IMG/VR virus record: IMGVR_UViG_3300027996_000014
Span: 1-64,000 of that record
Length of the DNA: 64,000 bases
Source of the DNA: a virus
Direction: 5' to 3' (one strand)
A program made the position numbers and the translations under genes. Positions 1 through 64,000 of this stretch are shown here, one piece after another. Under the pieces are notes generated by a model. It saw only the letters and a list, made by a program, of their open reading frames with translations. It was not told the DNA's origin and ran no database searches. Positions within the stretch are counted from its first letter, which is position 1, and each line of letters opens with the position of its first letter.

Positions 1-290
1 GATAAAGGAACGTCTTTTTGAGTATCTACCAAATTGACGCATTCAATACCAAGATCGTTACATAATTTAACCAACCTATTTACAATACCTCTGTTAAATT
101 CGCCTTCGTATAATATTTCTCCGTCAGGCCATAATGGAGAACGTTTACCAGCTGTTTGGTAAACACCGTCAATTATACCTCCATGCCCATTATCAAAAAT
201 CCAAAGATAATTAGACTCTTTATTAGTTGTTGGCTTTACTGTAACATCAAAATTACATTTACAGTTAGGACATTTTACTAACTTACTCAT
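1..290 (-). CDS. N-acetylmuramoyl-L-alanine amidase (endolysin), 3' end beyond window
   Basis: The start codon is at 290-288 and the frame stays open to base 1, so about 96 N-terminal residues are visible. They begin with a short zinc-ribbon-like stretch (CPNCKC), followed by an Amidase_3-type core: WIFDNGHGG supplies the first zinc-binding histidine and LYEGEFNRG the zinc-binding glutamate. This family cleaves the amide bond between MurNAc and the stem peptide of peptidoglycan. The gene lies 2 bases downstream of a holin-like membrane protein at the end of the late operon, as expected for a lysis enzyme. The N-terminal CxxC segment could instead be a wall- or metal-binding extra. Confidence 0.85.
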   Translation of the reverse strand, partial: MSKLVKCPNCKCNFDVTVKPTTNKESNYLWIFDNGHGGIIDGVYQTAGKRSPLWPDGEILYEGEFNRGIVNRLVKLCNDLGIECVNLVDTQKDVPL

Positions 291-292
291 CT

Positions 293-487
293 TTATTTAT
301 TTTTAAGAGCCTTAGCAATATGCTCTGTTGCGTTTCCACTTGCGTAAATTCCAAAAACCCACTGCATAAAGCCTATCCACTCGTCAGAACTTGCTTTGTT
401 AAACCAAACAAATACTGTCGCTAATATTGTTAAAATCAACGCAAAAGTTAATTTTCTACCTCCTATAAAATTGTATAATTTATCCAT
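293..487 (-). CDS. Putative holin (small membrane protein)
   Basis: 64 residues with one clear hydrophobic segment at about residues 13-29 (LTFALILTILATVFVWF), a second amphipathic or hydrophobic stretch near 37-50 and a basic C-terminus. It sits between the amidase gene and another membrane/coiled-coil gene in the lysis end of the late operon. Size, membrane segment and position fit a holin that opens the inner membrane for the endolysin. There is no sequence signature specific to one holin family, so the call rests on context. Confidence 0.55.
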   Translation of the reverse strand: MDKLYNFIGGRKLTFALILTILATVFVWFNKASSDEWIGFMQWVFGIYASGNATEHIAKALKNK

Positions 488-489
488 AA

Positions 490-822
490 TTAAATTGTTT
501 TAGTAATAATAGTTACTCTTTTATTTAAACTTTTAATGTCTTTTCCAATAGTTAAAAATTGTTTTTCTGTTGCGTCTTTATTATTATCCATTTCATTTTT
601 AAGGTACTCTATGTTTCTTGCTTGAGTAGTTGCATTTACATCAACCTTGCGATGAATCTCACTAACCTCTTGGCTTAAAGTCATTGCTTCAGGAGTACGA
701 CAATTAACAGCTTTATCAACTTGCTTTAATTTTGTTTTAATATACATGAAAAAACCTAACCCTAAAATTATAGTTGGTAAATCGTATTTCTCTAATAATT
801 CTAAAATTGCGTTTAATTCCAT
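490..822 (-). CDS. Membrane-anchored coiled-coil protein, lysis cassette
   Basis: 110 residues: an N-terminal hydrophobic segment at about 15-28 (LPTIILGLGFFMYI), then a long hydrophilic region with heptad-like character (about 45-105). The gene is 2 bases from the holin-like gene and 12 from the spike gene. An N-terminal anchor with a periplasmic helix suggests an inner-membrane spanin or second holin component. No lipoprotein partner is visible in the same stretch, so the role is uncertain. Confidence 0.5.
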   Translation of the reverse strand: MELNAILELLEKYDLPTIILGLGFFMYIKTKLKQVDKAVNCRTPEAMTLSQEVSEIHRKVDVNATTQARNIEYLKNEMDNNKDATEKQFLTIGKDIKSLNKRVTIITKTI

Positions 823-834
823 TTTTTTATTTTT

Positions 835-2589
835 TTAAAATTGATAACCATTTAAAACAAACTCTCTAACTAAAATATTGTTTGGAGTAGAAACCCCACT
901 TGTATTAAACGATTCAAATTCAACGTCAAATACATCTCCAACAACTGCTGATCCTATTACACTAAAACTAAAGTTTTGCGCCCTACCTTGCCTTATTTCA
1001 GGATAACCAATTGCAAAAGGAATAGCCGTACCATTTGAGCGCACTCTACACGCTATAAAACCGTCTCCACTCATTTCAACAGTTCCCGTAATAGATACAA
1101 AGAAATTACCGTTATTTTTATTGTTATAAGTAAAAGAACAATTTGGAACGCTTGTAATAACTCTGTTTGTAACAGGAAAAGTTGGCGTATTTGTGAAAGA
1201 TCCTCCAACATTTGCCTCGTTTAATACTTGTGGGTTTGTAGTTCCTGTATTTAAGTCGTTTAAATTTCCAACTATTGACAAAGTACCTTTAGAGTTAGCG
1301 TTTATTAAACCCTGATTTGCTTGAATAATATAACTGTTTTGTATATCATAATCAAGAATAGAAACTAAACCTGTTGTTAAGCCTATATTAATAAATGTAT
1401 TGCCTGAAATTGTGCCAAACCCTGTTGTACTTGTCGCGCTAATATTTATTCCGTTTTGAGTCTGTTTAGGGTGTAAAATACAACCGCTAATATTAACAGC
1501 TCCGTTTCCGTTTCCTGAGCCGTTAGAAAGTATTTCAACCATTGAAGTAGTTGCGTAACCGCTTGGAGTAGGTATAGTTGACTCATCAAACCAACGTACA
1601 TACTCACAGGAACTTATTTCTAATTTTGATACGTTTCTAAACTGGCAACCAATAGTAGTACTTTTAATATACCAAAAAAGCGTCTGTTGTATGTCAACTA
1701 AATCAAAACCCTCAATATAATGAACATCGAAACAGTTACGAAATTGACAATTTATGATAGTTAGTATTTTTAATCTGCCGTCATTATAAGCTCCATAATT
1801 AAAATTTGTAGCTCTCAAAACAACCTCAGCAGAAGCAGAATTAGTAGAAGAAAGTTTGAGATTTGAAATTTCAAAATTTACATCTGTAACTGTAATAAAA
1901 TCTCCACCTGTGCCTGTATGCTTTAATTCATCTTTGTCCCTGTCCCAACCTAATAAAACTATACCCTCAGTATTTATAACCAGCCTATGGACACAGGAAA
2001 CAATTCCTCTAATAAAATAAGTTGTATTAGTTACTAAAGTAATATTATTGCTACCGTCAGGAGTACCAAAATCAGACTCCTGAGAAACCTCAACCATATT
2101 AGTACTATTAATAGTTGGCGTAAAAACAACGCCACTACTAACAACGCTCAAAGGATCTCCAACCGTTCCGTCACCTGTTAAAGTCGAATCGTGAGCAACT
2201 GAGGTTAAAACGCCTGTCATATCTACAACAACGCCAATAGGGTTTGGATCAAAGTAAAAGCCTGTATTTGTACCTAACCATGTTTCCATAACATCAGCAG
2301 AAACAAAAACAATACCCGTATCAGGGTTTAATGTTTTAGTATAAACAAAAGATTTTTTACCAATTTGTAATTCTTTATTAAATCTATCTACTGAAATACC
2401 TATATTATTTAATGATTCAGTATTTCCTTCATTAATTAATGGAACTGAATTATAAAAAGAAAAATCATCGTTTAAATTTCTTTTCCAACGAACTTGATCT
2501 ATAAAAGTAGAAAAATATTCTTCCCTTGTAGTCGTATCAATTCCTCTAATTGATCGCTTATTAATTATTATTTCAAGTTCATTTGCCAT
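835..2589 (-). CDS. Tail spike/fibre protein with probable beta-helix
   Basis: 584 residues starting at the ATG at 2589; an upstream in-frame TTG at 2592 is less likely. An N-terminal region of about 130 residues probably anchors to the tail. It is followed by HDSTLTGDGTVGDPLSV (about residue 133), a linker motif common in phage fibre proteins. The middle (about 180-450) is rich in short N/S/T/G-containing strands (for example FRNVSKLEISSCEY), as in right-handed parallel beta-helices. The C-terminal 100 residues look like a separate beta domain. It is the last structural gene before the lysis cassette and is a candidate receptor-binding or polysaccharide-degrading spike. No catalytic residues can be assigned. 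Confidence 0.7.
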   Translation of the reverse strand: MANELEIIINKRSIRGIDTTTREEYFSTFIDQVRWKRNLNDDFSFYNSVPLINEGNTESLNNIGISVDRFNKELQIGKKSFVYTKTLNPDTGIVFVSADVMETWLGTNTGFYFDPNPIGVVVDMTGVLTSVAHDSTLTGDGTVGDPLSVVSSGVVFTPTINSTNMVEVSQESDFGTPDGSNNITLVTNTTYFIRGIVSCVHRLVINTEGIVLLGWDRDKDELKHTGTGGDFITVTDVNFEISNLKLSSTNSASAEVVLRATNFNYGAYNDGRLKILTIINCQFRNCFDVHYIEGFDLVDIQQTLFWYIKSTTIGCQFRNVSKLEISSCEYVRWFDESTIPTPSGYATTSMVEILSNGSGNGNGAVNISGCILHPKQTQNGINISATSTTGFGTISGNTFINIGLTTGLVSILDYDIQNSYIIQANQGLINANSKGTLSIVGNLNDLNTGTTNPQVLNEANVGGSFTNTPTFPVTNRVITSVPNCSFTYNNKNNGNFFVSITGTVEMSGDGFIACRVRSNGTAIPFAIGYPEIRQGRAQNFSFSVIGSAVVGDVFDVEFESFNTSGVSTPNNILVREFVLNGYQF

Positions 2590-2601
2590 CAACTTATTAT
2601 T

Positions 2602-2892
2602 TTAAACGGGCCCACTATTAGCAGATGTAAAAAATGTCATTCCATTTGCTATTTGACCATTTGTTAAAGATACATTTGATGCTGTTGCACCCCATTGAGT
2701 AGAAGCAAAATTATTACCTCCAGAAAAACCTTCTATAATATCTCCACTACTGTTTTTATAGTGTACAAGCTTATCTGCCAATTCATAGAAATAAGTATCA
2801 TTAGCTACTGCTGACCAGTCGGCAGATGTGTCTGTTGTTACCGTATAGTTTACTCCTTGTGCTGGTGTTCCTATTACTGTTGTTATTGCCAT
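2602..2892 (-). CDS. Small tail-associated protein, unknown
   Basis: 96 residues with no family recognised. The sequence is rich in T, S, N and V with aromatic residues (for example VNYTVTTDTSADWSAVANDTYFYELAD), suggesting a beta-sheet protein, and it ends in a glycine/serine/asparagine-rich tail. It lies in the fibre cluster, 12 bases from the spike gene and 1 base from the gene before it, so it is co-transcribed with adhesins. It may be a fibre tip, a fibre chaperone or a decoration protein. Confidence 0.5.
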   Translation of the reverse strand: MAITTVIGTPAQGVNYTVTTDTSADWSAVANDTYFYELADKLVHYKNSSGDIIEGFSGGNNFASTQWGATASNVSLTNGQIANGMTFFTSANSGPV

Positions 2893-2893
2893 G

Positions 2894-3187
2894 TTATAAT
2901 GTTTGTATATGTATTATAAACTCATCAAATATAACTTTCTGTTCAGCAGTCATATCTGTATAATCTAAAATTATAAAACTTTCTGGTACTGATTCAGTTA
3001 TTGCATAGAACTTTACAAGTCTTGCTAAAGGATCAGTAATGTTTACCGTTAATAAGTCTTGGGTATCTGAAAACTCATTCATAAAAGCATCTACTCCACT
3101 TAAGGGATATATTACTCTTTCATCAGTTTGTTCATTATAGCAAACTATTTGTTGCTCTATAATGTCTATTTTAGTTACGTTTTCCAT
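2894..3187 (-). CDS. Small acidic protein of the fibre cluster, unknown
   Basis: 97 residues, acidic, with no recognised family. The C-terminal half (YTDMTAEQKVIFDEFI) resembles short phage proteins of the type found with fibre genes, where a conserved 'T.EQ...FD.F' segment precedes the end. The stop of the 426-residue fibre gene's neighbour is tightly packed: this gene's start codon overlaps the end of the next gene's territory by about one base, implying translational coupling. A fibre assembly chaperone is a reasonable guess but unproven. Confidence 0.5.
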   Translation of the reverse strand: MENVTKIDIIEQQIVCYNEQTDERVIYPLSGVDAFMNEFSDTQDLLTVNITDPLARLVKFYAITESVPESFIILDYTDMTAEQKVIFDEFIIHIQTL

Positions 3188-4467
3188 TATAAAAATATAT
3201 TACCTTGTGAATCTTCTGTTGTTGCTATGGCTTGTGTTAAATTAACATTGAAAGCACCACCACCTTTATAAGTATTACCTCTTGTTGATATTGCTTGAGC
3301 AATATTGGCAGCATATAAATATGGTGCTGATGCGTTTGATAATAAAAATGTGCAATTTAATATAGTTCTAGCTATGTTTCCACCATTCCCTATTATACCA
3401 TAACCAAGAGCATTGTTCCAATCAGCAAATATGATTGAGTTATGCACTTCGCTACTTGGAATACCAGCTAACATTGATGAGTTACTTGTTGATCTTGACA
3501 TAGCATTATATGTTTTACCATTAGCCAAATAAAAACCTTTATTTGATGAACTAATACCAGTGCAATTAAAGGATCTTTGATTTAGTTGATAAAAACCACG
3601 ACCACTGACAGAAATTCCTATACATCCAACAACTGATAAACCATTTGTTAGATTTATACCATCTCCAGAAATTGACCTTCCAACACAATTACTAGCATTG
3701 CCAAGTGCATACAAACCTACTCCAGATGTTGATATTCCAGTGCAATTATCTGCAAATCTACTTACGATTATGCCATAGCCAGAATCAGATATGCCAACAC
3801 AATTTTGTAAATGACCACCAGATATTCCATTTCCAGTTGTAGAATATCCAGTACAATGGCTTATGTTTGCATAAGGTGTAGCACTATAAATTGCACTAGA
3901 AGTTGCTCTTGCTACTGCATGGCTTACTGTATTTCCATTATTAGAATTAAAAGTTATTCCAGTACCTCCACCAGTATTTTTAAATGTAGAACCAGATAAA
4001 TTATTTGTTCCTGAACCGTTAATACCAAATAATAAAGCACAATTATCAAAAGGGTTAGTTCCAACAGCACCAGTTCTTACAACAATTAGATTTAATATAT
4101 CACAAGATGTTGTTACTGAATTTGCTGTTATTAATGCGTGGATTGATGTAGCGTTATCAAGTGTGTATGTATGACCGTTACCATTGATATTTACACCATC
4201 TTTTAAAGTAACGGTAACTGCTCCAGTTTCTACAACATCTGCAAACATTTCAATTGTTTGACCAGCTATAGCTGCAAGCATTGCTAAAGTTAAAGTACTA
4301 TAGTAAGTGTATGTTCCTGTTGCATCTGCTATTCCGAATACACCACTTGCACCTCCACCTCCACCTGCATCAGCTATTGTAGCAAATGGATTAAGTGCTG
4401 TAGGCGCATTAGCATTTATAGCAGCTTGATATTCATTATTTGGTAAAGTTCTTTCTATATTTGACAT
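3187..4467 (-). CDS. Tail fibre with tandem beta-helix rungs
   Basis: 426 residues. After an N-terminal segment (about 1-45) and an alanine/glycine linker, the protein becomes a right-handed beta-helix candidate with a capping region (about 60-200, for example GVNINGNGHTYTLDNATS). It then has at least six successive rungs of 18-21 residues with the pattern C-[TVI]-G-x-S-x-S-G-x-G-[ILF]. The regular cysteine would stack on one face of the helix. Such rungs are typical of polysaccharide-binding or depolymerising spikes. It is transcribed with other adhesins in the late operon. Confidence 0.7.
   Translation of the reverse strand: MSNIERTLPNNEYQAAINANAPTALNPFATIADAGGGGGASGVFGIADATGTYTYYSTLTLAMLAAIAGQTIEMFADVVETGAVTVTLKDGVNINGNGHTYTLDNATSIHALITANSVTTSCDILNLIVVRTGAVGTNPFDNCALLFGINGSGTNNLSGSTFKNTGGGTGITFNSNNGNTVSHAVARATSSAIYSATPYANISHCTGYSTTGNGISGGHLQNCVGISDSGYGIIVSRFADNCTGISTSGVGLYALGNASNCVGRSISGDGINLTNGLSVVGCIGISVSGRGFYQLNQRSFNCTGISSSNKGFYLANGKTYNAMSRSTSNSSMLAGIPSSEVHNSIIFADWNNALGYGIIGNGGNIARTILNCTFLLSNASAPYLYAANIAQAISTRGNTYKGGGAFNVNLTQAIATTEDSQGNIFL
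3470..3856 (-). repeat. Tandem 18-21-residue rung repeats within fibre gene
   Basis: In translation the units read CTGYSTTGNGI, CVGISDSGYGI, CTGISTSGVGL, CVGRSISGDGI, CIGISVSGRGF and CTGISSSNKGF, followed by a degenerate seventh unit (AMSRSTSNSSM). Each unit starts with Cys and carries a Gly-x-Gly-hydrophobic turn. Repeats of this kind can grow or shrink by slipped recombination, changing fibre length. Confidence 0.8.
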
Positions 4468-4474
4468 AATATAA

Positions 4475-4789
4475 TTATCTTATTTGATTAATAACTAAAT
4501 CAGTAACTCCTGTTGCATCATACGAAAGTTCATTTAATATATTATCGTTTGCATCAAAGGTAACTGTTTCTCCAGGTTTAAGTATTGCACCTTGTACATT
4601 AACTATATTAATATTACCTGCATTAAAAAAAGATACGTTCGATGCACCTGCCGCAACAGTACCAATAGTATCTGTAACTCTAAGTAAAGAAGCTGTTTTT
4701 AATGTTGTATTTTTTGTTGTAAATAATTCATTATTATCACTAACATTTACTGCAGTTCCGTTTTTATTTATTATTTGAAATTTACTCAT
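4475..4789 (-). CDS. Small tail-associated protein, unknown
   Basis: 104 residues. The start (MSKFQIINKNGTAVNVSDNN) and the body alternate hydrophobic and polar residues, suggesting an all-beta protein. A segment with GETVTFDANDNI near residue 72 resembles baseplate or capsid decoration proteins. It sits 7 bases upstream of the rung-repeat fibre in the adhesin cluster. No family can be named. Confidence 0.5.
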   Translation of the reverse strand: MSKFQIINKNGTAVNVSDNNELFTTKNTTLKTASLLRVTDTIGTVAAGASNVSFFNAGNINIVNVQGAILKPGETVTFDANDNILNELSYDATGVTDLVINQIR

Positions 4790-4814
4790 TATAATTATTT
4801 TTTTTTATTTTATT

Positions 4815-5783
4815 TTAAACGGGTCCCCCGTCAGTTATTGTCCATAGGTCAGTAATCAATCCTGCTTTTGCCGTTGCTGGTGCTCCAGCATTATATTTAG
4901 CATTTCCTGCTGAAAAGGATACACCATTATTGTGTGCTTGTGCTTGCCAACTAACTAATAACAAGTCATAGTTAGCTGTTGAAAACGATGAGCCAAAAAA
5001 CATAGATGCCGCATTTGTTAAACTTGAAATATTCCACGCTGAGATATCTTGGTCAAAAGCACCAGCATATAAAAACATTGAAGCAAAACTTGTTGCGCTT
5101 GAAGTGTCAAGGTTGAGAGGTTGATTAAAAACGGGGCAACCTTGAAACATACCAGACATTTGTGTTACGTTTGAAGTATCAGCCAAAATTATATTAGAAT
5201 TTAAAACAGTATTTGCATAAAACATATTACGCATATCTAAAACGTTTGACATATTTGTAAACTTAATATCACTATTAAATGAACTACAACCTAAAAACAT
5301 TTGATACATAGTTGTAACAGCTGAACAATCAAATGTTAATGGACTGTTAAAACTTGAACAATTTGCAAATGTTAAATACATATTTGTTACTAATGAAGTG
5401 TCAGGACTATCAGTATAAGTTCCAACCATATTAGTACAATTATAAAATGCAAATTGCATATTACCCCATTGATTTGTACCCCAATTATCAATAGATGAAA
5501 GTTTTAATCTGTCCCCAGCACCAGCAAATCTAATTCCATAAAAAGAGCCGTCACAAGAAATCTGATACGTTCCACTTGAAGCGTAAACGTGAGTAAGTTC
5601 GGCTTGATTGTAAGTCGTAATAACGTCAGAATTACCATCTCCCCAATATACAGTCATTGAAGTAGTGCCAACTTGTAAAGGTAATACAAAAGTATCTGAC
5701 GCACTTCCTGCCTGAGTTGTATCTACAGTAAATATAAATTCAGAAGCAGTAGTAGAACCGTATATGTAAGAATTGATAAGCAT
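4815..5783 (-). CDS. Adhesin with DUF285 / BspA-like leucine-rich repeats
   Basis: 322 residues starting at the ATG at 5783. A longer frame to 5861 exists, but the chosen start leaves one base to the preceding gene and yields the N-terminus MLINSYIYGS, matching MLINPFIYAS of the gene at 6273-7046. Residues about 130-290 contain at least six copies of the DUF285 repeat, with the pattern '[NS]V..M..MF..C..FN..L' (for example NVTQMSGMFQGCPVFN). In cellular organisms this repeat is found on surface adhesins; here it probably forms a receptor-binding solenoid at the tail. The first 60 residues resemble a PKD-like or fibre-anchoring domain (VYWGDGNSDVITTYN). Confidence 0.75.
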   Translation of the reverse strand: MLINSYIYGSTTASEFIFTVDTTQAGSASDTFVLPLQVGTTSMTVYWGDGNSDVITTYNQAELTHVYASSGTYQISCDGSFYGIRFAGAGDRLKLSSIDNWGTNQWGNMQFAFYNCTNMVGTYTDSPDTSLVTNMYLTFANCSSFNSPLTFDCSAVTTMYQMFLGCSSFNSDIKFTNMSNVLDMRNMFYANTVLNSNIILADTSNVTQMSGMFQGCPVFNQPLNLDTSSATSFASMFLYAGAFDQDISAWNISSLTNAASMFFGSSFSTANYDLLLVSWQAQAHNNGVSFSAGNAKYNAGAPATAKAGLITDLWTITDGGPV

Positions 5784-5784
5784 A

Positions 5785-6048
5785 TTAATATTTTTGTGAT
5801 GGTGGTTGAAACTTTTCGCTTTGACTTTCAACAGCATCTTTATAATAGTTTTCTCCAGCAATATTATCTAAATAAGTTTCTAATTCGTCCTCTGTTAAGT
5901 ATGAAAGTATATTTGGCTGTCCTGTTACTAATTCGTTTACATCTATAGGTCCAACATAACCAAAAAGGACAAAGCCTGATTCTCCTGGATCATTATCGTA
6001 AACAAGAAACCATCTGTTTACATCGTCTTTATGTATTCCGTGACTCAT
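5785..6048 (-). CDS. Small protein of fibre cluster, unknown
   Basis: 87 residues, acidic. It contains LFGYVGPIDVNELVTGQP and an acidic helix TEDELETYLDNIAG, followed by a polar tail. No family recognised. It lies one base upstream of the DUF285 adhesin gene, an arrangement typical of a small protein paired with the fibre that follows. Confidence 0.5.
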   Translation of the reverse strand: MSHGIHKDDVNRWFLVYDNDPGESGFVLFGYVGPIDVNELVTGQPNILSYLTEDELETYLDNIAGENYYKDAVESQSEKFQPPSQKY

Positions 6049-6069
6049 AATTTTATATTCAATTTCTTT

Positions 6070-6276
6070 TTAAAATAATAAAGGAGTATCAACTGGTACA
6101 AATTCAATCAAAGGTAATTCTTTAACCCAGTCAATACTACATTGTTCAACTTCTTGAAGTGATATTATCCACGTTCCATTTATATCTTGAATAGGGTTAA
6201 AGTAACTGTCAGGTGCGTATAGTTGACCGACTAATTCATCTTTTTGTTCTATGCTTAATTCTGCTACTAATATCAT
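6070..6276 (-). CDS. Small protein paired with LamG-like fibre, unknown
   Basis: 68 residues. Its start codon lies 3' of the LamG-like fibre gene with a 4-base overlap, indicating coupled translation. The sequence contains YFNPIQDINGTWIISLQEVEQC, which resembles small phage proteins found next to fibre genes in Bacteroidetes phages. Function unknown; a fibre-assembly partner is a guess from position only. Confidence 0.5.
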   Translation of the reverse strand: MILVAELSIEQKDELVGQLYAPDSYFNPIQDINGTWIISLQEVEQCSIDWVKELPLIEFVPVDTPLLF

Positions 6277-7046
6277 ACGTTTCTGCTTAAAGTTGTTTGA
6301 AAATCTTGTACTACTGTTTCAAAGTCATTTGCCTCTGTATCTGTTAACCCTTCACCAATAGTAGCAAAGGCGCATTCTTTTGCTGAAAATTGAGCGGCTG
6401 AGGAATTACTGCCAATTTTCACATAATTAATAGTAGGGGGAATTGCTACACTATTTACGGTTAAATTATCAGTTAATACCCCTTGATGATAATACTTTTC
6501 TACTGTTGAATTAATTCGACTACCGATTAGCATTCCTGTTGTTGGTGTAAATAATGAGCCTCTAATAGTTTGTGATGAGTTGAACGCCTTATACGCACTA
6601 CTTCCATATCTATATAAAAGATACAACGCATCATTACCAATTTCAGTTTGATTGCCAATCGCATCAGTTCTTGAATAAAAAGATAAGTGAGCGTTATTTG
6701 TTGAAAGTATATCGTAAGGATTTAAAAAACTATTCGCCCAAGTATTTGTTCCGTTACCTAATGCGCCAGTACTTGAATGAGTCCAACCACCACTAAAAGT
6801 TAAACGAAAAGCGCCATCAGTATCTAAAGGGTTTTTTAAATTGTATTTATGTGTCGTTGCTGTACCACCTACCATTGGATAAATCGCGTCCATTTTAGCC
6901 CATAAACTATAATTTTTCAAGTCAACAACTAAAGTATTAATAGCTGACATTTGAGTTGGATCTGTTATTCCAGTTGCTGAAATAAATGCGTCCGCGTCAG
7001 GATCTGTGGAGGCAGCACTAGCATATATAAAAGGGTTTATAAGCAT
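6273..7046 (-). CDS. LamG/concanavalin-like tail adhesin
   Basis: 257 residues. The N-terminus MLINPFIYAS is shared with the DUF285 adhesin downstream. A short helical hairpin follows (DADAFISATGITDPTQMSA), then a lectin-like jelly-roll region whose start, KMDAIYPMVGGTATTHKYN, is typical of a widespread phage tail protein family with a LamG/ConA-type fold. The final 50 residues contain FATIGEGLTDTEANDF, another hallmark of that family. It probably binds host-surface glycans. Confidence 0.7.
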   Translation of the reverse strand: MLINPFIYASAASTDPDADAFISATGITDPTQMSAINTLVVDLKNYSLWAKMDAIYPMVGGTATTHKYNLKNPLDTDGAFRLTFSGGWTHSSTGALGNGTNTWANSFLNPYDILSTNNAHLSFYSRTDAIGNQTEIGNDALYLLYRYGSSAYKAFNSSQTIRGSLFTPTTGMLIGSRINSTVEKYYHQGVLTDNLTVNSVAIPPTINYVKIGSNSSAAQFSAKECAFATIGEGLTDTEANDFETVVQDFQTTLSRNV

Positions 7047-7048
7047 GC

Positions 7049-7654
7049 TTATGTTCTTATACCATTTAATGTAATTTGTAATCCTGCTTCTGTTCCTCCA
7101 GTTGTAAGAGTTGTAATGTTTGTACTTATTCTATCTCCTTTTGATATAATAGGATTAGCAATAGATGGTTGAGTAGCGGCTGTTAAACTTGTAGCTTCTC
7201 CAGAATCAATAGTTAACTCAGTTAATGCACCACTAAAAATACTAACTCCATTTACTAAGATATCTATATCTGTAATTCCTCCTCCACTACCTACAATAGC
7301 AACCCCTGCAAATACAGAATCTATAGTCATATCATGTGTTGCAAACATACCTCCAATATTATTAGCTACAACTAAAGGTGTTGTTGCATCTGATGAAGCA
7401 TAACTCATTTCAACAGCTACATCAATAAGAGGTACTGGTACTACTCCTAAAGGACTAAGAACTGTTCCAGCTCCTGATAATGTTGCATTTGATGTAACTG
7501 AAGCTAAACCACCAGAATCTAATGGTATTACTCTTCCATTAATATCTTTATAATAAAGTAAATTATCAGTATCATCTTGATAAATTTCTAAACCATTATT
7601 AGTTGCTTTATCAATTTTACTTTTATTTGATCTTCTTACGTTTTTAGTTGACAT
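7049..7654 (-). CDS. Tail fibre/collar protein, unknown fold
   Basis: 201 residues. A basic N-terminus precedes a segment that often begins small phage fibre modules (LYYKDINGRVIPLDSGG), then the linker SVTSNATLSGAGTVLSPLGVV, the same type of motif as in the spike at 835-2589. The C-terminal 110 residues look like a beta-sandwich head. It starts 7 bases after the 211-residue gene and ends 2 bases before the LamG-like gene. Confidence 0.6.
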   Translation of the reverse strand: MSTKNVRRSNKSKIDKATNNGLEIYQDDTDNLLYYKDINGRVIPLDSGGLASVTSNATLSGAGTVLSPLGVVPVPLIDVAVEMSYASSDATTPLVVANNIGGMFATHDMTIDSVFAGVAIVGSGGGITDIDILVNGVSIFSGALTELTIDSGEATSLTAATQPSIANPIISKGDRISTNITTLTTGGTEAGLQITLNGIRT

Positions 7655-7661
7655 GATTAAT

Positions 7662-8297
7662 TTAATTTAATTTTGTAAGTATATTTTGAATTTCAGTATA
7701 TGTTATAATATTATAATTAGTAGTATTATAATAAATGTCATTAGGATTATAATTATTTAAAACTTGTAATCCGTACATTTCTATTTGTAAATCATTTAAA
7801 CTACAAGTACTTGGAATTCCATAAGATAGATTATTAAAATAAGTCTCAACTTTTTTTGCAAAACTACATTGAAGCTTCCATACTTGTATACGATAACAAT
7901 TTTTTTGTTCTTCTATTTCAGCTTCTACTAATGCGCCTGGACAATCTAACGATACTGTAATAGTGTTGTAAAAATTAGCAATCGGAGTTTTAGTACTGAA
8001 TGTCCAAAATGTTAATGGAACACTTATTTCGTAACCTGGGCAATTTATATTATCTGTAAAATATGCAATATCTGTTTCAACTGCACCAACAATTTTAACC
8101 ATTGTCCATCTTAATTGAACATTGTCCCAAAAAATTATTCTATCTAAAACACCATCATTCCAAAAATATGAACTTTTACCATTTCTAATACCAGTAGAAG
8201 CCATTGTAATATTATAATTAATAAACGGTCCAACGCCTCCAGGAGTACCTGAAGCATTGTATCCATATTTAATATTTATATCACAAGTACAATTCAT
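7662..8297 (-). CDS. Conserved virion-associated protein, unknown
   Basis: 211 residues with two halves: an N-terminal beta-rich domain (about 1-110, rich in Y, W and N) and a C-terminal helical part (about 115-205) with EIEEQKNCYRIQVWKLQCSFAKKV. The domain plan and the cysteine-containing ends resemble the 204-residue gene at 9969-10583. Both contain CS.......L..LQIEMYGLQ / INQLEILLYGIQ-type helices, so they may be distant paralogues that pack against the tail. Confidence 0.55.
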   Translation of the reverse strand: MNCTCDINIKYGYNASGTPGGVGPFINYNITMASTGIRNGKSSYFWNDGVLDRIIFWDNVQLRWTMVKIVGAVETDIAYFTDNINCPGYEISVPLTFWTFSTKTPIANFYNTITVSLDCPGALVEAEIEEQKNCYRIQVWKLQCSFAKKVETYFNNLSYGIPSTCSLNDLQIEMYGLQVLNNYNPNDIYYNTTNYNIITYTEIQNILTKLN

Positions 8298-8308
8298 TGT
8301 TTATTTTA

Positions 8309-9955
8309 TTATGATTGTATTTCTGTAATTGCTGCAATTATTTGTGCTTCTGTTACAGTTTGACCTAATGGATAATTACATCCAAAAGGTATAATAATTC
8401 CTCCAAATGTCGATACATCTAATCCATCAAATGTTGCAGGATAAGTTGTATTAGATACTGAAATAACTCTATCGTCTGTATAAGCTGTAATATTTATTTT
8501 AATACTAGCTTTAGTAGTTCCTGTACCTATTGAAGTATTTCCACTACCATCATCTAATGAAATAGTTTCTCCAGTTATATATCCTGTACCTGCAGTAGTT
8601 TGAGTTACTGATATGATTTTACTAGCATCTATAACAACTGTAAATATTTTACCTGCACCTCCACTTATATCAGAAGTTGTAGTAACTCCAGTATGAGTAC
8701 CATCTGTATATCCAAAACCTAAATCTATTATTTCAAAAGTTGTACTTCCTGTAGTATATTGTTGTTTATAATTTTGATGGTTAATAACTTCTTCTCCTGC
8801 ATCTACATTCATTATAGTAGTATGTAATGGAGAATTATAAGTAGCAGGTCCTCCAGAAGCAGAATCCATTGCATCTTTTAAACTACTCATTACTATTTTT
8901 CCACTTGTATATATTTGTATAATAGGTAAAAGGGTACTAAGTATTAAATCTCCTGCAACTGAACCTACTGGCGCAGCTTGAGAAAGAGTACCTTCAACTA
9001 GTCTTAATACTGTTTCCATATGTTCAACTCTATGATTGACAGTAGGTCTTAAATCAGTAGGCATGATAGGAGAATTACTTACTAAACTGCCAACACTAGA
9101 ATTTACAAAAAATCCTCCTTCAGTACCAGTGAATACTTGAGTATTAGCTTTTTGTACAGTAGGATAAACTGATTCATCTACAAGTAATACACTTGGTGCA
9201 GCTGAAGTAGCCATAGGAATTAAAACTCTTCCTTCTATATAAACATGTCTTCCAATTACTCTAATTTTAGGATGTAACCAATTAGTAAATGATGGAAAAC
9301 CATAACCTTTTGCAATAGTATAATCATTCATGTCTATCCATCCACTATCATAAAGATCTGTAGCATTTGTTCCATTAGTTCCATTAGTACCATTAACACC
9401 AGCTGCTCCATTATTTACAAAAGAAACTATACAAGGATCATTATTAGTAAATGATCCATTAGAAGCAACGTGTGTAAGTGTAACATCATATTGATCTCCT
9501 AAATCAGCATTAGCTGTAATTATTCCCATCCAAAATATATTTGAATCAGATTTTTTACTAATTCTTAATAATCCAAAATTTCCAGAATTAGTAAACCCTG
9601 CTAAAAAAGCATTAAAATTTGTAGCATCTGCATTTGTTTCATTAATAATTATACCAGTTACAGCAGAAAGAGTAGCATTATTAAATCTAAAATCTCCTGC
9701 TGCTGTAACAGGAGTGGGAGTAGTACCATTATCAAATAACCATTCACTAGAATATCCTCCATATACACCGTTTATACCATTTCCTAATACAAAGGTTTGA
9801 GTAGTAGCATTAGTATAAGTTATAGTATATGTATCAGTAGTATTAGCAGTTCCTTGAGGAGAACCTCCAGAATTACTAGTCCAAAGAATACTTACTATAC
9901 CATTACCATCTTCTCCGCTAAATAGAGTTAGTGTATCACAACATTCATTTCCCAT
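8309..9955 (-). CDS. Long tail fibre with short collagen-like segment
   Basis: 548 residues. The N-terminus (MGNECCDTLTLFSG) is cysteine-containing, the next 190 residues are beta-rich, and at about 193-206 there is a Gly-x-x run (GAAGVNGTNGTNGTN) that would form a short collagen-like triple helix. After the linker come DSGWIDMNDY and a receptor-type head. The C-terminus carries a glycine/aspartate-rich stretch with GYITGETISLDDGSG. A trimeric fibre is the natural interpretation. Confidence 0.65.
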   Translation of the reverse strand: MGNECCDTLTLFSGEDGNGIVSILWTSNSGGSPQGTANTTDTYTITYTNATTQTFVLGNGINGVYGGYSSEWLFDNGTTPTPVTAAGDFRFNNATLSAVTGIIINETNADATNFNAFLAGFTNSGNFGLLRISKKSDSNIFWMGIITANADLGDQYDVTLTHVASNGSFTNNDPCIVSFVNNGAAGVNGTNGTNGTNATDLYDSGWIDMNDYTIAKGYGFPSFTNWLHPKIRVIGRHVYIEGRVLIPMATSAAPSVLLVDESVYPTVQKANTQVFTGTEGGFFVNSSVGSLVSNSPIMPTDLRPTVNHRVEHMETVLRLVEGTLSQAAPVGSVAGDLILSTLLPIIQIYTSGKIVMSSLKDAMDSASGGPATYNSPLHTTIMNVDAGEEVINHQNYKQQYTTGSTTFEIIDLGFGYTDGTHTGVTTTSDISGGAGKIFTVVIDASKIISVTQTTAGTGYITGETISLDDGSGNTSIGTGTTKASIKINITAYTDDRVISVSNTTYPATFDGLDVSTFGGIIIPFGCNYPLGQTVTEAQIIAAITEIQS

Positions 9956-9968
9956 TGTTTCTTAATTT

Positions 9969-10583
9969 TTAACAGTCTCCACATCCACAATCGCATAAAT
10001 TATCACATATAGTTTTAGAAGTAGCAATTAATTCGTCTACTCTAGTTATATTTAAACATGAAAATGCTGATTGAATACCGTATAATAGTATTTCTAATTG
10101 ATTTATTTTATCTTTTATTTTTTCTAAAGTATTACTATCACACTCAGTAACAGATTTATTCTTTAGTTTTAGAATGCAATTTTTTAAAGTGCAAGTATTT
10201 AACATATACTGATCTTTATTAGTATATATGTTTGAGGCACTTGTTAATGTATACATTAATGAATACACACCATCTCCTATTGTCCATCCAGCTTGAGATA
10301 TAGCTAAAAATTCAGAAGGTAGGGGTGCCCCTGCTACTCCTGAATACACATCTATTACACCATTATATAATATAAAATTACTATATAAGGTAGTTTTACT
10401 ATAATCGTAAATTTCTAAATTTGCAGTTAATATTTCAGATGTATCAATATTACTTGCAACACTTCCACTATTAACCCACCCTTCAGGATTAGATGTAACG
10501 TTGTATGGTCCTGTTTGCTCATAAATATCAACTTTATCGCATTTATTAGAGATACATACTTTTATTTTTGGAACGAGAGCCAT
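9969..10583 (-). CDS. Conserved tail-region protein with Cys-rich C-terminus
   Basis: 204 residues: a beta-rich N-terminal domain (1-130), a helical hairpin (about 135-185, EKIKDKINQLEILLYGIQ) and a striking cysteine cluster at the C-terminus (CDNLCDCGCGDC) that may bind zinc or form disulfides. It is the first gene of the fibre operon, directly after a terminator and a promoter-like sequence. It shares its layout with the protein at 7662-8297. Proteins of this type recur in crAss-like tail clusters; the exact role is not known to me. Confidence 0.55.
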   Translation of the reverse strand: MALVPKIKVCISNKCDKVDIYEQTGPYNVTSNPEGWVNSGSVASNIDTSEILTANLEIYDYSKTTLYSNFILYNGVIDVYSGVAGAPLPSEFLAISQAGWTIGDGVYSLMYTLTSASNIYTNKDQYMLNTCTLKNCILKLKNKSVTECDSNTLEKIKDKINQLEILLYGIQSAFSCLNITRVDELIATSKTICDNLCDCGCGDC

Positions 10584-10606
10584 ACATTAAATTTTTAATT
10601 TCTATT

Positions 10607-10631
10607 CAAAAGTAGTAAATATTATTGACAA
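10607..10631 (-). promoter_or_regulatory. Probable promoter of the fibre/tail operon
   Basis: On the minus strand TACTTTTG (10614-10607) matches the Bacteroidetes -7 box TAnnTTTG. A TTG lies at 10631-10629, but the 14-base spacing is shorter than the usual 17-23, so the -33 element is weak. The position, between a terminator and the first fibre gene, supports the call. Confidence 0.5.
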
Positions 10632-10636
10632 TTAAT

Positions 10637-10681
10637 AAAAAAAGTAGCCCATCACTGACAGCAATGTTGTGACAGGCTACT
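10637..10681 (-). terminator. Rho-independent terminator after the 443-residue structural gene
   Basis: AGTAGCC (10643-10649) pairs with GGCTACT (10675-10681) and TCAC with GTGA inside. Read on the minus strand, the hairpin is followed by at least six T. It separates the head/connector genes from the fibre genes. Confidence 0.8.
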
Positions 10682-10718
10682 GAGTTTTCGAGAGAGAAAA
10701 CATTTTTTTTATAAACTT

Positions 10719-12050
10719 TTATGCATCAAAGTCTGCAGCAGTCAATCCCATTGCAACAACTAATGTTTCTGCAGTTGAACCTGAAGTTGCTAGAACACCA
10801 GCAGCATCTAAGTTTGTATAAAGAACTACATTTCCTTTAGCACCTGATTGTGATACAAGACCAGTAATAGTTTCTGTCCATGAAATATTCAAAGTAGAAT
10901 ATCTAGAAAGTGCAGCTGTTGCTCCACTTACTCCTGGAATCTTAACAGTTTGATCTCTCATTGTTGGTGGAACACCTATCATTCCGTTTTGACCTTCAAA
11001 TCCATAAGACATATACTCATCCATTGCAACTTGTTGCCATACTCCTGAACCATTTCTAGCTCCTTGGATAGTTGTAATTAAAGTAGCAGTATCTGAGAAA
11101 GATGCTGTGAAACGGTTTGAATAGTAATTTCTAAATGCGTTAACATCGAAATCAGCAACATTACCTGTAACTCTAACTCCACATTCAGCAAGTATAGATG
11201 CTGCTGCTAAAATTCTTCGAGCAGTTCCTATAGCTACTGTAGCAGTTGCTTCTTGAAAAGCGTAAGTTAAAGTAATTTTAGTTTTAGTAGTTGCAGTTCC
11301 TAATACTACTGATTTTATTTTGTAAATAGAACTAGTAGTTGCGGCTGCTACTTTAATCACATCTCCTGCAGCAAGAGCAATACCTCCACTAGTAAGGGTA
11401 GCTGTTACTCCTACTAAAGCTGATTCTACTACTCTGCTTCCTTTAGTAAATACTAAATTAGCAACTGCGCCTGCACCTGTAGCAGCTAGTGCTGCACCTG
11501 CTTCATCACAAAGAGCACTAAAAGTTAAATAGCGATTAGCTGGTTCATCTATCATATTTACAATACCATTTTCAACTAATCCTAAAGCTAACTCTTCTTG
11601 TGTAGCTGTTGCATCAGTTTTAAATTGTGCAAATAAACTAGCTGGTTGGCTTCTATTAGCTGCATCACTATCATTCTTTTGTAATTTAATAAAGTATGAA
11701 GTATCATTTGCAGATGGTAAAGAACCTGCTGTTCCATTATAACCAATAGTTGATATTTGTTGTACTGCAGGTAAATGCTTTTGAATAGAAGTAGCATAAG
11801 CTCCTTTGGTAATTACAGGTGATTTCATTAAAGGTGAACTTGTACCTTTGCCTTGTATTAGCATAAATTTATCAGTAGCTGATAAAGCTGTAAAAGCTGC
11901 TGCACTTAATCTTACTAATCCTTCGTTTACTAGAACTACTGCTCCATTTCCTAAATTAGCTGATGTCACCACTACACCTTCTGCTGGTAACGTTGTTACT
12001 GTTTCGTCATCTAACACTACAGAAAACACATTGTTTGCGGGTCTTAACAT
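10719..12050 (-). CDS. Virion structural protein, probably tail/head decoration
   Basis: 443 residues, unusually rich in A, T, S and V with few charged residues. The sequence suggests two beta-barrel-like insertions (about 190-280, with VFTKGSRVVESALVGV) inside a scaffold of alternating strands and helices. Its size, low complexity and position between connector genes and fibres, before a strong terminator, suggest an abundant virion component. Features such as FNPF-free helices and TIQGARNGSGVWQQVAMDEY recall sheath-like or tube-like proteins, but I cannot assign it to a named family. Codon and residue bias towards GCA/GCT Ala differs from its neighbours. Confidence 0.6.
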   Translation of the reverse strand: MLRPANNVFSVVLDDETVTTLPAEGVVVTSANLGNGAVVLVNEGLVRLSAAAFTALSATDKFMLIQGKGTSSPLMKSPVITKGAYATSIQKHLPAVQQISTIGYNGTAGSLPSANDTSYFIKLQKNDSDAANRSQPASLFAQFKTDATATQEELALGLVENGIVNMIDEPANRYLTFSALCDEAGAALAATGAGAVANLVFTKGSRVVESALVGVTATLTSGGIALAAGDVIKVAAATTSSIYKIKSVVLGTATTKTKITLTYAFQEATATVAIGTARRILAAASILAECGVRVTGNVADFDVNAFRNYYSNRFTASFSDTATLITTIQGARNGSGVWQQVAMDEYMSYGFEGQNGMIGVPPTMRDQTVKIPGVSGATAALSRYSTLNISWTETITGLVSQSGAKGNVVLYTNLDAAGVLATSGSTAETLVVAMGLTAADFDA

Positions 12051-12103
12051 TTTGTTTGTTTTAAATTATTATTTATTATTATTTATTTACTATTTACTAT
12101 TTA

Positions 12104-12847
12104 CTATTCTAAGTCTTTAAATGACTCAACGGTTACTAATTCTTGTTCTTTTACTCTTTCTAACATTAAACTAGTTGCAATATCTACAATTGCATTATGA
12201 GTAGAATCATCAAGTATAGAATTTCTCATATTTGATGGAGTTGTATTATCTACTGTAATTCCTCTAGGTTGTATAAGATAACTCATACCATATGAAGTTA
12301 TTCCAAAAGTTCCATCTGTAACTAACTGATGACGTTTTTGTGTTCTTCCTGATACCCATCCATCATTATATCTTGAATACACTAATCTCCATACTAATGC
12401 AGCTCCATAAGATTTAAAAAAAGGTTTTTTATATTTATTATTTTTTAATCTAGAAAACTCATCATGTGAAATTACACTTACGCTTGCTTCTATTGGTAAA
12501 TTATTACAATCTTCTTTATCAATAACAATATCTTCATTAATAGTATACATAAAATTTTTAGGTAAATCATAAAATATACCATTTGTTAAAACTCCAGCTT
12601 GATAAGTAGAAACATCAAGGGAAGAAATTCTTTTAATAAGTGCACTAAGCCCTTGATTTCTAACCTCTGTTTCTTCAAAACTTTCACTTTTACGGTTATT
12701 TTTTCCGTCAATAAATTTTTTTACATATAACATTTCAGCTTCAGTAAGAACACTAGATAATTCAAAATCTTCATATCCAGGTGAACCATAACTAGATGAT
12801 CTATCTAATTTAAGTTCTAATAATTGTCCCATACTGTTTCCGTCCAT
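12104..12847 (-). CDS. Putative head-tail connector / ring protein
   Basis: 247 residues. The first 90 residues are largely helical (LTEAEMLYVKKFIDGK) and the rest beta-rich, with YGAALVWRLVYSRYNDG and a C-terminal helix. It follows the capsid and the 317-residue gene in the conserved crAss-like late block, where collar or ring proteins lie. An internal ATG at 12832 gives an alternative start (MGQLLELK). The assignment to a ring protein is from gene order and general architecture, not a recognised motif. Confidence 0.5.
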   Translation of the reverse strand: MDGNSMGQLLELKLDRSSSYGSPGYEDFELSSVLTEAEMLYVKKFIDGKNNRKSESFEETEVRNQGLSALIKRISSLDVSTYQAGVLTNGIFYDLPKNFMYTINEDIVIDKEDCNNLPIEASVSVISHDEFSRLKNNKYKKPFFKSYGAALVWRLVYSRYNDGWVSGRTQKRHQLVTDGTFGITSYGMSYLIQPRGITVDNTTPSNMRNSILDDSTHNAIVDIATSLMLERVKEQELVTVESFKDLE

Positions 12848-12849
12848 TA

Positions 12850-13803
12850 TTATTTCTTTTTAAACATTTCTACTCGTGACTTAACTCTAGCTTTTACTTC
12901 TTGATTTTCTACATCAGCAAGATAATTAATAGTTGAATTAAGATCTCCTAGTTCAATGCCATTATCTGAAACATAACGATTCTTGTTCATTCTTTTAATA
13001 GCTCCTGCCTCAACTGCATCTTGGATAAATATCTTAGATGCATATGATGGATCATTAACTAATGCTAAAAATGTACTAGCGTTATTTTCTAATACGTTTA
13101 AAACTTCTCCTTTTAACCAATCATCATCATGTTTAATTGGAATTACTCTACCTAATGATTTAATAAAGTCAATCATTGTAGATTTACTTCTTGTAATTTC
13201 TGCGTATTTAATATATGCAGCTGACTGAATTTCAGCTTCTTCAAGTTTACGAGAAACAATTTTTCCTTCAGTTACAATCATAAATTCATATGTAGCTTTT
13301 AACTTACGGTCATCAAATGATGGTGCAATATGCATAGTATTAATTATTAAAATTTTATACTTTAACATATCCATTATCCTATTCAAGTTAAGAGTTAATC
13401 CTTTTTTAGTCAAAGTAACTCTTGCCTTTTTACTATTTTTCCAAAAGTTAGTATCATGTCCATTATAAGGATTCATGTCTTCACCTAATTCTTTTTCAAA
13501 GAACTCTTGTTCTGTCATTCCCGTAGGAAAATCTGCTATGTATTTTTCGATAAATACTCGTTTAGTATTATCTAAAATTACTTTTACTCCACCTCCATTT
13601 CTTTCGTTATTAAGAGGTACTTGAAAACTTCGTTTTACTTTATTATAAATAAAAGGATCTTTTTTCATTTCTTGACCTTTTACTAATAAAGTTTTCCATT
13701 TACCTGATGACTCAACAGGCTTAACATCTACAACTCTATCTTCTAAAAAACTACCATAAACAATAGTAGTTTTTTTCTTTTCTTTTATTACTGTGCTGTC
13801 CAT
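12850..13803 (-). CDS. Conserved structural protein downstream of capsid gene
   Basis: 317 residues, lysine-rich. The N-terminus is likely disordered (KEKKKTTIVYG), the middle has a globular alpha/beta domain (about 60-230) and the C-terminus is helical with repeated basic residues. It follows the major capsid gene after a stable UUCG hairpin and precedes the connector-like gene by 2 bases. This position in crAss-like genomes is taken by head or neck proteins. No catalytic motif is visible. Confidence 0.5.
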   Translation of the reverse strand: MDSTVIKEKKKTTIVYGSFLEDRVVDVKPVESSGKWKTLLVKGQEMKKDPFIYNKVKRSFQVPLNNERNGGGVKVILDNTKRVFIEKYIADFPTGMTEQEFFEKELGEDMNPYNGHDTNFWKNSKKARVTLTKKGLTLNLNRIMDMLKYKILIINTMHIAPSFDDRKLKATYEFMIVTEGKIVSRKLEEAEIQSAAYIKYAEITRSKSTMIDFIKSLGRVIPIKHDDDWLKGEVLNVLENNASTFLALVNDPSYASKIFIQDAVEAGAIKRMNKNRYVSDNGIELGDLNSTINYLADVENQEVKARVKSRVEMFKKK

Positions 13804-13838
13804 AATTTTTATTTATTTTTTCTCTCGTTTATTAATAA

Positions 13839-13862
13839 ATCCCCCTACCGAAGCAGGGGGAT
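13839..13862 (-). promoter_or_regulatory. Stable UUCG-tetraloop hairpin after the capsid gene
   Basis: On the minus-strand RNA AUCCCCCUGC pairs with GUAGGGGGAU around a UUCG loop. No long U-run follows, so it is not a classic full terminator. It more likely protects the 3' end of capsid mRNA or attenuates transcription, giving more capsid than downstream product. Confidence 0.7.
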
Positions 13863-13879
13863 ATTATATTTATATTTAT

Positions 13880-15388
13880 TTATCTTGCGACATTTAATCT
13901 TAAATCAACTACTTTAGTTGGATCTTCAATCATCATACCACCCCACTTTTGCAAGTGAACTTCATATCCATCAATAGCTGATGCTACTAATTTTGGTGCT
14001 TTTTTACCACCTGCTGAAAAAGGATCTCTCATTCCTGGGATATATGCCCAATTATAATCTGGAACACCTTTTGGCTTAACTCTATAAATTCCAGCATCAT
14101 CACCGTAATCAAGTGCTAAAATTCTATGTGACTCAGTTCCTCCTAATCCATCTGGATGACGTTGTGGAAAATATACATCATCATCAAAGAAATCAAGGAT
14201 TTCAACTACAATACGTACACCATTATACCATTCATAGATATTGTACTGAGGCTCCATTGCCATTTTAGTATTATTACCACCAATGTTTCCTGCTTTAGAA
14301 TTACCTGTTAAAAATTTATCAGATACAATAGTAATGTTATTACCACTTTTAGCTTGGATTTGCTTAGAGATTTCAATTGCTCCAAATTCACCTGTTAACA
14401 AGTGGATTGTACGCTTACCTCTTTCAATTTTACCAATACCCATATCTAATAGTAACTCAAGATGCCAATCTAAATCATATGAGTTATAATAGTGAACGTT
14501 TGATGGAGCAATTTGCTCAAAGAAACCTGCACCTGACTCAATAGCATATTTAGTCTTATCATCTTTGTTTAAATACTTATGATCAGATGTCCAGTTACGC
14601 TTACCATATACACACATACGAGCAAACATTTCTTCACACTGATGATGAGCAACCATATCTTGATAGTTGATCCATACTTTTTCTTCAACACCTTGATAGT
14701 TAAATCCAAACTCTAATGGTTCGTTTTTACCTTTATTAATAGTGTTACCTGCAACCTTGTACTCCATACGTAATGTAGAAGGACGGTTTTCCATTCTCCA
14801 AGGAGAAGTAAAATAAGGTTCAGCACCTTGGTAAGATAAAGTAGAAGGAGAAAGAGAATAAAATTTAGACCATCTTGTTCCAATAGCTAATTCCTCAGAA
14901 GGAACAGTCATAGTAGCGTCAGATGTAACTAACTCAACTTCATATTTATAACGAGAACCTGCATCCATTGATTTCTTAACAAGTAAATGATATGCATCAT
15001 TTTCTCCTTTAAGTACATTAGACTCTTCAAATAAAGGCTCATCGAAAATTAAGAAAAATCTTTCACCGTTTGCTCCAATGTTAGCTGGGAACGAAGCACC
15101 AGAAATAGTATCTCCTGAAATAGTTTCAGCATCTACTAAAGGTAGATTTTTATCATGTTGCCCTTGCAACATCCAGTTATAGAATCCGTTTTCTTGATCA
15201 ACTTCCTTTACAGGAAAACGATCAACAAATTCACGTAATTTACCTTGAAGATTAGTTTTGTAAATTTGTTTAATTACAGAACTAATAAGTTCAGGCTTTT
15301 GCATGTAAAGCGCATGAAAATGATTGTCTGTTACCAAACCATTATAATCTGTTGCTTCATACTTTTGTAAAGGAAGTAATTGTCCCAT
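13880..15388 (-). CDS. Major capsid protein (crAss-like, HK97 fold expected)
   Basis: 502 residues with the full-length plan of crAss-like major capsid proteins: N-terminal arm, a segment ending FYNWMLQGQHDKNLPLVDA, long P-loop-like strands and a C-terminal region with IEDPTKVVDLRLN. I recognise the protein from overall sequence character and from its place between a scaffold-like gene and neck genes. The following hairpin at 13839-13862 and an A-rich leader suggest high expression. It builds the icosahedral shell. Confidence 0.85.
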   Translation of the reverse strand: MGQLLPLQKYEATDYNGLVTDNHFHALYMQKPELISSVIKQIYKTNLQGKLREFVDRFPVKEVDQENGFYNWMLQGQHDKNLPLVDAETISGDTISGASFPANIGANGERFFLIFDEPLFEESNVLKGENDAYHLLVKKSMDAGSRYKYEVELVTSDATMTVPSEELAIGTRWSKFYSLSPSTLSYQGAEPYFTSPWRMENRPSTLRMEYKVAGNTINKGKNEPLEFGFNYQGVEEKVWINYQDMVAHHQCEEMFARMCVYGKRNWTSDHKYLNKDDKTKYAIESGAGFFEQIAPSNVHYYNSYDLDWHLELLLDMGIGKIERGKRTIHLLTGEFGAIEISKQIQAKSGNNITIVSDKFLTGNSKAGNIGGNNTKMAMEPQYNIYEWYNGVRIVVEILDFFDDDVYFPQRHPDGLGGTESHRILALDYGDDAGIYRVKPKGVPDYNWAYIPGMRDPFSAGGKKAPKLVASAIDGYEVHLQKWGGMMIEDPTKVVDLRLNVAR

Positions 15389-15417
15389 TTTTTGTTTTTG
15401 TTTATTTATTTAACAAT

Positions 15418-16566
15418 TTATTTATTTTTACTCGCATTCTCTAACATATCTAATATACTTTTAGTTCTTTCAGAACCTTCAGTAGCAGCTCTCCCAACTC
15501 CTCTTTCATTATTAGCAGCAATAACTTTATCCATTTCACTTACGGCTTTTGTCTTAGCTACATTTTTTAATTTACTAATATTAGGTTTAAATGTTCCTTC
15601 TTTAGTTGAATCAAATAATCCTATAGAATCATAATAATTAATAAGCATTTCAAATTCAGAAGGATTTTTCATTTGTTTATACATTAAACTAGTATAAGCT
15701 TTTCCATTATCATCTGTATATACAGTATTAGTAATATTATTTTTTAATTTTTCTTTTCCTATTTTATTAATACTAAGACCATCTACAAAAGAATCTTTTT
15801 CATCAATAGTATTTAATAATGTATTAAACATTTCTTGATTTCTTGCTTGCTCATTTTGTATATTAGCATTGTTTTGTGCTCTTGTATGTTCAACTTTATC
15901 AGTTAAATCTTGTTTTAAAACTGGAGCATATTTTAAAGCTTTGTCTTTAACATTACCTAAAGAAACTGCTTCTTGTACCGCTTCTATTGCATCGTTATCA
16001 GAAAAATTCTTTGACTTTAAATAGTCAAAGTATATATTTTGCTGAAGATTTGTATCTCCCGATATAGTATCTTCAGTCAATGTGTCAAAGAACTCTAATT
16101 GTTGTGCAGTTTGCACAGCGTTATCAGCGTTAGTAAAAGCATCTTCAATTTCTAAGAATCTTTTCTTAGCTCCTGAAAAACCACTTTTCCAATTTTTTTG
16201 TTTCTCTTCAATATTTGTATCAATTGTAGATGCCATTAATTTTTTAATGGTATCAGCAGAAGCATTTTTTAATAATTCAGTTAACTTTTCTTCGTCTTCT
16301 TCATTATTAATTACTCCGTCTTTCATTAAATCTTTAATGATTGCGGAATACATATTATTACTAACAGGCTCATTACTTGAAGAACTTTCTTCAACTTCCT
16401 TGTTTGTAACTGGCTCAATTGTCAAATTATTATTAAGTACACCGTTGTCTACTTCTTTGTTATCTTCTCCCTCACTTTCCTCATTAGAATTACCTGTTAA
16501 ATTGTTTTCAATTTCTTGAGGTGACAATATTGTAATTCCTTCAAATAAATTTTCTTTTTCACTCAT
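15418..16566 (-). CDS. Scaffold-like acidic protein upstream of capsid gene
   Basis: 382 residues. The first 110 residues are strongly acidic and low in complexity (NSNEESEGEDNKEVD); the remainder is predicted helical with many K/E/N residues and ends in SILDMLENASKNK. Location directly before the capsid gene and the acidic, helical make-up fit an internal scaffolding protein that guides capsid assembly. No protease motif is seen. Confidence 0.65.
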   Translation of the reverse strand: MSEKENLFEGITILSPQEIENNLTGNSNEESEGEDNKEVDNGVLNNNLTIEPVTNKEVEESSSSNEPVSNNMYSAIIKDLMKDGVINNEEDEEKLTELLKNASADTIKKLMASTIDTNIEEKQKNWKSGFSGAKKRFLEIEDAFTNADNAVQTAQQLEFFDTLTEDTISGDTNLQQNIYFDYLKSKNFSDNDAIEAVQEAVSLGNVKDKALKYAPVLKQDLTDKVEHTRAQNNANIQNEQARNQEMFNTLLNTIDEKDSFVDGLSINKIGKEKLKNNITNTVYTDDNGKAYTSLMYKQMKNPSEFEMLINYYDSIGLFDSTKEGTFKPNISKLKNVAKTKAVSEMDKVIAANNERGVGRAATEGSERTKSILDMLENASKNK

Positions 16567-16638
16567 GTTGCTGTCTTATTAATACAATATTAAAAATATT
16601 TTTATAAATTATTTAATTATCGTTTATTATAATTATCT

Positions 16639-16656
16639 ATAATGCTATAGCGTTAT
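16639..16656. repeat. Imperfect 18-bp palindrome at the portal stop codon
   Basis: ATAATGCTATAGCGTTAT is self-complementary except for one mismatched pair, and it contains GCTATAGC. It overlaps the portal stop codon and lacks a following T-run. It could be an RNA processing hairpin or a protein-binding site; no function can be assigned. Confidence 0.4.
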
Positions 16657-19082
16657 TTTAATTTTGCATTTGGTTTATTAATTATTTGTTTTATTTTTAT
16701 TCCCTCGTTTACCAGATTAGAACGTTTCTTCTCTGCTTGATCTTCTTCTTTTAAGTTAATTTGTTTATTCTTATAATTTTCATCAATATCTGTTCTTCTT
16801 AAATCAAGACTATCATTTATTCCATTCTTATCTGAATCAACTCTTATATTTTCTCGATCTTCTCGATCTACAGAATATGATTCTGTAGTATGAATAGCTC
16901 TATCTTTTTGTTCTATTTCAGCATATTTAACATCACGATCTTTTTGATTTTCATTAGCTTTAAATTGTCGATCTTGTTGTTTATCTTGCATTTGCATTTG
17001 TTGCATTTTCTGCGAACTTTCTTCTGCTTGTTGCTGTTGTTGTTTTTGTTCTTCTGCAATTTTTTCTGCAGAATCTCTTAATTTTCTAGCAATCTCTTGT
17101 ACAGATTCAGATTGAGTAATTGAAATTAAATCTTCAATTTTAGCTTGACCGTTTTGGATAGCTGCTTGAGATAATTGTTTCATCTCTTGGTATAATTGCG
17201 TATCCTCTGTAGAATTAGAAATATGTATATCCATTTCAGAAAAAACGAATTCATCAAATTGATCAACCATTTCCATTCCCATATCATCTAATAAGTATTG
17301 AGCTTTTTTAGGATTTTGTTTATATGCGTATTTACAGCATTCTAAAAACTTAGTCAATGCTCTTTTTCTAAAATTAGCATCCATTGCAAACCATTTTTCA
17401 GTAATATGAGAAGTTTGTGCAACTTCTCTTTCTACATTTCCTACTGCTTGCCTGTTTTGTATTTGCCCTTCTCTTGCTCCAGAAACACCAGCTACTTTAC
17501 CTAAAGTACTTTCAATATCTAATAATAAATTAGTATACATTTGAATAGCATTAGGATCTCCTACTTGTACACTAGTTGCTGTAACTGTATTGTAAGCTCC
17601 TGCAGATTTACCTTGAGCAGGTCCTTTTAATATTTCATTTGTTGGATCCAACCATGCAATTTTATTAATGGTTGCATATCTTATCCATTCTTTTGGATCC
17701 CATCCTGAAGGAACCATTGATGAATTAATAGCGGCAAAAGAACCTTTATATGTAGCTATTTCTAATTCTCGTTTATAATATGCAATATCATAAGAGAATG
17801 TTAAAGGTTTCATTATATCAGTTAATGATTGTACAGCATATCCATTTGTACTATTAACTGTTCCTATATAAGGAGGAGTTCCTTTAGATTTGTTTACTAA
17901 TGATTTACCTGAATAAGGAATAGGTTTCATTCCAACATAAATATCATCACCAATTTTAGTTCCTTCTAACCATTCATTAATCCATTTCCATTCTACCTCT
18001 TCACCCATCTCATCATTACGTACATAATTTTCATCTACGTAATCATATTGTTCATCTCCATCTTTATCGTAATATTTTCGTTTTCCAATCTTACGCCTTG
18101 ATCGCCAGCATACTTTTAATACTCTAATTTTACCTTGAGTATCAAATGCTCCACCAAAAGTTCTAGTTCCCATAGAATTAGGATGAAATATTTCTAACTC
18201 ATCTGCTGAACCATAATATTCATTAATTCCAATATCTCTATTTAATCCAAGATTAGTATCAGATGATCCTTTTTCTAAAAAATCAATATCTTTAGTTTGC
18301 AACTCATCCCAATAATCATCGATTACTTTACCAATAGAAGAATATCCATACTCAACAATAATGTCTGAGTTTTCAATATTCATATCATTACCACCAAATG
18401 TATAAAGATTCATTGTATTTACTCTACGCATTACTGGTTCTCCACCAAGCACACCACAATAAACAATTTGTTCTCCTCCAACAAGAAGATCTTCAAAAGT
18501 ACGTAAGAATAAAAAGTCTAAATTTTGTTCTTTATATTCTCTTTTTAATATTTTATTAGCTGTTATCTCTGCAATATCTTGATAATCATATTTAGTATAT
18601 TTTGAAAATGCCGCTAAATCTTTTTGAATTTCTTCTTCAGACTTTTTTGAATTAGTAATACTATCATTAACAATAGTTCTTAATTTATCCATTAGTACTC
18701 CTTCTTTTCTAGAAATACCTTCTTGATCATTAGATGATAAAAATGCTCTATATTCTTTTTTTCTTTTTGAATATTCACCTATTAATAAATTAAGCTTACT
18801 ATTCTCAATTCCTACATGTTGAAAGTTTGCAGGTAATGTAGATAAGTCTAAATTATCAGGGTTTATATATTGTTGGAAGTCATTAACATTTATAATATTA
18901 GCTCGAAGATCGTAATTAGTTTTTTTATTTTTAAAACTATTTCTTAGATCACTATCTGAGATTAATATATTCTCAGCAAAGTCAATATTATTTTTGTACC
19001 ACTTATCATTTTTTTTAGAATCAGCTAACTTCTGTCTAGGAAAATTAGTAAAAGCTTGCATTTTAGATGAACTTTGTCCCAT
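16653..19082 (-). CDS. Portal protein
   Basis: 809 residues. A portal of crAss-like type is indicated by length, by its place between the large terminase and scaffold/capsid genes, and by segments such as KREYKEQNLDFLFLRTFEDLL and GVLGGEPVMRRV in the body. A long crown- or barrel-like C-terminus follows (about 640-800), made of charged coiled-coil sequence with a glutamine run (EEQKQQQQQAEES). The dodecameric portal is the entry and exit gate for DNA. The gene has its own host-type promoter at 19104-19134. Confidence 0.85.
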   Translation of the reverse strand: MGQSSSKMQAFTNFPRQKLADSKKNDKWYKNNIDFAENILISDSDLRNSFKNKKTNYDLRANIINVNDFQQYINPDNLDLSTLPANFQHVGIENSKLNLLIGEYSKRKKEYRAFLSSNDQEGISRKEGVLMDKLRTIVNDSITNSKKSEEEIQKDLAAFSKYTKYDYQDIAEITANKILKREYKEQNLDFLFLRTFEDLLVGGEQIVYCGVLGGEPVMRRVNTMNLYTFGGNDMNIENSDIIVEYGYSSIGKVIDDYWDELQTKDIDFLEKGSSDTNLGLNRDIGINEYYGSADELEIFHPNSMGTRTFGGAFDTQGKIRVLKVCWRSRRKIGKRKYYDKDGDEQYDYVDENYVRNDEMGEEVEWKWINEWLEGTKIGDDIYVGMKPIPYSGKSLVNKSKGTPPYIGTVNSTNGYAVQSLTDIMKPLTFSYDIAYYKRELEIATYKGSFAAINSSMVPSGWDPKEWIRYATINKIAWLDPTNEILKGPAQGKSAGAYNTVTATSVQVGDPNAIQMYTNLLLDIESTLGKVAGVSGAREGQIQNRQAVGNVEREVAQTSHITEKWFAMDANFRKRALTKFLECCKYAYKQNPKKAQYLLDDMGMEMVDQFDEFVFSEMDIHISNSTEDTQLYQEMKQLSQAAIQNGQAKIEDLISITQSESVQEIARKLRDSAEKIAEEQKQQQQQAEESSQKMQQMQMQDKQQDRQFKANENQKDRDVKYAEIEQKDRAIHTTESYSVDREDRENIRVDSDKNGINDSLDLRRTDIDENYKNKQINLKEEDQAEKKRSNLVNEGIKIKQIINKPNAKLK

Positions 19083-19103
19083 ATGTCATTATAGTTTAAT
19101 AAA

Positions 19104-19134
19104 CAAATTTACACATAATAATTAATATTAACAA
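19104..19134 (-). promoter_or_regulatory. Bacteroidetes-type promoter for portal and downstream genes
   Basis: On the minus strand TTG (19134-19132) and TAAATTTG (19111-19104) are separated by 20 bases, matching the Bacteroidetes consensus TTG / TAnnTTTG. Transcription would start near 19098, about 16 bases before the portal ATG. It overlaps no other functional sequence apart from abutting the terminase stop. Confidence 0.7.
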
Positions 19135-21312
19135 TTAGAATCCTATAAGACCTTCTTTTAAGCTTCTGCTATCATTAACAGTTTTCTTTACTTTCATTTT
19201 ATCAAAATATGGATCATCTAAAAATCCTTTTACTTCATTTATTCTATTATCTATAGTGTTTCTAGTAGTAGCATCATGCCACAATACCATACCTAATGAT
19301 GAAACCCTATCAAAGTTACCTTGAGGATTCCACATAATAAGTTCTCTAAGTAATGCAGGAGAATAAATAGTTTCAAGAACTCTAGTCTCACTGTTAGTAG
19401 ATACTTTTTCTAATAACCAAGATTTTATATAATCTCTAGCTGTAGAATTTACTTTTTGAGATGCATTAATTCCTTTAGATGTATTACTTCCTGTTTTATA
19501 TGTATCTGAATTACGTAATTGGTAAGGCGTATCAGCTAATAAATATAAACATTTATGTTTTTCAAAATACGTAAACATTCCTGGAAGATTTTGCTCATAC
19601 ATTCCTGTAGCGTTATAATATAATAATAATTTTCTGCAGATTTCGTAAAAATCATTAGGGTCATCTGTTCTCCCTGTATACTCAGCAACTATTTGCCTAG
19701 TATATTTATTCATTATAAATATAGAAGGTAGTGAATTAGTTGTAGATTTTGCTTTATCTACAACATCCATTCCTGCTATGTATGTACCGTAAGGAATTAT
19801 ACCTTCTTCATTACGTTGTGGTTTTACCCATATCTCTATACAACCTTCTTTTTTTTCGTGTTTCCCTAAAGGATAATTACGAATAGGCATCATATCTTGA
19901 ATGGTATCAAAATCTGGCTTATCGTCTTTATCAAATATAATGTTTCCTCTAAACGAAGATTCTAAATATTTTTTAAATTTACCTCCTTCAAGTTCACCAA
20001 GCTGATCTTTAAGATATAACGTTGGAAAGTAAGAACCTTCTAATACTAAGAATGCTTCTGAAGGAAGTACTGGACCATTAATTATTTCTGTCTGGTATAC
20101 TGTTGGATCAGTAGACTTTTTTGCTTTCTTTCTTTGATATTCAATTTGCAACCTAGCTTTAGACTCATCTGTTATAAGATCAGGTTTAACCTTATGTTCA
20201 TTTAAAGTTTTCCAATAAGGAACAAAATAACCAATTCTTCCTCTATTTTCAAAAATATCATCAAACTCTACACAATTATAATCTGCAGGGTTTCTAAATA
20301 TTCCTTCAGCATATAAAGCCGCTCTTCCAGATACAAGTCCTCCTGTACCTAAAGCCCATATTACTAAATTCTTTTTAGTTTTTGATGCTTGGGTAGCTTC
20401 AATTGCTCCCCATGATTCTTTAATATTATACATAAATCCAATCTCATCTAATGCAACAAGGTTTGGACGAGTACTATTGGCAGCTAATGGATTATCTCTA
20501 AATGTTCTGTGACGTAACAATGAACCTGTTTTAGATTCATATTCTCTATTAGGTGCTAATGACCCAGTATAAGTAGTCATCAACGGAGATGGGTAAAAAT
20601 CTTCTCCTATTCTATAAGAACCTTCTAAATGTTTAAACCCAGTTCTACATTTTTTAATTAATGGTTCAGTATATTTAGTATCAATGGCTCCTATAATAGT
20701 ATCAGATGCGATATAATCTTTAGTTTTCTTACGTTCTAAATAATTATCATAATCTGTTGCCCCATCAAATAAAAAATTATGATTAATAATTCCTGATGTA
20801 GCATATGACTTACCTCCACCTCTGGCCTGTATACTCATTAAATGCTTTGCTGAATTTTTATATAACGGCTTTCCTAAATCCTTACCGTGATTTTTACGTA
20901 AGTATTCTCTAGCTGGTATGTACGTCATAGACTTTACTTGCACTGCAGTAACTCTTCCTAACTGTAATGCTAGTTCTTTTTCTGGCCCAAACTTTCTGTC
21001 GCATGTATATGTACTATCATTAGTAAAACCTGAAAATCCTCTACACTCTTCATAGATTAGAAATAGTTCCCAATCAATATCTCTTAACCAAGGAAGCCCC
21101 GTTGCCTGTGCAACAGAGCTATCGTCTTCAAATAGAATTTTATGAAAATTAATATAATAATACAGCGGACCTGGCATCCATTTACCTCCTGACCATTTAC
21201 CCTCAATACAATAACGTTTTTGTTCTCCCCAAAAAGTAATACGTTCATAGTATTCTAATTCAGGGTGATGATTAGGTATTTCTGTAAGTTTAAAATTACT
21301 ATTGTTTACCAT
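19135..21312 (-). CDS. terL: Terminase large subunit
   Basis: 725 residues. The N-terminal ATPase has a Walker A variant at about 165-169 (GGGKS within QARGGGKSYATSG) and Walker B with the catalytic acidic pair at 289-290 (LVALDEIGF). The C-terminal RNase H-like nuclease starts around AGMDVVDKAK (Asp516) and continues with a second acidic region near LYLLADTPYQ. The enzyme packages DNA into the prohead through the portal and cuts concatemers. It lies 2 bases after a small gene that may be its small subunit. Confidence 0.9.
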   Translation of the reverse strand: MVNNSNFKLTEIPNHHPELEYYERITFWGEQKRYCIEGKWSGGKWMPGPLYYYINFHKILFEDDSSVAQATGLPWLRDIDWELFLIYEECRGFSGFTNDSTYTCDRKFGPEKELALQLGRVTAVQVKSMTYIPAREYLRKNHGKDLGKPLYKNSAKHLMSIQARGGGKSYATSGIINHNFLFDGATDYDNYLERKKTKDYIASDTIIGAIDTKYTEPLIKKCRTGFKHLEGSYRIGEDFYPSPLMTTYTGSLAPNREYESKTGSLLRHRTFRDNPLAANSTRPNLVALDEIGFMYNIKESWGAIEATQASKTKKNLVIWALGTGGLVSGRAALYAEGIFRNPADYNCVEFDDIFENRGRIGYFVPYWKTLNEHKVKPDLITDESKARLQIEYQRKKAKKSTDPTVYQTEIINGPVLPSEAFLVLEGSYFPTLYLKDQLGELEGGKFKKYLESSFRGNIIFDKDDKPDFDTIQDMMPIRNYPLGKHEKKEGCIEIWVKPQRNEEGIIPYGTYIAGMDVVDKAKSTTNSLPSIFIMNKYTRQIVAEYTGRTDDPNDFYEICRKLLLYYNATGMYEQNLPGMFTYFEKHKCLYLLADTPYQLRNSDTYKTGSNTSKGINASQKVNSTARDYIKSWLLEKVSTNSETRVLETIYSPALLRELIMWNPQGNFDRVSSLGMVLWHDATTRNTIDNRINEVKGFLDDPYFDKMKVKKTVNDSRSLKEGLIGF

Positions 21313-21313
21313 G

Positions 21314-21835
21314 TTATATTACATCATCATCTGACAAAGATGCTATTTTAGTTCCTTTTTTATGAGTTTTTTCTTCTTCAAAAGATTGTTTAATTTTTTT
21401 ATAATCATCAAACATCTTAGGAGTTAAAGATAACATTTTATCAATTTTAACCAACTCATCAGTATCTTTTTCTTTAATAGCATCTCTGTATAAATCTTTA
21501 ATAGCGTTATCTCTAAGTATTATTATTTCATCCCAATTTTGAAGAGCTCGTTCAGCGGGACTTAATGCAGTAGCTTTATATTCAGATACTATATCTTTTA
21601 TACTATTCCATTTAAAACTAACATCTTTAAGAAAAGATTTAGCTAATATACTTAACTTGTCAGGATTATTATAAAATTTAGATTCAGGGTGTTCAGCCAT
21701 ATGAATGGCCCACATTACTAAAGAACTTTTTGTTTTATCTTTAGATTTATCAGCAGTATAGTATTTATTTAATGCTTCTGGTATTGTGAGCTCTGGGTAT
21801 ATTTTCCAGAAGTTATTTTTAAAATCAGCTACCAT
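21314..21835 (-). CDS. Candidate terminase small subunit
   Basis: 173 residues, mostly helical. Its stop is one base from the terminase large-subunit start. The body contains NKYYTADKSKDKTKSSLVMW, repeated helices and an acidic tail (SDDDVI). Position and helical nature fit a small terminase or packaging accessory protein, but no DNA-binding domain can be shown by eye, so the call is positional. Confidence 0.45.
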   Translation of the reverse strand: MVADFKNNFWKIYPELTIPEALNKYYTADKSKDKTKSSLVMWAIHMAEHPESKFYNNPDKLSILAKSFLKDVSFKWNSIKDIVSEYKATALSPAERALQNWDEIIILRDNAIKDLYRDAIKEKDTDELVKIDKMLSLTPKMFDDYKKIKQSFEEEKTHKKGTKIASLSDDDVI

Positions 21836-22088
21836 TGTTTTTCTTTTTTTGTTCTAAGCACATGTTAGCATGATTAATATTTCTTTTATTAGGAATAAAT
21901 TTACCAAAGTTATCTACATGTATAATCTTAAATTTTTCAGAATCATACACACCATTTACCATCTTATCTTTTTTTGATATTTCATAAAATACTTTGTCCG
22001 TAAGCAATTTCCATATTTCTTCAGCTTGCTGAATTTGAAGACCATGTTCTTTTGCTATACGGACTAGTATTTCTTTTTGTTTAGTCAT
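21825..22088 (-). CDS. Small conserved protein next to terminase, possibly HU/IHF-like
   Basis: 87 residues. It opens with two short helices (IRIAKEHGLQIQQAEEIWKLL-type) and ends with the segment FKIIHVDNFGKFIPNKRN, where NFGKF recalls the GFGKF turn of HU/IHF proteins. crAss-like phages often carry an IHF-like gene near the packaging block. It overlaps the next gene by 11 bases. Length is right for one HU subunit; the arm region is not clear. Confidence 0.45.
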   Translation of the reverse strand: MTKQKEILVRIAKEHGLQIQQAEEIWKLLTDKVFYEISKKDKMVNGVYDSEKFKIIHVDNFGKFIPNKRNINHANMCLEQKKKNNGS

Positions 22089-22603
22089 GAAATAGTAATA
22101 TTAGAAAAATCTTTATTTTCAGTAATTATATTATCTTTTCCATTAGAAGGTTTAGCTAATTTAGTAGTAGGTACTTTTTCTTCTTTTTCAATTTTCTTTT
22201 TTTCTTTTTTAACAGAAGGTTTACTAATAGTATTAATTAAATTAATTTCAATTTGAAATCCTTCATCATCTGGTTTAAATAACAACCCTTCATGAACTAC
22301 ATTATCTTCATTCAATATAGGGGCCCCTAAATAAGTTTTCTTTTTTAATTTATAAACTACAACATTAAATTGCTTTTCTTCAATTTCTAAAAACTCTCTC
22401 ATTTCTTTACGCATATCAGTACTAAGTATAAACTTAGCTCTTTTGTCAACAGGGAGAGCAATGTACTCGTGATTTAATTTAATTAACTCAGCTAATACAT
22501 TTCTTTCTTGATTAGATATATCTAATATAAAATTTAAGAATGCTAATATTTGTTTATAAACTAAACTATTATTTGTCGGTAATGTTATTATCTTTTTTTT
22601 CAT
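22085..22603 (-). CDS. Hypothetical protein with lysine-rich linker
   Basis: 172 residues from the ATG at 22603, which gives MKKKIITLPTNN; a longer frame to 22633 exists. The N-terminal half (about 1-110) has helices and FNVVVYKLKKKTYLGAPI, followed by a strongly charged low-complexity linker (VKKEKKKIEKEEK) and a short tail. It overlaps both neighbours by a few bases, indicating tight coupling. No family recognised; an early-late regulatory or DNA-binding role is possible. Confidence 0.5.
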   Translation of the reverse strand: MKKKIITLPTNNSLVYKQILAFLNFILDISNQERNVLAELIKLNHEYIALPVDKRAKFILSTDMRKEMREFLEIEEKQFNVVVYKLKKKTYLGAPILNEDNVVHEGLLFKPDDEGFQIEINLINTISKPSVKKEKKKIEKEEKVPTTKLAKPSNGKDNIITENKDFSNITIS

Positions 22604-22976
22604 TATCATTATTTCTAAGAACCTCTCTTGCAACTTCTTGTAATTGAGGATCTGTATTTAAAGCTTTTCCTAATTCGTTCCAAGTTAATATTGAAGTTTC
22701 CATTGAAGAAGATAATACTGATACTAATACATTATATTCCATATTATAAACATCAATATTATCAGGTCTATTGAAACGTAGTTCTTGAATAACTCTTTCA
22801 CCATGACCTAATTCAAAAATAGAAATAGAAAAGATCCATCCTTTAAAATTATCAAGTTCAACAGGTTCACTTTTATACTTGACAATTTCATTAATTCCAG
22901 ATTTACTATTTTTAGTATTAAGTCCAGCAATTATAATAGCCATTGTAGCTCTTAGTAACTCAACTTTATTTTTCAT
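22569..22976 (-). CDS. Hypothetical protein, late-operon leader region
   Basis: 135 residues from the ATG at 22976 (MKNKVELLRATMA). It has an alpha/beta pattern (FKGWIFSISIFELGHGERV, then VLVSVLSSSMET) and an acidic, asparagine-rich C-terminus. It overlaps the following gene by about 35 bases and the previous one by 11. No family recognised. Confidence 0.5.
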   Translation of the reverse strand: MKNKVELLRATMAIIIAGLNTKNSKSGINEIVKYKSEPVELDNFKGWIFSISIFELGHGERVIQELRFNRPDNIDVYNMEYNVLVSVLSSSMETSILTWNELGKALNTDPQLQEVAREVLRNNDNEKKDNNITDK

Positions 22977-23199
22977 TTTCAATATCATTATTAACTATAA
23001 ATACTTGAGAAACTATACGCTCATCATTCATTGTCAGTTGTGCTTTAAGAATACAATTATATTTCATAAGAACTGTTTGTACTTCTTTAGTACAATTTTC
23101 TTTAGCAATAATTAATTCTTCTCTTACTACTGCTTCCTCTCTCTTATCCCCAGTAGCCTTATTTGTTTTTTCTTCTTTTACTTCTTTTACTTTTTCCAT
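22966..23199 (-). CDS. Small charged hypothetical protein
   Basis: 77 residues with a highly charged N-terminus (KVKEVKEEKTNKATGDKREE), likely a long helix, and a more hydrophobic second half (VLMKYNCILKAQLTM). It is third in the minus-strand operon after the two winged-helix genes. Function unknown. Confidence 0.45.
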   Translation of the reverse strand: MEKVKEVKEEKTNKATGDKREEAVVREELIIAKENCTKEVQTVLMKYNCILKAQLTMNDERIVSQVFIVNNDIENEK

Positions 23200-23214
23200 G
23201 TTATTCGTTTTTAT

Positions 23215-23490
23215 TTATATTGAAAATATTTCACTATTTAATTTATACCTACCTCTTGTTATTTCTCTAATTATTAATTCTCGTTTTTTTAATGATGCAA
23301 TATGTTTATCTAAAGTAGTAATAGTAATATCTAAATTATTCATTATTTCTTTTTTATGAATCTTATCAGCATACCATATTCCACTTTCTTCATCTATTTG
23401 ATTTAATATAATATGCAACACTTTAAAAGTTGTATCATTAGCTTTTAATAGAATCGATTCTTTAATATCTAAATATGCTAATACTATCAT
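23215..23490 (-). CDS. Winged-helix DNA-binding protein, paralogue 2
   Basis: 91 residues. The sequence aligns over nearly its whole length with the gene upstream: SILLKAND.TFKVLHIIL, a turn with IWYADK, then KKEIMNNLDITITTLDKHIA (helix-turn-helix) and LKKRELIIREITRGRYKLN (wing). This is the usual order of a small winged-helix regulator. It overlaps the first paralogue by 4 bases. It probably regulates transcription from the divergent region close by. Confidence 0.7.
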   Translation of the reverse strand: MIVLAYLDIKESILLKANDTTFKVLHIILNQIDEESGIWYADKIHKKEIMNNLDITITTLDKHIASLKKRELIIREITRGRYKLNSEIFSI

Positions 23491-23789
23491 AATGTAATTA
23501 ATCTTTTATTCAATCTAAATTTTCCTCTTACTTCTGTAACAGATATTAATTCTAACTCTTTTAGTATTTTTAAATGTCCTTCAAGTGTAGACCTACTAAT
23601 TTCTAATTTACTCATTATTGATTCTCTATTAGTTTTATCTGAATGCCAACAATAATCATTTGGGTTAGCATCCCTTAATACATAATGAAGTACTTTCAAG
23701 GGACTACTGTTTAGCTTTAAAAGAATACTTGAATTGTTTAATTCAAAACTCAATGTTGCTTTTTTCTTTTTATAATAACCTCTTTTCAA
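23487..23789 (-). CDS. Winged-helix DNA-binding protein, paralogue 1
   Basis: 100 residues: a basic N-terminus (MKRGYYKKKKATLS), then KVLHYVLRDANPNDYCWHSDK, a helix-turn-helix (SIMSKLEISRSTLEGHLKIL) and a wing (LISVTEVRGKFRLN). First gene of the late minus-strand operon, 35-60 bases behind a consensus promoter and about 150-240 bases from a cluster of palindromic and repeated sites. A self-regulator or late-gene activator is the simplest idea. Both paralogues could form homo- or heterodimers. Confidence 0.7.
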   Translation of the reverse strand: MKRGYYKKKKATLSFELNNSSILLKLNSSPLKVLHYVLRDANPNDYCWHSDKTNRESIMSKLEISRSTLEGHLKILKELELISVTEVRGKFRLNKRLITL

Positions 23790-23824
23790 TACAAATATAT
23801 AATAAATTCATAAAACTAACAGTA

Positions 23825-23855
23825 CAAAGGTAATAAATTATTGTTACTATCAAAA
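23825..23855 (-). promoter_or_regulatory. Consensus Bacteroidetes promoter of late operon
   Basis: Minus strand TTTTG (23855-23851), 18-base spacer, TACCTTTG (23832-23825). This fits the Bacteroidetes sigma consensus TTG / TAnnTTTG very well. Transcription would begin around 23818-23820, about 30 bases before the first winged-helix gene. Confidence 0.8.
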
Positions 23856-23931
23856 TGATTCTAGTATAAAGTTAAATAAAAGTTAAATAAAGTTAGGATA
23901 TCAATTTATTATAACAGTAGTAAATGCTCTA

Positions 23932-23949
23932 TTACGGTTTAAACCGTAA
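23932..23949. promoter_or_regulatory. Perfect 18-bp palindrome in the divergent region
   Basis: TTACGGTTTAAACCGTAA is a perfect inverted repeat centred at 23940/23941. Its right half is also the start of the repeat array at 23942-24033. A dimeric DNA-binding protein, such as the adjacent winged-helix proteins, is a plausible ligand. Confidence 0.75.
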
Positions 23950-24033
23950 CGCTGTTATGGGTACAGCCGTAACGTTGTTATGGTTCTAGCCGTAATAGTG
24001 GTCAGGCTAAAGCCGTAATAGGAATGGACGTTA
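23942..24033 (+). repeat. Four 23-bp-spaced direct repeats (iteron-like)
   Basis: The core A(G/A)CCGTAA begins at 23942, 23965, 23988 and 24011, an exact spacing of 23 bases. Units 1 and 2 also share CG(C/T)TGTTATGG after the core. Regular spacing near two helical turns places the sites on nearly the same face of DNA. The array lies in the only divergent intergenic region of the window, so it may be an operator array or a replication origin. Confidence 0.75.
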
Positions 24034-24263
24034 TTTATTAGGAGTCAGTTAGTTACGTGTTTGAATATCACTCCGAATTCCCCCTATAAGATAAACTTTA
24101 TAGTTTCTAACGAATATCATCATATTTTAAAATAACTTTTTTATTATTTTTTTAAAACACTCAACTAACCGTGTGAACTTAAAAAAATTATAGACCCCCC
24201 CCTTACCTTTTATTATTTAAAAATACTTAGCGAGTATTTAAGCTGAGACCACCTATAATTTAA
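24034..24263. other. Gene-free AT-rich leader region
   Basis: No reading frame and no host-type plus-strand promoter could be seen. It contains A/T tracts, an eight-C run at about 24196-24203 and a short hairpin CTATAA...TTATAG near 24086-24105. Probable promoter and leader sequence for the early plus-strand genes. Confidence 0.5.
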
Positions 24264-24300
24264 CCCCTACTAAAAATGGGCAAGGGGAAAGTAGTCCCCC
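24264..24300 (+). promoter_or_regulatory. Possible H-type pseudoknot / switching hairpin in 5' leader
   Basis: CCCC (24264-24267) can pair with GGGG (24284-24287), and CTACT (24267-24271) with AGTAG (24290-24294): an interleaved, pseudoknot-type arrangement. GGGG can alternatively pair with CCCC at 24296-24300 as a simple hairpin. Two exclusive folds 30 bases before a start codon suggest a regulatory leader, but this is only a by-eye folding. Confidence 0.35.
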
Positions 24301-24308
24301 GTAAAAAA

Positions 24309-24325
24309 TAACCCTTAAAAACTTA
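24309..24325 (+). promoter_or_regulatory. Shared early leader motif, copy 1
   Basis: TAACCCTTAAAAACTTA ends 4 bases before the start codon of the 102-residue gene. Closely similar sequences precede the genes at 26185 and 26392. It may be a translation leader or an early promoter element. Confidence 0.5.
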
Positions 24326-24329
24326 GGAC

Positions 24330-24638
24330 ATGAAAAATTTAAAATTAGACAGGTTAGCAAATCTGGTACAGACTTACGGAGCTAAGTTGTACAAGCAAGG
24401 AGAATCATTGGGTACCGTTGTCGTAGGACAAGAAGGCGTTACCATTGACGGAGAAGCATTAGTAATACCTAACGGTGAAGAAGGTACAATGTATATACCA
24501 TTCAGACGAGGTATAGTAGGTGAAGAAGGTAAGACGTACGAACTTCACGTATTCACAGCAGAACGTGATGCCAATGGTACGTACAACGGTGAAGCATGGT
24601 CAGTAACCAAAGGTCACGAGAAGGTATTTGCGTCATAA
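24330..24638 (+). CDS. First early gene, unknown function
   Basis: 102 residues; no family recognised. An N-terminal helix (KLDRLANLVQTYGAKLY) precedes a beta-rich acidic domain with many Gly-Glu pairs (IPNGEEGTMYIPFRRG). The gene is visibly richer in G+C than its neighbours and uses codons such as ACG, GTC and TAC more often, which could mean recent acquisition or selection for high expression. It is a single-gene unit: leader motif upstream, strong terminator 6 bases downstream. First-in-line position suggests a host-takeover protein. Confidence 0.65.
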   Translation: MKNLKLDRLANLVQTYGAKLYKQGESLGTVVVGQEGVTIDGEALVIPNGEEGTMYIPFRRGIVGEEGKTYELHVFTAERDANGTYNGEAWSVTKGHEKVFAS

Positions 24639-24644
24639 TAGTAC

Positions 24645-24678
24645 ACCCACAATGTCGAAAGATGTTGTGGGTTTTTTA
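24645..24678 (+). terminator. Rho-independent terminator, 12-bp stem with GAAA loop
   Basis: ACCCACAATGTC (24645-24656) pairs with GATGTTGTGGGT (24661-24672) around a GAAA tetraloop, including two G-T pairs, and is followed by TTTTTATA. Ends the transcript of the 24330 gene. Confidence 0.9.
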
Positions 24679-24689
24679 TAACTATGTAA

Positions 24690-26160
24690 TATACTTACAA
24701 CTTACAGTTATTTGGTCCTATTCTAACACTAATTAACTGAACTCTCAGTACTCAAGTAGTACTTGCATATGAACACGCTAAGATATTCATTATTAATACC
24801 TTATAATCATGAAAAATGATGACAATGTTGTTGTTAACGGTTGTTGTACTACACTCGCATGGCTTCTAAATCCTAATGGATAAAGCCACAATATCAATTT
24901 GATATAATATTTATAGCTCAATATTAATTACACAGGATATGTAGAGACTTCCACGTACTCGAACGGCTTATGTAACAATAATCTATAATATACAGTACAA
25001 CACCTTAACTCATAAGAACTCAGTGAATAATAGTAGCTGAGTTCTTTATTATTAACATTAAACTCTCATACAATAGTAGCATTACCCTTGGTAGATTGAC
25101 CTCTCATATTAGAATTAAACAGTCAATCCACACGGAAAATCCCTTTAATTATCTATTTAATCATTAAAAGATTAATAAGATAACAGGATATGCATCAAGG
25201 ATTAGAACCTTGTGAGAGCTTATTATTTAATGACAAAAACATAAGTTTTAACCATTAAATATATTAAAATGATAGTAGTAAAAACAGGAAAAGAGCTTGA
25301 TAAACTCTGGAACGAATTAATGCAAAAATCAAGGTGCAACCTTGTAGAGAAGATATTGATATATACTCACGAGGTATATATTATAGAGTAATAGGTACTG
25401 CAGTACTGATAAGTGAGACTAGCGACAGCCCTTAGCCCTTGTTACAACAAGGTGGTCTAAGACGGAATATGAAGAAGTTTTATTTTACTTGTACTTATTA
25501 AAAACATTACCTTCTGAAGAGTTACCTCAAGCACATAGAAGATGTAAAACTGCGCAGGATGAACCTGCTGAGTTAGCTCACTCTTAGAGGTGGGCAGGTA
25601 ATAATATTGGTCAAACCTATGACCATGTGACTATAACCGTATCCTGTGAAATTCAGTATAAATATAGAAAACCGACTTTAATCACAAAAGAAAGGTAAGG
25701 GAAAGTGTGACCTCTGTTAGATACAAGTTAAGATGCATATAACCTTATCCAGTGTACCCTTGAAATGCCATTTGAGAGGGAATCGTAAGCGTTAACTATA
25801 ACGTGCTTTAAGCAATATAATAGTACACTGAGGAGTTGGCGGCAAGAGATAAATCGGCTCATGGTCCAGTTGCCGAGTGCCTAATAAGAGAGTCTGGAGT
25901 ACCAGTAGAAATAAGCACTTATTTATCTCGTGACCATTGAAAGATGGTACTAATACATAATAAAGCTAACCTCTTGACAATGTTAGGACTTGTAAAGTCA
26001 AGTATAAAAGCATACTAACAAGGTATGGTGGTGTATATAACACGTAATAAACTCCTACTAAGATGAAAGCACCTTGTTTATTTATTAATAAATTACTTTA
26101 TATAATAATGTGGTTTCACCCTATTGGCTTAGCTCTGTGTAAATCCCACATTTATTATAT
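24690..26160 (+). ncRNA. 1.5-kb structured, largely gene-free region; candidate large RNA(s)
   Basis: Only one plausible small gene (25269-25391) and a doubtful 24-codon frame (24809-24883) lie here. The DNA contains many perfect stems on the plus strand: AAGAACTCAG/CTGAGTTCTT (25014-25046), GATTGAC/GTCAATC (25094-25128), CCTTGTT/AACAAGG (25437-25452), GCAGG/CCTGC (25555-25569), GGTCA/TGACC (25608-25624), CAGTGTA/TACACTG (about 25751-25830), GAGATAAAT/ATTTATCTC (about 25846-25929), AGTACC/GGTACT (about 25898-25950), CTTGAC/GTCAAG (25973-26001), AACAAGGT/ACCTTGTT (26017-26078), and an AT-rich hairpin at 26099-26160. Size and complexity recall the large ornate phage RNAs (GOLLD, ROOL), but I claim no match. 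Confidence 0.55.
25269..25391 (+). CDS. Small hypothetical protein inside structured region
   Basis: 40 codons from ATG to TAA, product beginning MIVVKTGKELDKLWNELMQK. The A-rich leader (ATATTAAAATG) and protein-like composition (amphipathic helix plus a hydrophobic end) favour a real gene. A short hairpin (CAAGGT/ACCTTG) lies inside the frame. Function unknown. Confidence 0.45.
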   Translation: MIVVKTGKELDKLWNELMQKSRCNLVEKILIYTHEVYIIE

Positions 26161-26162
26161 TA

Positions 26163-26179
26163 TTAACCCTTTAAACTTA
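26163..26179 (+). promoter_or_regulatory. Shared early leader motif, copy 2
   Basis: TTAACCCTTTAAACTTA, 5 bases before the lipoprotein start codon. Near-identical to the copies at 24309 and 26369. Confidence 0.5.
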
Positions 26180-26184
26180 TAACA

Positions 26185-26352
26185 ATGAAAAATTTAATAA
26201 CATTTATATTGATGATTACATTAGTATCATGCGGTACTTCTAAACATAAATCATGTACTAAAACAAAAACTTATCGAGTTAAAACTAATAAACAAAAGTT
26301 TAACTCAAATAAAAATAATAGTTCTTTTAATAAAAAAAGACATAACTTATAA
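26185..26352 (+). CDS. Small lipoprotein
   Basis: 55 residues. A typical lipoprotein signal: MKNLITFILMITLVSCG, with lipobox LVSC placing the lipidated Cys at residue 16. The mature part is short, polar and rich in K, N and S. A lipoprotein from an early phage gene is a candidate surface or periplasmic exclusion factor. The gene has a leader motif before it and a hairpin over its stop codon. Confidence 0.7.
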   Translation: MKNLITFILMITLVSCGTSKHKSCTKTKTYRVKTNKQKFNSNKNNSSFNKKRHNL

Positions 26353-26365
26353 TAAATTATGTCTT
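26337..26365 (+). terminator. Hairpin over the lipoprotein stop codon
   Basis: AAGACATAA (26337-26345) pairs perfectly with TTATGTCTT (26357-26365). No long T-run follows, so it may be an RNA-stability element or weak terminator. Confidence 0.5.
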
Positions 26366-26368
26366 AAA

Positions 26369-26387
26369 TTAACCCTTTAAATACTTA
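26369..26387 (+). promoter_or_regulatory. Shared early leader motif, copy 3
   Basis: TTAACCCTTTAAATACTTA, 4 bases before the start codon at 26392, like the copies at 24309 and 26163. Confidence 0.5.
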
Positions 26388-26391
26388 TATT

Positions 26392-26718
26392 ATGAACAGA
26401 TTTAACCTCATTTGCAAGTTCTTACGTGGTAAAAACATGCTATCAATCGAAACAATTAATCATTATTTAGATAATCCACATTTAATGGATGATATTGAAT
26501 TAATGCTATATCCTACTATACAAAAGAAAATTAAAGATTTCATTAAGCTTAACATGAAGCTTAATAAACATATTGATGTTATGTCAATAGTAAATTGTAT
26601 AGATTTTAGACCAGATATAGTTGTTGAAAATCTTACTTACTTAATTAATACAGGTCAAGTTAAAAAAGAAATAATTGGATTTAATAGTTCTTACAAGTTA
26701 ATTAATCACTCACTTTAG
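26392..26718 (+). CDS. Hypothetical protein, possibly winged-helix-like
   Basis: 108 residues, helix-rich. After a basic N-terminus (FNLICKFLRGKNML) there are alternating helices and, at the C-terminus, VVENLTYLINTGQVKKEIIGF, which resembles the recognition helix and wing of small winged-helix proteins. The evidence is weak and no family can be named. It lies between two hairpins, so it may be its own transcription unit. Confidence 0.5.
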   Translation: MNRFNLICKFLRGKNMLSIETINHYLDNPHLMDDIELMLYPTIQKKIKDFIKLNMKLNKHIDVMSIVNCIDFRPDIVVENLTYLINTGQVKKEIIGFNSSYKLINHSL

Positions 26719-26742
26719 AGTAATTTATAGCTTTAACTTAAT

Positions 26743-26782
26743 TATAATCATTTGTAATATCATATTATTACAAATGATTATA
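26743..26782 (+). terminator. Perfect 17-bp inverted repeat
   Basis: TATAATCATTTGTAATA (26743-26759) and its exact complement (26766-26782) are separated by 6 bases. The stem is long but AT-rich, and the following sequence is TTATT. Probably a terminator or RNA 3'-end element between two small genes. Confidence 0.6.
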
Positions 26783-26801
26783 TTATTAAAACAATAGAAA
26801 T

Positions 26802-26990
26802 ATGAATTGGAAACATTTAATATTCAGTATTATTATGGTAATAATATGGATAATAATCTTTTTATGGATGATATTTAAATTTGCTGATAATAATAAGAAA
26901 AAAAGATATCAGTTTTTAAGAGAATCATTCTCACCAATGTCTAATAATATTGAAATTCAAAAAGCTTACGATATAATAAGAAATAAATAG
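26802..26990 (+). CDS. Small membrane protein
   Basis: 62 residues. One strong membrane segment at about 7-27 (IFSIIMVIIWIIIFLWMIF), followed by a basic cytoplasmic stretch (DNNKKKRYQFLRE) and a polar tail. By the positive-inside rule the C-terminus is cytoplasmic. Function unknown. The next gene starts 4 bases after its stop. Confidence 0.6.
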   Translation: MNWKHLIFSIIMVIIWIIIFLWMIFKFADNNKKKRYQFLRESFSPMSNNIEIQKAYDIIRNK

Positions 26991-26994
26991 TACT

Positions 26995-27147
26995 ATGAAA
27001 GAAATAATGGACGAAATTAGAAATAAATTTAATAAAGAAATACAAGAGTATCATTCTTTAGAAAATGCTGCAATAATAATAATTTATGATCGTATTGCAT
27101 CAGAAGTATACTTAGAAAAACTATCACAAATGATGGATAGGAATTAA
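26995..27147 (+). CDS. Small hypothetical protein
   Basis: 50 residues, product MKEIMDEIRNKFNKEIQEYH followed by a predicted helical tail. Mostly helical with a hydrophobic patch (NAAIIIIYDRI). It starts 4 bases after the membrane-protein gene and is probably translated from the same message. Function unknown. Confidence 0.5.
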   Translation: MKEIMDEIRNKFNKEIQEYHSLENAAIIIIYDRIASEVYLEKLSQMMDRN

Positions 27148-27171
27148 TCACATTTAAAAACCATTTACATT

Positions 27172-27621
27172 ATGAAAAATATTTTATTAATAATTACCTT
27201 ATTTGTAAGCCTAGTAGGGTTTACACAAAACACTAATAACTTTAGTAATACAGATTTTGTTATAAATGGTCAAATTGAAAATGCAACTAACTGTAACTAT
27301 ATCATATATGACATAGATAAAAATGGACTATGGAGATTTCTTGAAAAAGTATCTATTAGTTCAAAATTTAAAATTACTGTTAAAGCTTATAAAAGTTATT
27401 TTATAATTTTTAAGACTAAAAATAAAGCAAAACATTTGTATTTAAATTTAGCAAGTGCTTCAACTGAAAATTCAATTATAGACTTTGAATATGATTCTCA
27501 TATTGTAATGTATTATGATGTGAAATATAGTAAATATTCATTTTACTTAGTTGATGATAATAATCCTACAATACTTAGAAATAAAATGTATGAACAGGAT
27601 AATTTATATAAAAATAATTAA
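27172..27621 (+). CDS. Secreted/periplasmic protein with signal peptide
   Basis: 149 residues. N-terminal signal peptide: MKNILLIITLFVSLVGFTQN, with likely cleavage near residue 18. The mature part is beta-rich (NCNYIIYDIDKNGLWRFLEK; FKITVKAYKSYFIIFKTK), as in small extracellular beta domains. No family recognised. With the lipoprotein at 26185 and the secreted protein at 27872, it forms a group of early exported products that could modify the cell envelope. Confidence 0.65.
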   Translation: MKNILLIITLFVSLVGFTQNTNNFSNTDFVINGQIENATNCNYIIYDIDKNGLWRFLEKVSISSKFKITVKAYKSYFIIFKTKNKAKHLYLNLASASTENSIIDFEYDSHIVMYYDVKYSKYSFYLVDDNNPTILRNKMYEQDNLYKNN

Positions 27622-27637
27622 AAAAATGGTGCTTGGC

Positions 27638-27840
27638 AGAGTACTATACCCAAAAAGAATAGTTTTAGACTTGGGGAAGTCACATAAACTAAGTTAAAAT
27701 CTTTTACCGTTGTATATTGTTAAATTATATATAATAGGTTTTTCGTTAGCTTATCGTGTTGTATAGTAATAGCGGCAGTTAGAACTATGCAATATAAAAA
27801 TGTTATGGGGGGAGTATGAGAATTTACTTAGAAACCCCCA
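27638..27840 (+). ncRNA. Structured intergenic stretch between two secreted-protein genes
   Basis: Contains hairpins ACTAT/ATAGT (27641-27664), GACTT-GGGG-AAGTC (27668-27681), TTGTATAGT/ACTATGCAA (27759-27792, one wobble pair) and GGGGG/CCCCC (about 27807-27839). The last would lie in the leader of the next gene. Candidate regulatory RNA or leader; no class recognised. Confidence 0.4.
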
Positions 27841-27871
27841 CAACTTTATCAATCTTTTAATCACACATATT

Positions 27872-28225
27872 ATGAAAATATTATACACATGCCTTATCAT
27901 GTTATTGACAACAACTATGGTAAAAGCTCAGATAGCAGACTTTGAACTGCAAGAATTAAAAATAGATATGAAACAACGTGTATTCAAATGTGAACTTACA
28001 TTAATCGTTGATGATATTTATTACCCTATTACTCCACCAAATTTTAGTGGAGATATTATTACTTTTTTGTTAGCAGAAAATCAAGACTATCATATAATAG
28101 TAAATAATGAAATCTATATAAACATCTCTCAATTATCGAGAGAAGTAATAGATGAACGAGACTTAGATATATCATCTGATGTTTTGTATAAATTTGAAAA
28201 AGGAATATTAGTGTTTAACTATTAA
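27872..28225 (+). CDS. Secreted/periplasmic protein with signal peptide
   Basis: 117 residues from the ATG at 27872. A frame from 27800 exists, but the chosen start gives a normal signal peptide (MKILYTCLIMLLTTTMVKA, cleavage after Ala19) and avoids the leader hairpin. The mature protein is acidic, with strands such as RVFKCELTLIVDDIYY and a C-terminal FEKGILVFNY. Function unknown; possibly acts in the periplasm or outer membrane. A terminator pair follows. Confidence 0.65.
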   Translation: MKILYTCLIMLLTTTMVKAQIADFELQELKIDMKQRVFKCELTLIVDDIYYPITPPNFSGDIITFLLAENQDYHIIVNNEIYINISQLSREVIDERDLDISSDVLYKFEKGILVFNY

Positions 28226-28265
28226 ATACTTAACATTCATGAAATTTCCACAATAAAACATTATA

Positions 28266-28330
28266 GAGGGGGAGCCCTCCTTATGTTTAAAGGGAGAGAG
28301 GCTGGTAGAAGTACCAGCCTTTCGTTTATT
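28266..28330 (+). terminator. Terminator pair after the secreted-protein gene
   Basis: A GAGGG-GGAG-CCCTC hairpin (28266-28279) is followed by a perfect 9-bp stem AGGCTGGTA/TACCAGCCT (28299-28320, loop GAAG) and TTCGTTTATTT. It isolates the 28494 gene from upstream transcription. The rest of this gap (to 28493) holds one more hairpin (ACAATTAC/GTAATTGT, 28340-28367) and no gene. Confidence 0.85.
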
Positions 28331-28493
28331 TAAAATAATACAATTACTATAAAACCTTGGTAATTGTACAAACTTATAATCTATCTATAGATTCGTCAGA
28401 ATTAAATTCAGTACGCAATTGTTATACATATTAAAGTTTAAATAAAAAAAAGGTAAAATTTAAATCATATAAAAATCTAAAAATTAAATTATT

Positions 28494-29042
28494 ATGAAAA
28501 AAGTAGATGAATTACAAGCAGGAGAATTACTATTGGTAAGTGCTAAAAGAGTAAGCGGAGATAAAGTTTCGTTATGTTTTGCACAACAAGTAGTTAATCC
28601 TAATTCTCGTCCTCAAGCGATTACGAGTTTATTAAATAAATCAGATGATCGATTTACACAAACTGCAAATGCCCGTTATGCGTGGATTACTGGTGCAGAG
28701 GCTGATATTTTAGCACAGTTTGAAATAGATTGTTCTGACATCCCTGAAAAAGGAGATGAAAAAGAAGTTGGTATGCTTAACCCAAAAGTTAATGGAGAAT
28801 ACTGTAATATTCAAATTACAGAAACAACTGATGGAAATAAATATGAAGTTGAAAACAGTGAGAAAACTGCAAAACGTGCAGGTAAAGATGGAGATTTCAT
28901 CTATTCTGCTGATGGTAAACATATTTTTACTAGAGCTACTGTAGTATTAGGAAAAGCACAACATGTATTTATGAAAGATACACAACGTGGTCAATTAGCA
29001 TCTTCAGATGTTGATTCAGCAATTGATGATGCAATTGCATAA
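28494..29042 (+). CDS. Conserved hypothetical protein, monocistronic early gene
   Basis: 182 residues. An N-terminal region with a beta-barrel feel (LQAGELLLVSAKRVSGDKVSLCFAQ), a middle segment (ARYAWITGAEADILAQFEID) and an acidic C-terminus (SSDVDSAIDDAIA). OB-like strands with an acidic tail are compatible with a single-stranded nucleic acid binding protein, but this is only a suggestion. The gene sits between terminators at 28266-28330 and 29065-29097 and behind a gene-free stretch, so it is a single-gene unit, probably strongly expressed. Confidence 0.6.
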   Translation: MKKVDELQAGELLLVSAKRVSGDKVSLCFAQQVVNPNSRPQAITSLLNKSDDRFTQTANARYAWITGAEADILAQFEIDCSDIPEKGDEKEVGMLNPKVNGEYCNIQITETTDGNKYEVENSEKTAKRAGKDGDFIYSADGKHIFTRATVVLGKAQHVFMKDTQRGQLASSDVDSAIDDAIA

Positions 29043-29064
29043 TTTATAAGCTGAGAATATTAAG

Positions 29065-29097
29065 AAAAAGGGGGAAGTTTTACTTTCTCCTTTTTTT
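29065..29097 (+). terminator. Rho-independent terminator
   Basis: GGGGGAAG (29070-29077) pairs with CTTTCTCC (29083-29090) with two G-T pairs, extended by A/T pairs, then seven T. Ends the 28494 transcript. Confidence 0.85.
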
Positions 29098-29171
29098 ATA
29101 CTTTAAAACAAATTAAAATATAAGTTATTTAAAAATAATAATAATTTATAATTATATTTATAAAACAAGAT

Positions 29172-29285
29172 ATGAAAAAATTAAATTTAGTAGTAATAGG
29201 TACACGATTTGGGTGTCTAGGAATAATATTAGTTGCTATCATTTGGACAGCTTTATTGGTAAAACTATTTATATCATTAATATAA
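29172..29285 (+). CDS. Tiny single-span membrane protein
   Basis: 37 residues, product starting MKKLNLVVIGTRFGCLGIIL. Most of the length is a hydrophobic helix (GIILVAIIWTALLVKLFIS). A-rich leader and clean start support a real gene. Function unknown. Confidence 0.5.
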   Translation: MKKLNLVVIGTRFGCLGIILVAIIWTALLVKLFISLI

Positions 29286-29304
29286 ACAATCAAAAGCTAA
29301 ACAA

Positions 29305-29487
29305 ATGAAAGCAAATAGAAAATTTAATGAAGAACATTGGAGGTTAAAGAGACATTTACGTTCTATACAAGCAGAACTGCTTAATTGCTACGCTATTAAT
29401 CATAAGTTCAGCTATGGTAGAAATCCTCACTATTTCCGTGAACAAATAAAAATAACTACACAAAAACTTAAGCCTTATGGAAAATAG
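29305..29487 (+). CDS. Small basic protein
   Basis: 60 residues, strongly basic and helical (ANRKFNEEHWRLKRHLRSIQ; HYFREQIKITTQKLKPYGK). It may bind nucleic acid. The start of the next gene lies inside its last four codons (11-base overlap). Function unknown. Confidence 0.5.
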   Translation: MKANRKFNEEHWRLKRHLRSIQAELLNCYAINHKFSYGRNPHYFREQIKITTQKLKPYGK

Positions 29488-30157
29488 AAAAAGACATCAG
29501 GTACACATGTTACCTACAGAAGATAAGAGTCAGATAGGCTTATGTAAGTACAATGAAAGGAAAGGTATATTTTATGGTGAGACACCAACAATTGAAGACA
29601 GTTTAATTGACCAACACCTCTACTTCACAAATGATGAAGAGATTAAGGAAGGTGATTGGGTGTTATGGTTTTGGGATGGTGGTCAAATAGGAGTTACTGA
29701 GCCTCAACAGTACTTAGGAGGGGAACAGGTGTTGAATAATGGACATAGAAAAATCACAGCATCAACAGACCCTTATCTGATTAATCAGATTAAACCTTAT
29801 GACACAAGTAAACCTTATGGGATTGAGTTTCCTCAACCATCTCAAGCATTCATCAAAGCTTATTGTGAACAAGGTGGAATAGATGAGGTTGATGTTGAGT
29901 ATGTTAAATTTACCAACAGCATTCCTGAGTGTGACTATGACCCAACACTAGGAATGTGTTCAGTATGTAGTGATGTAGCTGATTGTATTCACGACACATA
30001 TACATACAAACTCAAACTAAACCCAGACAACACTGTAATCACTCACTTGATTGAGGAGAAGATGTATAGCATAGATGATATTGAGTCTTATTGTGAGAAG
30101 TATCCAAATGATACTGAGTTAGGTAGAGAGATTAGAAAGCTTAAATATAAACAATAG
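29477..30157 (+). CDS. Conserved hypothetical protein with Cys motif and cassette-type tail
   Basis: 226 residues. It has a mixed alpha/beta N-terminal part with GDWVLWFWDGGQIGV, a short cysteine-containing segment (CSVCSDVADC at about 159-168) and a C-terminal tail SYCEKYPNDTELGREIRKLK that ends KQ-stop. This tail is repeated, in protein and DNA, at the end of the gene at 32364-32696. The stop codon lies within the first copy of linker A. No function is known to me. Confidence 0.6.
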   Translation: MENRKRHQVHMLPTEDKSQIGLCKYNERKGIFYGETPTIEDSLIDQHLYFTNDEEIKEGDWVLWFWDGGQIGVTEPQQYLGGEQVLNNGHRKITASTDPYLINQIKPYDTSKPYGIEFPQPSQAFIKAYCEQGGIDEVDVEYVKFTNSIPECDYDPTLGMCSVCSDVADCIHDTYTYKLKLNPDNTVITHLIEEKMYSIDDIESYCEKYPNDTELGREIRKLKYKQ

Positions 30158-30161
30158 AGAT

Positions 30162-30323
30162 ATGATATTAGATATAATAAGTGTGACAATGTACAAAGAC
30201 CATAGAGAATACGCCCTAAAGAATTACCTAGAGGTTATTGATTGGTATAGAATGCCATTCTATAAGCGTTGGTTCATTAAGAAACCTATATGTGAATATG
30301 TCAAGTTAACCCCTAAACAATAG
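30162..30323 (+). CDS. Tiny cassette gene 1, unknown
   Basis: 53 residues between two copies of linker A. Product begins MILDIISVTMYKDHREYALK; the middle is aromatic and basic (DWYRMPFYKRWFIKK). The end (LTPKQ-stop) is encoded by the linker. Aromatic-basic make-up could bind membrane surfaces or nucleic acid. Function unknown. Confidence 0.55.
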   Translation: MILDIISVTMYKDHREYALKNYLEVIDWYRMPFYKRWFIKKPICEYVKLTPKQ

Positions 30324-30327
30324 AGAT

Positions 30328-30519
30328 ATGAAAGCACAATATTTTAAAAGAGCTGAAGATGTATTACATCTATTTAATCCAATAACAAGGTTTTTGATTA
30401 AGCATAATATAGTTTCTGCTGAAACAACTGTAATTAAATGTAAAGAATGTAAACGAATACCTACCGAAGTTTTTGGTAGTTATTGTTGGGATTGTTTACC
30501 TAGACCAATTAAACAATAG
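30328..30519 (+). CDS. Tiny cassette gene 2, zinc-ribbon-like protein
   Basis: 63 residues. Four cysteines in the pattern C-x2-C ... C-x2-C (KCKECKRI and SYCWDCLPR) in the C-terminal half indicate a zinc ribbon. The N-terminal half is a basic helix. Between two copies of linker A, ends Lys-Gln-TAG. Candidate nucleic-acid or protein-binding effector. Confidence 0.6.
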   Translation: MKAQYFKRAEDVLHLFNPITRFLIKHNIVSAETTVIKCKECKRIPTEVFGSYCWDCLPRPIKQ

Positions 30520-30523
30520 AGAT

Positions 30524-30652
30524 ATGAAAAAGAAAATAAAAGAATGGTTAGAGAATGACCATTATCAAGTATTTAACTCCTTAATGTCTGTAATATTGGG
30601 AAGTATAATAGCTTTTGTTATTCTTTATTTATGGGGTACTAAGGGGTATTAA
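30524..30652 (+). CDS. Tiny cassette gene 3, membrane protein
   Basis: 42 residues, starting MKKKIKEWLENDHYQ. One membrane helix (SVILGSIIAFVILYLWG). The TAA stop overlaps the front of linker A. Basic N-terminus predicts cytoplasmic N-in orientation. Function unknown. Confidence 0.55.
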   Translation: MKKKIKEWLENDHYQVFNSLMSVILGSIIAFVILYLWGTKGY

Positions 30653-30663
30653 ACAATAGAGAT

Positions 30664-30756
30664 ATGACTGAATTATTCTACTGGATTTGTAGTATAGGAT
30701 TTATGACAACAGTTATAGTTATAGTATTTAACGATAACATATTTAAAGATGATTAA
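30664..30756 (+). CDS. Tiny cassette gene 4, membrane peptide
   Basis: 30 residues (MTELFYWICSIGFMTTVIVI...), nearly all one membrane helix, with an acidic end. Starts from linker A and overlaps the next gene by 8 bases (ATGATTAA). A peptide this short is plausible because of the perfect linker. Confidence 0.5.
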   Translation: MTELFYWICSIGFMTTVIVIVFNDNIFKDD

Positions 30757-30931
30757 TAGTACTAAAGAATGGGATTTTATGGATGATAAAGAAAAAAAGA
30801 GGAGTATGTTTGACGATATAGAAGAAGGTAAAAACCGATTCACATTAGATGACCCTATGGGTAAACTAGTTAAAGAAGCTTTTGATATTATAAAAGTTGT
30901 TAAGAAATTAAACAAAAATAAAGATGAGTAA
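30749..30931 (+). CDS. Tiny cassette gene 5, charged protein
   Basis: 60 residues, highly charged (DDKEKKRSMFDDIEEGKNRF), with a predicted helix at the C-terminus (DPMGKLVKEAFDIIKVVKK). It ends KNKDE-stop, the end type of linker B, although the DNA there is a variant (AAACAAAAATAAAGATGAGTAA). Overlaps the next start. Function unknown. Confidence 0.55.
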   Translation: MINSTKEWDFMDDKEKKRSMFDDIEEGKNRFTLDDPMGKLVKEAFDIIKVVKKLNKNKDE

Positions 30932-31115
30932 AGAAGATAACATAACAGTACAATGGGAAAAGGAATATGAAAAATGCAAAGACCCTGTATATTTCTATTC
31001 TCATTATCTTATGATAAAAAATACAGATGGTACTATGTCTGTACCACCACCTCTTAGTGATAAAGCTAAAGAAAATATGAGAAAATGGATAGGATTTAAA
31101 CCAAAACAAAGATGA
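30924..31115 (+). CDS. Tiny cassette gene 6, unknown
   Basis: 63 residues, starting MSKEDNITVQWEKEYEK. Contains VYFYSHYLMIKNTDGTMSVPPPLS, which has the composition of a small globular domain. Its stop TGA lies in a copy of linker B (31098-31115) and shares bases with the next ATG. Function unknown. Confidence 0.55.
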   Translation: MSKEDNITVQWEKEYEKCKDPVYFYSHYLMIKNTDGTMSVPPPLSDKAKENMRKWIGFKPKQR

Positions 31116-31333
31116 AAAGAAATAAAAAGCTATTAATTGCTTTGTTATTACTAACACCAGCAATTATATACATAATATATTTTACAGATAGTTTATCTGT
31201 AAAATATTCATATGTAAGATTAAAGAATAGAACTGAATTTAGAGATGTTCCTGTAAAACGTGTTGACGATATAGGATTTAGAATAAATGGAACCTATTAT
31301 ACAGAATTTGATATTGATAGTTTAGCATATTAA
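31112..31333 (+). CDS. Tiny cassette gene 7, membrane-anchored protein
   Basis: 73 residues. N-terminal membrane helix (LLIALLLLTPAIIYIIYF, about 7-24), then a beta-rich polar part outside the cytoplasm (RTEFRDVPVKRVDDIGFRIN). Starts from linker B and ends just before linker A (stop TAA at 31331-31333). Possible envelope-acting effector. Confidence 0.55.
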   Translation: MKRNKKLLIALLLLTPAIIYIIYFTDSLSVKYSYVRLKNRTEFRDVPVKRVDDIGFRINGTYYTEFDIDSLAY

Positions 31334-31345
31334 AACAATAGAGAT

Positions 31346-31615
31346 ATGAAAAAGATAATGTTAGGTCTAGGTTATTTAACCTGGACAATGTGCAACATTT
31401 TGTGCATTTATGGATTTGGGGTAGGGTTATATAAGTTATTCCAATTAGAGAGTGTAGGAACTATACTTACTTTTTTAGCTTTAGGATTATTTTTCCTATT
31501 AATGGCTGCAATATTAAGCATGTTATGCTTAGGGTTAGTATCTATTGCATTTGGTGATGAAAAGTTAGCAGAAAAAGTAAATAAAGCGCTTCCTTCTTTT
31601 ATGAGAGAACTTTAA
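31346..31615 (+). CDS. Tiny cassette gene 8, two-span membrane protein
   Basis: 89 residues with two long hydrophobic segments (about 5-28 and 36-66), a typical two-span membrane protein with a short C-terminal amphipathic helix (DEKLAEKVNKALPSF). From linker A to linker B. Function unknown; holin-like or exclusion roles are possible. Confidence 0.55.
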   Translation: MKKIMLGLGYLTWTMCNILCIYGFGVGLYKLFQLESVGTILTFLALGLFFLLMAAILSMLCLGLVSIAFGDEKLAEKVNKALPSFMREL

Positions 31616-31630
31616 ACCAAAACAAAGAAG

Positions 31631-31810
31631 ATGAAAAAAGCTGAAGAAATTTTTGTAAGAATAGGGTTTGAAGATATTATAGTACCAATTAAAGATGCTG
31701 ATGCTGTAATAGAAACACCTACACCACAATACTTGGTAGGATATGAAGATGCAGAAGGTAATGAATGTGAAGAAGATGGTACTTATTTAAACCAAAACAA
31801 AGATGAGTGA
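31631..31810 (+). CDS. Tiny cassette gene 9, acidic protein
   Basis: 59 residues, starting MKKAEEIFVRIGFEDIIVP, very acidic (YEDAEGNECEEDG). Ends GTYLNQNKDE-stop, the last part encoded by linker B. A 17-base stretch of its end (31776-31792) recurs in the mosaic gene at 32364-32696. Function unknown; acidic mimic of nucleic acid is possible. Confidence 0.55.
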   Translation: MKKAEEIFVRIGFEDIIVPIKDADAVIETPTPQYLVGYEDAEGNECEEDGTYLNQNKDE

Positions 31811-31982
31811 TAAGAAACTATGTTGGTTTTGTAGCTCAACTTTAATAGACAACAAGGATAGAAGAAACTGTCCAAAATGTTTATGGGAAGAACGTGTTTA
31901 CAAAAAGCTTACTAAATCAGATTTTGATAATTTTATTAAAGAAACTAACAAGATATTAAACCAAAACAAAGAAGATGAGTAA
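31803..31982 (+). CDS. Tiny cassette gene 10, zinc-ribbon-like protein
   Basis: 59 residues. C-x2-C pairs in KLCWFCSST and NCPKCLWEE indicate a zinc ribbon in the N-terminal half; the rest is a helical tail ending LNQNKEDE-stop within linker B. Second zinc-ribbon gene of the nest. Function unknown. Confidence 0.6.
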   Translation: MSDKKLCWFCSSTLIDNKDRRNCPKCLWEERVYKKLTKSDFDNFIKETNKILNQNKEDE

Positions 31983-32223
31983 AATAATTTTCACAACAAA
32001 AGATGGGTATGATATAACAGAAGGAATAAAATACTATTCTGTTAGAGTAAAAGAATATAAAACAACTAAATCACCATTATGGAGTATGTGTGGACCTTAT
32101 ATTAATCCTAAAGCACATGAACCAACAGGTGAGATTGAATACTTTTACAAGAAAGAAAATGCAATAGAATTTATAAACCAAAACAAAGATGATGAAGGAA
32201 TACTACGTAAAAGAAATACTTGA
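31975..32223 (+). CDS. Tiny cassette gene 11, frame reads through linker B
   Basis: 82 residues, starting MSKIIFTTKDGYDITEGIKY. A small alpha/beta domain with SVRVKEYKTTKSPLWSMCG. The usual NQNKDE-stop is replaced by NQNKDDEGILRKRNT, so the product is extended by eight residues into the next gene (35-base overlap). A loss of the linker stop would explain this. Confidence 0.55.
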   Translation: MSKIIFTTKDGYDITEGIKYYSVRVKEYKTTKSPLWSMCGPYINPKAHEPTGEIEYFYKKENAIEFINQNKDDEGILRKRNT

Positions 32224-32371
32224 AGCTACAAAAACTCAAGTTAAAGGTTTTGATAATTCAAGATTAATCATGGCTATTTTAGATAAATTTGAAGCAGAGG
32301 TTAGAGTTGACCAATGTGATAAAGATAAAGAGATGGCTATGAACATATTAAACCAAAACAAAGATGAGTAA
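32189..32371 (+). CDS. Tiny cassette gene 12, helical protein
   Basis: 60 residues from the first of two adjacent ATGs (32189, 32192). Helical throughout (EATKTQVKGFDNSRLIMAIL; DKDKEMAMNILNQNK). Ends LNQNKDE-stop in linker B and overlaps the next gene by 8 bases. Function unknown. Confidence 0.55.
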   Translation: MMKEYYVKEILEATKTQVKGFDNSRLIMAILDKFEAEVRVDQCDKDKEMAMNILNQNKDE

Positions 32372-32696
32372 GAGAAAAGAAATAACAACTATGTTGATTG
32401 ATATTTTTGATAGAATCAATATAGATACTCCAAATAACTTTGATAACATTTTAGAATTTGTTGTTGAAGATGTAGAAGAAACCGCTGATAAAGAAAATTG
32501 GCATGATGGAGATGTAGCAATAGCATTTAGAAGATGGATAGAATTAAACCAAAACAAAAAAGTAAGTATAATCCACGATTGCTATGGTACTTATTTAAAC
32601 AGAAATAACAATAATATAATTGAATTTTATTGTAAAAAATATTCAAATGATACTGAATTAGGTAAAGCAATAAGAAAATTTAAATATAAACAATAA
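32364..32696 (+). CDS. Mosaic cassette gene (fusion across a broken linker B)
   Basis: 110 residues. Residues 1-60 resemble a normal small cassette protein ending at ELNQNK, where linker B (32546) has lost its ATG and stop. Then comes a stretch of 21 bases identical to part of the uracil-DNA glycosylase-like gene (32563-32583 versus 50703-50723). Next is a 17-base stretch identical to the end of cassette gene 9 (32584-32600 versus 31776-31792). Finally, a tail matches the C-terminus of the 226-residue protein (YCKKYSNDTELGKAIRKFK). The gene looks assembled from four sources. Confidence 0.75.
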   Translation: MSKRKEITTMLIDIFDRINIDTPNNFDNILEFVVEDVEETADKENWHDGDVAIAFRRWIELNQNKKVSIIHDCYGTYLNRNNNNIIEFYCKKYSNDTELGKAIRKFKYKQ

Positions 32697-32700
32697 AAAT

Positions 32701-34560
32701 ATGGATAGAGTAGTATATGATTTGGAACAATTTCCAAATTTTCATTCAGGTGTTTTTTATGACATAGACCTAAAAACTAAAAAAGTATTTGCACTTCATC
32801 AAGAAAGAGATGAACGAATAGAATATTTTAATTATTTAATAGAGGCAAGTAAAACCATTGGAATGATAGGATTTAATAATCTTGATTATGACTATCCAAT
32901 GCTTCATTATATCCTCACTAACACAAAGAAATTATTATCTATTCCAATTGAAGAATGTCTTACTTTAATGTATGCAAAAAGTCAATGTATAATAGATTCA
33001 GAATATCCTGCAATATCACATTGGAATGTACGTATTAAACAATTAGATTTATTTAGAATACATCATTTTAATAATGTTGCAAGATATACATCATTAAAAC
33101 ATCTTCAAATGGCTATGCATTGGCATAATTTACAAGAAATGCCTTTTCATTATACTCATATGGTAACTAAAAAAGAAATTTCTGAAGTATTAGAATATAA
33201 TGATAATGATGTAATGAGTACTTATCAGTTTTATCTTGAATCTTCTAAAGAAATACAATTTAGGAAAAGAATTAGTAAACAATACAATATTAATTGTATG
33301 AATTATCCTGATGTAAAAATTGGAGAAGAGATATTAATTATTGAAAATGCTAAAGCATTAAATATTCCAATAAAAGAATTTAGAAAATTACGTACAGAAA
33401 GAGATTTTATTAAATTAAAAGAATGCGTATTACCATCTATAAAATTTAAATCTAAAGAATTTAATAAAGCGTTAGATTATTTTAAATCTAAGACTGTTCA
33501 TGCGATGAATACTAAAGGTGTATTAGATCATACTATTATTTATGGTGGTGTAAAATATGACTTTGGAGGAGGAGGTATTCACGGAACATGTGGTTCTGGA
33601 GTATTTAGAACTGATGATGAAGGAGAATTAATCCTTGTTGATGTAAGTTCATACTATCCTAATTTAGCAATTAAAAATAAATTTTACCCTAAGCATCTTT
33701 CAGTGAAGTTTTGTGAAGTTGGTGATAATCTTTATCAACAAAGAATGAAAGCTAAAGAAGAAGGTGATAAACAAATGGTAGATGCTATTAAATTAGCATT
33801 AAATGGTGCATTATTTGGAAAAAGTAATGATGAATATAGCCCTATGTATGATACTAAATTTATGTTTGATATTACTATTAATGGACAATTGTTATTATGC
33901 ATGTTAGCAGAAAGAATTACAGATGCTGGCATTAAAATAATACAAATTAATACTGATGGTATATTAGTAAAAGTTAGTAAAACTATGCAAACAAAACTAA
34001 AAGAAATGTGTAAAAAATGGGAAAACTTAACAAAATTGAAATTAGATTATGATTTATTTAAAGTAATCATTCAACGTGATGTTAATAATTATTCAGGCAC
34101 ATTTACTGATAATACAACTAAAGAAAAAGGAGCATTTGCTATTGATAAACCTTGGAATAAAAATCATTCAATGAAGGTAGTATCTATAGCTGTTGCAAAA
34201 TATTTTGTAAATGGAATACCTGTAGAAGATACTATTAAAAATCATAATGAAATATTTGATTTTTGTATTAGTCAAAAAGTAGGTAAACAATATACAGTAG
34301 AACATCATTATCTTAAAGATAACAATTTAATAAAAGAAAAAGTTCAACAATTGAATAGATTTTTTATCACCAATACTGGTGGAGCACTTGTTAAAGTTAA
34401 AGAAGATAGTTCAGTAAGTAGATTAACAGCAGGTCACAGTATTGGTCTGTTTAACAAATTTTATAAATCTGACAATTACGATTTAAAGTATAATTATTAT
34501 ATAGCTGAAGCTAATAAATTAATTAATGCTGTCGATAATGGTCAAATATCAATGTTTTAA
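32701..34560 (+). CDS. DNA polymerase, family B
   Basis: 619 residues. 3'-5' exonuclease: exo I VYDLEQF (Asp6, Glu8), exo II GFNNLDYDYP, exo III YNDNDVMSTYQF. Polymerase: motif A DVSSYYPN (Asp314), motif B KLALNGALFG (Lys364, Asn368), motif C INTDGI (Asp419). Motif C has Asn where the common YxDTDS has its first Asp. The protein is short, lacks a recognisable terminal-protein domain and resembles the polymerases of crAss-like phages. It copies the phage genome with the ligase, primase and helicases encoded downstream. Its start codon lies in a variant of linker A. Confidence 0.9.
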   Translation: MDRVVYDLEQFPNFHSGVFYDIDLKTKKVFALHQERDERIEYFNYLIEASKTIGMIGFNNLDYDYPMLHYILTNTKKLLSIPIEECLTLMYAKSQCIIDSEYPAISHWNVRIKQLDLFRIHHFNNVARYTSLKHLQMAMHWHNLQEMPFHYTHMVTKKEISEVLEYNDNDVMSTYQFYLESSKEIQFRKRISKQYNINCMNYPDVKIGEEILIIENAKALNIPIKEFRKLRTERDFIKLKECVLPSIKFKSKEFNKALDYFKSKTVHAMNTKGVLDHTIIYGGVKYDFGGGGIHGTCGSGVFRTDDEGELILVDVSSYYPNLAIKNKFYPKHLSVKFCEVGDNLYQQRMKAKEEGDKQMVDAIKLALNGALFGKSNDEYSPMYDTKFMFDITINGQLLLCMLAERITDAGIKIIQINTDGILVKVSKTMQTKLKEMCKKWENLTKLKLDYDLFKVIIQRDVNNYSGTFTDNTTKEKGAFAIDKPWNKNHSMKVVSIAVAKYFVNGIPVEDTIKNHNEIFDFCISQKVGKQYTVEHHYLKDNNLIKEKVQQLNRFFITNTGGALVKVKEDSSVSRLTAGHSIGLFNKFYKSDNYDLKYNYYIAEANKLINAVDNGQISMF

Positions 34561-34570
34561 TAATAATAAT

Positions 34571-34837
34571 ATGAAGTTTAAACCATTAGCAACAAGAGTA
34601 ATAGTATTAGTTAATCCTGATGAGGTAGAACTAGTAAAAGGAGTTATGTCATTTATACCTGAAAAAGTATTAAGAGGTGTAGTACAAGCAGTTGGACCAG
34701 GTACTAAAAAAGAACCAATGGAAATTAAAATTGGAGATGAAATATCTTATGGTAAAAATTCAGGAACAGAAGTTGAAATTGAAGGTGGAAAATACCTAAT
34801 AATGAGACAATCTGCAATTGATGGAATTATTCGATGA
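34571..34837 (+). CDS. groES: GroES-like co-chaperonin
   Basis: 88 residues from the ATG at 34571, 11 bases after the polymerase stop. The full Cpn10 pattern is visible: KPLATRVIVLV at the start, RGVVQAVGPGTK, IKIGDEISYGKNSGTEVEI and YLIMRQSAIDGII at the end. A mobile loop at about 18-33 (PDEVELVKGVMSFIPE) differs from bacterial GroES. As with T4 gp31, a phage co-chaperonin can change the GroEL cage to fold capsid proteins. No GroEL gene is present in the window, so it would act with host GroEL. Confidence 0.9.
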   Translation: MKFKPLATRVIVLVNPDEVELVKGVMSFIPEKVLRGVVQAVGPGTKKEPMEIKIGDEISYGKNSGTEVEIEGGKYLIMRQSAIDGIIR

Positions 34838-35139
34838 AAGATTTATCCAAGTATCATTATAGCGATTTTAGTAATGTAGTTACTATTTATGATAATAAAA
34901 AAAGAGCAATTATTAATGCTTTATGTATAACTATTACTTTAAAACATGCATCACTTGAATTAGGAATATCAGAAAGATGTTTACGTGATTTTATGAGTGA
35001 ATGTAATATTACAACTGAAGATGTACATGTAATGCGTAAGAGATTCGTATTATCTAAAATAAAAATAAAATTACAATATAAATTTATATTAAATGGCAAA
35101 AAAACAAATTACTGTAAAAATTCTAAAATCAAAAACTGA
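34834..35139 (+). CDS. Small helix-turn-helix protein
   Basis: 101 residues; start overlaps the GroES stop (ATGA). A helix-turn-helix lies at about residues 36-56 (TLKHASLELGISERCLRDFM), with a basic C-terminus. The last 16 codons overlap the next gene in another frame. Likely DNA-binding regulator. Confidence 0.6.
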   Translation: MKDLSKYHYSDFSNVVTIYDNKKRAIINALCITITLKHASLELGISERCLRDFMSECNITTEDVHVMRKRFVLSKIKIKLQYKFILNGKKTNYCKNSKIKN

Positions 35140-35275
35140 TGTAATGTGGTATAGAGATAGAATAGGTAATACTTTTAAAGTTATGAAAATTGAAGGTAAA
35201 GATTATTATGAAATATCTACAGGAAAAAGTAGTAGTAAAATAATTTTTAAAGAAGATTGTAAAGAACTAAAATAA
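35093..35275 (+). CDS. Small basic protein, unknown
   Basis: 60 residues, basic and beta-rich (KKQITVKILKSKTDVMWYRD; GNTFKVMKIEGKDYYEIST). It overlaps the end of the helix-turn-helix gene by 47 bases. The sequence resembles small SH3- or KOW-like beta proteins found in phages. Real gene likely because of composition and clean stop; function unknown. Confidence 0.5.
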   Translation: MAKKQITVKILKSKTDVMWYRDRIGNTFKVMKIEGKDYYEISTGKSSSKIIFKEDCKELK

Positions 35276-35289
35276 ATAAATAAATAAAT

Positions 35290-36363
35290 ATGAGTTATTC
35301 AGAGAGAATTTATAAAAAAGATTCTAAAAATAGAGTACGTTTATTACACGTATATGTTGAAGGGGCTGATCTAATTTCATTATCAGGTTTAATTGATGGA
35401 AAATTAAAAGAAGATAGAAGTACATGTATTTCTAAAAATATTGGAAAATCTAATGAAACTAGTCCTAATACACAAGCTGAATTTGAAGCAAGAGCAAAAA
35501 TTCAATCTAAAATGTCTGAAGGATATTTTAAAACAATTAAAGAAGCTGAGAATAATGAGGTGATTCTACCTATGTTGGCAAAAGACTATAATAAAGAAAA
35601 AAAGAAAGTAATCTTTCCTTGTTTTATACAACCTAAATTAGATGGACAACGTGCATTAGGAAACAAAATGGTACCAATGATTTCTCGTAAAGGAAAAATA
35701 ATTGATACTATGAGTCATATTCAAAAAGAATTAGATATTCTTGATAAAGAAAATGAAGTTTATCTTGATGGAGAATTATATGCTCATGGAAAAACATTTC
35801 AAGAAAATATGAGACTTATTAAAAAATATCGTCCAAGAGAATCTGAAACAGTTAAATATCATGTATATGATTTAATTATGGATGCTCCATTTGAAATAAG
35901 ATATGCAGAATTAAAAGCATTAGTAGTAAGTATGACTGAAATTAAAATAGTTCCTACTTATAAAATAGAAAATGAAGAACAATTAAAAAAATTTCATCTA
36001 CAGTTTATAGCTAGTGGTTATGAAGGAACAATTATAAGACACAGTAACGCAGGATACAGTATTAATAAAAGAGATAGTCAATTATTAAAGTATAAAGATT
36101 TTATTGATGAAGCGTATGAAGTTATAGATATCTTGCCTAGTGATAAGAATCCAGATCAAGGTGTTGTACGCTGTACTATTGGTGGTGGATATGCAAATGT
36201 GACTTTTGGTTGTGGAATGAAGTTTTCTCATAAAGAACGTGAAGAAATGTTAATTAATAAATCTGATTACATAGGTAAAATAGCAGAAATACGTTTCTTT
36301 GAATATACTGATGATGGTATACCAAGATTTCCTGTATGTCACGGATTTAGAAACGATAAATAA
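35290..36363 (+). CDS. ATP-dependent DNA ligase
   Basis: 357 residues. Motif I with the adenylated lysine: QPKLDGQRALG (Lys116). Motif III: VYLDGELYAHG. Motif IV: GYEGTIIRH. Motif V: QLLKYKDF. A C-terminal OB-like region follows (DQGVVRCTIGGGYANV). N-terminal extension of about 100 residues before motif I. Joins nicks during replication and recombination. The leader is a simple AAAT-type repeat (35267-35288). Confidence 0.9.
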   Translation: MSYSERIYKKDSKNRVRLLHVYVEGADLISLSGLIDGKLKEDRSTCISKNIGKSNETSPNTQAEFEARAKIQSKMSEGYFKTIKEAENNEVILPMLAKDYNKEKKKVIFPCFIQPKLDGQRALGNKMVPMISRKGKIIDTMSHIQKELDILDKENEVYLDGELYAHGKTFQENMRLIKKYRPRESETVKYHVYDLIMDAPFEIRYAELKALVVSMTEIKIVPTYKIENEEQLKKFHLQFIASGYEGTIIRHSNAGYSINKRDSQLLKYKDFIDEAYEVIDILPSDKNPDQGVVRCTIGGGYANVTFGCGMKFSHKEREEMLINKSDYIGKIAEIRFFEYTDDGIPRFPVCHGFRNDK

Positions 36364-36427
36364 TTAAAAATTAGAAATAATGGCCAAACCTACAGCCAGA
36401 AAAGTAGGTAACAATTAAACTATTATT

Positions 36428-36550
36428 ATGTCAGAAAAAGACAACAAAAACAACAAAGAAGAAGAGCCTATGGGTACAGTACAAATGTTATTAGGTATTG
36501 CATCATTTGTAGCAGCAATCTATGTATTGTATGTAGTATTTGCAGGGTAG
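36428..36550 (+). CDS. Tiny membrane protein
   Basis: 40 residues. A charged N-terminus (SEKDNKNNKEEEPMGTVQ) is followed by one membrane helix (MLLGIASFVAAIYVLYVVF). Its stop lies 8 bases before the structured RNA element at 36559. Function unknown. Confidence 0.55.
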   Translation: MSEKDNKNNKEEEPMGTVQMLLGIASFVAAIYVLYVVFAG

Positions 36551-36558
36551 TATTATTA

Positions 36559-36767
36559 AATTCTTAATACAAAGTAACGCCAGTGATTATGGTTCTGGAT
36601 CCAGGTCTGCAATGCGAACAGTAAAGAGTAAACCCTGGGAGGAGTAGCTATGAAGACATTAAATAAAGTGAGAGCTTTTGCTGAAAAGTGGTCAATATGA
36701 ACATGAAACGGAGCAATCCCTGACATGAGAAGGCGGTCCATAAAGTTAGGTTACTATATTAAGAATT
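36559..36767 (+). ncRNA. Structured RNA element A closed by an 11-bp stem
   Basis: AATTCTTAATA (36559-36569) pairs perfectly with TATTAAGAATT (36757-36767), reinforced by AGTAAC (36573-36578)/GTTACT (36750-36755). Inside are CCAGG/CCTGG (about 36601-36638), CTGGATCCAG palindrome (36595-36604), AGCT/AGCT and GTCA/TGAC pairings. The 209-nt unit has no convincing gene on either strand. Candidate noncoding RNA, class unknown. Confidence 0.6.
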
Positions 36768-36772
36768 AAATT

Positions 36773-36977
36773 TTGAAGTCTTAGTATGTGGTAGGGCAAT
36801 GTTACTTGTTAGCAACCCACCAGTCACAATCATACGGGAAAACGTACTTAGATTTTGCTGTTAATAGGCAAGACATGGGGCTTGGTACGAAGTCTTAAAC
36901 TAATCAAGGAAGCAAGGAGTACCTTGGAATAGGGAAACGGAGGTAGATGCTCTGGTTTAGGATTACTTCAATTTTTT
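36773..36977 (+). ncRNA. Structured RNA element B with terminator-like end
   Basis: TTGAAGT (36773-36779) pairs with ACTTCAA (36965-36971), followed by a T-run. Inside are a GGTAGGG/CCCACC stem (36793-36823), TACG/CGTA hairpin (36834-36848), and GGTAC/GTACC interleaved with CTTG/CAAG, a possible pseudoknot. GAAGTCTTA occurs twice (36775, 36889). Only 5 bases separate element A from B, suggesting one bipartite RNA of about 420 nt or two tandem RNAs. Confidence 0.55.
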
Positions 36978-37003
36978 ATTAACAATCTAAAACTAAACAA
37001 AAG

Positions 37004-37249
37004 ATGAGTAAATATCAAACTGAAAAACGTAAAAATAAAGAACTTCGTATAATAATATTATCTAAAGAAGAAGCAATGAAATTACAAATTAAAGAGTATA
37101 CTATTATTAAAAGAAAGTTAGATATGATAATTCATTGGTTAGGGAATCATACAGGTATTGCACCTGCTTCTTTAGAAAGTCACATGAAAAATATAGATAG
37201 AGTATTAATTAAAACATTTAAAAATGAGAAGTCTAATATTATTAATTAG
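37004..37249 (+). CDS. Small basic hypothetical protein
   Basis: 81 residues, basic and helical (KYQTEKRKNKELRIIILSKE; LDMIIHWLGNHTGIAPASLE). Starts in a variant of linker B and overlaps the next gene by 26 bases. Function unknown. Confidence 0.5.
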   Translation: MSKYQTEKRKNKELRIIILSKEEAMKLQIKEYTIIKRKLDMIIHWLGNHTGIAPASLESHMKNIDRVLIKTFKNEKSNIIN

Positions 37250-37661
37250 AGGTTTAGCAGTTCGTACATCATTTAATGATTGGGACTGGGCCACATTACA
37301 ACTTATTCAAATTAATAAAACAAGTGAACCATTTAATAAATGGGTGCTTATGGAAATTACATTTGAAGGAGAAATAAATAAAGGAATTCCTGCTGATATA
37401 GAAGTTACTCATGAAGGAGAAGAATTAATATTAACGTGTTATGAAAAAGAAGTATTTGGTGAAATTAAACTAAAAGCTACTTATGATGAAGAAATGTTTC
37501 ATGAAGCTCATTCACCTAAATATATTCCTACATATGAAATTTTAGAAATAACTATATGTGGTGAAAATGTAAAAAAACTTAATTTATCAAAAGAATTAAA
37601 AACTAATATTCAATCAGTAGCAGAATCTTATAGAGATAAAATGATTGAAGAACTTATATAA
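37224..37661 (+). CDS. Hypothetical protein, beta-rich
   Basis: 145 residues with a predicted beta domain: VLMEITFEGEINKGIPADIE, then ILTCYEKEVFGEIKLKATYD and a helical tail. Some crAss-like and Bacteroidetes phages carry similar acidic beta proteins between ligase and helicases; no function is known to me. Confidence 0.5.
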   Translation: MRSLILLIRGLAVRTSFNDWDWATLQLIQINKTSEPFNKWVLMEITFEGEINKGIPADIEVTHEGEELILTCYEKEVFGEIKLKATYDEEMFHEAHSPKYIPTYEILEITICGENVKKLNLSKELKTNIQSVAESYRDKMIEELI

Positions 37662-37664
37662 ATT

Positions 37665-38030
37665 ATGAAATGGACTAATAAAGATATGCTTGAATTTGCT
37701 AGAGTAGCAAGTGAAGGTGCTTATGGAAATTACAGAGGTTGTAAAACTCTTATAAGTAAATTAAATAAATATAAAGAATTAAATGAAATGAGTAGATATG
37801 TAAAAGAATTGGAAGATGGTAATTATATAAGTTATGGTTTTGACAATGCATTGGGTTATTTTTTTGATTTATGTACAGCTTCTGATGAAGATGGTGATAG
37901 TGAACTTTTAATAGAAGAATCTAGCATATTATCTGGAATGAATAATGGCAAAATGATAGGATTAATGAGTATCTTTAAGCTACCTGAATCACACATTGAA
38001 ATGGTAGCTATGGATGTTCCAATAGTATAA
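37665..38030 (+). CDS. Hypothetical protein, helical
   Basis: 121 residues. N-terminal helices (NKDMLEFARVASEGAYGNYR), a central aromatic stretch (ALGYFFDLCTASDEDGDSEL) and acidic end. No family recognised. Three bases after the previous gene, so co-translated. Confidence 0.5.
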   Translation: MKWTNKDMLEFARVASEGAYGNYRGCKTLISKLNKYKELNEMSRYVKELEDGNYISYGFDNALGYFFDLCTASDEDGDSELLIEESSILSGMNNGKMIGLMSIFKLPESHIEMVAMDVPIV

Positions 38031-38041
38031 AATAAATTAAT

Positions 38042-38230
38042 ATGGTAGATGACTGGGAAGATCAAAAGTTTAAAGGAACTATTTATGGTTCAAGTAAACC
38101 TATTGATAAAAATGATAAACTAGCTATTAAAAAACGTAAATTATATATAAAATTTAATTTATGTACTAGTAATGAAGAAAGGAAAAGATTAATTGAAAAA
38201 GAAATTAAACTTAATAAGAGGAGTAAGTAG
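38042..38230 (+). CDS. Small lysine-rich hypothetical protein
   Basis: 62 residues, lysine-rich, probably a helical or disordered basic protein (SKPIDKNDKLAIKKRKLYIK; ERKRLIEKEIKLNKRSK). Its last codons form the 5' arm of a terminator stem. Function unknown. Confidence 0.5.
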   Translation: MVDDWEDQKFKGTIYGSSKPIDKNDKLAIKKRKLYIKFNLCTSNEERKRLIEKEIKLNKRSK

Positions 38231-38241
38231 CTCCTCTTTTT
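38216..38241 (+). terminator. Terminator overlapping a gene end
   Basis: AAGAGGAG (38216-38223) pairs with CTCCTCTT (38231-38238), loop TAAGTAG, then T-run. The stop codon of the preceding gene lies in the loop. It separates the ligase block from the helicase block. Confidence 0.75.
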
Positions 38242-38267
38242 CACATATAAAATTAACACATTTAATT

Positions 38268-38699
38268 ATGTATACTACAGAACAAAGATTAGTTATTTAT
38301 ATAAAAAGAATGAGGTTAGATAAACCTAATAGAAGACCATTTGTTTCAGATCAACGTTTTTATGCAATAGGTTTATTATATTATAAATTTGGATGGACAG
38401 AATCAAAAATAGCAAGATTACTTGATAAAAATCGTACTTCAATATGGTATGCTAAAGTAAAACCTTATGAATTTTTAAGTATGAATGATGAAAAATTTAA
38501 ATTTCATTGTAAAAAAATAATGAATATTTTTCCATACACTTTTCCAAAACCATTACATTATAATCAACCTAATCATCGAAGAGTTTATCATAATTTAAAT
38601 AAAGAAAGAGAAAATAAATTATTAGAATTTAAATCGTTGTATCCTAGATTACAAGATTTAAATGAAACAATGAATCTTTTAATAGATACATTTTTATAA
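38268..38699 (+). CDS. DnaA domain IV-like DNA-binding protein
   Basis: 143 residues from the ATG at 38268. A longer frame from 38193 would run through the terminator and is rejected. The N-terminal half has the helix pattern of DnaA domain IV (FYAIGLLYYKFGWTESKIARL, then LDKNRTSIWYAKVKPYEF), where bacterial DnaA has '...AIGR.FGGRDHTTV.HA...'. The C-terminal half is basic and helical. A replication-initiator or transcription-factor role is likely; the iteron-like array at 23942 is a possible target. Confidence 0.6.
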   Translation: MYTTEQRLVIYIKRMRLDKPNRRPFVSDQRFYAIGLLYYKFGWTESKIARLLDKNRTSIWYAKVKPYEFLSMNDEKFKFHCKKIMNIFPYTFPKPLHYNQPNHRRVYHNLNKERENKLLEFKSLYPRLQDLNETMNLLIDTFL

Positions 38700-38707
38700 C
38701 ATTAACT

Positions 38708-39817
38708 ATGGATAAGAGAAAGAAAATACAAACACTTGGAACAAAAAGTATTATTGATAATAAATTTAAAGGTATATTATTTGTTGCACCAAGAGTTGGA
38801 AAGTGTAAAATTGTAATTGATGCTCTTAATACTAAATCAATGGTTTCAAGAGATATTTCAATATTAGTGCTAGCACCAAAAAAAGAAATATTTAAAGGTT
38901 GGAAAACTGATATTAAGAAATGGAATTTACATGATGGATTTGAAATTGAATACGTTTGGAGCAATAGTTTAAAAAAGATTGATAAAAAATATGATCTAAT
39001 AATAGCTGATGAAATTCACGAATATAATTTAAAAGTACTTGAATTACTTGCTTTACATAAAGCAAAAGGTTCACGTATACTTGGACTTACTGGTACGTTA
39101 GATAGTGATTCAAAATTCCTAATACAACATGTTGTAGGTATTTCACCAATTTATACGTATACAGTTGATGAAGCAATTACAGATAAAATTGTTGCTGATT
39201 ACCGTATTTATTGTGTCGAATGTGATCTTGACGATAAAGATAAATATGTTGAAGCTGGAAGTGAAGAAAAACCTTTTATGCAAACAGAAGCTGAAGCTTA
39301 TAAATATTGGAATAATAAATATAACACTGCTGTATCTAATATGAGGTATTCTCAAATGAGATTTCCTATGATGCGTAGAAAAAATATTATTTATAATTCA
39401 AAAACTAAAATTAATCTTACTAAAAAAATAGTAGCTAATATTGATAGATGTTTAATATTTACAGGTTTTCAAAAAATAGCTGATTCTATTGGCGATGCAT
39501 CATTTCATTCAAAGTCTAGTAAAGATACTCTTGAACAATTAAAATTAGGAGCTATAAACAAGTGTTCTGTGGTATCAATGGTATCAATGGGAGTAACTAT
39601 ACCAAATTTAAAAGTAACTGTCTTTAATCAACTAAAAAGTGGTGAAAATACAGCAGTTCAACAAGCAATGAGAGCTATGAACTTAGATGGTGATAAAATA
39701 GCTACAATAATCATTGTGTATTTAAAAAATACTCGTGATGAAATATGGATGAAATCTGCACTTAAAGGATTTAATTCTAATAAAATTACATTTTGTAAAT
39801 TTAAAGATTTGCCTTAA
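38708..39817 (+). CDS. SF2 helicase (divergent)
   Basis: 369 residues. Walker A is APRVGKCK (residues 27-34), with Cys instead of Thr/Ser after Lys32. Motif Ia: LVLAPKKEIFKGW. Motif II: DEIH (101-104). Motif III: GLTGTL. C-terminal domain: CLIFTGFQKIADSI, MVSMGVTIPN, and QQAMRAMN where motif VI normally has QxxGRxxR. The protein is shorter than most SF2 helicases. It could act in fork remodelling like UvsW or as a translocase. The loss of the standard Thr and Arg residues is notable. Confidence 0.75.
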   Translation: MDKRKKIQTLGTKSIIDNKFKGILFVAPRVGKCKIVIDALNTKSMVSRDISILVLAPKKEIFKGWKTDIKKWNLHDGFEIEYVWSNSLKKIDKKYDLIIADEIHEYNLKVLELLALHKAKGSRILGLTGTLDSDSKFLIQHVVGISPIYTYTVDEAITDKIVADYRIYCVECDLDDKDKYVEAGSEEKPFMQTEAEAYKYWNNKYNTAVSNMRYSQMRFPMMRRKNIIYNSKTKINLTKKIVANIDRCLIFTGFQKIADSIGDASFHSKSSKDTLEQLKLGAINKCSVVSMVSMGVTIPNLKVTVFNQLKSGENTAVQQAMRAMNLDGDKIATIIIVYLKNTRDEIWMKSALKGFNSNKITFCKFKDLP

Positions 39818-39839
39818 AAATAAATAAAATTTAAATAAT

Positions 39840-40406
39840 ATGAATGCTGAAATTGATTTAAATCGATTAGTTAGATCAAAGTTAGATGCAAATCAATATA
39901 TAATTTTGTATTTGATATATCATAAAAACTTTAAGCTAGCAAAAGAATTATTTGGTGCTGAAAAAGCATTAAATATTCGTAATTCTTTGATAAATACTAA
40001 ATATATTTTAGATAAATCGAATACTCAATTGTTTACACAAACTACTATTAGTACAGCTAATGTGTCTAAACTATTAGGTATTCGTTCTGATAAAATAAAT
40101 TTTTTAGAATTCTATAGTAGCTATCCTATTAGAGTGCAAAATAGAATTTTAAGAGCATCTAATATAGATACTGTACAAGGAAATAAGCACGAAAAAAAGT
40201 ATTTACTTAAAATAAAAACTTATGCTGACCATAAAGCAGCAGTCAAAGCAATAAAAGCATTTGTTGAAAAACAAAAAGTAGCAGGTCAATTAGAATTTTT
40301 ACCTAATATAGAAACTGTACTTAATAATGCTTTATGGGAAACATGGTCTGAATTCGTTAGTGAATTTGGACAAGAAGGTGCTAAGTGGCAAGAAGATTCA
40401 ATATAA
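39840..40406 (+). CDS. Conserved hypothetical protein between helicases
   Basis: 188 residues, helical, with several winged-helix-like elements (LDANQYIILYLIYHKNFKLA; TISTANVSKLLGIRSDKIN) and a C-terminal region rich in aromatic residues (ALWETWSEFVSEFGQEG). Lies between the SF2 helicase and the DnaB-type helicase, so a helicase loader or primosome factor is possible but unproven. Confidence 0.5.
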   Translation: MNAEIDLNRLVRSKLDANQYIILYLIYHKNFKLAKELFGAEKALNIRNSLINTKYILDKSNTQLFTQTTISTANVSKLLGIRSDKINFLEFYSSYPIRVQNRILRASNIDTVQGNKHEKKYLLKIKTYADHKAAVKAIKAFVEKQKVAGQLEFLPNIETVLNNALWETWSEFVSEFGQEGAKWQEDSI

Positions 40407-40411
40407 AAACT

Positions 40412-41473
40412 ATGGCAAAAATTGATTATTGGGGACAACTCCAAAATAACATTCAACGTGGAATTGATGGGTATAACGCAGGTTTACCTACAGGTTTTAA
40501 ACGATTGAACGCTCACATTAGTAATATACAGCAAAAACGATATACTACTATTGGAGGAGCAACTGGTACTGGTAAAACTGCTTATGTAGATTCTGCATAT
40601 TTGTTTAACCCTTACGAATATTTAATGGCTAATCCAGATTATCATCATTCACTTGAAATAATCTATTATTCATTAGAGATACCACCTGAAGAGAAATTAG
40701 CAAAGTTTGCTTGTTTTAAATTATGGGAAAATCATGGAATTAATATTGACATTAAAGTATTATATAGTGAAGGTGAATTTAAAATTCCTCCTGAAATAAT
40801 TCCTCTTATTGATAAAATGGGTCCGTATTTTAGTAAATTACAAGAAAAGGTATTGACTTTTAGAAGTTCAATGAGTCCTAATTTTATGTATAAGGATATA
40901 ATGAGCTATGCTGAGAAAAGAGGTAAGGTTATACGTAAAGATGGAATAATCGTTGATTATATACCTAATGATCCAAATTTGATTACTGAAATCATTATTG
41001 ATCATGCTAATCTTATTACTCCTAATGCAGAAGATAAGAATCAAAAAGCAGCAATTGATAGAGCGTCTAAGATGCTTGTGTTCTTTAGAAATATGTTTAA
41101 GTTTAGTCCTATTGTAGTATCTCAATTTAATAGAGGTATTGAAGGAATGGACAGAAAACAAATGGATTCTCAAGAACCATTACTATCAGATTTTAAAGAA
41201 ACTGGTGCTACTCAAGAAGATGCTAATGTTGTAATTGGATTATTTAATCCTTTTAGATATGGTATTAAAGAGCATAGAGGTTACCCAGTAAGTAAATTAA
41301 AACGTAGATATCGTTCTGCTCATGTTCTTAAAAATAGAGGTGGTGCTGATGGATTACAAGTAGGTCTTCATTTTATGGGAGAAATTGGTAAGTTTAGAGA
41401 ACTTCCTAGTGCTAAAGATTTACAAAATAACCCTACACTATTAGATAAAATCTTAAAAATAGGAATGATATGA
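40412..41473 (+). CDS. DnaB-type replicative helicase / SF4 ATPase
   Basis: 353 residues from the ATG at 40412, six bases after the previous stop. A frame from 40385 would overlap that gene and adds nine residues. Walker A: GGATGTGKTAYVD (Lys55). A DnaB-like follow-up IIYYSLEIPPEEKLAKF matches motif H1a. Walker B: IIIDHANLI. Later GATQEDANVVIGLFNP fits motif H3/H4. No N-terminal DnaB domain is present, so loading may differ. Unwinds DNA at the fork. Confidence 0.85.
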   Translation: MAKIDYWGQLQNNIQRGIDGYNAGLPTGFKRLNAHISNIQQKRYTTIGGATGTGKTAYVDSAYLFNPYEYLMANPDYHHSLEIIYYSLEIPPEEKLAKFACFKLWENHGINIDIKVLYSEGEFKIPPEIIPLIDKMGPYFSKLQEKVLTFRSSMSPNFMYKDIMSYAEKRGKVIRKDGIIVDYIPNDPNLITEIIIDHANLITPNAEDKNQKAAIDRASKMLVFFRNMFKFSPIVVSQFNRGIEGMDRKQMDSQEPLLSDFKETGATQEDANVVIGLFNPFRYGIKEHRGYPVSKLKRRYRSAHVLKNRGGADGLQVGLHFMGEIGKFRELPSAKDLQNNPTLLDKILKIGMI

Positions 41474-41769
41474 TAGTAGAATTAAAAGATTGGGTAAAAG
41501 AAAAATTAATTTCTAATTCAAAATTACGTGATAGTAATGAGAAACTTTATTATTTATACCTTAAAGATGTTCTTAAATATGACATAAATAATAAGTCAAT
41601 TAAAGATTTCCTTCAAGATATGAGTAAACGTAAAATTCCTTATTTAGATTCTGTGGCTAGAGCGTCAAGATTAATACAATCTGATAATCCTTATTTAAGA
41701 GGAAAATATTGGGGAAAAAGAAAGAGTAAAAGTGTAGAAGTTAAGCATGAAATTCTTGCTAATAAGTAA
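41470..41769 (+). CDS. Small helical hypothetical protein
   Basis: 99 residues, basic and helical (KDWVKEKLISNSKLRDSNEK; DFLQDMSKRKIPYLDSVARA), start overlaps the helicase stop (ATGATA). Ends with lysine-rich sequence. May be a helicase cofactor by position. Confidence 0.5.
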   Translation: MIVELKDWVKEKLISNSKLRDSNEKLYYLYLKDVLKYDINNKSIKDFLQDMSKRKIPYLDSVARASRLIQSDNPYLRGKYWGKRKSKSVEVKHEILANK

Positions 41770-41830
41770 GCAATTTCGTATATTTAGTACTTCTAACGAG
41801 AGAAAAATAAATCAATAAATCAATAAATAT

Positions 41831-42499
41831 ATGGGACAATTAATTTTTGTCGTTGCCAAATCTGGTATGGGTAAAAGTACGTCATTACGTAACTTAAACC
41901 CTGACGAAACTGTGATAGTGAACACAGATCAAAAACCACTACCTTTTCCTAAGTCAAAAGAACTTTATAGTGAAGAAAAGGGTAATTATATAAAAAGTTC
42001 AGATACCACTAAAGTACTTAATAGACTTAAGCAAGCACACAAAGAACCAAAGATTAAAACTTTTGTCATTGATACTTGGTCAAGAGTTATGACTGATTTT
42101 ATAATGAGTGGAGCTTTTAGATCTAGTACAGGATTTGATAAGTGGAATAACCTTAGTGGTTCACAGTATGATTTACTTAATACCATTAATGAAAAAGTAA
42201 GAGATGATTTAAATGTATATCTATTTGCTCATCCTGAAACTATTCAAGATGAAAATGGATTTTTACGTGAAAGAATAGCTGTTCAAGGTAAACAATTAGA
42301 AAAGTTTGCACCTGAAAGTTTTAGTTCAGTAGTATTATATGCTGAAATTAAAGCTTCTCCTGGTAAACCTAATGAACATATATTTAGAACTAGAAATTCT
42401 GGAGCTGATACATGTAAAACGCCTATGGGAATGTTTGAAGATGCTGAAATTTCTAATGACTTAGTACTTGTTAACGAAGCAGTTAACGCATATTTTTAA
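41831..42499 (+). CDS. RecA-like ATPase (Sak4-type recombinase candidate)
   Basis: 222 residues. Walker A AKSGMGKSTSL (Lys15) at the N-terminus; Walker B-like TFVIDTWSRV; later LFAHPETIQDENGFLRERIA resembles the sensor region of Sak4-type phage recombinases. Such proteins promote single-strand annealing with an SSB. Two SSB-like genes follow directly, as is common for Sak4. The gene has a leader of repeated AAATCAAT units. Confidence 0.75.
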   Translation: MGQLIFVVAKSGMGKSTSLRNLNPDETVIVNTDQKPLPFPKSKELYSEEKGNYIKSSDTTKVLNRLKQAHKEPKIKTFVIDTWSRVMTDFIMSGAFRSSTGFDKWNNLSGSQYDLLNTINEKVRDDLNVYLFAHPETIQDENGFLRERIAVQGKQLEKFAPESFSSVVLYAEIKASPGKPNEHIFRTRNSGADTCKTPMGMFEDAEISNDLVLVNEAVNAYF

Positions 42500-42535
42500 T
42501 AAGAGTAATAATTAGTATAAATAAAAATCACAAAA

Positions 42536-43072
42536 ATGAGTGAAGTAACATGGGGAGTGCCAACCCAACAAAAAAGAGCAAAAGTAGAAATGTTTACAAC
42601 TCCAGTTGTAACAATGGGAGCATTAAATAAACCAGGAGCAGGACGTAAGTTAAGTTTTAATCAAGCTGCTCAAAAAATGATGGGACTTGAAAAAGGAGAA
42701 TCTTATGTAGCAATTGGTTTTGGTGATGATAATAGTATCTTTATTCAAGCTTTCGCAAAAGAAGTAGATCACGGATTTGCACTTACTAAAACTTGTAGTT
42801 TTAGTAATAAAAGAGTATTTGAATACATTGCTAAAATTCAAAAATTAGATGTTAATTTAGAAAACTATTTACATTTAGAAGAAGTTGAAGGAGCTGGATT
42901 AGTAACTGTTAATAAAATTACTACAAGTGTAAGTACAGATACAGATCCTAAAATTTCTGAAGAAATGGTAAGTGAACAAGTATTTTCTTCTTCTGAAGAA
43001 GTAGAAGAAATATTAGATGAAGTATTAGATGTAAAAAAGACTGAAGAAGGAGAGCAGTCAGCTGAATGGTAA
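42536..43072 (+). CDS. Hypothetical protein with acidic tail, SSB-associated
   Basis: 178 residues. The first 115 residues form a possible alpha/beta domain (ALNKPGAGRKLSFNQAAQKM; YVAIGFGDDNSIFIQAFAKE) and the last 60 are acidic (EEVEEILDEVLDVKKTEEGE), ending AEW. Acidic tails that end in an aromatic residue are typical of single-strand-binding proteins. Lies between the Sak4-like ATPase and the next SSB candidate. Confidence 0.5.
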   Translation: MSEVTWGVPTQQKRAKVEMFTTPVVTMGALNKPGAGRKLSFNQAAQKMMGLEKGESYVAIGFGDDNSIFIQAFAKEVDHGFALTKTCSFSNKRVFEYIAKIQKLDVNLENYLHLEEVEGAGLVTVNKITTSVSTDTDPKISEEMVSEQVFSSSEEVEEILDEVLDVKKTEEGEQSAEW

Positions 43073-43095
43073 AAATAATAAAATAAAAGTAAATT

Positions 43096-43680
43096 ATGAG
43101 TATAAATTTAAATGATGATTCGTACAACATCAAGGAAGGTGTTGCGATTTTTAACAGTGGTACAGCTGGTATTTCAGAAAATGTAACTTTAAGTGTTGAG
43201 AAGCGTAAAGCTGATGACAAAGATACAGCTCCTGATTATAAACTAATGTTTACCGATGAAACTGGGGCAACTTGTAATACTGCTTTTTGGCATATTACTA
43301 AAGATACTCAGTATGATACAATAGATGAACAAACAGTAAAGAAAGGTAAAGTGTTTAAGCACCTTATTCATGCAATGTATGGAGCAGATTTTCAAATTCC
43401 TAATTTTAAAGATGCAGAGGAAATGTTAAATGGTACTATGAAGCTTCTTCGTGAAGGTTCAGCTAGTGCAGGTAAGTTTAGAATTTTTGCTAATTATGGT
43501 ACATCAAGTAAGCCTAGAGCTTATATTCAACCACGTTCTTGGGTTCCATTTATAGAACCAATGACTGTTGATATTGATAATACTAGACTTATAAAAGGTG
43601 ATTTTGATGCAATGGAAAGATTGCAAGCAGATAAACCTACTATGGCATCGACATCTGATAATGGTGATGATGAATGGTAG
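43096..43680 (+). CDS. Single-stranded DNA-binding protein candidate
   Basis: 194 residues. The first 160 residues fit an OB-like domain (IFNSGTAGISENVTLSVEKR; YKLMFTDETGATCNTAFWHI; YIQPRSWVPFIEPM) and the last 20 form an acidic tail ending DDEW, the classic SSB C-terminal type. Followed by a strong terminator. Protects single strands and recruits partners such as the recombinase and helicases. Confidence 0.65.
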   Translation: MSINLNDDSYNIKEGVAIFNSGTAGISENVTLSVEKRKADDKDTAPDYKLMFTDETGATCNTAFWHITKDTQYDTIDEQTVKKGKVFKHLIHAMYGADFQIPNFKDAEEMLNGTMKLLREGSASAGKFRIFANYGTSSKPRAYIQPRSWVPFIEPMTVDIDNTRLIKGDFDAMERLQADKPTMASTSDNGDDEW

Positions 43681-43700
43681 ATAGTAATTATTAACTAATT

Positions 43701-43731
43701 AAAAGGGAAGTTTAACGGCTTCCCTTTTTTA
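43701..43731 (+). terminator. Rho-independent terminator after SSB-like gene
   Basis: AAAAGGGAAG (43701-43710) pairs with CTTCCCTTTT (43719-43728), loop TTTAACGG, then T-run. Ends the helicase/recombination transcript. Confidence 0.9.
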
Positions 43732-43741
43732 ATTTTTTTAT

Positions 43742-44746
43742 ATGAGAGAAATTAATTTAAATTCATTTGTTTATAATGAACAAATTACTAGAGATGATAT
43801 ACTTAATGTATTGATACAAGAAGATATTTATTCTCATTATATAGGAGAACCAATACGACAAGGAATCAGAATAAATAGTCCTTTAAGAGATGATAATGTT
43901 CCTTCTTTTTCATTTTATTATCATAAAAGTGGAAATGGAAGCTTAATGTTTTTTGATTATGCTACTAAGGAGAGTGGAGATTGTATAGTGTTTGTATGTA
44001 AATTATTTGGTATAGATTATAAAAAAGCATTATTTAAAATTACTTATGATTTTAATTTATCAATTGTAAAAATTACAGAAGAACGTAAAAAAATTATAAA
44101 AAGTAAAAAAATTATAACAAAAGAACAAGTTAAAATTGAAATTAAACGCAGATCGTGGAAAAAACGTGATGCTAATTTCTGGAAAGCTTTTGGTATTACT
44201 AAAAATACATTAATTAAATATAATGTAATACCTGTAAAGTATGTATTCTTTAATGAAAATTCTACAGAGTTAGCTGCTTTAGCCTATGCATATCTTGAAT
44301 TTAAAGATGATTTAATATCTTATAAAATATATCAACCTTTAAGTTCACAATATAAATGGATTAATAATGCTAATTATAGTGTACATCAAGGATATACCCA
44401 GTTGCCTAAAAATGGAGAATTATTAATTATTACTAAATCATTAAAAGATGTAATGAGTATCAGGGATGTTATGAATATTCCTAGTGTTGGATTACAATCA
44501 GAGTCTGTTATGATGAAACAATCAGTAATGGATGAATATAAAAAACGTTTTAAGAAAGTAATATGTTTATTTGATAATGATAAAGCTGGTAAAAGTTTGT
44601 CTATTCAATTTACAAAAGAATATTCTATACCTCATTTTTTCGTATCTGAATTAGAAGGAGTCACTGACTTTTCTGATTTAGTTAAGAAAGTAGGTAAAAT
44701 TAAAGCTAAAGAAGAATTTATAAATAAAATAAAAAAATATGAATAA
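43742..44746 (+). CDS. DnaG-type primase
   Basis: 334 residues. N-terminal domain like the primase zinc-binding fold but without a clear cysteine set: SPLRDDNVPSFSFYYHKSGN, then MFFDYATKESGDCIVFVCKL. TOPRIM core: LLIITKSLKDVMSIRD (the usual catalytic Glu place is occupied by Lys-Ser), SVGLQSES and CLFDNDKAGKS (DND). Makes primers for replication. The replacement of the first acidic TOPRIM residue is also seen in some phage primases, I believe. Eight-base overlap with the next gene. Confidence 0.75.
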   Translation: MREINLNSFVYNEQITRDDILNVLIQEDIYSHYIGEPIRQGIRINSPLRDDNVPSFSFYYHKSGNGSLMFFDYATKESGDCIVFVCKLFGIDYKKALFKITYDFNLSIVKITEERKKIIKSKKIITKEQVKIEIKRRSWKKRDANFWKAFGITKNTLIKYNVIPVKYVFFNENSTELAALAYAYLEFKDDLISYKIYQPLSSQYKWINNANYSVHQGYTQLPKNGELLIITKSLKDVMSIRDVMNIPSVGLQSESVMMKQSVMDEYKKRFKKVICLFDNDKAGKSLSIQFTKEYSIPHFFVSELEGVTDFSDLVKKVGKIKAKEEFINKIKKYE

Positions 44747-45905
44747 AGTAGAATCATTAGCTAAAGTAAGCAAAGAGCTTATGTTAAAAGAACCATATTA
44801 TGGATTCTTTTTAATTATGTTAAATAAATTATGGAGCGATAAGATATCAACTGCATGTGTAGGTAAACAAGGTATTAATTATCAGTTACTTATTAATACT
44901 GAATTTTGGGAAAATTTGAATCATTTAAAACAAATGGGTCTTTTAAAACATGAGTTATTACACATAGCATTCAAGCATTTAAGTATTGTATTTAAATTTG
45001 CTGATAGAAAGCTTGCTAATATAGCAATGGATATGGAAATCAATCAATATATAGAAAAAGATTGGTTACCTGAAGGCGGTATAGATATAGATGATTATTC
45101 AGAGTTAAATCTTGATCGTAAAGCAGGATGTACATATTATTATAATAAACTACAAGAAGCTAAAGAAGAAAAAGAAGAAAAAGGTACTTGTGGATGTCCT
45201 AATATGGATAAAGTATTAGATGGTATTGGAAATCCAGATCATTCAGGATGGGACGAATTTGAAGAAATATCAGAAATTGAACATAATCTTATTGAACGTC
45301 AAACTAATAGATTATTAAAAGAAGCTCGTGATCAAACATTAAAGAAAAGAGGTACGATACCTGGTGAGATTACAAGTATAATTGAAATGGCTGAAATTAC
45401 AAAACCTAAATTTAATTGGAAGAAATATATTAGAAGATTTACAGGAGCTTCAACAAAAGTTTTTACAAAAAAACAAAGAAGAAAAGAAAATCGTAGATAT
45501 GAAGATAATCCAGGATTAAAGGTTAAAATGAGACAAAAAATGCTATTAGCAATTGATACATCAGGTTCAGTAAACGATACTGAATTACTTGAATTTATGA
45601 ATGAAATTTATCATATTTATAAAGCAGGTGTAGAAGTTGTAATTATACAATGTGATACTGTAATCAATAGTATATTAGAATATAAAGGAAAGTTTGAATT
45701 AGAAATTACAGGTAGAGGAGGAACAGAATTTGATCCTGTCTTAGAATATTATGCTAAACATCCTGAATATACAAGTCTTGTATATTTTACAGATGGAGAA
45801 TGCAGTGCTTCAGTAAAACCAAAGAAAAAGGTTTTATGGGTCTTATCAGAAAGATCACAAATAAATGATTCCTTACCTGGAAAAGTTATTAAGTTAGAAA
45901 TTTAA
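44739..45905 (+). CDS. VWA-type protein with metallopeptidase-like motif (DUF2201-like)
   Basis: 388 residues. HELLH at 71-75 (LLKHELLHIAFKHL) is a zinc-metallopeptidase-type motif. The C-terminal domain has a MIDAS signature (AIDTSGSVND, Asp273) of von Willebrand A folds and a later GRGGTEFDPVLEYY. This arrangement fits the DUF2201 family, usually encoded next to a MoxR-type AAA+ ATPase, as here. A chaperone-like complex that acts on host or phage targets is likely; proteolysis is unproven. Confidence 0.75.
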   Translation: MNKVESLAKVSKELMLKEPYYGFFLIMLNKLWSDKISTACVGKQGINYQLLINTEFWENLNHLKQMGLLKHELLHIAFKHLSIVFKFADRKLANIAMDMEINQYIEKDWLPEGGIDIDDYSELNLDRKAGCTYYYNKLQEAKEEKEEKGTCGCPNMDKVLDGIGNPDHSGWDEFEEISEIEHNLIERQTNRLLKEARDQTLKKRGTIPGEITSIIEMAEITKPKFNWKKYIRRFTGASTKVFTKKQRRKENRRYEDNPGLKVKMRQKMLLAIDTSGSVNDTELLEFMNEIYHIYKAGVEVVIIQCDTVINSILEYKGKFELEITGRGGTEFDPVLEYYAKHPEYTSLVYFTDGECSASVKPKKKVLWVLSERSQINDSLPGKVIKLEI

Positions 45906-45917
45906 AAATTAAATAAA

Positions 45918-47087
45918 ATGGGACAAGTTAAATTAAATGTTGAAGAATTAAGTGATTTTATTAAGCATATGATTACTAATAATCAACATATTCAAAAGAA
46001 AGGAATGGTTCCTGTAACTATAAATGTAGAAGGTGAAGCTGGACTAGGTAAAACTTCATCTATCATACAACTTGGTGAAGAATTAGGACTACAAGTAGAA
46101 AAATTAAATCTATCACAATTTGAAGAATTAGGAGATCTAATAGGTTTTCCTGTTAAAGAATATAAAATTAAAAATACTGAAGGTAAAGTATTATGGATAA
46201 CTGAGCATGAAATTACAAAAGCTAGTGAAAAAGGATATAGAGTTGTAGATAAAAGAATGGCTCATGCTAAACCTGCTTGGATTCAAGATAAGGAAGATGG
46301 AGGTATTTTAATACTTGATGATTTTACAAGAGCTGATACTAGATTTATGCAAGCTGTAATGGAAATTTGCGATAGACAAGAATATGTTTCGTGGAAACTT
46401 CCTAAGAACTGGCATGTAATTCTTACTACTAATCCTGATAATGGCGATTATAATGTAACAAGTTTAGATGTTGCACAACAAACTCGTTTTATTTCTGTTG
46501 ATTTAAAGTTTGATGAAAAAGTGTGGGCAAAGTGGGCAGAATCTGTAAATATAGATAGTAGATGTATTAATTTTCTACTTATGCATCCAGAATTAGTAAC
46601 GCAAAAAGTTAATCCTAGAAGTTTTACTACATTTTTTAATTCAATAAGTTCAATAGAAAAGTTTGATGAAAATTTACCAATTATTCAAATGATTGGTGAA
46701 GGGTCAGTTGGATTAGATTTTTCAAGTATGTTTACAATGTTTATTAATAACAAACTTGATAAGATTATATCACCAGAAGCTATCATTAATAAAGATAAAG
46801 GATATGTATTTGGTCAATTAACAGATATAATTGGAACAGCTGATGATTTTAGAGCTGATATATCAAGTGTTATTTCAACAAGAATTGTAAATTACTTATT
46901 GAATTTTGCAAAAACTAATCCTATTTCAGGAGAAATATTAACAAGAATTGAAGATTTATTTATTGATTGTGAATCGTTTACTACTGATTTAAAATACTAC
47001 ATTATTAAAGAAGTACTAAATGGTAATAAACAAAAATTTAGTAAATTAATGATGAATCCAAAAATTGCTAAACTAATAATAAAATAA
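45918..47087 (+). CDS. MoxR-type AAA+ ATPase
   Basis: 389 residues. Walker A GEAGLGKTSSI (Lys45); Walker B ILILDDFTRAD (Asp134, Asp135); sensor-like ILTTNPDN; arginine-finger region RFISVDLKFD. Matches the MoxR/RavA group that works with VWA proteins (compare RavA-ViaA). Encoded 12 bases downstream of the VWA gene. Energises remodelling of protein or metal-loading substrates. Confidence 0.8.
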   Translation: MGQVKLNVEELSDFIKHMITNNQHIQKKGMVPVTINVEGEAGLGKTSSIIQLGEELGLQVEKLNLSQFEELGDLIGFPVKEYKIKNTEGKVLWITEHEITKASEKGYRVVDKRMAHAKPAWIQDKEDGGILILDDFTRADTRFMQAVMEICDRQEYVSWKLPKNWHVILTTNPDNGDYNVTSLDVAQQTRFISVDLKFDEKVWAKWAESVNIDSRCINFLLMHPELVTQKVNPRSFTTFFNSISSIEKFDENLPIIQMIGEGSVGLDFSSMFTMFINNKLDKIISPEAIINKDKGYVFGQLTDIIGTADDFRADISSVISTRIVNYLLNFAKTNPISGEILTRIEDLFIDCESFTTDLKYYIIKEVLNGNKQKFSKLMMNPKIAKLIIK

Positions 47088-47088
47088 T

Positions 47089-48228
47089 ATGGAAAATTAC
47101 TTACACCTTACTGTAGATATAAGAAGAAATAATAATACAATATTAGATATTGATTTATATTTTGAAAATAAATTTATTGTTGAGGCAGAAGATTTTTTAA
47201 TCTCTAAAAACAAATATAAATTAAAAAAAAATGATAAAATTTTCTTTTTACCTGGGGTTAATATACCAAGAGTAAAAATTAAAAATTTAACATTTACTCA
47301 AGGGATTAAAAGTATACGTGATGTTAAAAAAGCAGATGCTGTTTTTATGAGTGATTTAACTTTTGGTAAAATGGTAGAAAATGATTTTACTTATACTATG
47401 CCAGTAACTATATTTAAAAATTATATTGAAATTATAGAAAATGAATTAAGTTCTGAACAAATAGAATATGTAATAAAATCATTAGAGTCTTATAAATTTG
47501 ATAATATAATTATGACTGGAAATACTTATAGAAGTATGGCAAATGATAATTTAAATGTTATTAAAAATAATCCTAAAATTTATAATGAAATTGTAGATAA
47601 TGTTAGTTCATCATATCTTAAAATTTTAAAAGAAGAACATATTGACACATATAATTATTTAATTGGTAAAGAAATATTTGATGAATCATGTATAATTGAA
47701 ATGTTAAATGGAAATGACGCATTAACTATTGATAAAAAAGTATTTCAACAATTAGAGTCTATGCTTGATAGTGATGATTCTGAAAATCATACAATTGCTA
47801 TGGAAATAATGGCAAATTGTGAATATAAAAGTAGTCTTTTACATTTAATGATTTTGTTTGAAAAATTTAATGATATTTTTTCTAGAAGTAAATTTAAAAA
47901 TCACATTAATTTTAAATCATTGTTATCGTATTTAGATATGACACCTAGTAATATACATGTTCGTTTAGATACTGTAATTGAATTATTTATTAAAAGAGAA
48001 GCATTAACTGAAGAATGGGCAGATGTAATATTAAAAAATTATGATTATAGAATCAGAATGGGAGAATCTAAATATTTTAAATGTCATACAGTAACTCTTG
48101 ATAATGAAGCATTAAAATTTTTAAATATTAATTATAAAAGACAATTAACAGATGATTTTGTTCCTGTTGTTGTAGAAAAAGTAGAAGAAGTAGAAGAAAC
48201 CGTTTCTTCTAGTATAGTATGGATATAA
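47089..48228 (+). CDS. Conserved hypothetical protein after MoxR/VWA pair
   Basis: 379 residues. First 100 residues beta-rich (LHLTVDIRRNNNTILDIDLY), then long helical sequence with no known motif; the end is acidic (VEKVEEVEETVSSS). One base after the MoxR stop, so probably a third subunit or substrate of that complex. Family unknown to me. Confidence 0.5.
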   Translation: MENYLHLTVDIRRNNNTILDIDLYFENKFIVEAEDFLISKNKYKLKKNDKIFFLPGVNIPRVKIKNLTFTQGIKSIRDVKKADAVFMSDLTFGKMVENDFTYTMPVTIFKNYIEIIENELSSEQIEYVIKSLESYKFDNIIMTGNTYRSMANDNLNVIKNNPKIYNEIVDNVSSSYLKILKEEHIDTYNYLIGKEIFDESCIIEMLNGNDALTIDKKVFQQLESMLDSDDSENHTIAMEIMANCEYKSSLLHLMILFEKFNDIFSRSKFKNHINFKSLLSYLDMTPSNIHVRLDTVIELFIKREALTEEWADVILKNYDYRIRMGESKYFKCHTVTLDNEALKFLNINYKRQLTDDFVPVVVEKVEEVEETVSSSIVWI

Positions 48229-48238
48229 ATTAAATAAA

Positions 48239-48760
48239 ATGGAAATAAAATGGATTTTTAGCAGGAGTTTGTCTAATGAACTTAAATTAGAATTTCCTGA
48301 ATTTATTACACATATTCCTCAAACTAAAAAAAAATGGATAAAAATTGGATATAATAAATTATATGCAAGTGGTCATTTCTCTATGCGAGCAGCATTAGTT
48401 GCTACAATGCATAGATATATAGAAAAGAATATTCCAGACAATTTAATAATTAGATCACCTATTGAAACATCATTAATCGTTTACGCTCCCATTAATTTTG
48501 GGAATGTAAAACGATTAACTGATAAAAAAACAGGTAATAAGTATATAAGTTGGAAACCTGCTAGAGATGATTATGAACCTAATTGGGACATTGGAAACTT
48601 AGCACTAGTTTGGTTAAAGTGTTTAGATGATGTAGTTGTAAAAAAGAATATTATTAAAGATGATAGTATTGCATATTTAACAAAAACATCATATGAATTT
48701 AGAGAAGTAAAAACGATGAAAGAAAGAAAATTAGTATACACTTTAAAAACTATAAAATAA
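48239..48760 (+). CDS. RusA-like Holliday junction resolvase candidate
   Basis: 173 residues. The C-terminal half carries the RusA pattern: acidic Asn/Leu block DIGNLALVWLKCLDDVVVKK followed by IIKDDSIAYLTK, where RusA has D.DN..K...D......DD. The N-terminal half is a basic beta region. RusA-type enzymes cut four-way junctions. Fits the recombination block with Sak4-like, SSB and PD-(D/E)XK genes. Confidence 0.65.
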   Translation: MEIKWIFSRSLSNELKLEFPEFITHIPQTKKKWIKIGYNKLYASGHFSMRAALVATMHRYIEKNIPDNLIIRSPIETSLIVYAPINFGNVKRLTDKKTGNKYISWKPARDDYEPNWDIGNLALVWLKCLDDVVVKKNIIKDDSIAYLTKTSYEFREVKTMKERKLVYTLKTIK

Positions 48761-48761
48761 T

Positions 48762-49778
48762 ATGGAAGAAAATTATAGAAAAATTAAAAAAGTTAACCAG
48801 AGTACTTTAAAAAAAATACTGGTTAGTCCTCAAGCATATATTAGAGCTAGAGATAAAGTCGATGAGGAGGGAGTAACACCTGAACATTTTGTATTTGGTA
48901 GAATGGTGGATGATATGTTGCTGAATCCCTCTGAAATTGACAATCTTTATTATGTAATGGATGATGTAGGAACAAGTAATGCAATTAAAGAGATTATTAG
49001 AAATGTTTATGATTTTGCAAAACTAGAAAATAATATTACATTAATTGTTGATCCAAAATTAGAAGATGCTATTTTAAACGCATGTGAAATGTATAATTAT
49101 CAACCTAGGTATAAACCAGAAACTAAAATTAGTAAGATTCAAGAATTAGGAGGAACTTATTTTAATTCATTAAATAACGCAGGAAAAAAAACTATTGTTT
49201 CTAAAGAAGATTATAATAGTGCAACTATTTGCGTAGCTGCTTTAAAAACTGATAAATATATAAGTAAGTATTTTTCAAAAGCAAAAGAAGTTGAAAATTT
49301 AGATAGATTTATTATGGAATTTGAACTAAAAGGAATACCTTGTAAAGGAGAACTTGATAGAATACATATTAATCATTCAGAAAAGATTATTCGACCTATT
49401 GATTTTAAATATACTGGTAAATCAGTTCTAGGGTTTAAATTTGATTTCTGGAAATATAGATATGATTTCCAAGGTGCATTTTATACAATGGGTATATTAA
49501 GGAATGATAAAATTAAAGCTTTAGTATTAGAAGGTTATAAATTATTACCCTTTCAATATATTGTTGTAGAAAAAGATATGAATAATTTGCCGATGATTTT
49601 TGAATTTACAGATAGCATTATTAGTATGGGTCAACTTGGCGGAACATTTCCTAATGGTAAAGTCATAGAAGGTATTTCTCAAGCATTAGAAAAATATGTA
49701 TATCATAATAAAACTGATAATTGGGATTATTCAAAAGAGTATATTGATAGTGGAGGAAAAGTAATGCTAACTTTATAA
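48762..49778 (+). CDS. PD-(D/E)XK nuclease
   Basis: 338 residues. N-terminal KVNQSTLKKILVSPQAYIRA resembles the entry motif of Cas4/RecB-like and phage PD-(D/E)XK exonucleases; VFGRMVDDMLLNP follows. Catalytic core: KGELDRIHI and IRPIDFKYTGK (Asp-x-Lys), then FDFQGAFYTMG-type motif IV. Likely a 5'-3' exonuclease that works with the annealing proteins. One base after the RusA-like gene. Confidence 0.75.
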   Translation: MEENYRKIKKVNQSTLKKILVSPQAYIRARDKVDEEGVTPEHFVFGRMVDDMLLNPSEIDNLYYVMDDVGTSNAIKEIIRNVYDFAKLENNITLIVDPKLEDAILNACEMYNYQPRYKPETKISKIQELGGTYFNSLNNAGKKTIVSKEDYNSATICVAALKTDKYISKYFSKAKEVENLDRFIMEFELKGIPCKGELDRIHINHSEKIIRPIDFKYTGKSVLGFKFDFWKYRYDFQGAFYTMGILRNDKIKALVLEGYKLLPFQYIVVEKDMNNLPMIFEFTDSIISMGQLGGTFPNGKVIEGISQALEKYVYHNKTDNWDYSKEYIDSGGKVMLTL

Positions 49779-49792
49779 AATGATAATTAAAA

Positions 49793-50410
49793 ATGAGCTA
49801 TGTAAAATATACAAAAACCTCTACTTTCTTATTTCCTTTATTGGACATAAGTAAATCATTATTTAAATGTGACATTAAAAAGAATGATAAGCAAATAATG
49901 ACTACTAGGTTTTTAAATGCTTTTTTAAATGATAAAGATTTAAATAATACTTTATACAATGATGGACCATTTGTTTTCATTGTAATTAAACCATATCAAG
50001 ATATAGATTTTGATAAATTTCATTCAGATCTTATAGTTTTAGACAACTATGTAGATGAATATATTAAAAACAATTACCTAGTCATGTTATTTAAAATTAA
50101 AGATAAATACATGAAAGACTATGAATTAATTCTTAAAGGAAAATATTCAAAAGTTTCAAAAGCTGGTAAAAAAATAATAAACAATAATTCTTATTTTTCT
50201 GGACAATCGCATATTGTTCCATTAATCTTACGAAAAGCAGAAGAACTAAAAGAAAGTTGGCAAAGACGCTTAACTGCAGACAATAAAATAATAGATCTTG
50301 GCGATCAAGAGGTATGGGGAATATTAGATATGGAAAAAGAGAATTTGACAAAAGAAATAATAATGGAATACTCTTATTCAAAAATAAGTACTGTAGCTAT
50401 TAAATTATAA
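49793..50410 (+). CDS. Hypothetical protein between nuclease and glycosylase genes
   Basis: 205 residues. Segments: TSTFLFPLLDISKSLFKC, FVFIVIKPYQDIDFDKFH, and a C-terminal acidic-hydrophobic end. Alpha/beta pattern but no recognised motif. Position suggests a DNA metabolism role. Confidence 0.5.
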   Translation: MSYVKYTKTSTFLFPLLDISKSLFKCDIKKNDKQIMTTRFLNAFLNDKDLNNTLYNDGPFVFIVIKPYQDIDFDKFHSDLIVLDNYVDEYIKNNYLVMLFKIKDKYMKDYELILKGKYSKVSKAGKKIINNNSYFSGQSHIVPLILRKAEELKESWQRRLTADNKIIDLGDQEVWGILDMEKENLTKEIIMEYSYSKISTVAIKL

Positions 50411-50413
50411 TCT

Positions 50414-51100
50414 ATGGCTAATAAGAAAGAATTTTGGATAGAAAAACTAGGTAAAAAATGGACTATGCAACTAAAAAATATGTTGCGTAGTCCTTACTCT
50501 ACTAAATTAATGAACTTTATTACTATAGAATATGCAATGAATGATATTGAACCTTATAAGGTAGATATGTTTAATGCTTATAAATTATGTAAATGGGAAG
50601 ATTTAAAAATTGTAATCATTGGTGATAAACCTTATACTACTACAACATCTAATGGATTAGCGTATAGTAATAAGTTTCTTTCTCAGTTTTATTCTGCAGA
50701 AATAAGTATAATCCACGATTGCTTAGAAAAAGAGTATTATAAAGATGGGTTTTATTTAGATTTTGATTTTAGTTTAGAAAATTGGGCAAAACAAGGAGTA
50801 TTTCTCATTAATAAACAATTGACTACTAGAATTAAAGATGATGAAAACATTCATAAAAAACCTTGGAGTAAATTTATATCTGCAACATTAAATGCAATAG
50901 TAGAATATAAACCAGGTACTATTTTTATATTATGGGGAAAAGAAGCTCAATTATTAGAACCACATTTAAAAAATATGTATATTCTAAAATATGATCATCC
51001 TTCTAAATATGTAGATAGTAATAAAGATTGGAATTGTCCAAACTTTAAAGAAGCTGATAAAATCTTAATAGATTTATACGGAGAAACAGTTAAATGGTAA
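50414..51100 (+). CDS. Uracil-DNA glycosylase family protein with altered active site
   Basis: 228 residues. Family 1 landmarks are all present: LKIVIIGDKPYTTTTSNGLA (water-activating loop region), VFLINKQLTTR, IFILWGKEAQ and a Leu-loop-type HPSKYVDSNKDW. But the usual GQDPYH is GDKPYT (residues 70-75): the catalytic Asp position is Lys and His is Thr. So it may bind but not cut uracil-DNA, or have a different substrate, as in viral proteins that serve as processivity factors. Also donates a 21-base identity to the mosaic gene at 32364. Confidence 0.75.
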   Translation: MANKKEFWIEKLGKKWTMQLKNMLRSPYSTKLMNFITIEYAMNDIEPYKVDMFNAYKLCKWEDLKIVIIGDKPYTTTTSNGLAYSNKFLSQFYSAEISIIHDCLEKEYYKDGFYLDFDFSLENWAKQGVFLINKQLTTRIKDDENIHKKPWSKFISATLNAIVEYKPGTIFILWGKEAQLLEPHLKNMYILKYDHPSKYVDSNKDWNCPNFKEADKILIDLYGETVKW

Positions 51101-51129
51101 AAAAAGGAACACTTAAGTTCCTTTTTTTT
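51099..51129. terminator. Bidirectional terminator between converging operons
   Basis: AAAAAAAGGAAC (51099-51110) and GTTCCTTTTTTTT (51117-51129) pair around ACTTAA. The A-run on one side and T-run on the other let it work for both strands: the plus-strand early operon ending at 51100 and the minus-strand giant gene ending at 51132. Confidence 0.9.
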
Positions 51130-51131
51130 AT

Positions 51132-54100
51132 TTACCATACTTTATCTCCAGTTCTATATAATCTAATTGCTTGTGAAACACCAGGAATTGCTTCTCCTGT
51201 ATGTACAAGTGCTTTATTACGTCCTTTAAAAGGTCCTGATATAAAATCTTCATTATCAATATCATCATCATAAAACTTTTGTACATCACCACCTATTTTA
51301 TATACATCAGTTACTATTTGAAATACAGGTAACATTGTTTGACTAATTTTATCAAACTGCATAGGGTTAGTATAAAAACTAATATCAGTTTGTAATCTAT
51401 TTATTTGATTCATCAAAAAGTTTGATACAAAATTCTTCTTTTCATCATCATCTCCTCCAGATATTGCTCTTAGTAATAAACCAAAACCTGCTAATGCTAA
51501 CATTAAATAAAGTTCAGTCATATTCTTACGCATATTTGCTGCATCAGTTTTAGTAAATTTATTTGTACCAACATATTTGTCATCAAACTGAGTTTTTTGA
51601 AATAATGCTTTTCTTGCTAATTGTTTAATTGTAAATAATGTATCATTAATTACACTACCTTCAGTCTGCATACCAAAAATTTTACCCCCCAGATAACCAG
51701 CTCCAGCTCCAATAGCAGTTCCTATTCCAGGAAGAAACATTGTACCCACAGTAGCTCCTGTAGCTACTAGTTGTCCTTTTGTATAACTTTTATATCTACC
51801 TTTACGTATAAATGGTTCATCCATACCGTAACTAAGTGCCCAATCTGTTTTTTCAGTTTCAAATCTATTTGCAAATCCTTCAAACATCCATGTACGGAAT
51901 TGAGAAATAGCTCTTCCAAAAACAGTAGCTTTTATTTGTAATGCATTATTATAATCACCGTGATTCATTTCAATGACTCTTTTTATCTTTTGAATAAGCT
52001 TAAGTTCATTAAAAGATTTACCTTTAACATCTTTAGCAGTAAATCCTTCTTTTAATTGTCCATCTATACCATAAGCATCCCATAAACTTACTTCTTTACC
52101 ATCTGGATCAGATGCTTTAGATTCAAGCATTAATGCAATCATCACAGGAGCATAATTAAGGTACTCTGAACGTTCTTGCATTGCATATGGTCCAAATCTA
52201 CTTAATGGGTTTTTTTTACCTGGAATACCTTTAAAAAGTTCTTTATTAGTAGTTTGAAGTAAATCCCATTGATCCATCATTGTTCTAATCTTAAGAGCAT
52301 TACCGTTAATGCCTTCCCAAGTGTTAAAAGATGCATTTCTACCAATTGAATTATTAGTCAACATATAAGCTTTTCTTAAAGTAGCCATTGAATAAAGTCT
52401 TCCATCAGATCCTTCTATGATATTTGATATTACACCAAATCCAATATTAGAAAATGCTGAAAATGTATTCCAACCTAATCCTTTTAATGTCATATATTTA
52501 AGAAGCGTATCACCTACACCACTAACTGTAACAACAGCTCCTAGTTTTTCTAATTCTTGTTTAAGAATTTCTTCGTCTTCTTCCGTAATTTCTCCTGCTA
52601 ATAAATTTTCTATTTCTTTTTTACGTGCTGTTTCTTTACTATTATAAACTTTTTTTGTACTAGCACCTTCTACTTTTCTACTTGCAATACCATAAAATGA
52701 TTCATTAACAAAGAAATCAAGTGCAGATTTTAAATTACCTCCACTTTTTTTATCTTCTACAACTTTTCCATCTTTTGTTAATATTTCACCTTTACTATTA
52801 ACTTCACCTGGAGATAATTGATTAAATTTATCAACTGCCATTTCAACTGAAGCTTGAATAGCAGATTTATGTTTATGTGCTAATGTACTTAATGTAAAAG
52901 CTTTCATTAATTTAGCAATATCCCAAGATCTTTCGTTAGATAATGAATTTCTAATTTCATTTTTAAACTTTGAAACTTGTTCTCTACTAGGATTTTCTCC
53001 GTTTTCTTGTTTATATTTAATTATTCGTACTTTAACTAAGTTTGAAACTTTAGATTCTATATCTTCAACAAATGGTACAGCTACATTTTTAGATATTTGT
53101 TTACTATTAGGATTTATATCAGCTTTAACTTCTGTAGCAAAATCAGTTGTAGTAAAAGATTCTTTCATCTTATCCCAAAAAGGAACAACTCCCATCATTA
53201 CACCTTTTTCTGAAAAAGTTTCCATTAAACTTTTTTCAATATACGGAAGTACTCCTACTCCTAATTTAGCTCGTACATCTTTAGGTAATGAATATTTCAA
53301 AGTATTCATTGTTTCAGTAATGTAATTATACCAATTTAAAATATCTTCATTTGCTTCTATTTTTGCAAAATTTGTATCATACCAACCTGTTTCATTATTA
53401 TTAATATCAAATTTCTTAGGTATTTGTACTGAATATTCTCTAATTCCTTTAGGAGCATAAAAACTATCTTTTCTTCCTTCATTTTTTTTCTTACGAAGAG
53501 CAGGATTTTCTTGCATTGCTAATCCATAATAAGGAGAAAATTCTTTTTGTTGTTCTGCAAAAAACTCATCTCTTTCAGCTTGAGATTGATTAGATAAATC
53601 AGTTTGCATTGCTTCATAATATACATCTCGCATCGTTCTATACTTCTCTATCTTCTTCTCTTGTTGTTCCATATAAAACTTAAACCCTTTTTCACCAAGA
53701 TGTGCTTTAAGTTCTTCTATATGTGCTGCTTTTCTTTTTTTTATAACTTCAGCACTTTCATCGTTTTTAAATAGGAATTTATCTGGTAAATTTGATCCGT
53801 CAGCATGAGAGTCTTCAAATAATAATCTAACATCAAAAGTTATAGTATTTTTAGTTACCCAATTAAAAAAAGCATCTACATCTTTTTTATCTTTTTTTGG
53901 TAATCCATTTGGTCCTAATTCTTTAAAAGCTTTTTGTATTAAATTATTACGAGTAGCATAAAATTCATGAGCAAATCTATGAGTCATTCTACTAGTTTCT
54001 AGGCCATCTTTAGTAAGTTGTTTTAATATATCATTACTATTACCTGTAGCTTGATTAAACTTTTTAGATAGCTTATCTATTTTATCCCATTCTACATTTG

Positions 54101-56459
54101 CTTCTTCTTGAGCTTTTGTATTAGCTTCTTGTACACCTAAGAATATAGCTTGTAATAGATTATTATCATGTCTTGCAATGTTTAATACTCTAGAACTTAT
54201 TCCATTTACATCGCTTACTAATTTAAATATTTCTTCGTCAGTTAAATTTTCATCGGTGTATTCTCTTACAAACTCTCCAATATATTTTTTCTGTAAAATA
54301 TTTAATTTTCGTTGAAGATCTTCAGCATTTGATTTTCTAAGTCTAAATGCTGCACGAATAGATTCTGTATTAAATTCATCTTGATCTAACATTAAATGCT
54401 CATTAGGAGCCATTGAAAAATCACCTGCTTTTAACCATAAATCTACTATTCGTTGACCATATTGAACATTGTCAGCACTAATTGCAGAATCATCTAACAT
54501 TCTTCTTACTTCTTCTAATTGTCTATCTGCTATTTTTAAAACACCTTCATGTGAGGAAAGTTCACTACTTAATTTTATAAAACGATCAGCTCCTGTACGT
54601 TCATCATCACGTATATTTTTTAAGTTTACCAATTTACGAGTAATTTTAGCTGACTCTTCTAGATTACCTATATTGTCATTTAATTCTCGTCTTAAACTAA
54701 TAATTTCACTATCAATTTTACGTTTTCTTATAGTCTCAGCATTTACTAATTGACTATTAGCAGTAGGTAATAAAAAATCTATATCATCACTTATATCTTG
54801 AGTCTTTTGATCTAAAGTAACTTCATTCCAAGTATTACCGTGTTCATCAGTAACTTGTTTAGTATCATATAACTTATTAAGAATATTAGTAACTCTATTA
54901 GAATAGAAAGCTTCAATAGGTTTAAGTTTTTCTAAACCCTGAGTTTTCATTTCTGCTTTTCTTGCTTCATCTTTTTTAATTTCTGACTCTAATTCTTTTA
55001 AAGATTGTGTTGGTTCATTAGAACCTTCTTCTTTATACTGTCCCTTTTCTATTCTCTCTTTACCTGCTTTTATAGAATTATCAATTCTAATAATCTCATC
55101 AGCAATAGTTTCATGCCCTTCTACCTTAGCAGCAGTATCACCAGTAGGAAATAGTACTTTTTCATATCCTTTTTTAATACTATCTTGAACAATAGATTCT
55201 ATAAAGAAGTTAACCCAGTTACCTTTTTTGTTTAATAGTTGTAGGAATTGGTTTTGTTGTGAATTAGAATCTTGTGTTTTACCCCATCTTTCTGATTCTT
55301 CCCATTCTCCTGTTTGTTGATTAAAAACACCATCAGATATATCACCTCCAATCAAATCTTTCTTATCCCTCCCTTTCTGAAATAAATCAGATTGTACTTC
55401 TAGTATTCTACGAGTTTTAGTAGGAGTACCCCCCTTAGTAATAGGTCTACCTCTATATACAGGCTCTGGTCTTCCCTCATCATCAAAAGTTAGTTCTTCC
55501 TCTATAAGTTCTCCTTGAACTGTTTTTACAGTTCCCCCTTCAACTTCTTCATCACTTCTAAACCAACCTATACCTTTATCTGTACTAAAACCAGCATGTC
55601 CTTTGATATTAGGAGTAATTCCTGGTGTAGCTATTTCATTTTCTGTATAGTTAGTACCTCCTGGAACTGTTAGATTAGCGTAGTATTTAGCACTTCCTGT
55701 AGGCACTTCCAGCTCATTGTCATCAGCGTAAAAATCATAAGGTTTATCGCTTTTATCTTTAGCAACATTAACCTCAACAACAAAACTATTTTCAGCTAAT
55801 AAAGAAGTAATTATTTCTTCTCTATTGGTTAACTTTTTATCTAAAATAATTTGTTTTTGTGCTTTGGGTATTTGTAGTTCTGTAAGAATTTTATTTAAAT
55901 CCCAACCAGCTTTTTTGCCTTTATTAAATATTTGTATAGCCTTATCAGATGATAAAATATTAGTAGATTTTAAATTATAACTAATAGGTAAATAATCAAT
56001 ATTATCTGCATTTGGTTTAAAATCACCATTTTCATCAAAGTATCCAGATTGTTGTTCAGACAATGATGGCGTAAATGAATCGTAATTTATTTGTGCATCA
56101 TACCCCTCTACTCTAAGAATAGGGTTTTTTCTAGCAAGCTTTTGTCTAGATGCTTCATTTCCTCTTGAAAGATAATTAGGATTAAGTGTTACATCAAAAG
56201 TATTTCCGTAAATACGAGTATGTACGAATGAATGAGCAGTTCCATTCTTAGAATTATATTTAGCTAATCTATCTGCCATTGAGCTAAAATCTTCAGTCTT
56301 TGACTTAAAACCTATAGCTTTTTTAATTTCTGTAATAGTTTTAACATTAGGAATAGTATAATTATTGGCTACAAATGCCATTTTTGCTAATCTTTCTCCT
56401 GATTGAGAAACTAAAATTTTCCATTCTTTACTATTTTTGTTTGGACAATTTGCTGCCAT
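51132..56459 (-). CDS. Giant virion polyprotein (1,775 residues), possible ejected protein
   Basis: 1,775 residues, 11 bases after the RNA polymerase-bearing giant gene. Residues about 250-450 form a 'large polyvalent protein' type module (SAKYYANLTVPGGTN; RRILEVQSDLFQKGRD at about 350; WVNFFIESIVQDSIKKGYEK; ending ...FPTGDTAAKVEG). The middle is long coiled-coil and helical sequence. At about 1565-1595 there is a glycine zipper (GIGTAIGAGAGYLGG) and at about 1645-1665 a hydrophobic helix (LYLMLALAGFGLLLRA), both typical of proteins that insert into membranes. In crAss-like phages such giants are internal cargo injected with the DNA. Confidence 0.7.
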   Translation of the reverse strand: MAANCPNKNSKEWKILVSQSGERLAKMAFVANNYTIPNVKTITEIKKAIGFKSKTEDFSSMADRLAKYNSKNGTAHSFVHTRIYGNTFDVTLNPNYLSRGNEASRQKLARKNPILRVEGYDAQINYDSFTPSLSEQQSGYFDENGDFKPNADNIDYLPISYNLKSTNILSSDKAIQIFNKGKKAGWDLNKILTELQIPKAQKQIILDKKLTNREEIITSLLAENSFVVEVNVAKDKSDKPYDFYADDNELEVPTGSAKYYANLTVPGGTNYTENEIATPGITPNIKGHAGFSTDKGIGWFRSDEEVEGGTVKTVQGELIEEELTFDDEGRPEPVYRGRPITKGGTPTKTRRILEVQSDLFQKGRDKKDLIGGDISDGVFNQQTGEWEESERWGKTQDSNSQQNQFLQLLNKKGNWVNFFIESIVQDSIKKGYEKVLFPTGDTAAKVEGHETIADEIIRIDNSIKAGKERIEKGQYKEEGSNEPTQSLKELESEIKKDEARKAEMKTQGLEKLKPIEAFYSNRVTNILNKLYDTKQVTDEHGNTWNEVTLDQKTQDISDDIDFLLPTANSQLVNAETIRKRKIDSEIISLRRELNDNIGNLEESAKITRKLVNLKNIRDDERTGADRFIKLSSELSSHEGVLKIADRQLEEVRRMLDDSAISADNVQYGQRIVDLWLKAGDFSMAPNEHLMLDQDEFNTESIRAAFRLRKSNAEDLQRKLNILQKKYIGEFVREYTDENLTDEEIFKLVSDVNGISSRVLNIARHDNNLLQAIFLGVQEANTKAQEEANVEWDKIDKLSKKFNQATGNSNDILKQLTKDGLETSRMTHRFAHEFYATRNNLIQKAFKELGPNGLPKKDKKDVDAFFNWVTKNTITFDVRLLFEDSHADGSNLPDKFLFKNDESAEVIKKRKAAHIEELKAHLGEKGFKFYMEQQEKKIEKYRTMRDVYYEAMQTDLSNQSQAERDEFFAEQQKEFSPYYGLAMQENPALRKKKNEGRKDSFYAPKGIREYSVQIPKKFDINNNETGWYDTNFAKIEANEDILNWYNYITETMNTLKYSLPKDVRAKLGVGVLPYIEKSLMETFSEKGVMMGVVPFWDKMKESFTTTDFATEVKADINPNSKQISKNVAVPFVEDIESKVSNLVKVRIIKYKQENGENPSREQVSKFKNEIRNSLSNERSWDIAKLMKAFTLSTLAHKHKSAIQASVEMAVDKFNQLSPGEVNSKGEILTKDGKVVEDKKSGGNLKSALDFFVNESFYGIASRKVEGASTKKVYNSKETARKKEIENLLAGEITEEDEEILKQELEKLGAVVTVSGVGDTLLKYMTLKGLGWNTFSAFSNIGFGVISNIIEGSDGRLYSMATLRKAYMLTNNSIGRNASFNTWEGINGNALKIRTMMDQWDLLQTTNKELFKGIPGKKNPLSRFGPYAMQERSEYLNYAPVMIALMLESKASDPDGKEVSLWDAYGIDGQLKEGFTAKDVKGKSFNELKLIQKIKRVIEMNHGDYNNALQIKATVFGRAISQFRTWMFEGFANRFETEKTDWALSYGMDEPFIRKGRYKSYTKGQLVATGATVGTMFLPGIGTAIGAGAGYLGGKIFGMQTEGSVINDTLFTIKQLARKALFQKTQFDDKYVGTNKFTKTDAANMRKNMTELYLMLALAGFGLLLRAISGGDDDEKKNFVSNFLMNQINRLQTDISFYTNPMQFDKISQTMLPVFQIVTDVYKIGGDVQKFYDDDIDNEDFISGPFKGRNKALVHTGEAIPGVSQAIRLYRTGDKVW

Positions 56460-56470
56460 ATTTTATTTTT

Positions 56471-59400
56471 TTAACAAGTTAATAAAAATTCTTCAAACTG
56501 TCTTTCAAATTCCATATCTTGTACTGAAATTAAGTCGTCTGCTCCTAAATTAGTAGGAGTATTATCATTCTTTTTAATTTCGTTAAGTCTTTCTAAATTT
56601 AATGGTTTAATACTTGTTGGTTTAAAAGTAGGAGAGCTAAAATGTTCAGGATTTGAAGTATTAATTACTAATAATTTTGAAGCTCTTGATAATGCTACAT
56701 AAATTAAAGAATGTTTTTCACTTCCTATTATTTTTGCATCTTGTTTTAATATTGAAGAATTTCCTCTAGGTAATGTATCAGTTTCAAAAAATACATTTTT
56801 AATAGTACTACCTTGAGCTTTATGAATAGTTACAGCATGCCCAAAGTCAATAGCTTTACTTACTCGTAATTCATTTGCTATACCTTTATGTATTAAATAA
56901 TTATATTTTTCCATTTTTTTAGTAGAAGGATTATATATGTAATCACCTCCTATTAATGTATTTTCAAAATATTTAGAAGTAGATTCTACTGCACTATAAT
57001 AAGCTCCCCACATTCTATTATTAGCTAATGCTGCTTGTTTAGCAGAATGTAATTTACTCATTACATTAGATATTTCTTTATTGTTATTTTGAAAATCTTC
57101 TTCATTTAATTCATCAAATATAAAAGAATCATTTTCAGATAATTGCAAATATTTACCACTTGCATATTTACTTACTTTTTTAATACCTAATTTTTCTAAT
57201 TCTTCTAATTTCTTAGAAGTAGCTTCTATTGAATAAGCTGATCCTATTTTTTCTGTTTTAGTAATAGTATATTTCATACTATTTGCAATATTTTGTTTTT
57301 CTATTTGCTTTGAATTATATCCAGCATATCCTACAATTATATCACCAGGTATTAAATCACCAACTCTACCTAAAGTTTTACGAATTCTTAAATTAGATGC
57401 AGTAACACCTTTATTAGTATAACTAATAAGAGTAGATTCTTCTGGTTCTGCTTTAAATGTTTCTACTAATAAATTATTAAATTCAGTTGAAGCTAAATAT
57501 TTTAATTTATTAGAATTTTCTAATCTTGGTATTTTACCATTAGTATTTTTTCTAAGTTCAGTTAATAATTGTAATATTTTATCATCGTCAGTTCTTTTAA
57601 CTTCAGTTAATAATATTTGTTCTGGTGTGCTAAATGATTTAGAAACTTGTTTTACAACAGGATTTGAAACATCTACTTCAGGGATTTGTAAAATATCTCC
57701 CATAAATATAACTTTAACATTATAATTTTTAATAGCATCTTGAAGAATTTTATAATCTTTATTACTTAACATAGATACTTCATCTATTACCATAATATTA
57801 TCACTATATCCAAATTTATCAGTTAATTTTTTTCTTAATACTGATTCTTTTACTCCAGTTATTCTATTTTTAGATTCTCCTATTGCAGACGCTATAGTCA
57901 TAGGTAATTCTTTATTACCTGCTTTTACTGTTGCAGAAGCTAATTCAGTAGTTGCAGCATGTGTAGGAGCAAGATAAACAAATGTTGTATTTGGTAATAA
58001 TTTTTGTAAATATCCTATTACTGCAGTCTTACCTGTTCCAGCAGCTCCTTGTAAAGTAATTGCTTTTTTAGAATTACTATTTTCTACAAATTCAGCTAAT
58101 CTAGTTAATGCTTTATCTTGACCTTCAGTTAATGTAAAATCAGTATCAATAGTTCTATTTTTATAAGTAAATTTATTTTCTTTAACTTCAGGATTAGTCT
58201 CATTACTTGGCTGTGTAGATGGTTGTGTAGAAATAGCACCTGTATCATTATTAAAACCAAATTCTTCTTGTAGTCTTTGTTTTAAATAAGTATACGTCTG
58301 TGGAGCTTTTTCTTTAAGTTTTGCTAAACCAGTACCAAACCCATCTTTAGGGAATACTAATGATCTACCATCAGCTTTTATTTTAGCTATGTCAGAATCA
58401 ATAACGTTTTTGTTTGATTGTAAATCATTGTCAGACATAAATGCAGAAGCATTATTATTAGGTTGAAGCTTAGTAGCTATTCCAAAAGCATTTTCATTAT
58501 TTCTAATTTGAGCTTGTCCACCAGTACCTTTTCTTTGTGTGTTATCTCCAAATACATATATCTTATCAGGGTTAGCTTTTAAGTCAGCACTCGTATATCT
58601 ATTAACTACTTCTATTTTAGGTGTAGAAATTAAATTTGATTTTATAACCTCATTAGCTGGTTGAGAGAATGTTTTTTTATACACATCTCTAATAGCTTGG
58701 TCAGATTTTTTCCATACTTCAGTTGAAGATAAACTTCTTGAACCAATGCCTGCAAAGTTTTTAGTTAATGTAGGAGTATTAGCTGGTACAAAACCCCCTA
58801 ACAAAGAATTTGTTTCTGGATCAAGATGTACTTCTTTAACCCATTCAAACCAAGAATCTTTAGTACCATCATATACATAAACAGTCTTGCCTTCATTAAT
58901 AGCCATCTGTACCGCATACCCTGTACCTCCTTTTACTTGAGGAATTTTAGCTATTTTACCATGATTCATTACTGAATCTTTGTCAATAATTGTACCTACA
59001 GCATATACAGCATCTGAATATTTAACTTGTGCCCAATTTCTAATCATATAATTAGATCTAACTTGGTGAGTAGGAGCAATTCTTCCCATTTGTCTGGCAG
59101 CTATAGTAACTTTTTTCTGACCTTCATCATAATCTTTTTGAGATAGGTTAACAGGCTTGACACCCTTAAGTTCTGGACTGTCTAATTCAGTAGCTCCAGG
59201 TTCTCTATAATGGTTATGCTTTACAACTCTATATTCTCTTCCTATCTTATCCCAAGCTGTATCTCCCCCCTTAGCCCCACCTGAATGATTAGTAAATTCT
59301 GAAGGGCTATTAATCTCACTAACTGGTTGAGTAGATGTTACATCTGATTCTTTATTATTAGATTTAATTAAATTTAAAGATTCTTCAATTGCTGCTGGTA

Positions 59401-62400
59401 ATAAAGAATCAGGATTAATATTGAATCCCATTGTTTCTAAAAGTTCAATTAACATATCTACTAACTTAGTCCAAAAAGGTTTAGCATTTACATCAGTAAT
59501 TTCATTAAGTCTTTCTTGAAATCCTTTATCTGTAAGAGCCATTGTTACAAACTCTTGTAATTTAACAGTACCATAGTATTTACTAAGGTTTTTAGAATCA
59601 CTAAAATCAACAGATGGTAAATTAATGCCAATATCAAGATTATGCTTATCTAAATAATTAGCTAATGATGTTTGTTCGTCTACATTAAGAACTTTATCAC
59701 TACCATCTACATTATCTTTTCTCCATTTCCAAGTCCAATATTTTCTAGTCCAAGAATCTATTCCATCTTTTCCTTCTTTTTTTATTAATGCATCTATATA
59801 TTGTTTTTGTAAATTTTTTAAATTTTCAATAATAGTTATTTGAGCTTTTGTAAGTTGATCTAAATTTCCTTCTTCATACTTATAAATTAAATCAGAAGTA
59901 TAACCATGAATTGTTTCATGTGCAAATGCTGATGCAATAATACTATTATTACTATTATCTAAAGCTACTCCTAATCCTGATTTTTTATTTAAATTTAAAG
60001 TAATTTTACCATTAACATATTGAGCAACTCCCGCATTAACTTCATTTATAAAATTTAATTCTAACTTATCATTACCTTCAATTTGATTAAGCATATCTAA
60101 TAATTCTCTATTGTATGAATTAACATTATCATTAGTGATTAATTTATTCATTAATGATTTAAATGCTTTATTACCTGTTTCTTTTGTAGTAATTTTAATT
60201 TTGTTAACAGCTTTATCATTTTCATTATTAATTATATTAGGAGTAAATTTTTCTACTGGAGTAACTTTTATTGGTGATTTTTTATGAGCAGGATGTACTA
60301 TTGAATTATTATTATCAAAAGATTGAGAATTATATTGAACAAATCCATATTCACCTTTTAACATAGGTATCATTTCATATTTATTTGTTTCATCATTATA
60401 TTCATAAATTGCAAACCCTGCTTTTGATCTTGATAATTTTATACTTAAAAATTTAATAGGACTAACTGTATCAAATTCTTCATAAGTATACATTGATTTC
60501 TTAGTATCTTTAATTGTAAATGAACTAGGTATATCTTCTTTACTATCTATTTCATCTATTTTAATTGTACGAAGTAAATCTGGATTATTTTGAAAAAACT
60601 GTTTAGTAAACCCAGATGGTATACTATAAGAAGGTTCACCATTTTCATCAAGATGTCCATTAAATGTATTAGTAAAACTAAGAGAAGATTCACTTAAAGA
60701 TTTACCAAAGTTCATATTTTGCAAATATACAACAGGAATATATTTAAGATATTGTTTAGCTCCTTGATTACCTCCTTCAAGATAAGCAGCTAATATTAAC
60801 TCTTGAGCTAACATTCTCATAGTATAATCAATTCCATTAAATACACCTATTTTACTTTCTGATTTTAATAAGTAAAGAAATCCATCATAAATATTACTTT
60901 CATCATAATTCTCTGCAGTAGCTGCATCAAAATTAATTCTAGAAATTGTACCATCAATTTTTGGATCAGGTTCTAATTTATTTAAAAAATTATTTTCTCT
61001 ATACCATTGTTCACCTGATAATTGATTTAATATTGTAGCAAGACTTAAATTAGTTCCTGGAACATCTACAAATAACCTATTTCTTTCAATATTTGGATCA
61101 TAGGTCATTAAATTTGTATTAGTATTATTAAACATAAAAGAACGAATTCCTTTAAATATTTTATTAAATATTTCCATTTGTTTAACTGAAGATAAATCAC
61201 TGCCTCTTGGTATATGATTTTGTATTTCTTGATTTACTAAACTTACACCTAATTGTTGATAAGGAAAATATTTCTCATAAATAGTATTCGCAAACATTGC
61301 TCCATATTTTGCAGCAAAACCATTAATAGTAGTAGGTGTAACTAAACCATTTTTGTCATACTCTCCCATTAATTTATCAGCATTATAAATGCTATGGTTA
61401 CTAAGATTATTTACTTGTTTTACTTTAAAATTATTTTCAGTAAGTGAAGTAGGTAAACCTTTTGCTTCTGTATTAACAGCTGATTGAATTTTTTTAATTT
61501 CTTTACCTATTTCAGTAAGATTTCTAAATTTTTCTACTAATAATAATTGTTTAATATTAAAATCACTAGTAGTATTTTTAGAAATTACTAATTTACTTTT
61601 TAAGTTTTCTAGTAATTCTTCTCCTGATTGATTTTCTAAATGAGATAAATCATGCTCATTTACAAGTCTATTAGATTTATCATATTTAAGTAATAAATTA
61701 TCATAAATTACACTTTCAACATCTTGTACAAAAGGAGCTAATGAAGATCTACTATTTGTTAATTCTTCAATATATTCCCATATAATAGGTTGAGTAATTA
61801 ATCCTGAAATCTCAGTTTCTTCAAACCCTAATGAAACCATTGCCCGAATAGCATCAAAAGTTTCATTATTAATATTTAATTTATCTAAAATTTGTGCTTT
61901 TTCATTATCTACTGCAGTTGATTGTAAAGATTTAACAATATTAGACTTAAGTTTTAATGAACTTTTTTCATCTTTTGTTAATTCTCTTTTAGCAATTTTT
62001 GCATTTTGAATAATTTGCTGAGAACGTAAAGTATATTTATTTGATAAATCTCCTTTTGAAGTAATATTCCCAAAAGTAGCAATGTTATTATTATAAGTTA
62101 ATATAGATGATTGTGATGGCTTAGCTCCTTTTTTGAATAAAAATTTAGTATCTTCTTCTGAAAGATTTAAAATAGTTAATTCTTTACCTTGTGTAATTGT
62201 TACAAAAGAGGAATCTAATGAGAATGCACCTACTCCATTTTTACCTGAAGTTGCGTTAATAAATTTATTTCTTTGGTATGCATCAGAAAGAATTGTAACT
62301 CTTTCTTCTAATTCACCATTATCTTTTCTTATTTTATTAACTTTGTCTGCAATGTTTTTGAATTCACCAAATGAATCAATATCCATATTCATAGCAATAA

Positions 62401-64000
62401 TCTCTGGATTATTACTAGTCATAATTTTAATATGAATATCTATAATAGCATTTTGTCTATGTGCTACGTAAGAACGCTTTAACATTTTTAATTCAGCAAC
62501 AGCATCATTGTATTCTTTTTGAACAGTATTATTTAAATTTTTAAATAAATCAGCTATAAAGTCACTTACTTCTTTCTCATATATATCACTATTTTCAAAG
62601 CTTTCTAATAAATCTCTTTCCTCTTTATTAAACCCTAAATCTTTTTTAATATCTAAAATAGTTTCTACTACTTCTTTTATTTTCCCGTCAATTACTTTTT
62701 TACTTTTTAAGAAAGTAGTACTAAGTTTTCCATTTGTATAATGAGTATTGTACATGTACGTGTACAATTTATCAACATCAAAATCAGATCCCATTTGAGC
62801 AACCCAATCTCTTGGCGTTAATAGTAAATCTCCAGATGCTTCTGGTAAAAATCCTACTACTTCAATTGCAGCCATAGAACTCTTTGCTTGATTAGGAATA
62901 CGGAAACCAAATAAAGTTAATACTTTTTGAGGTATTTTTTTAAAATCTAATTTACCATCTGTTATAAAATCATTTATATTTAAAATTTGTCCTTTCTCGT
63001 CACGTATTTTAAACGGCAGCATAATTTGAGCAGGTAACATTTTACCTGTAAGCTTACCTTTTGCATCATATTCTGGACGCAAAGGCTGTAATCCTTTAGC
63101 AGCATCATAATTAGAAGAAAATACTACACCTGATTTAGCTAATTCTGCATCAGCTTCTGCCCCTTCTTTTCTTCTAAATCCTTCTTCAGACCCAAGTACT
63201 CCTGATTGACCAGGGAATTTTTGTTTAATTACTTTTTTACTAACAATTGAAGTAAGAATGCTTTCAAATTTAGTACTATAAGGAGATGACCATAATGGTA
63301 TTTTAAAATCTGTACCCTCTTCGTTTAATTCTAGTGAATCTAACATATTTCTAGGATATCCCTGCCTAGTCTTTACTTCTTCAATTAATATTTCTTGTAA
63401 TTTTTCAATAGGAATTGATTTACGTGAAACTGGATTACCATCTTCATCATATGTAAGTAGTCCTAGCTTCTCAGCAAGCTTCTCTTGTGCATTACCAAAA
63501 AGTTCATGATAATAGTTATCATATTCTTTTTTAAGTTGCTCTCCTGTAACTCCTGGCTCTATTTGTAAATCTAAAATATCTGAAAATAAAAGTTTACGAG
63601 CTTGTGTTCCTATATTAACAGAACTTTTACTACGGTCATAAGGTACATCTTGCTGTATTCTAAAGTTAGTTCTTGGTATAAATAATGCGTTGTCTGTTGT
63701 AATTTCAAGGTTATCTAATACGTTCCCATTATTATCAAATACATCTATAGAGCTTTCAATAGCACCTACTTTAGTTGCTGTACCAAAACTAGCTCTAACT
63801 GTAATGTTACTTTGGCCATTACCCGCATTCTTACTTTCTTTAGTTTCAAATTTTTCTAAAGCTATTCTAATTTTATCAATTTCAAGTTCAGTTGTTAATT
63901 GTGGAATTAATGGAAAACTAGAAGATTTAATATATAATCTTTTATCAATATTTTGTTCAACTGATAAAATATTACCAACATAAACTGGTTTCATCGGCTG
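56471..64000 (-). CDS. Giant polyprotein: RNA polymerase + metallopeptidase + SLOG-like + SF1 helicase, 5' end beyond window
   Basis: 2,507 residues are visible from the Met codon at 63994; the frame remains open to 64000, so the true start may lie outside. Positions count from that Met. About 365-390: RIPNQAKSSMAAIEVVGFLP, then DFDVD at 404-408 (QMGSDFDVDKL), the metal-binding loop of crAss-like/YonO-type RNA polymerases. HETIH at 1359-1363: zincin-type metallopeptidase. About 1567-1740: SLOG-like region (HSGGAKGGDTAWDKIG; NFAGIGSRSLSSTEV). About 1812-1910: YVFGDNTQRKGTGGQAQIRN, DUF7831-like. About 1983-1990: GAAGTGKT, IDEVSML and HKAQGST/ALSRA, an SF1 (RecD/Dda-like) helicase. A virion-packaged early transcription machine is the best guess. 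Confidence 0.8.
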   Translation of the reverse strand, partial: QPMKPVYVGNILSVEQNIDKRLYIKSSSFPLIPQLTTELEIDKIRIALEKFETKESKNAGNGQSNITVRASFGTATKVGAIESSIDVFDNNGNVLDNLEITTDNALFIPRTNFRIQQDVPYDRSKSSVNIGTQARKLLFSDILDLQIEPGVTGEQLKKEYDNYYHELFGNAQEKLAEKLGLLTYDEDGNPVSRKSIPIEKLQEILIEEVKTRQGYPRNMLDSLELNEEGTDFKIPLWSSPYSTKFESILTSIVSKKVIKQKFPGQSGVLGSEEGFRRKEGAEADAELAKSGVVFSSNYDAAKGLQPLRPEYDAKGKLTGKMLPAQIMLPFKIRDEKGQILNINDFITDGKLDFKKIPQKVLTLFGFRIPNQAKSSMAAIEVVGFLPEASGDLLLTPRDWVAQMGSDFDVDKLYTYMYNTHYTNGKLSTTFLKSKKVIDGKIKEVVETILDIKKDLGFNKEERDLLESFENSDIYEKEVSDFIADLFKNLNNTVQKEYNDAVAELKMLKRSYVAHRQNAIIDIHIKIMTSNNPEIIAMNMDIDSFGEFKNIADKVNKIRKDNGELEERVTILSDAYQRNKFINATSGKNGVGAFSLDSSFVTITQGKELTILNLSEEDTKFLFKKGAKPSQSSILTYNNNIATFGNITSKGDLSNKYTLRSQQIIQNAKIAKRELTKDEKSSLKLKSNIVKSLQSTAVDNEKAQILDKLNINNETFDAIRAMVSLGFEETEISGLITQPIIWEYIEELTNSRSSLAPFVQDVESVIYDNLLLKYDKSNRLVNEHDLSHLENQSGEELLENLKSKLVISKNTTSDFNIKQLLLVEKFRNLTEIGKEIKKIQSAVNTEAKGLPTSLTENNFKVKQVNNLSNHSIYNADKLMGEYDKNGLVTPTTINGFAAKYGAMFANTIYEKYFPYQQLGVSLVNQEIQNHIPRGSDLSSVKQMEIFNKIFKGIRSFMFNNTNTNLMTYDPNIERNRLFVDVPGTNLSLATILNQLSGEQWYRENNFLNKLEPDPKIDGTISRINFDAATAENYDESNIYDGFLYLLKSESKIGVFNGIDYTMRMLAQELILAAYLEGGNQGAKQYLKYIPVVYLQNMNFGKSLSESSLSFTNTFNGHLDENGEPSYSIPSGFTKQFFQNNPDLLRTIKIDEIDSKEDIPSSFTIKDTKKSMYTYEEFDTVSPIKFLSIKLSRSKAGFAIYEYNDETNKYEMIPMLKGEYGFVQYNSQSFDNNNSIVHPAHKKSPIKVTPVEKFTPNIINNENDKAVNKIKITTKETGNKAFKSLMNKLITNDNVNSYNRELLDMLNQIEGNDKLELNFINEVNAGVAQYVNGKITLNLNKKSGLGVALDNSNNSIIASAFAHETIHGYTSDLIYKYEEGNLDQLTKAQITIIENLKNLQKQYIDALIKKEGKDGIDSWTRKYWTWKWRKDNVDGSDKVLNVDEQTSLANYLDKHNLDIGINLPSVDFSDSKNLSKYYGTVKLQEFVTMALTDKGFQERLNEITDVNAKPFWTKLVDMLIELLETMGFNINPDSLLPAAIEESLNLIKSNNKESDVTSTQPVSEINSPSEFTNHSGGAKGGDTAWDKIGREYRVVKHNHYREPGATELDSPELKGVKPVNLSQKDYDEGQKKVTIAARQMGRIAPTHQVRSNYMIRNWAQVKYSDAVYAVGTIIDKDSVMNHGKIAKIPQVKGGTGYAVQMAINEGKTVYVYDGTKDSWFEWVKEVHLDPETNSLLGGFVPANTPTLTKNFAGIGSRSLSSTEVWKKSDQAIRDVYKKTFSQPANEVIKSNLISTPKIEVVNRYTSADLKANPDKIYVFGDNTQRKGTGGQAQIRNNENAFGIATKLQPNNNASAFMSDNDLQSNKNVIDSDIAKIKADGRSLVFPKDGFGTGLAKLKEKAPQTYTYLKQRLQEEFGFNNDTGAISTQPSTQPSNETNPEVKENKFTYKNRTIDTDFTLTEGQDKALTRLAEFVENSNSKKAITLQGAAGTGKTAVIGYLQKLLPNTTFVYLAPTHAATTELASATVKAGNKELPMTIASAIGESKNRITGVKESVLRKKLTDKFGYSDNIMVIDEVSMLSNKDYKILQDAIKNYNVKVIFMGDILQIPEVDVSNPVVKQVSKSFSTPEQILLTEVKRTDDDKILQLLTELRKNTNGKIPRLENSNKLKYLASTEFNNLLVETFKAEPEESTLISYTNKGVTASNLRIRKTLGRVGDLIPGDIIVGYAGYNSKQIEKQNIANSMKYTITKTEKIGSAYSIEATSKKLEELEKLGIKKVSKYASGKYLQLSENDSFIFDELNEEDFQNNNKEISNVMSKLHSAKQAALANNRMWGAYYSAVESTSKYFENTLIGGDYIYNPSTKKMEKYNYLIHKGIANELRVSKAIDFGHAVTIHKAQGSTIKNVFFETDTLPRGNSSILKQDAKIIGSEKHSLIYVALSRASKLLVINTSNPEHFSSPTFKPTSIKPLNLERLNEIKKNDNTPTNLGADDLISVQDMEFERQFEEFLLTC

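Follow-up and report, generated by a model that had tools for sequence, protein, structure and literature searches.

Four tandem palindromes in the divergent control region of a crAss-like phage genome, a probable docking site of a small phage winged-helix protein

The divergent control region of a crAss-like phage genome carries an array of four 18-bp dyads, and the covariation of half-sites with recognition helices indicates that this array is very probably the docking site of a small winged-helix protein encoded by the phage. Its function is most likely that of a gene switch and possibly that of a replication start; with a probability somewhat above even, it can be read as a four-site operator array for a single-domain winged-helix protein that would form an autoregulated switch. 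For Crassvirales, few of the proteins and DNA sites are known by which replication is started or the early and late phases of transcription are timed. The array together with the winged-helix protein would make a defined pair of site and protein, in which a code relating residues to bases can be tested. It also represents a natural experiment, where a duplicated regulator and its operator array appear to have gained a new specificity jointly. In a sister clade the same genomic slot is occupied by a different protein, with sites at a pitch of 32 bp.

The window, that is, the whole stretch of 64,000 nucleotides analysed here, belongs to an 88,208-bp contig which was assigned to a crAss-like phage of the Crassvirales by terminase and portal matches. 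The nearest named relative is Cellulophaga phage phi14:2 (Crassvirales, Steigviridae) with a 33% identical terminase. Gene direction in the contig switches only twice, at ~24.0 kb (divergent) and at ~51.1 kb (convergent), and so the array does lie in the sole divergent region, as the first-pass annotation of this DNA had stated. Leftward of the array two winged-helix genes, designated as w1 and w2, are followed by the terminase (large subunit, 19135..21312, minus strand, which served as a query for relatives), the portal, and further late genes, and rightward a small conserved gene is followed by genes of DNA polymerase, ligase, DnaB helicase, and primase. The small gene is the first early-direction gene (24330..24638, plus strand, 102 aa), and its homologues are found clade-wide in divergent orientation to the winged-helix gene. 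Phage phi14:2 is similar in having a crAss-like genome with divergent early and late gene blocks; neither tandem palindromes nor a homologue of the winged-helix protein were found in its divergent region. No credible tRNA or Rfam features were found in the array region.

The first unit of the array, TTACGGTTTAAACCGTAA (23932..23949, TTACGG-n6-CCGTAA), is the perfect 18-bp palindrome noticed in the first-pass annotation and the longest perfect palindrome of the 64-kb window. Shuffled 64-kb sequences are expected to contain 1.02 such palindromes, and a lone 18-bp palindrome is a chance-level feature that means little. The four cores AACCGTAA/AGCCGTAA of (A/G)CCGTAA type start at 23942, 23965, 23988, and 24011 with steps of exactly 23 bp, also as first described. 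The description of these sites as one palindrome leading into direct repeats is nevertheless wrong, since units 2–4 are dyads as well: unit 2, TTATGGGTACAGCCGTAA (23955..23972), and unit 3, TTATGGTTCTAGCCGTAA (23978..23995), both have the form TTATGG-n6-CCGTAA with one arm mismatch, and unit 4, GTCAGGCTAAAGCCGTAA (24001..24018, GTCAGG-n6-CCGTAA), has an intact right arm and a degenerate left arm. Thus the repeating unit is an 18-bp dyad occurring four times at 23 bp, with each core inside its own palindrome. The three-unit array score was 53, compared with 41.3±1.4 and at most 45 for 40 shuffles of 64 kb; the runner-up elsewhere in the window scored 41, and the array is far beyond chance. TTACGG-type dyads of comparable quality are present in the 88,208-bp contig only in the array, so that, as in an operator system, several dyads of one specificity are restricted to the control region. 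On its winged-helix side the array is flanked by a 75–85% AT stretch (23867..23931), whose position is conserved in relatives and which is a candidate unwinding element or second promoter.

Searches with the terminase and the winged-helix proteins gave about 140 loci, many of which were the same contigs, and the region between early gene and winged-helix gene was scanned for tandem dyads without any preset motif, three units being counted. The same kind of array was found in the same place in 25 related loci at 23–24 bp pitch; the first-pass annotation had proposed conservation of the 23-bp spacing as a check, and the pitch is kept rather than lost. Several of these loci (e.g., L042, L085, L106, and L112) had scores that exceeded those of their own shuffles barely or not at all and were kept because their position, pitch, and half-site agree with those of other loci. 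The fourth, half-degenerate unit of the relatives is visible in the alignment, where its left arm is degenerate too. The distance from the array is 281–490 bp to the early gene versus 78–2788 bp to the winged-helix gene, and because the former is steady and the latter varies, the array belongs to the early side. The half-site itself drifts among related loci (ACTATC, ACTATA, AGTATC, and TTACGG), and ACTATC dyads also occur in L081 and L099, two loci outside the set used for building the weight matrix.

The two proteins encoded next to the array are w1, a 100-aa winged-helix paralogue (23487..23789, minus strand, recognition helix SRSTLEGHLKIL), and w2, a 91-aa winged-helix protein (23215..23490, minus strand, recognition helix TITTLDKHIASL), each consisting of one winged-helix domain. 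Among the collected loci w1 is confined to the window and its closest relative (L003/L004), and most relatives possess one winged-helix gene, orthologous to w2. The AlphaFold2 model of w2 has a mean pLDDT of 86. Model and profile searches matched single-domain winged-helix regulators, and searches of solved structures gave generic winged-helix matches only, which say nothing on function. No cellular homologues of the family were found in a search of genome contigs. Of the two proteins, w1 is proposed as the reader of the TTACGG array and w2 as an autoregulator.

The identity of the reader is indicated by the covariation of recognition helix and half-site. Helices of TLDKH or TLDTH type pair with the ACTATC half-site, and the Asp is kept in 22 of the 26 tabulated loci, where strong half-sites carry C at dyad position 9, with the exceptions that some arms deviate (e.g., AATATAC in the ACTATA group) and that L047 came out in the wrong register. 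In one clade PGLDKH/PALDKH helices pair with ACTATA, so that the replacement of Thr by Gly or Ala goes with the change of C to A. In L100 (PSLAKH) and L112 (PTLAKH) the Asp is replaced by Ala and position 9 is mainly G (AGTATC), although C persists in one strong half-site of L112; these loci are distant on the gene tree and represent two separate lineages with the same C to G change. Finally, the w1 helix (STLEGH) of the window and L003/L004 pairs with T at position 9 in the TTACGG half-site, and TA at positions 8-7 is constant in strong half-sites. The gene tree was built from few columns and has many open forks, and the number of independent specificity changes, about four, is a reading of it rather than a formal test. 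Judged from sequences, the binding of the array by the phage winged-helix protein, which the first-pass annotation had listed among its suggestions, is well supported by this covariation, and the specificity of the regulator appears to match the dyad.

The w1/w2-terminase operon has a Bacteroidetes-type promoter (23825..23854, minus strand), in which the -33 TTTG (23851-23854) and the -7 TACCTTTG (23825-23832) match the TTTG/TANNTTTG consensus (PMC6847099). Its -33 box is covered by an imperfect ACTATC-type operator, TACTATCAAAATGATTCTAGTA (23845..23866), which is the top site of this type in the 88-kb contig by a thin margin (7.5 bits, next 7.2). In leave-one-out weight-matrix scans of whole loci the matches were almost solely to the array, to the -33 box of the winged-helix promoter (L007–L011, L051, L053, and L078), and to an early-side site, present in the same subclade as the -33-box sites and followed after 8 bp by the conserved element TATAAGGTAAACC. 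Thus a dyad over the regulator's own promoter is found at the -33 box in relatives, and the corresponding site of the window is weak and imperfect. On the early side the conserved element CTATAAGATAAACTTTATAGT (24084..24104, plus strand), which in relatives is of TATARGGTAAACC type and is followed by a short hairpin, is a candidate early promoter by its conservation. Its exact pattern occurs once per contig; the idea that TATAAGGTAAA is an early promoter present in several copies was rejected, since the contig has a single exact match. Further downstream a conserved leader element, ACCACCTATAA...ACCCCTACTAAA...GGGG (24248..24305, plus strand), precedes the early gene. As a separate observation, the leader GTGGTTACCACCTATA...ACCCCTACTAAA...GGGG is kept in both clades (window 24248-24305; L052, L130, L125, and others).

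As an operator, the array would be read by the w1 paralogue here and by the single w2-type protein in relatives, with one dimer per dyad; neighbouring dyads, being ~2.2 helical turns apart, would allow cooperative binding, and the bound dyads could form a nucleoprotein block in the upstream region of the early gene. The winged-helix protein would repress its own host-type promoter, and the adjacent early unit would be switched as the late operon comes on, being most likely repressed and perhaps activated. In this genome the function is probably split between the paralogues, with w1 on the array and w2 on the shared promoter; such a division of labour is suggested by the position of the best ACTATC-type site, over the -33 box in the promoter of w1/w2. 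Late genes of Crassvirales are held to be transcribed by host RNA polymerase and early genes by the virion polymerase (PMC10136315), and this division fits the host-type promoter of the winged-helix/terminase operon. The arrangement resembles lambda OR of the CI-Cro type, in which divergent units are likewise separated by several dyads that bind a small HTH dimer and an autoregulation site is present; unlike lambda OR it has four evenly pitched sites located upstream of, and not over, the candidate early promoter, and, unlike CI-Cro, its regulator is encoded at the start of the late operon with the terminase. There are points against an operator as well: the array lies ~65–110 bp from the candidate early element and not over it, control of an early promoter leaves the AT-rich element on the other side of the array unexplained, the ACTATC site on the w1/w2 promoter is weak (the 7.5 bits given above), and an autoregulating protein could equally be an initiator.

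In a sister clade the same slot follows a similar logic with a different protein. Its loci contain a winged-helix protein of 'LEKM/LEKI' type preceded by a gene for a ~171-aa protein, presumably RepL-like, a label which comes from sequence habit and was confirmed by no library. The predicted structure of this protein is of low confidence (pLDDT 49), and no kinship with the small winged-helix family was detectable. No four-site array was found in these loci; most of them have two palindromes exactly 32 bp apart, 50–90 bp before the RepL-like gene. The helix and half-site pairs are SSKAMF-GTACTA, SSKSTF-GTGTTA, SSRDKF-GTCCCC, and TSESTF-CTGTCA, so that the half-site tracks the RepL-like helix and not the small protein, whose SLPALEKM is identical in three groups. 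Among the collected loci the RepL-like gene with its palindrome pair and the four-site array are mutually exclusive. The two systems are alike in genomic slot, in rigid-pitch tandem palindromes, and in half-sites that covary with a recognition helix, and they differ in the number and pitch of palindromes and in the size of the reader. By eye, a similar AT-rich stretch around CTTATT-TTATTTGGGA was seen in L052, L130, L133, L125, L116, and L134, on the early side and 70–100 bp from the palindrome pair; an exact pattern search did not recover it.

The first-pass annotation had named both an operator switching early and late transcription and a replication origin. As an origin, where the dyads would be iterons, the winged-helix protein a minimal initiator, and the AT-rich flank the unwinding element, the array is a doubtful candidate in spite of its anatomy. 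This is close to ori-lambda, whose four iterons are imperfect inverted repeats of 19 bp beside an AT-rich tract (PMC7466680): both have four tandem imperfect palindromes of 18–19 bp by an AT-rich tract, and a winged-helix-type DNA-binding domain, in lambda that of the O protein, is encoded close by. There is a single array per genome, the AT-rich element beside it is conserved, and the phage encodes DnaB helicase and primase without a recognised initiator. Moreover, w1/w2-type proteins give weak matches to O-like and replication-initiation PHROG families and, in fold searches, likewise weak matches to crAss-like 'replication protein' entries. The replication mechanism of Crassvirales is described as unknown, and a review infers their replichores from GC skew (PMC10136315). 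However, the protein is a DNA-binding domain only, of 91–100 aa, and w1 and w2 do not have the C-terminal helicase-recruiting domain of the O protein; unlike ori-lambda, the array is intergenic, 78–2788 bp from the winged-helix gene and not inside an initiator gene, its half-sites evolve freely, and the promoter of the protein itself bears a related site. The flank of the array is 65–90% AT across relatives vs ~71% for the genome, where intergenic DNA is generally AT-rich and such flanks are common; the winged-helix matches are generic. The DnaA-like ligand supposed in the first-pass annotation was not supported, as the AAA+ ORF at 45918-47087 matches generic ATPase/clamp-loader-like families with no DnaA match, and no TTATNCACA DnaA box was found within 3 kb of the array. 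GC skew, suggested there as a check, was rejected as origin evidence: the cumulative minimum near the array coincides with the gene switch, and in L100 and L020, where early-direction genes sit between the array and the winged-helix gene, the skew of these genes (-0.14 to -0.27) goes with the coding strand and changes sign where gene direction switches and not at the array, evidence that is weaker if these inserts are recent. Four-fold-site skew gave no separate replichore signal either. The origin is left without independent support, and an early/late operator is favoured because a site of the same family occurs on the -33 box and at the early-side element in one subclade, because the protein is a DNA-binding domain only, and because the array is tied to the early side. 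A fuller version, in which the array is the replication origin of the lineage, a ~100-residue single-domain winged-helix initiator also represses its own promoter, and here a diverged duplicate took over with a new sequence code, may be entertained tentatively.

That the same protein at the same array both starts replication and controls transcription is unlikely. Precedents exist, since Rep autoregulates in iteron plasmids and transcription crosses the origin in lambdoid phages, and iteron plasmid Rep proteins (RepE, pi) use tandem sites at ~22–23 bp and, in the promoter of the regulator, an operator dyad related to them. The present region is similar in this combination and differs in that its sites are palindromes and not direct-repeat iterons and that the protein has one winged-helix domain instead of two. 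The co-occurrence of autoregulatory site and array, the lambda-like dyad layout, and the AT-rich and promoter-like elements conserved to either side of the array fit such a dual role, but it shares the gaps of a pure origin, with nothing positive for initiation. Reading of the array by a host factor or another phage protein, with the covariation as a phylogenetic coincidence, is improbable. In its favour, there are only about four independent specificity changes, and in the sister clade a different, RepL-like protein covaries with the palindrome pair; against it, Asp-to-Ala replacement in two separate branches goes with the identical base change, the RepL-like gene is found in none of this clade's array-bearing loci in the collected DNA, and dyads with the same half-site are located on the winged-helix promoter itself. 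Scarcely credible is a chance product or a structural RNA or terminator with hairpins in the transcript; single-strand folding beats shuffles (z -3.45) and one of the dyads was scored as a stem of terminator type, both being expected of tandem palindromes, but the array score is far outside the shuffles, and the 23–24 bp pitch persists although the half-sites have diverged, a constancy for which RNA hairpins give no reason.

Several minor observations concern the neighbourhood of the array. In one subclade the array is separated from the winged-helix promoter by a gene with RNase H/DNA-polymerase-exonuclease-like domains (L038 4706-5509, L041, L043, L047, and others). Right after the first early gene of the window, 1.54 kb (24640-26180) contain no ORF longer than 46 aa in an otherwise dense genome; no Rfam family matched this stretch, its folding was no better than that of coding controls, and ~24740-25090 within it shares 76% identity with a non-coding stretch of L003. 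Possibly it represents an early non-coding RNA. Runs of TATACCCCCC/TAGACCCCCCCC with AT-rich tracts after them recur in the early-side intergenic DNA of many loci, for example, at 24186-24200 of the window.
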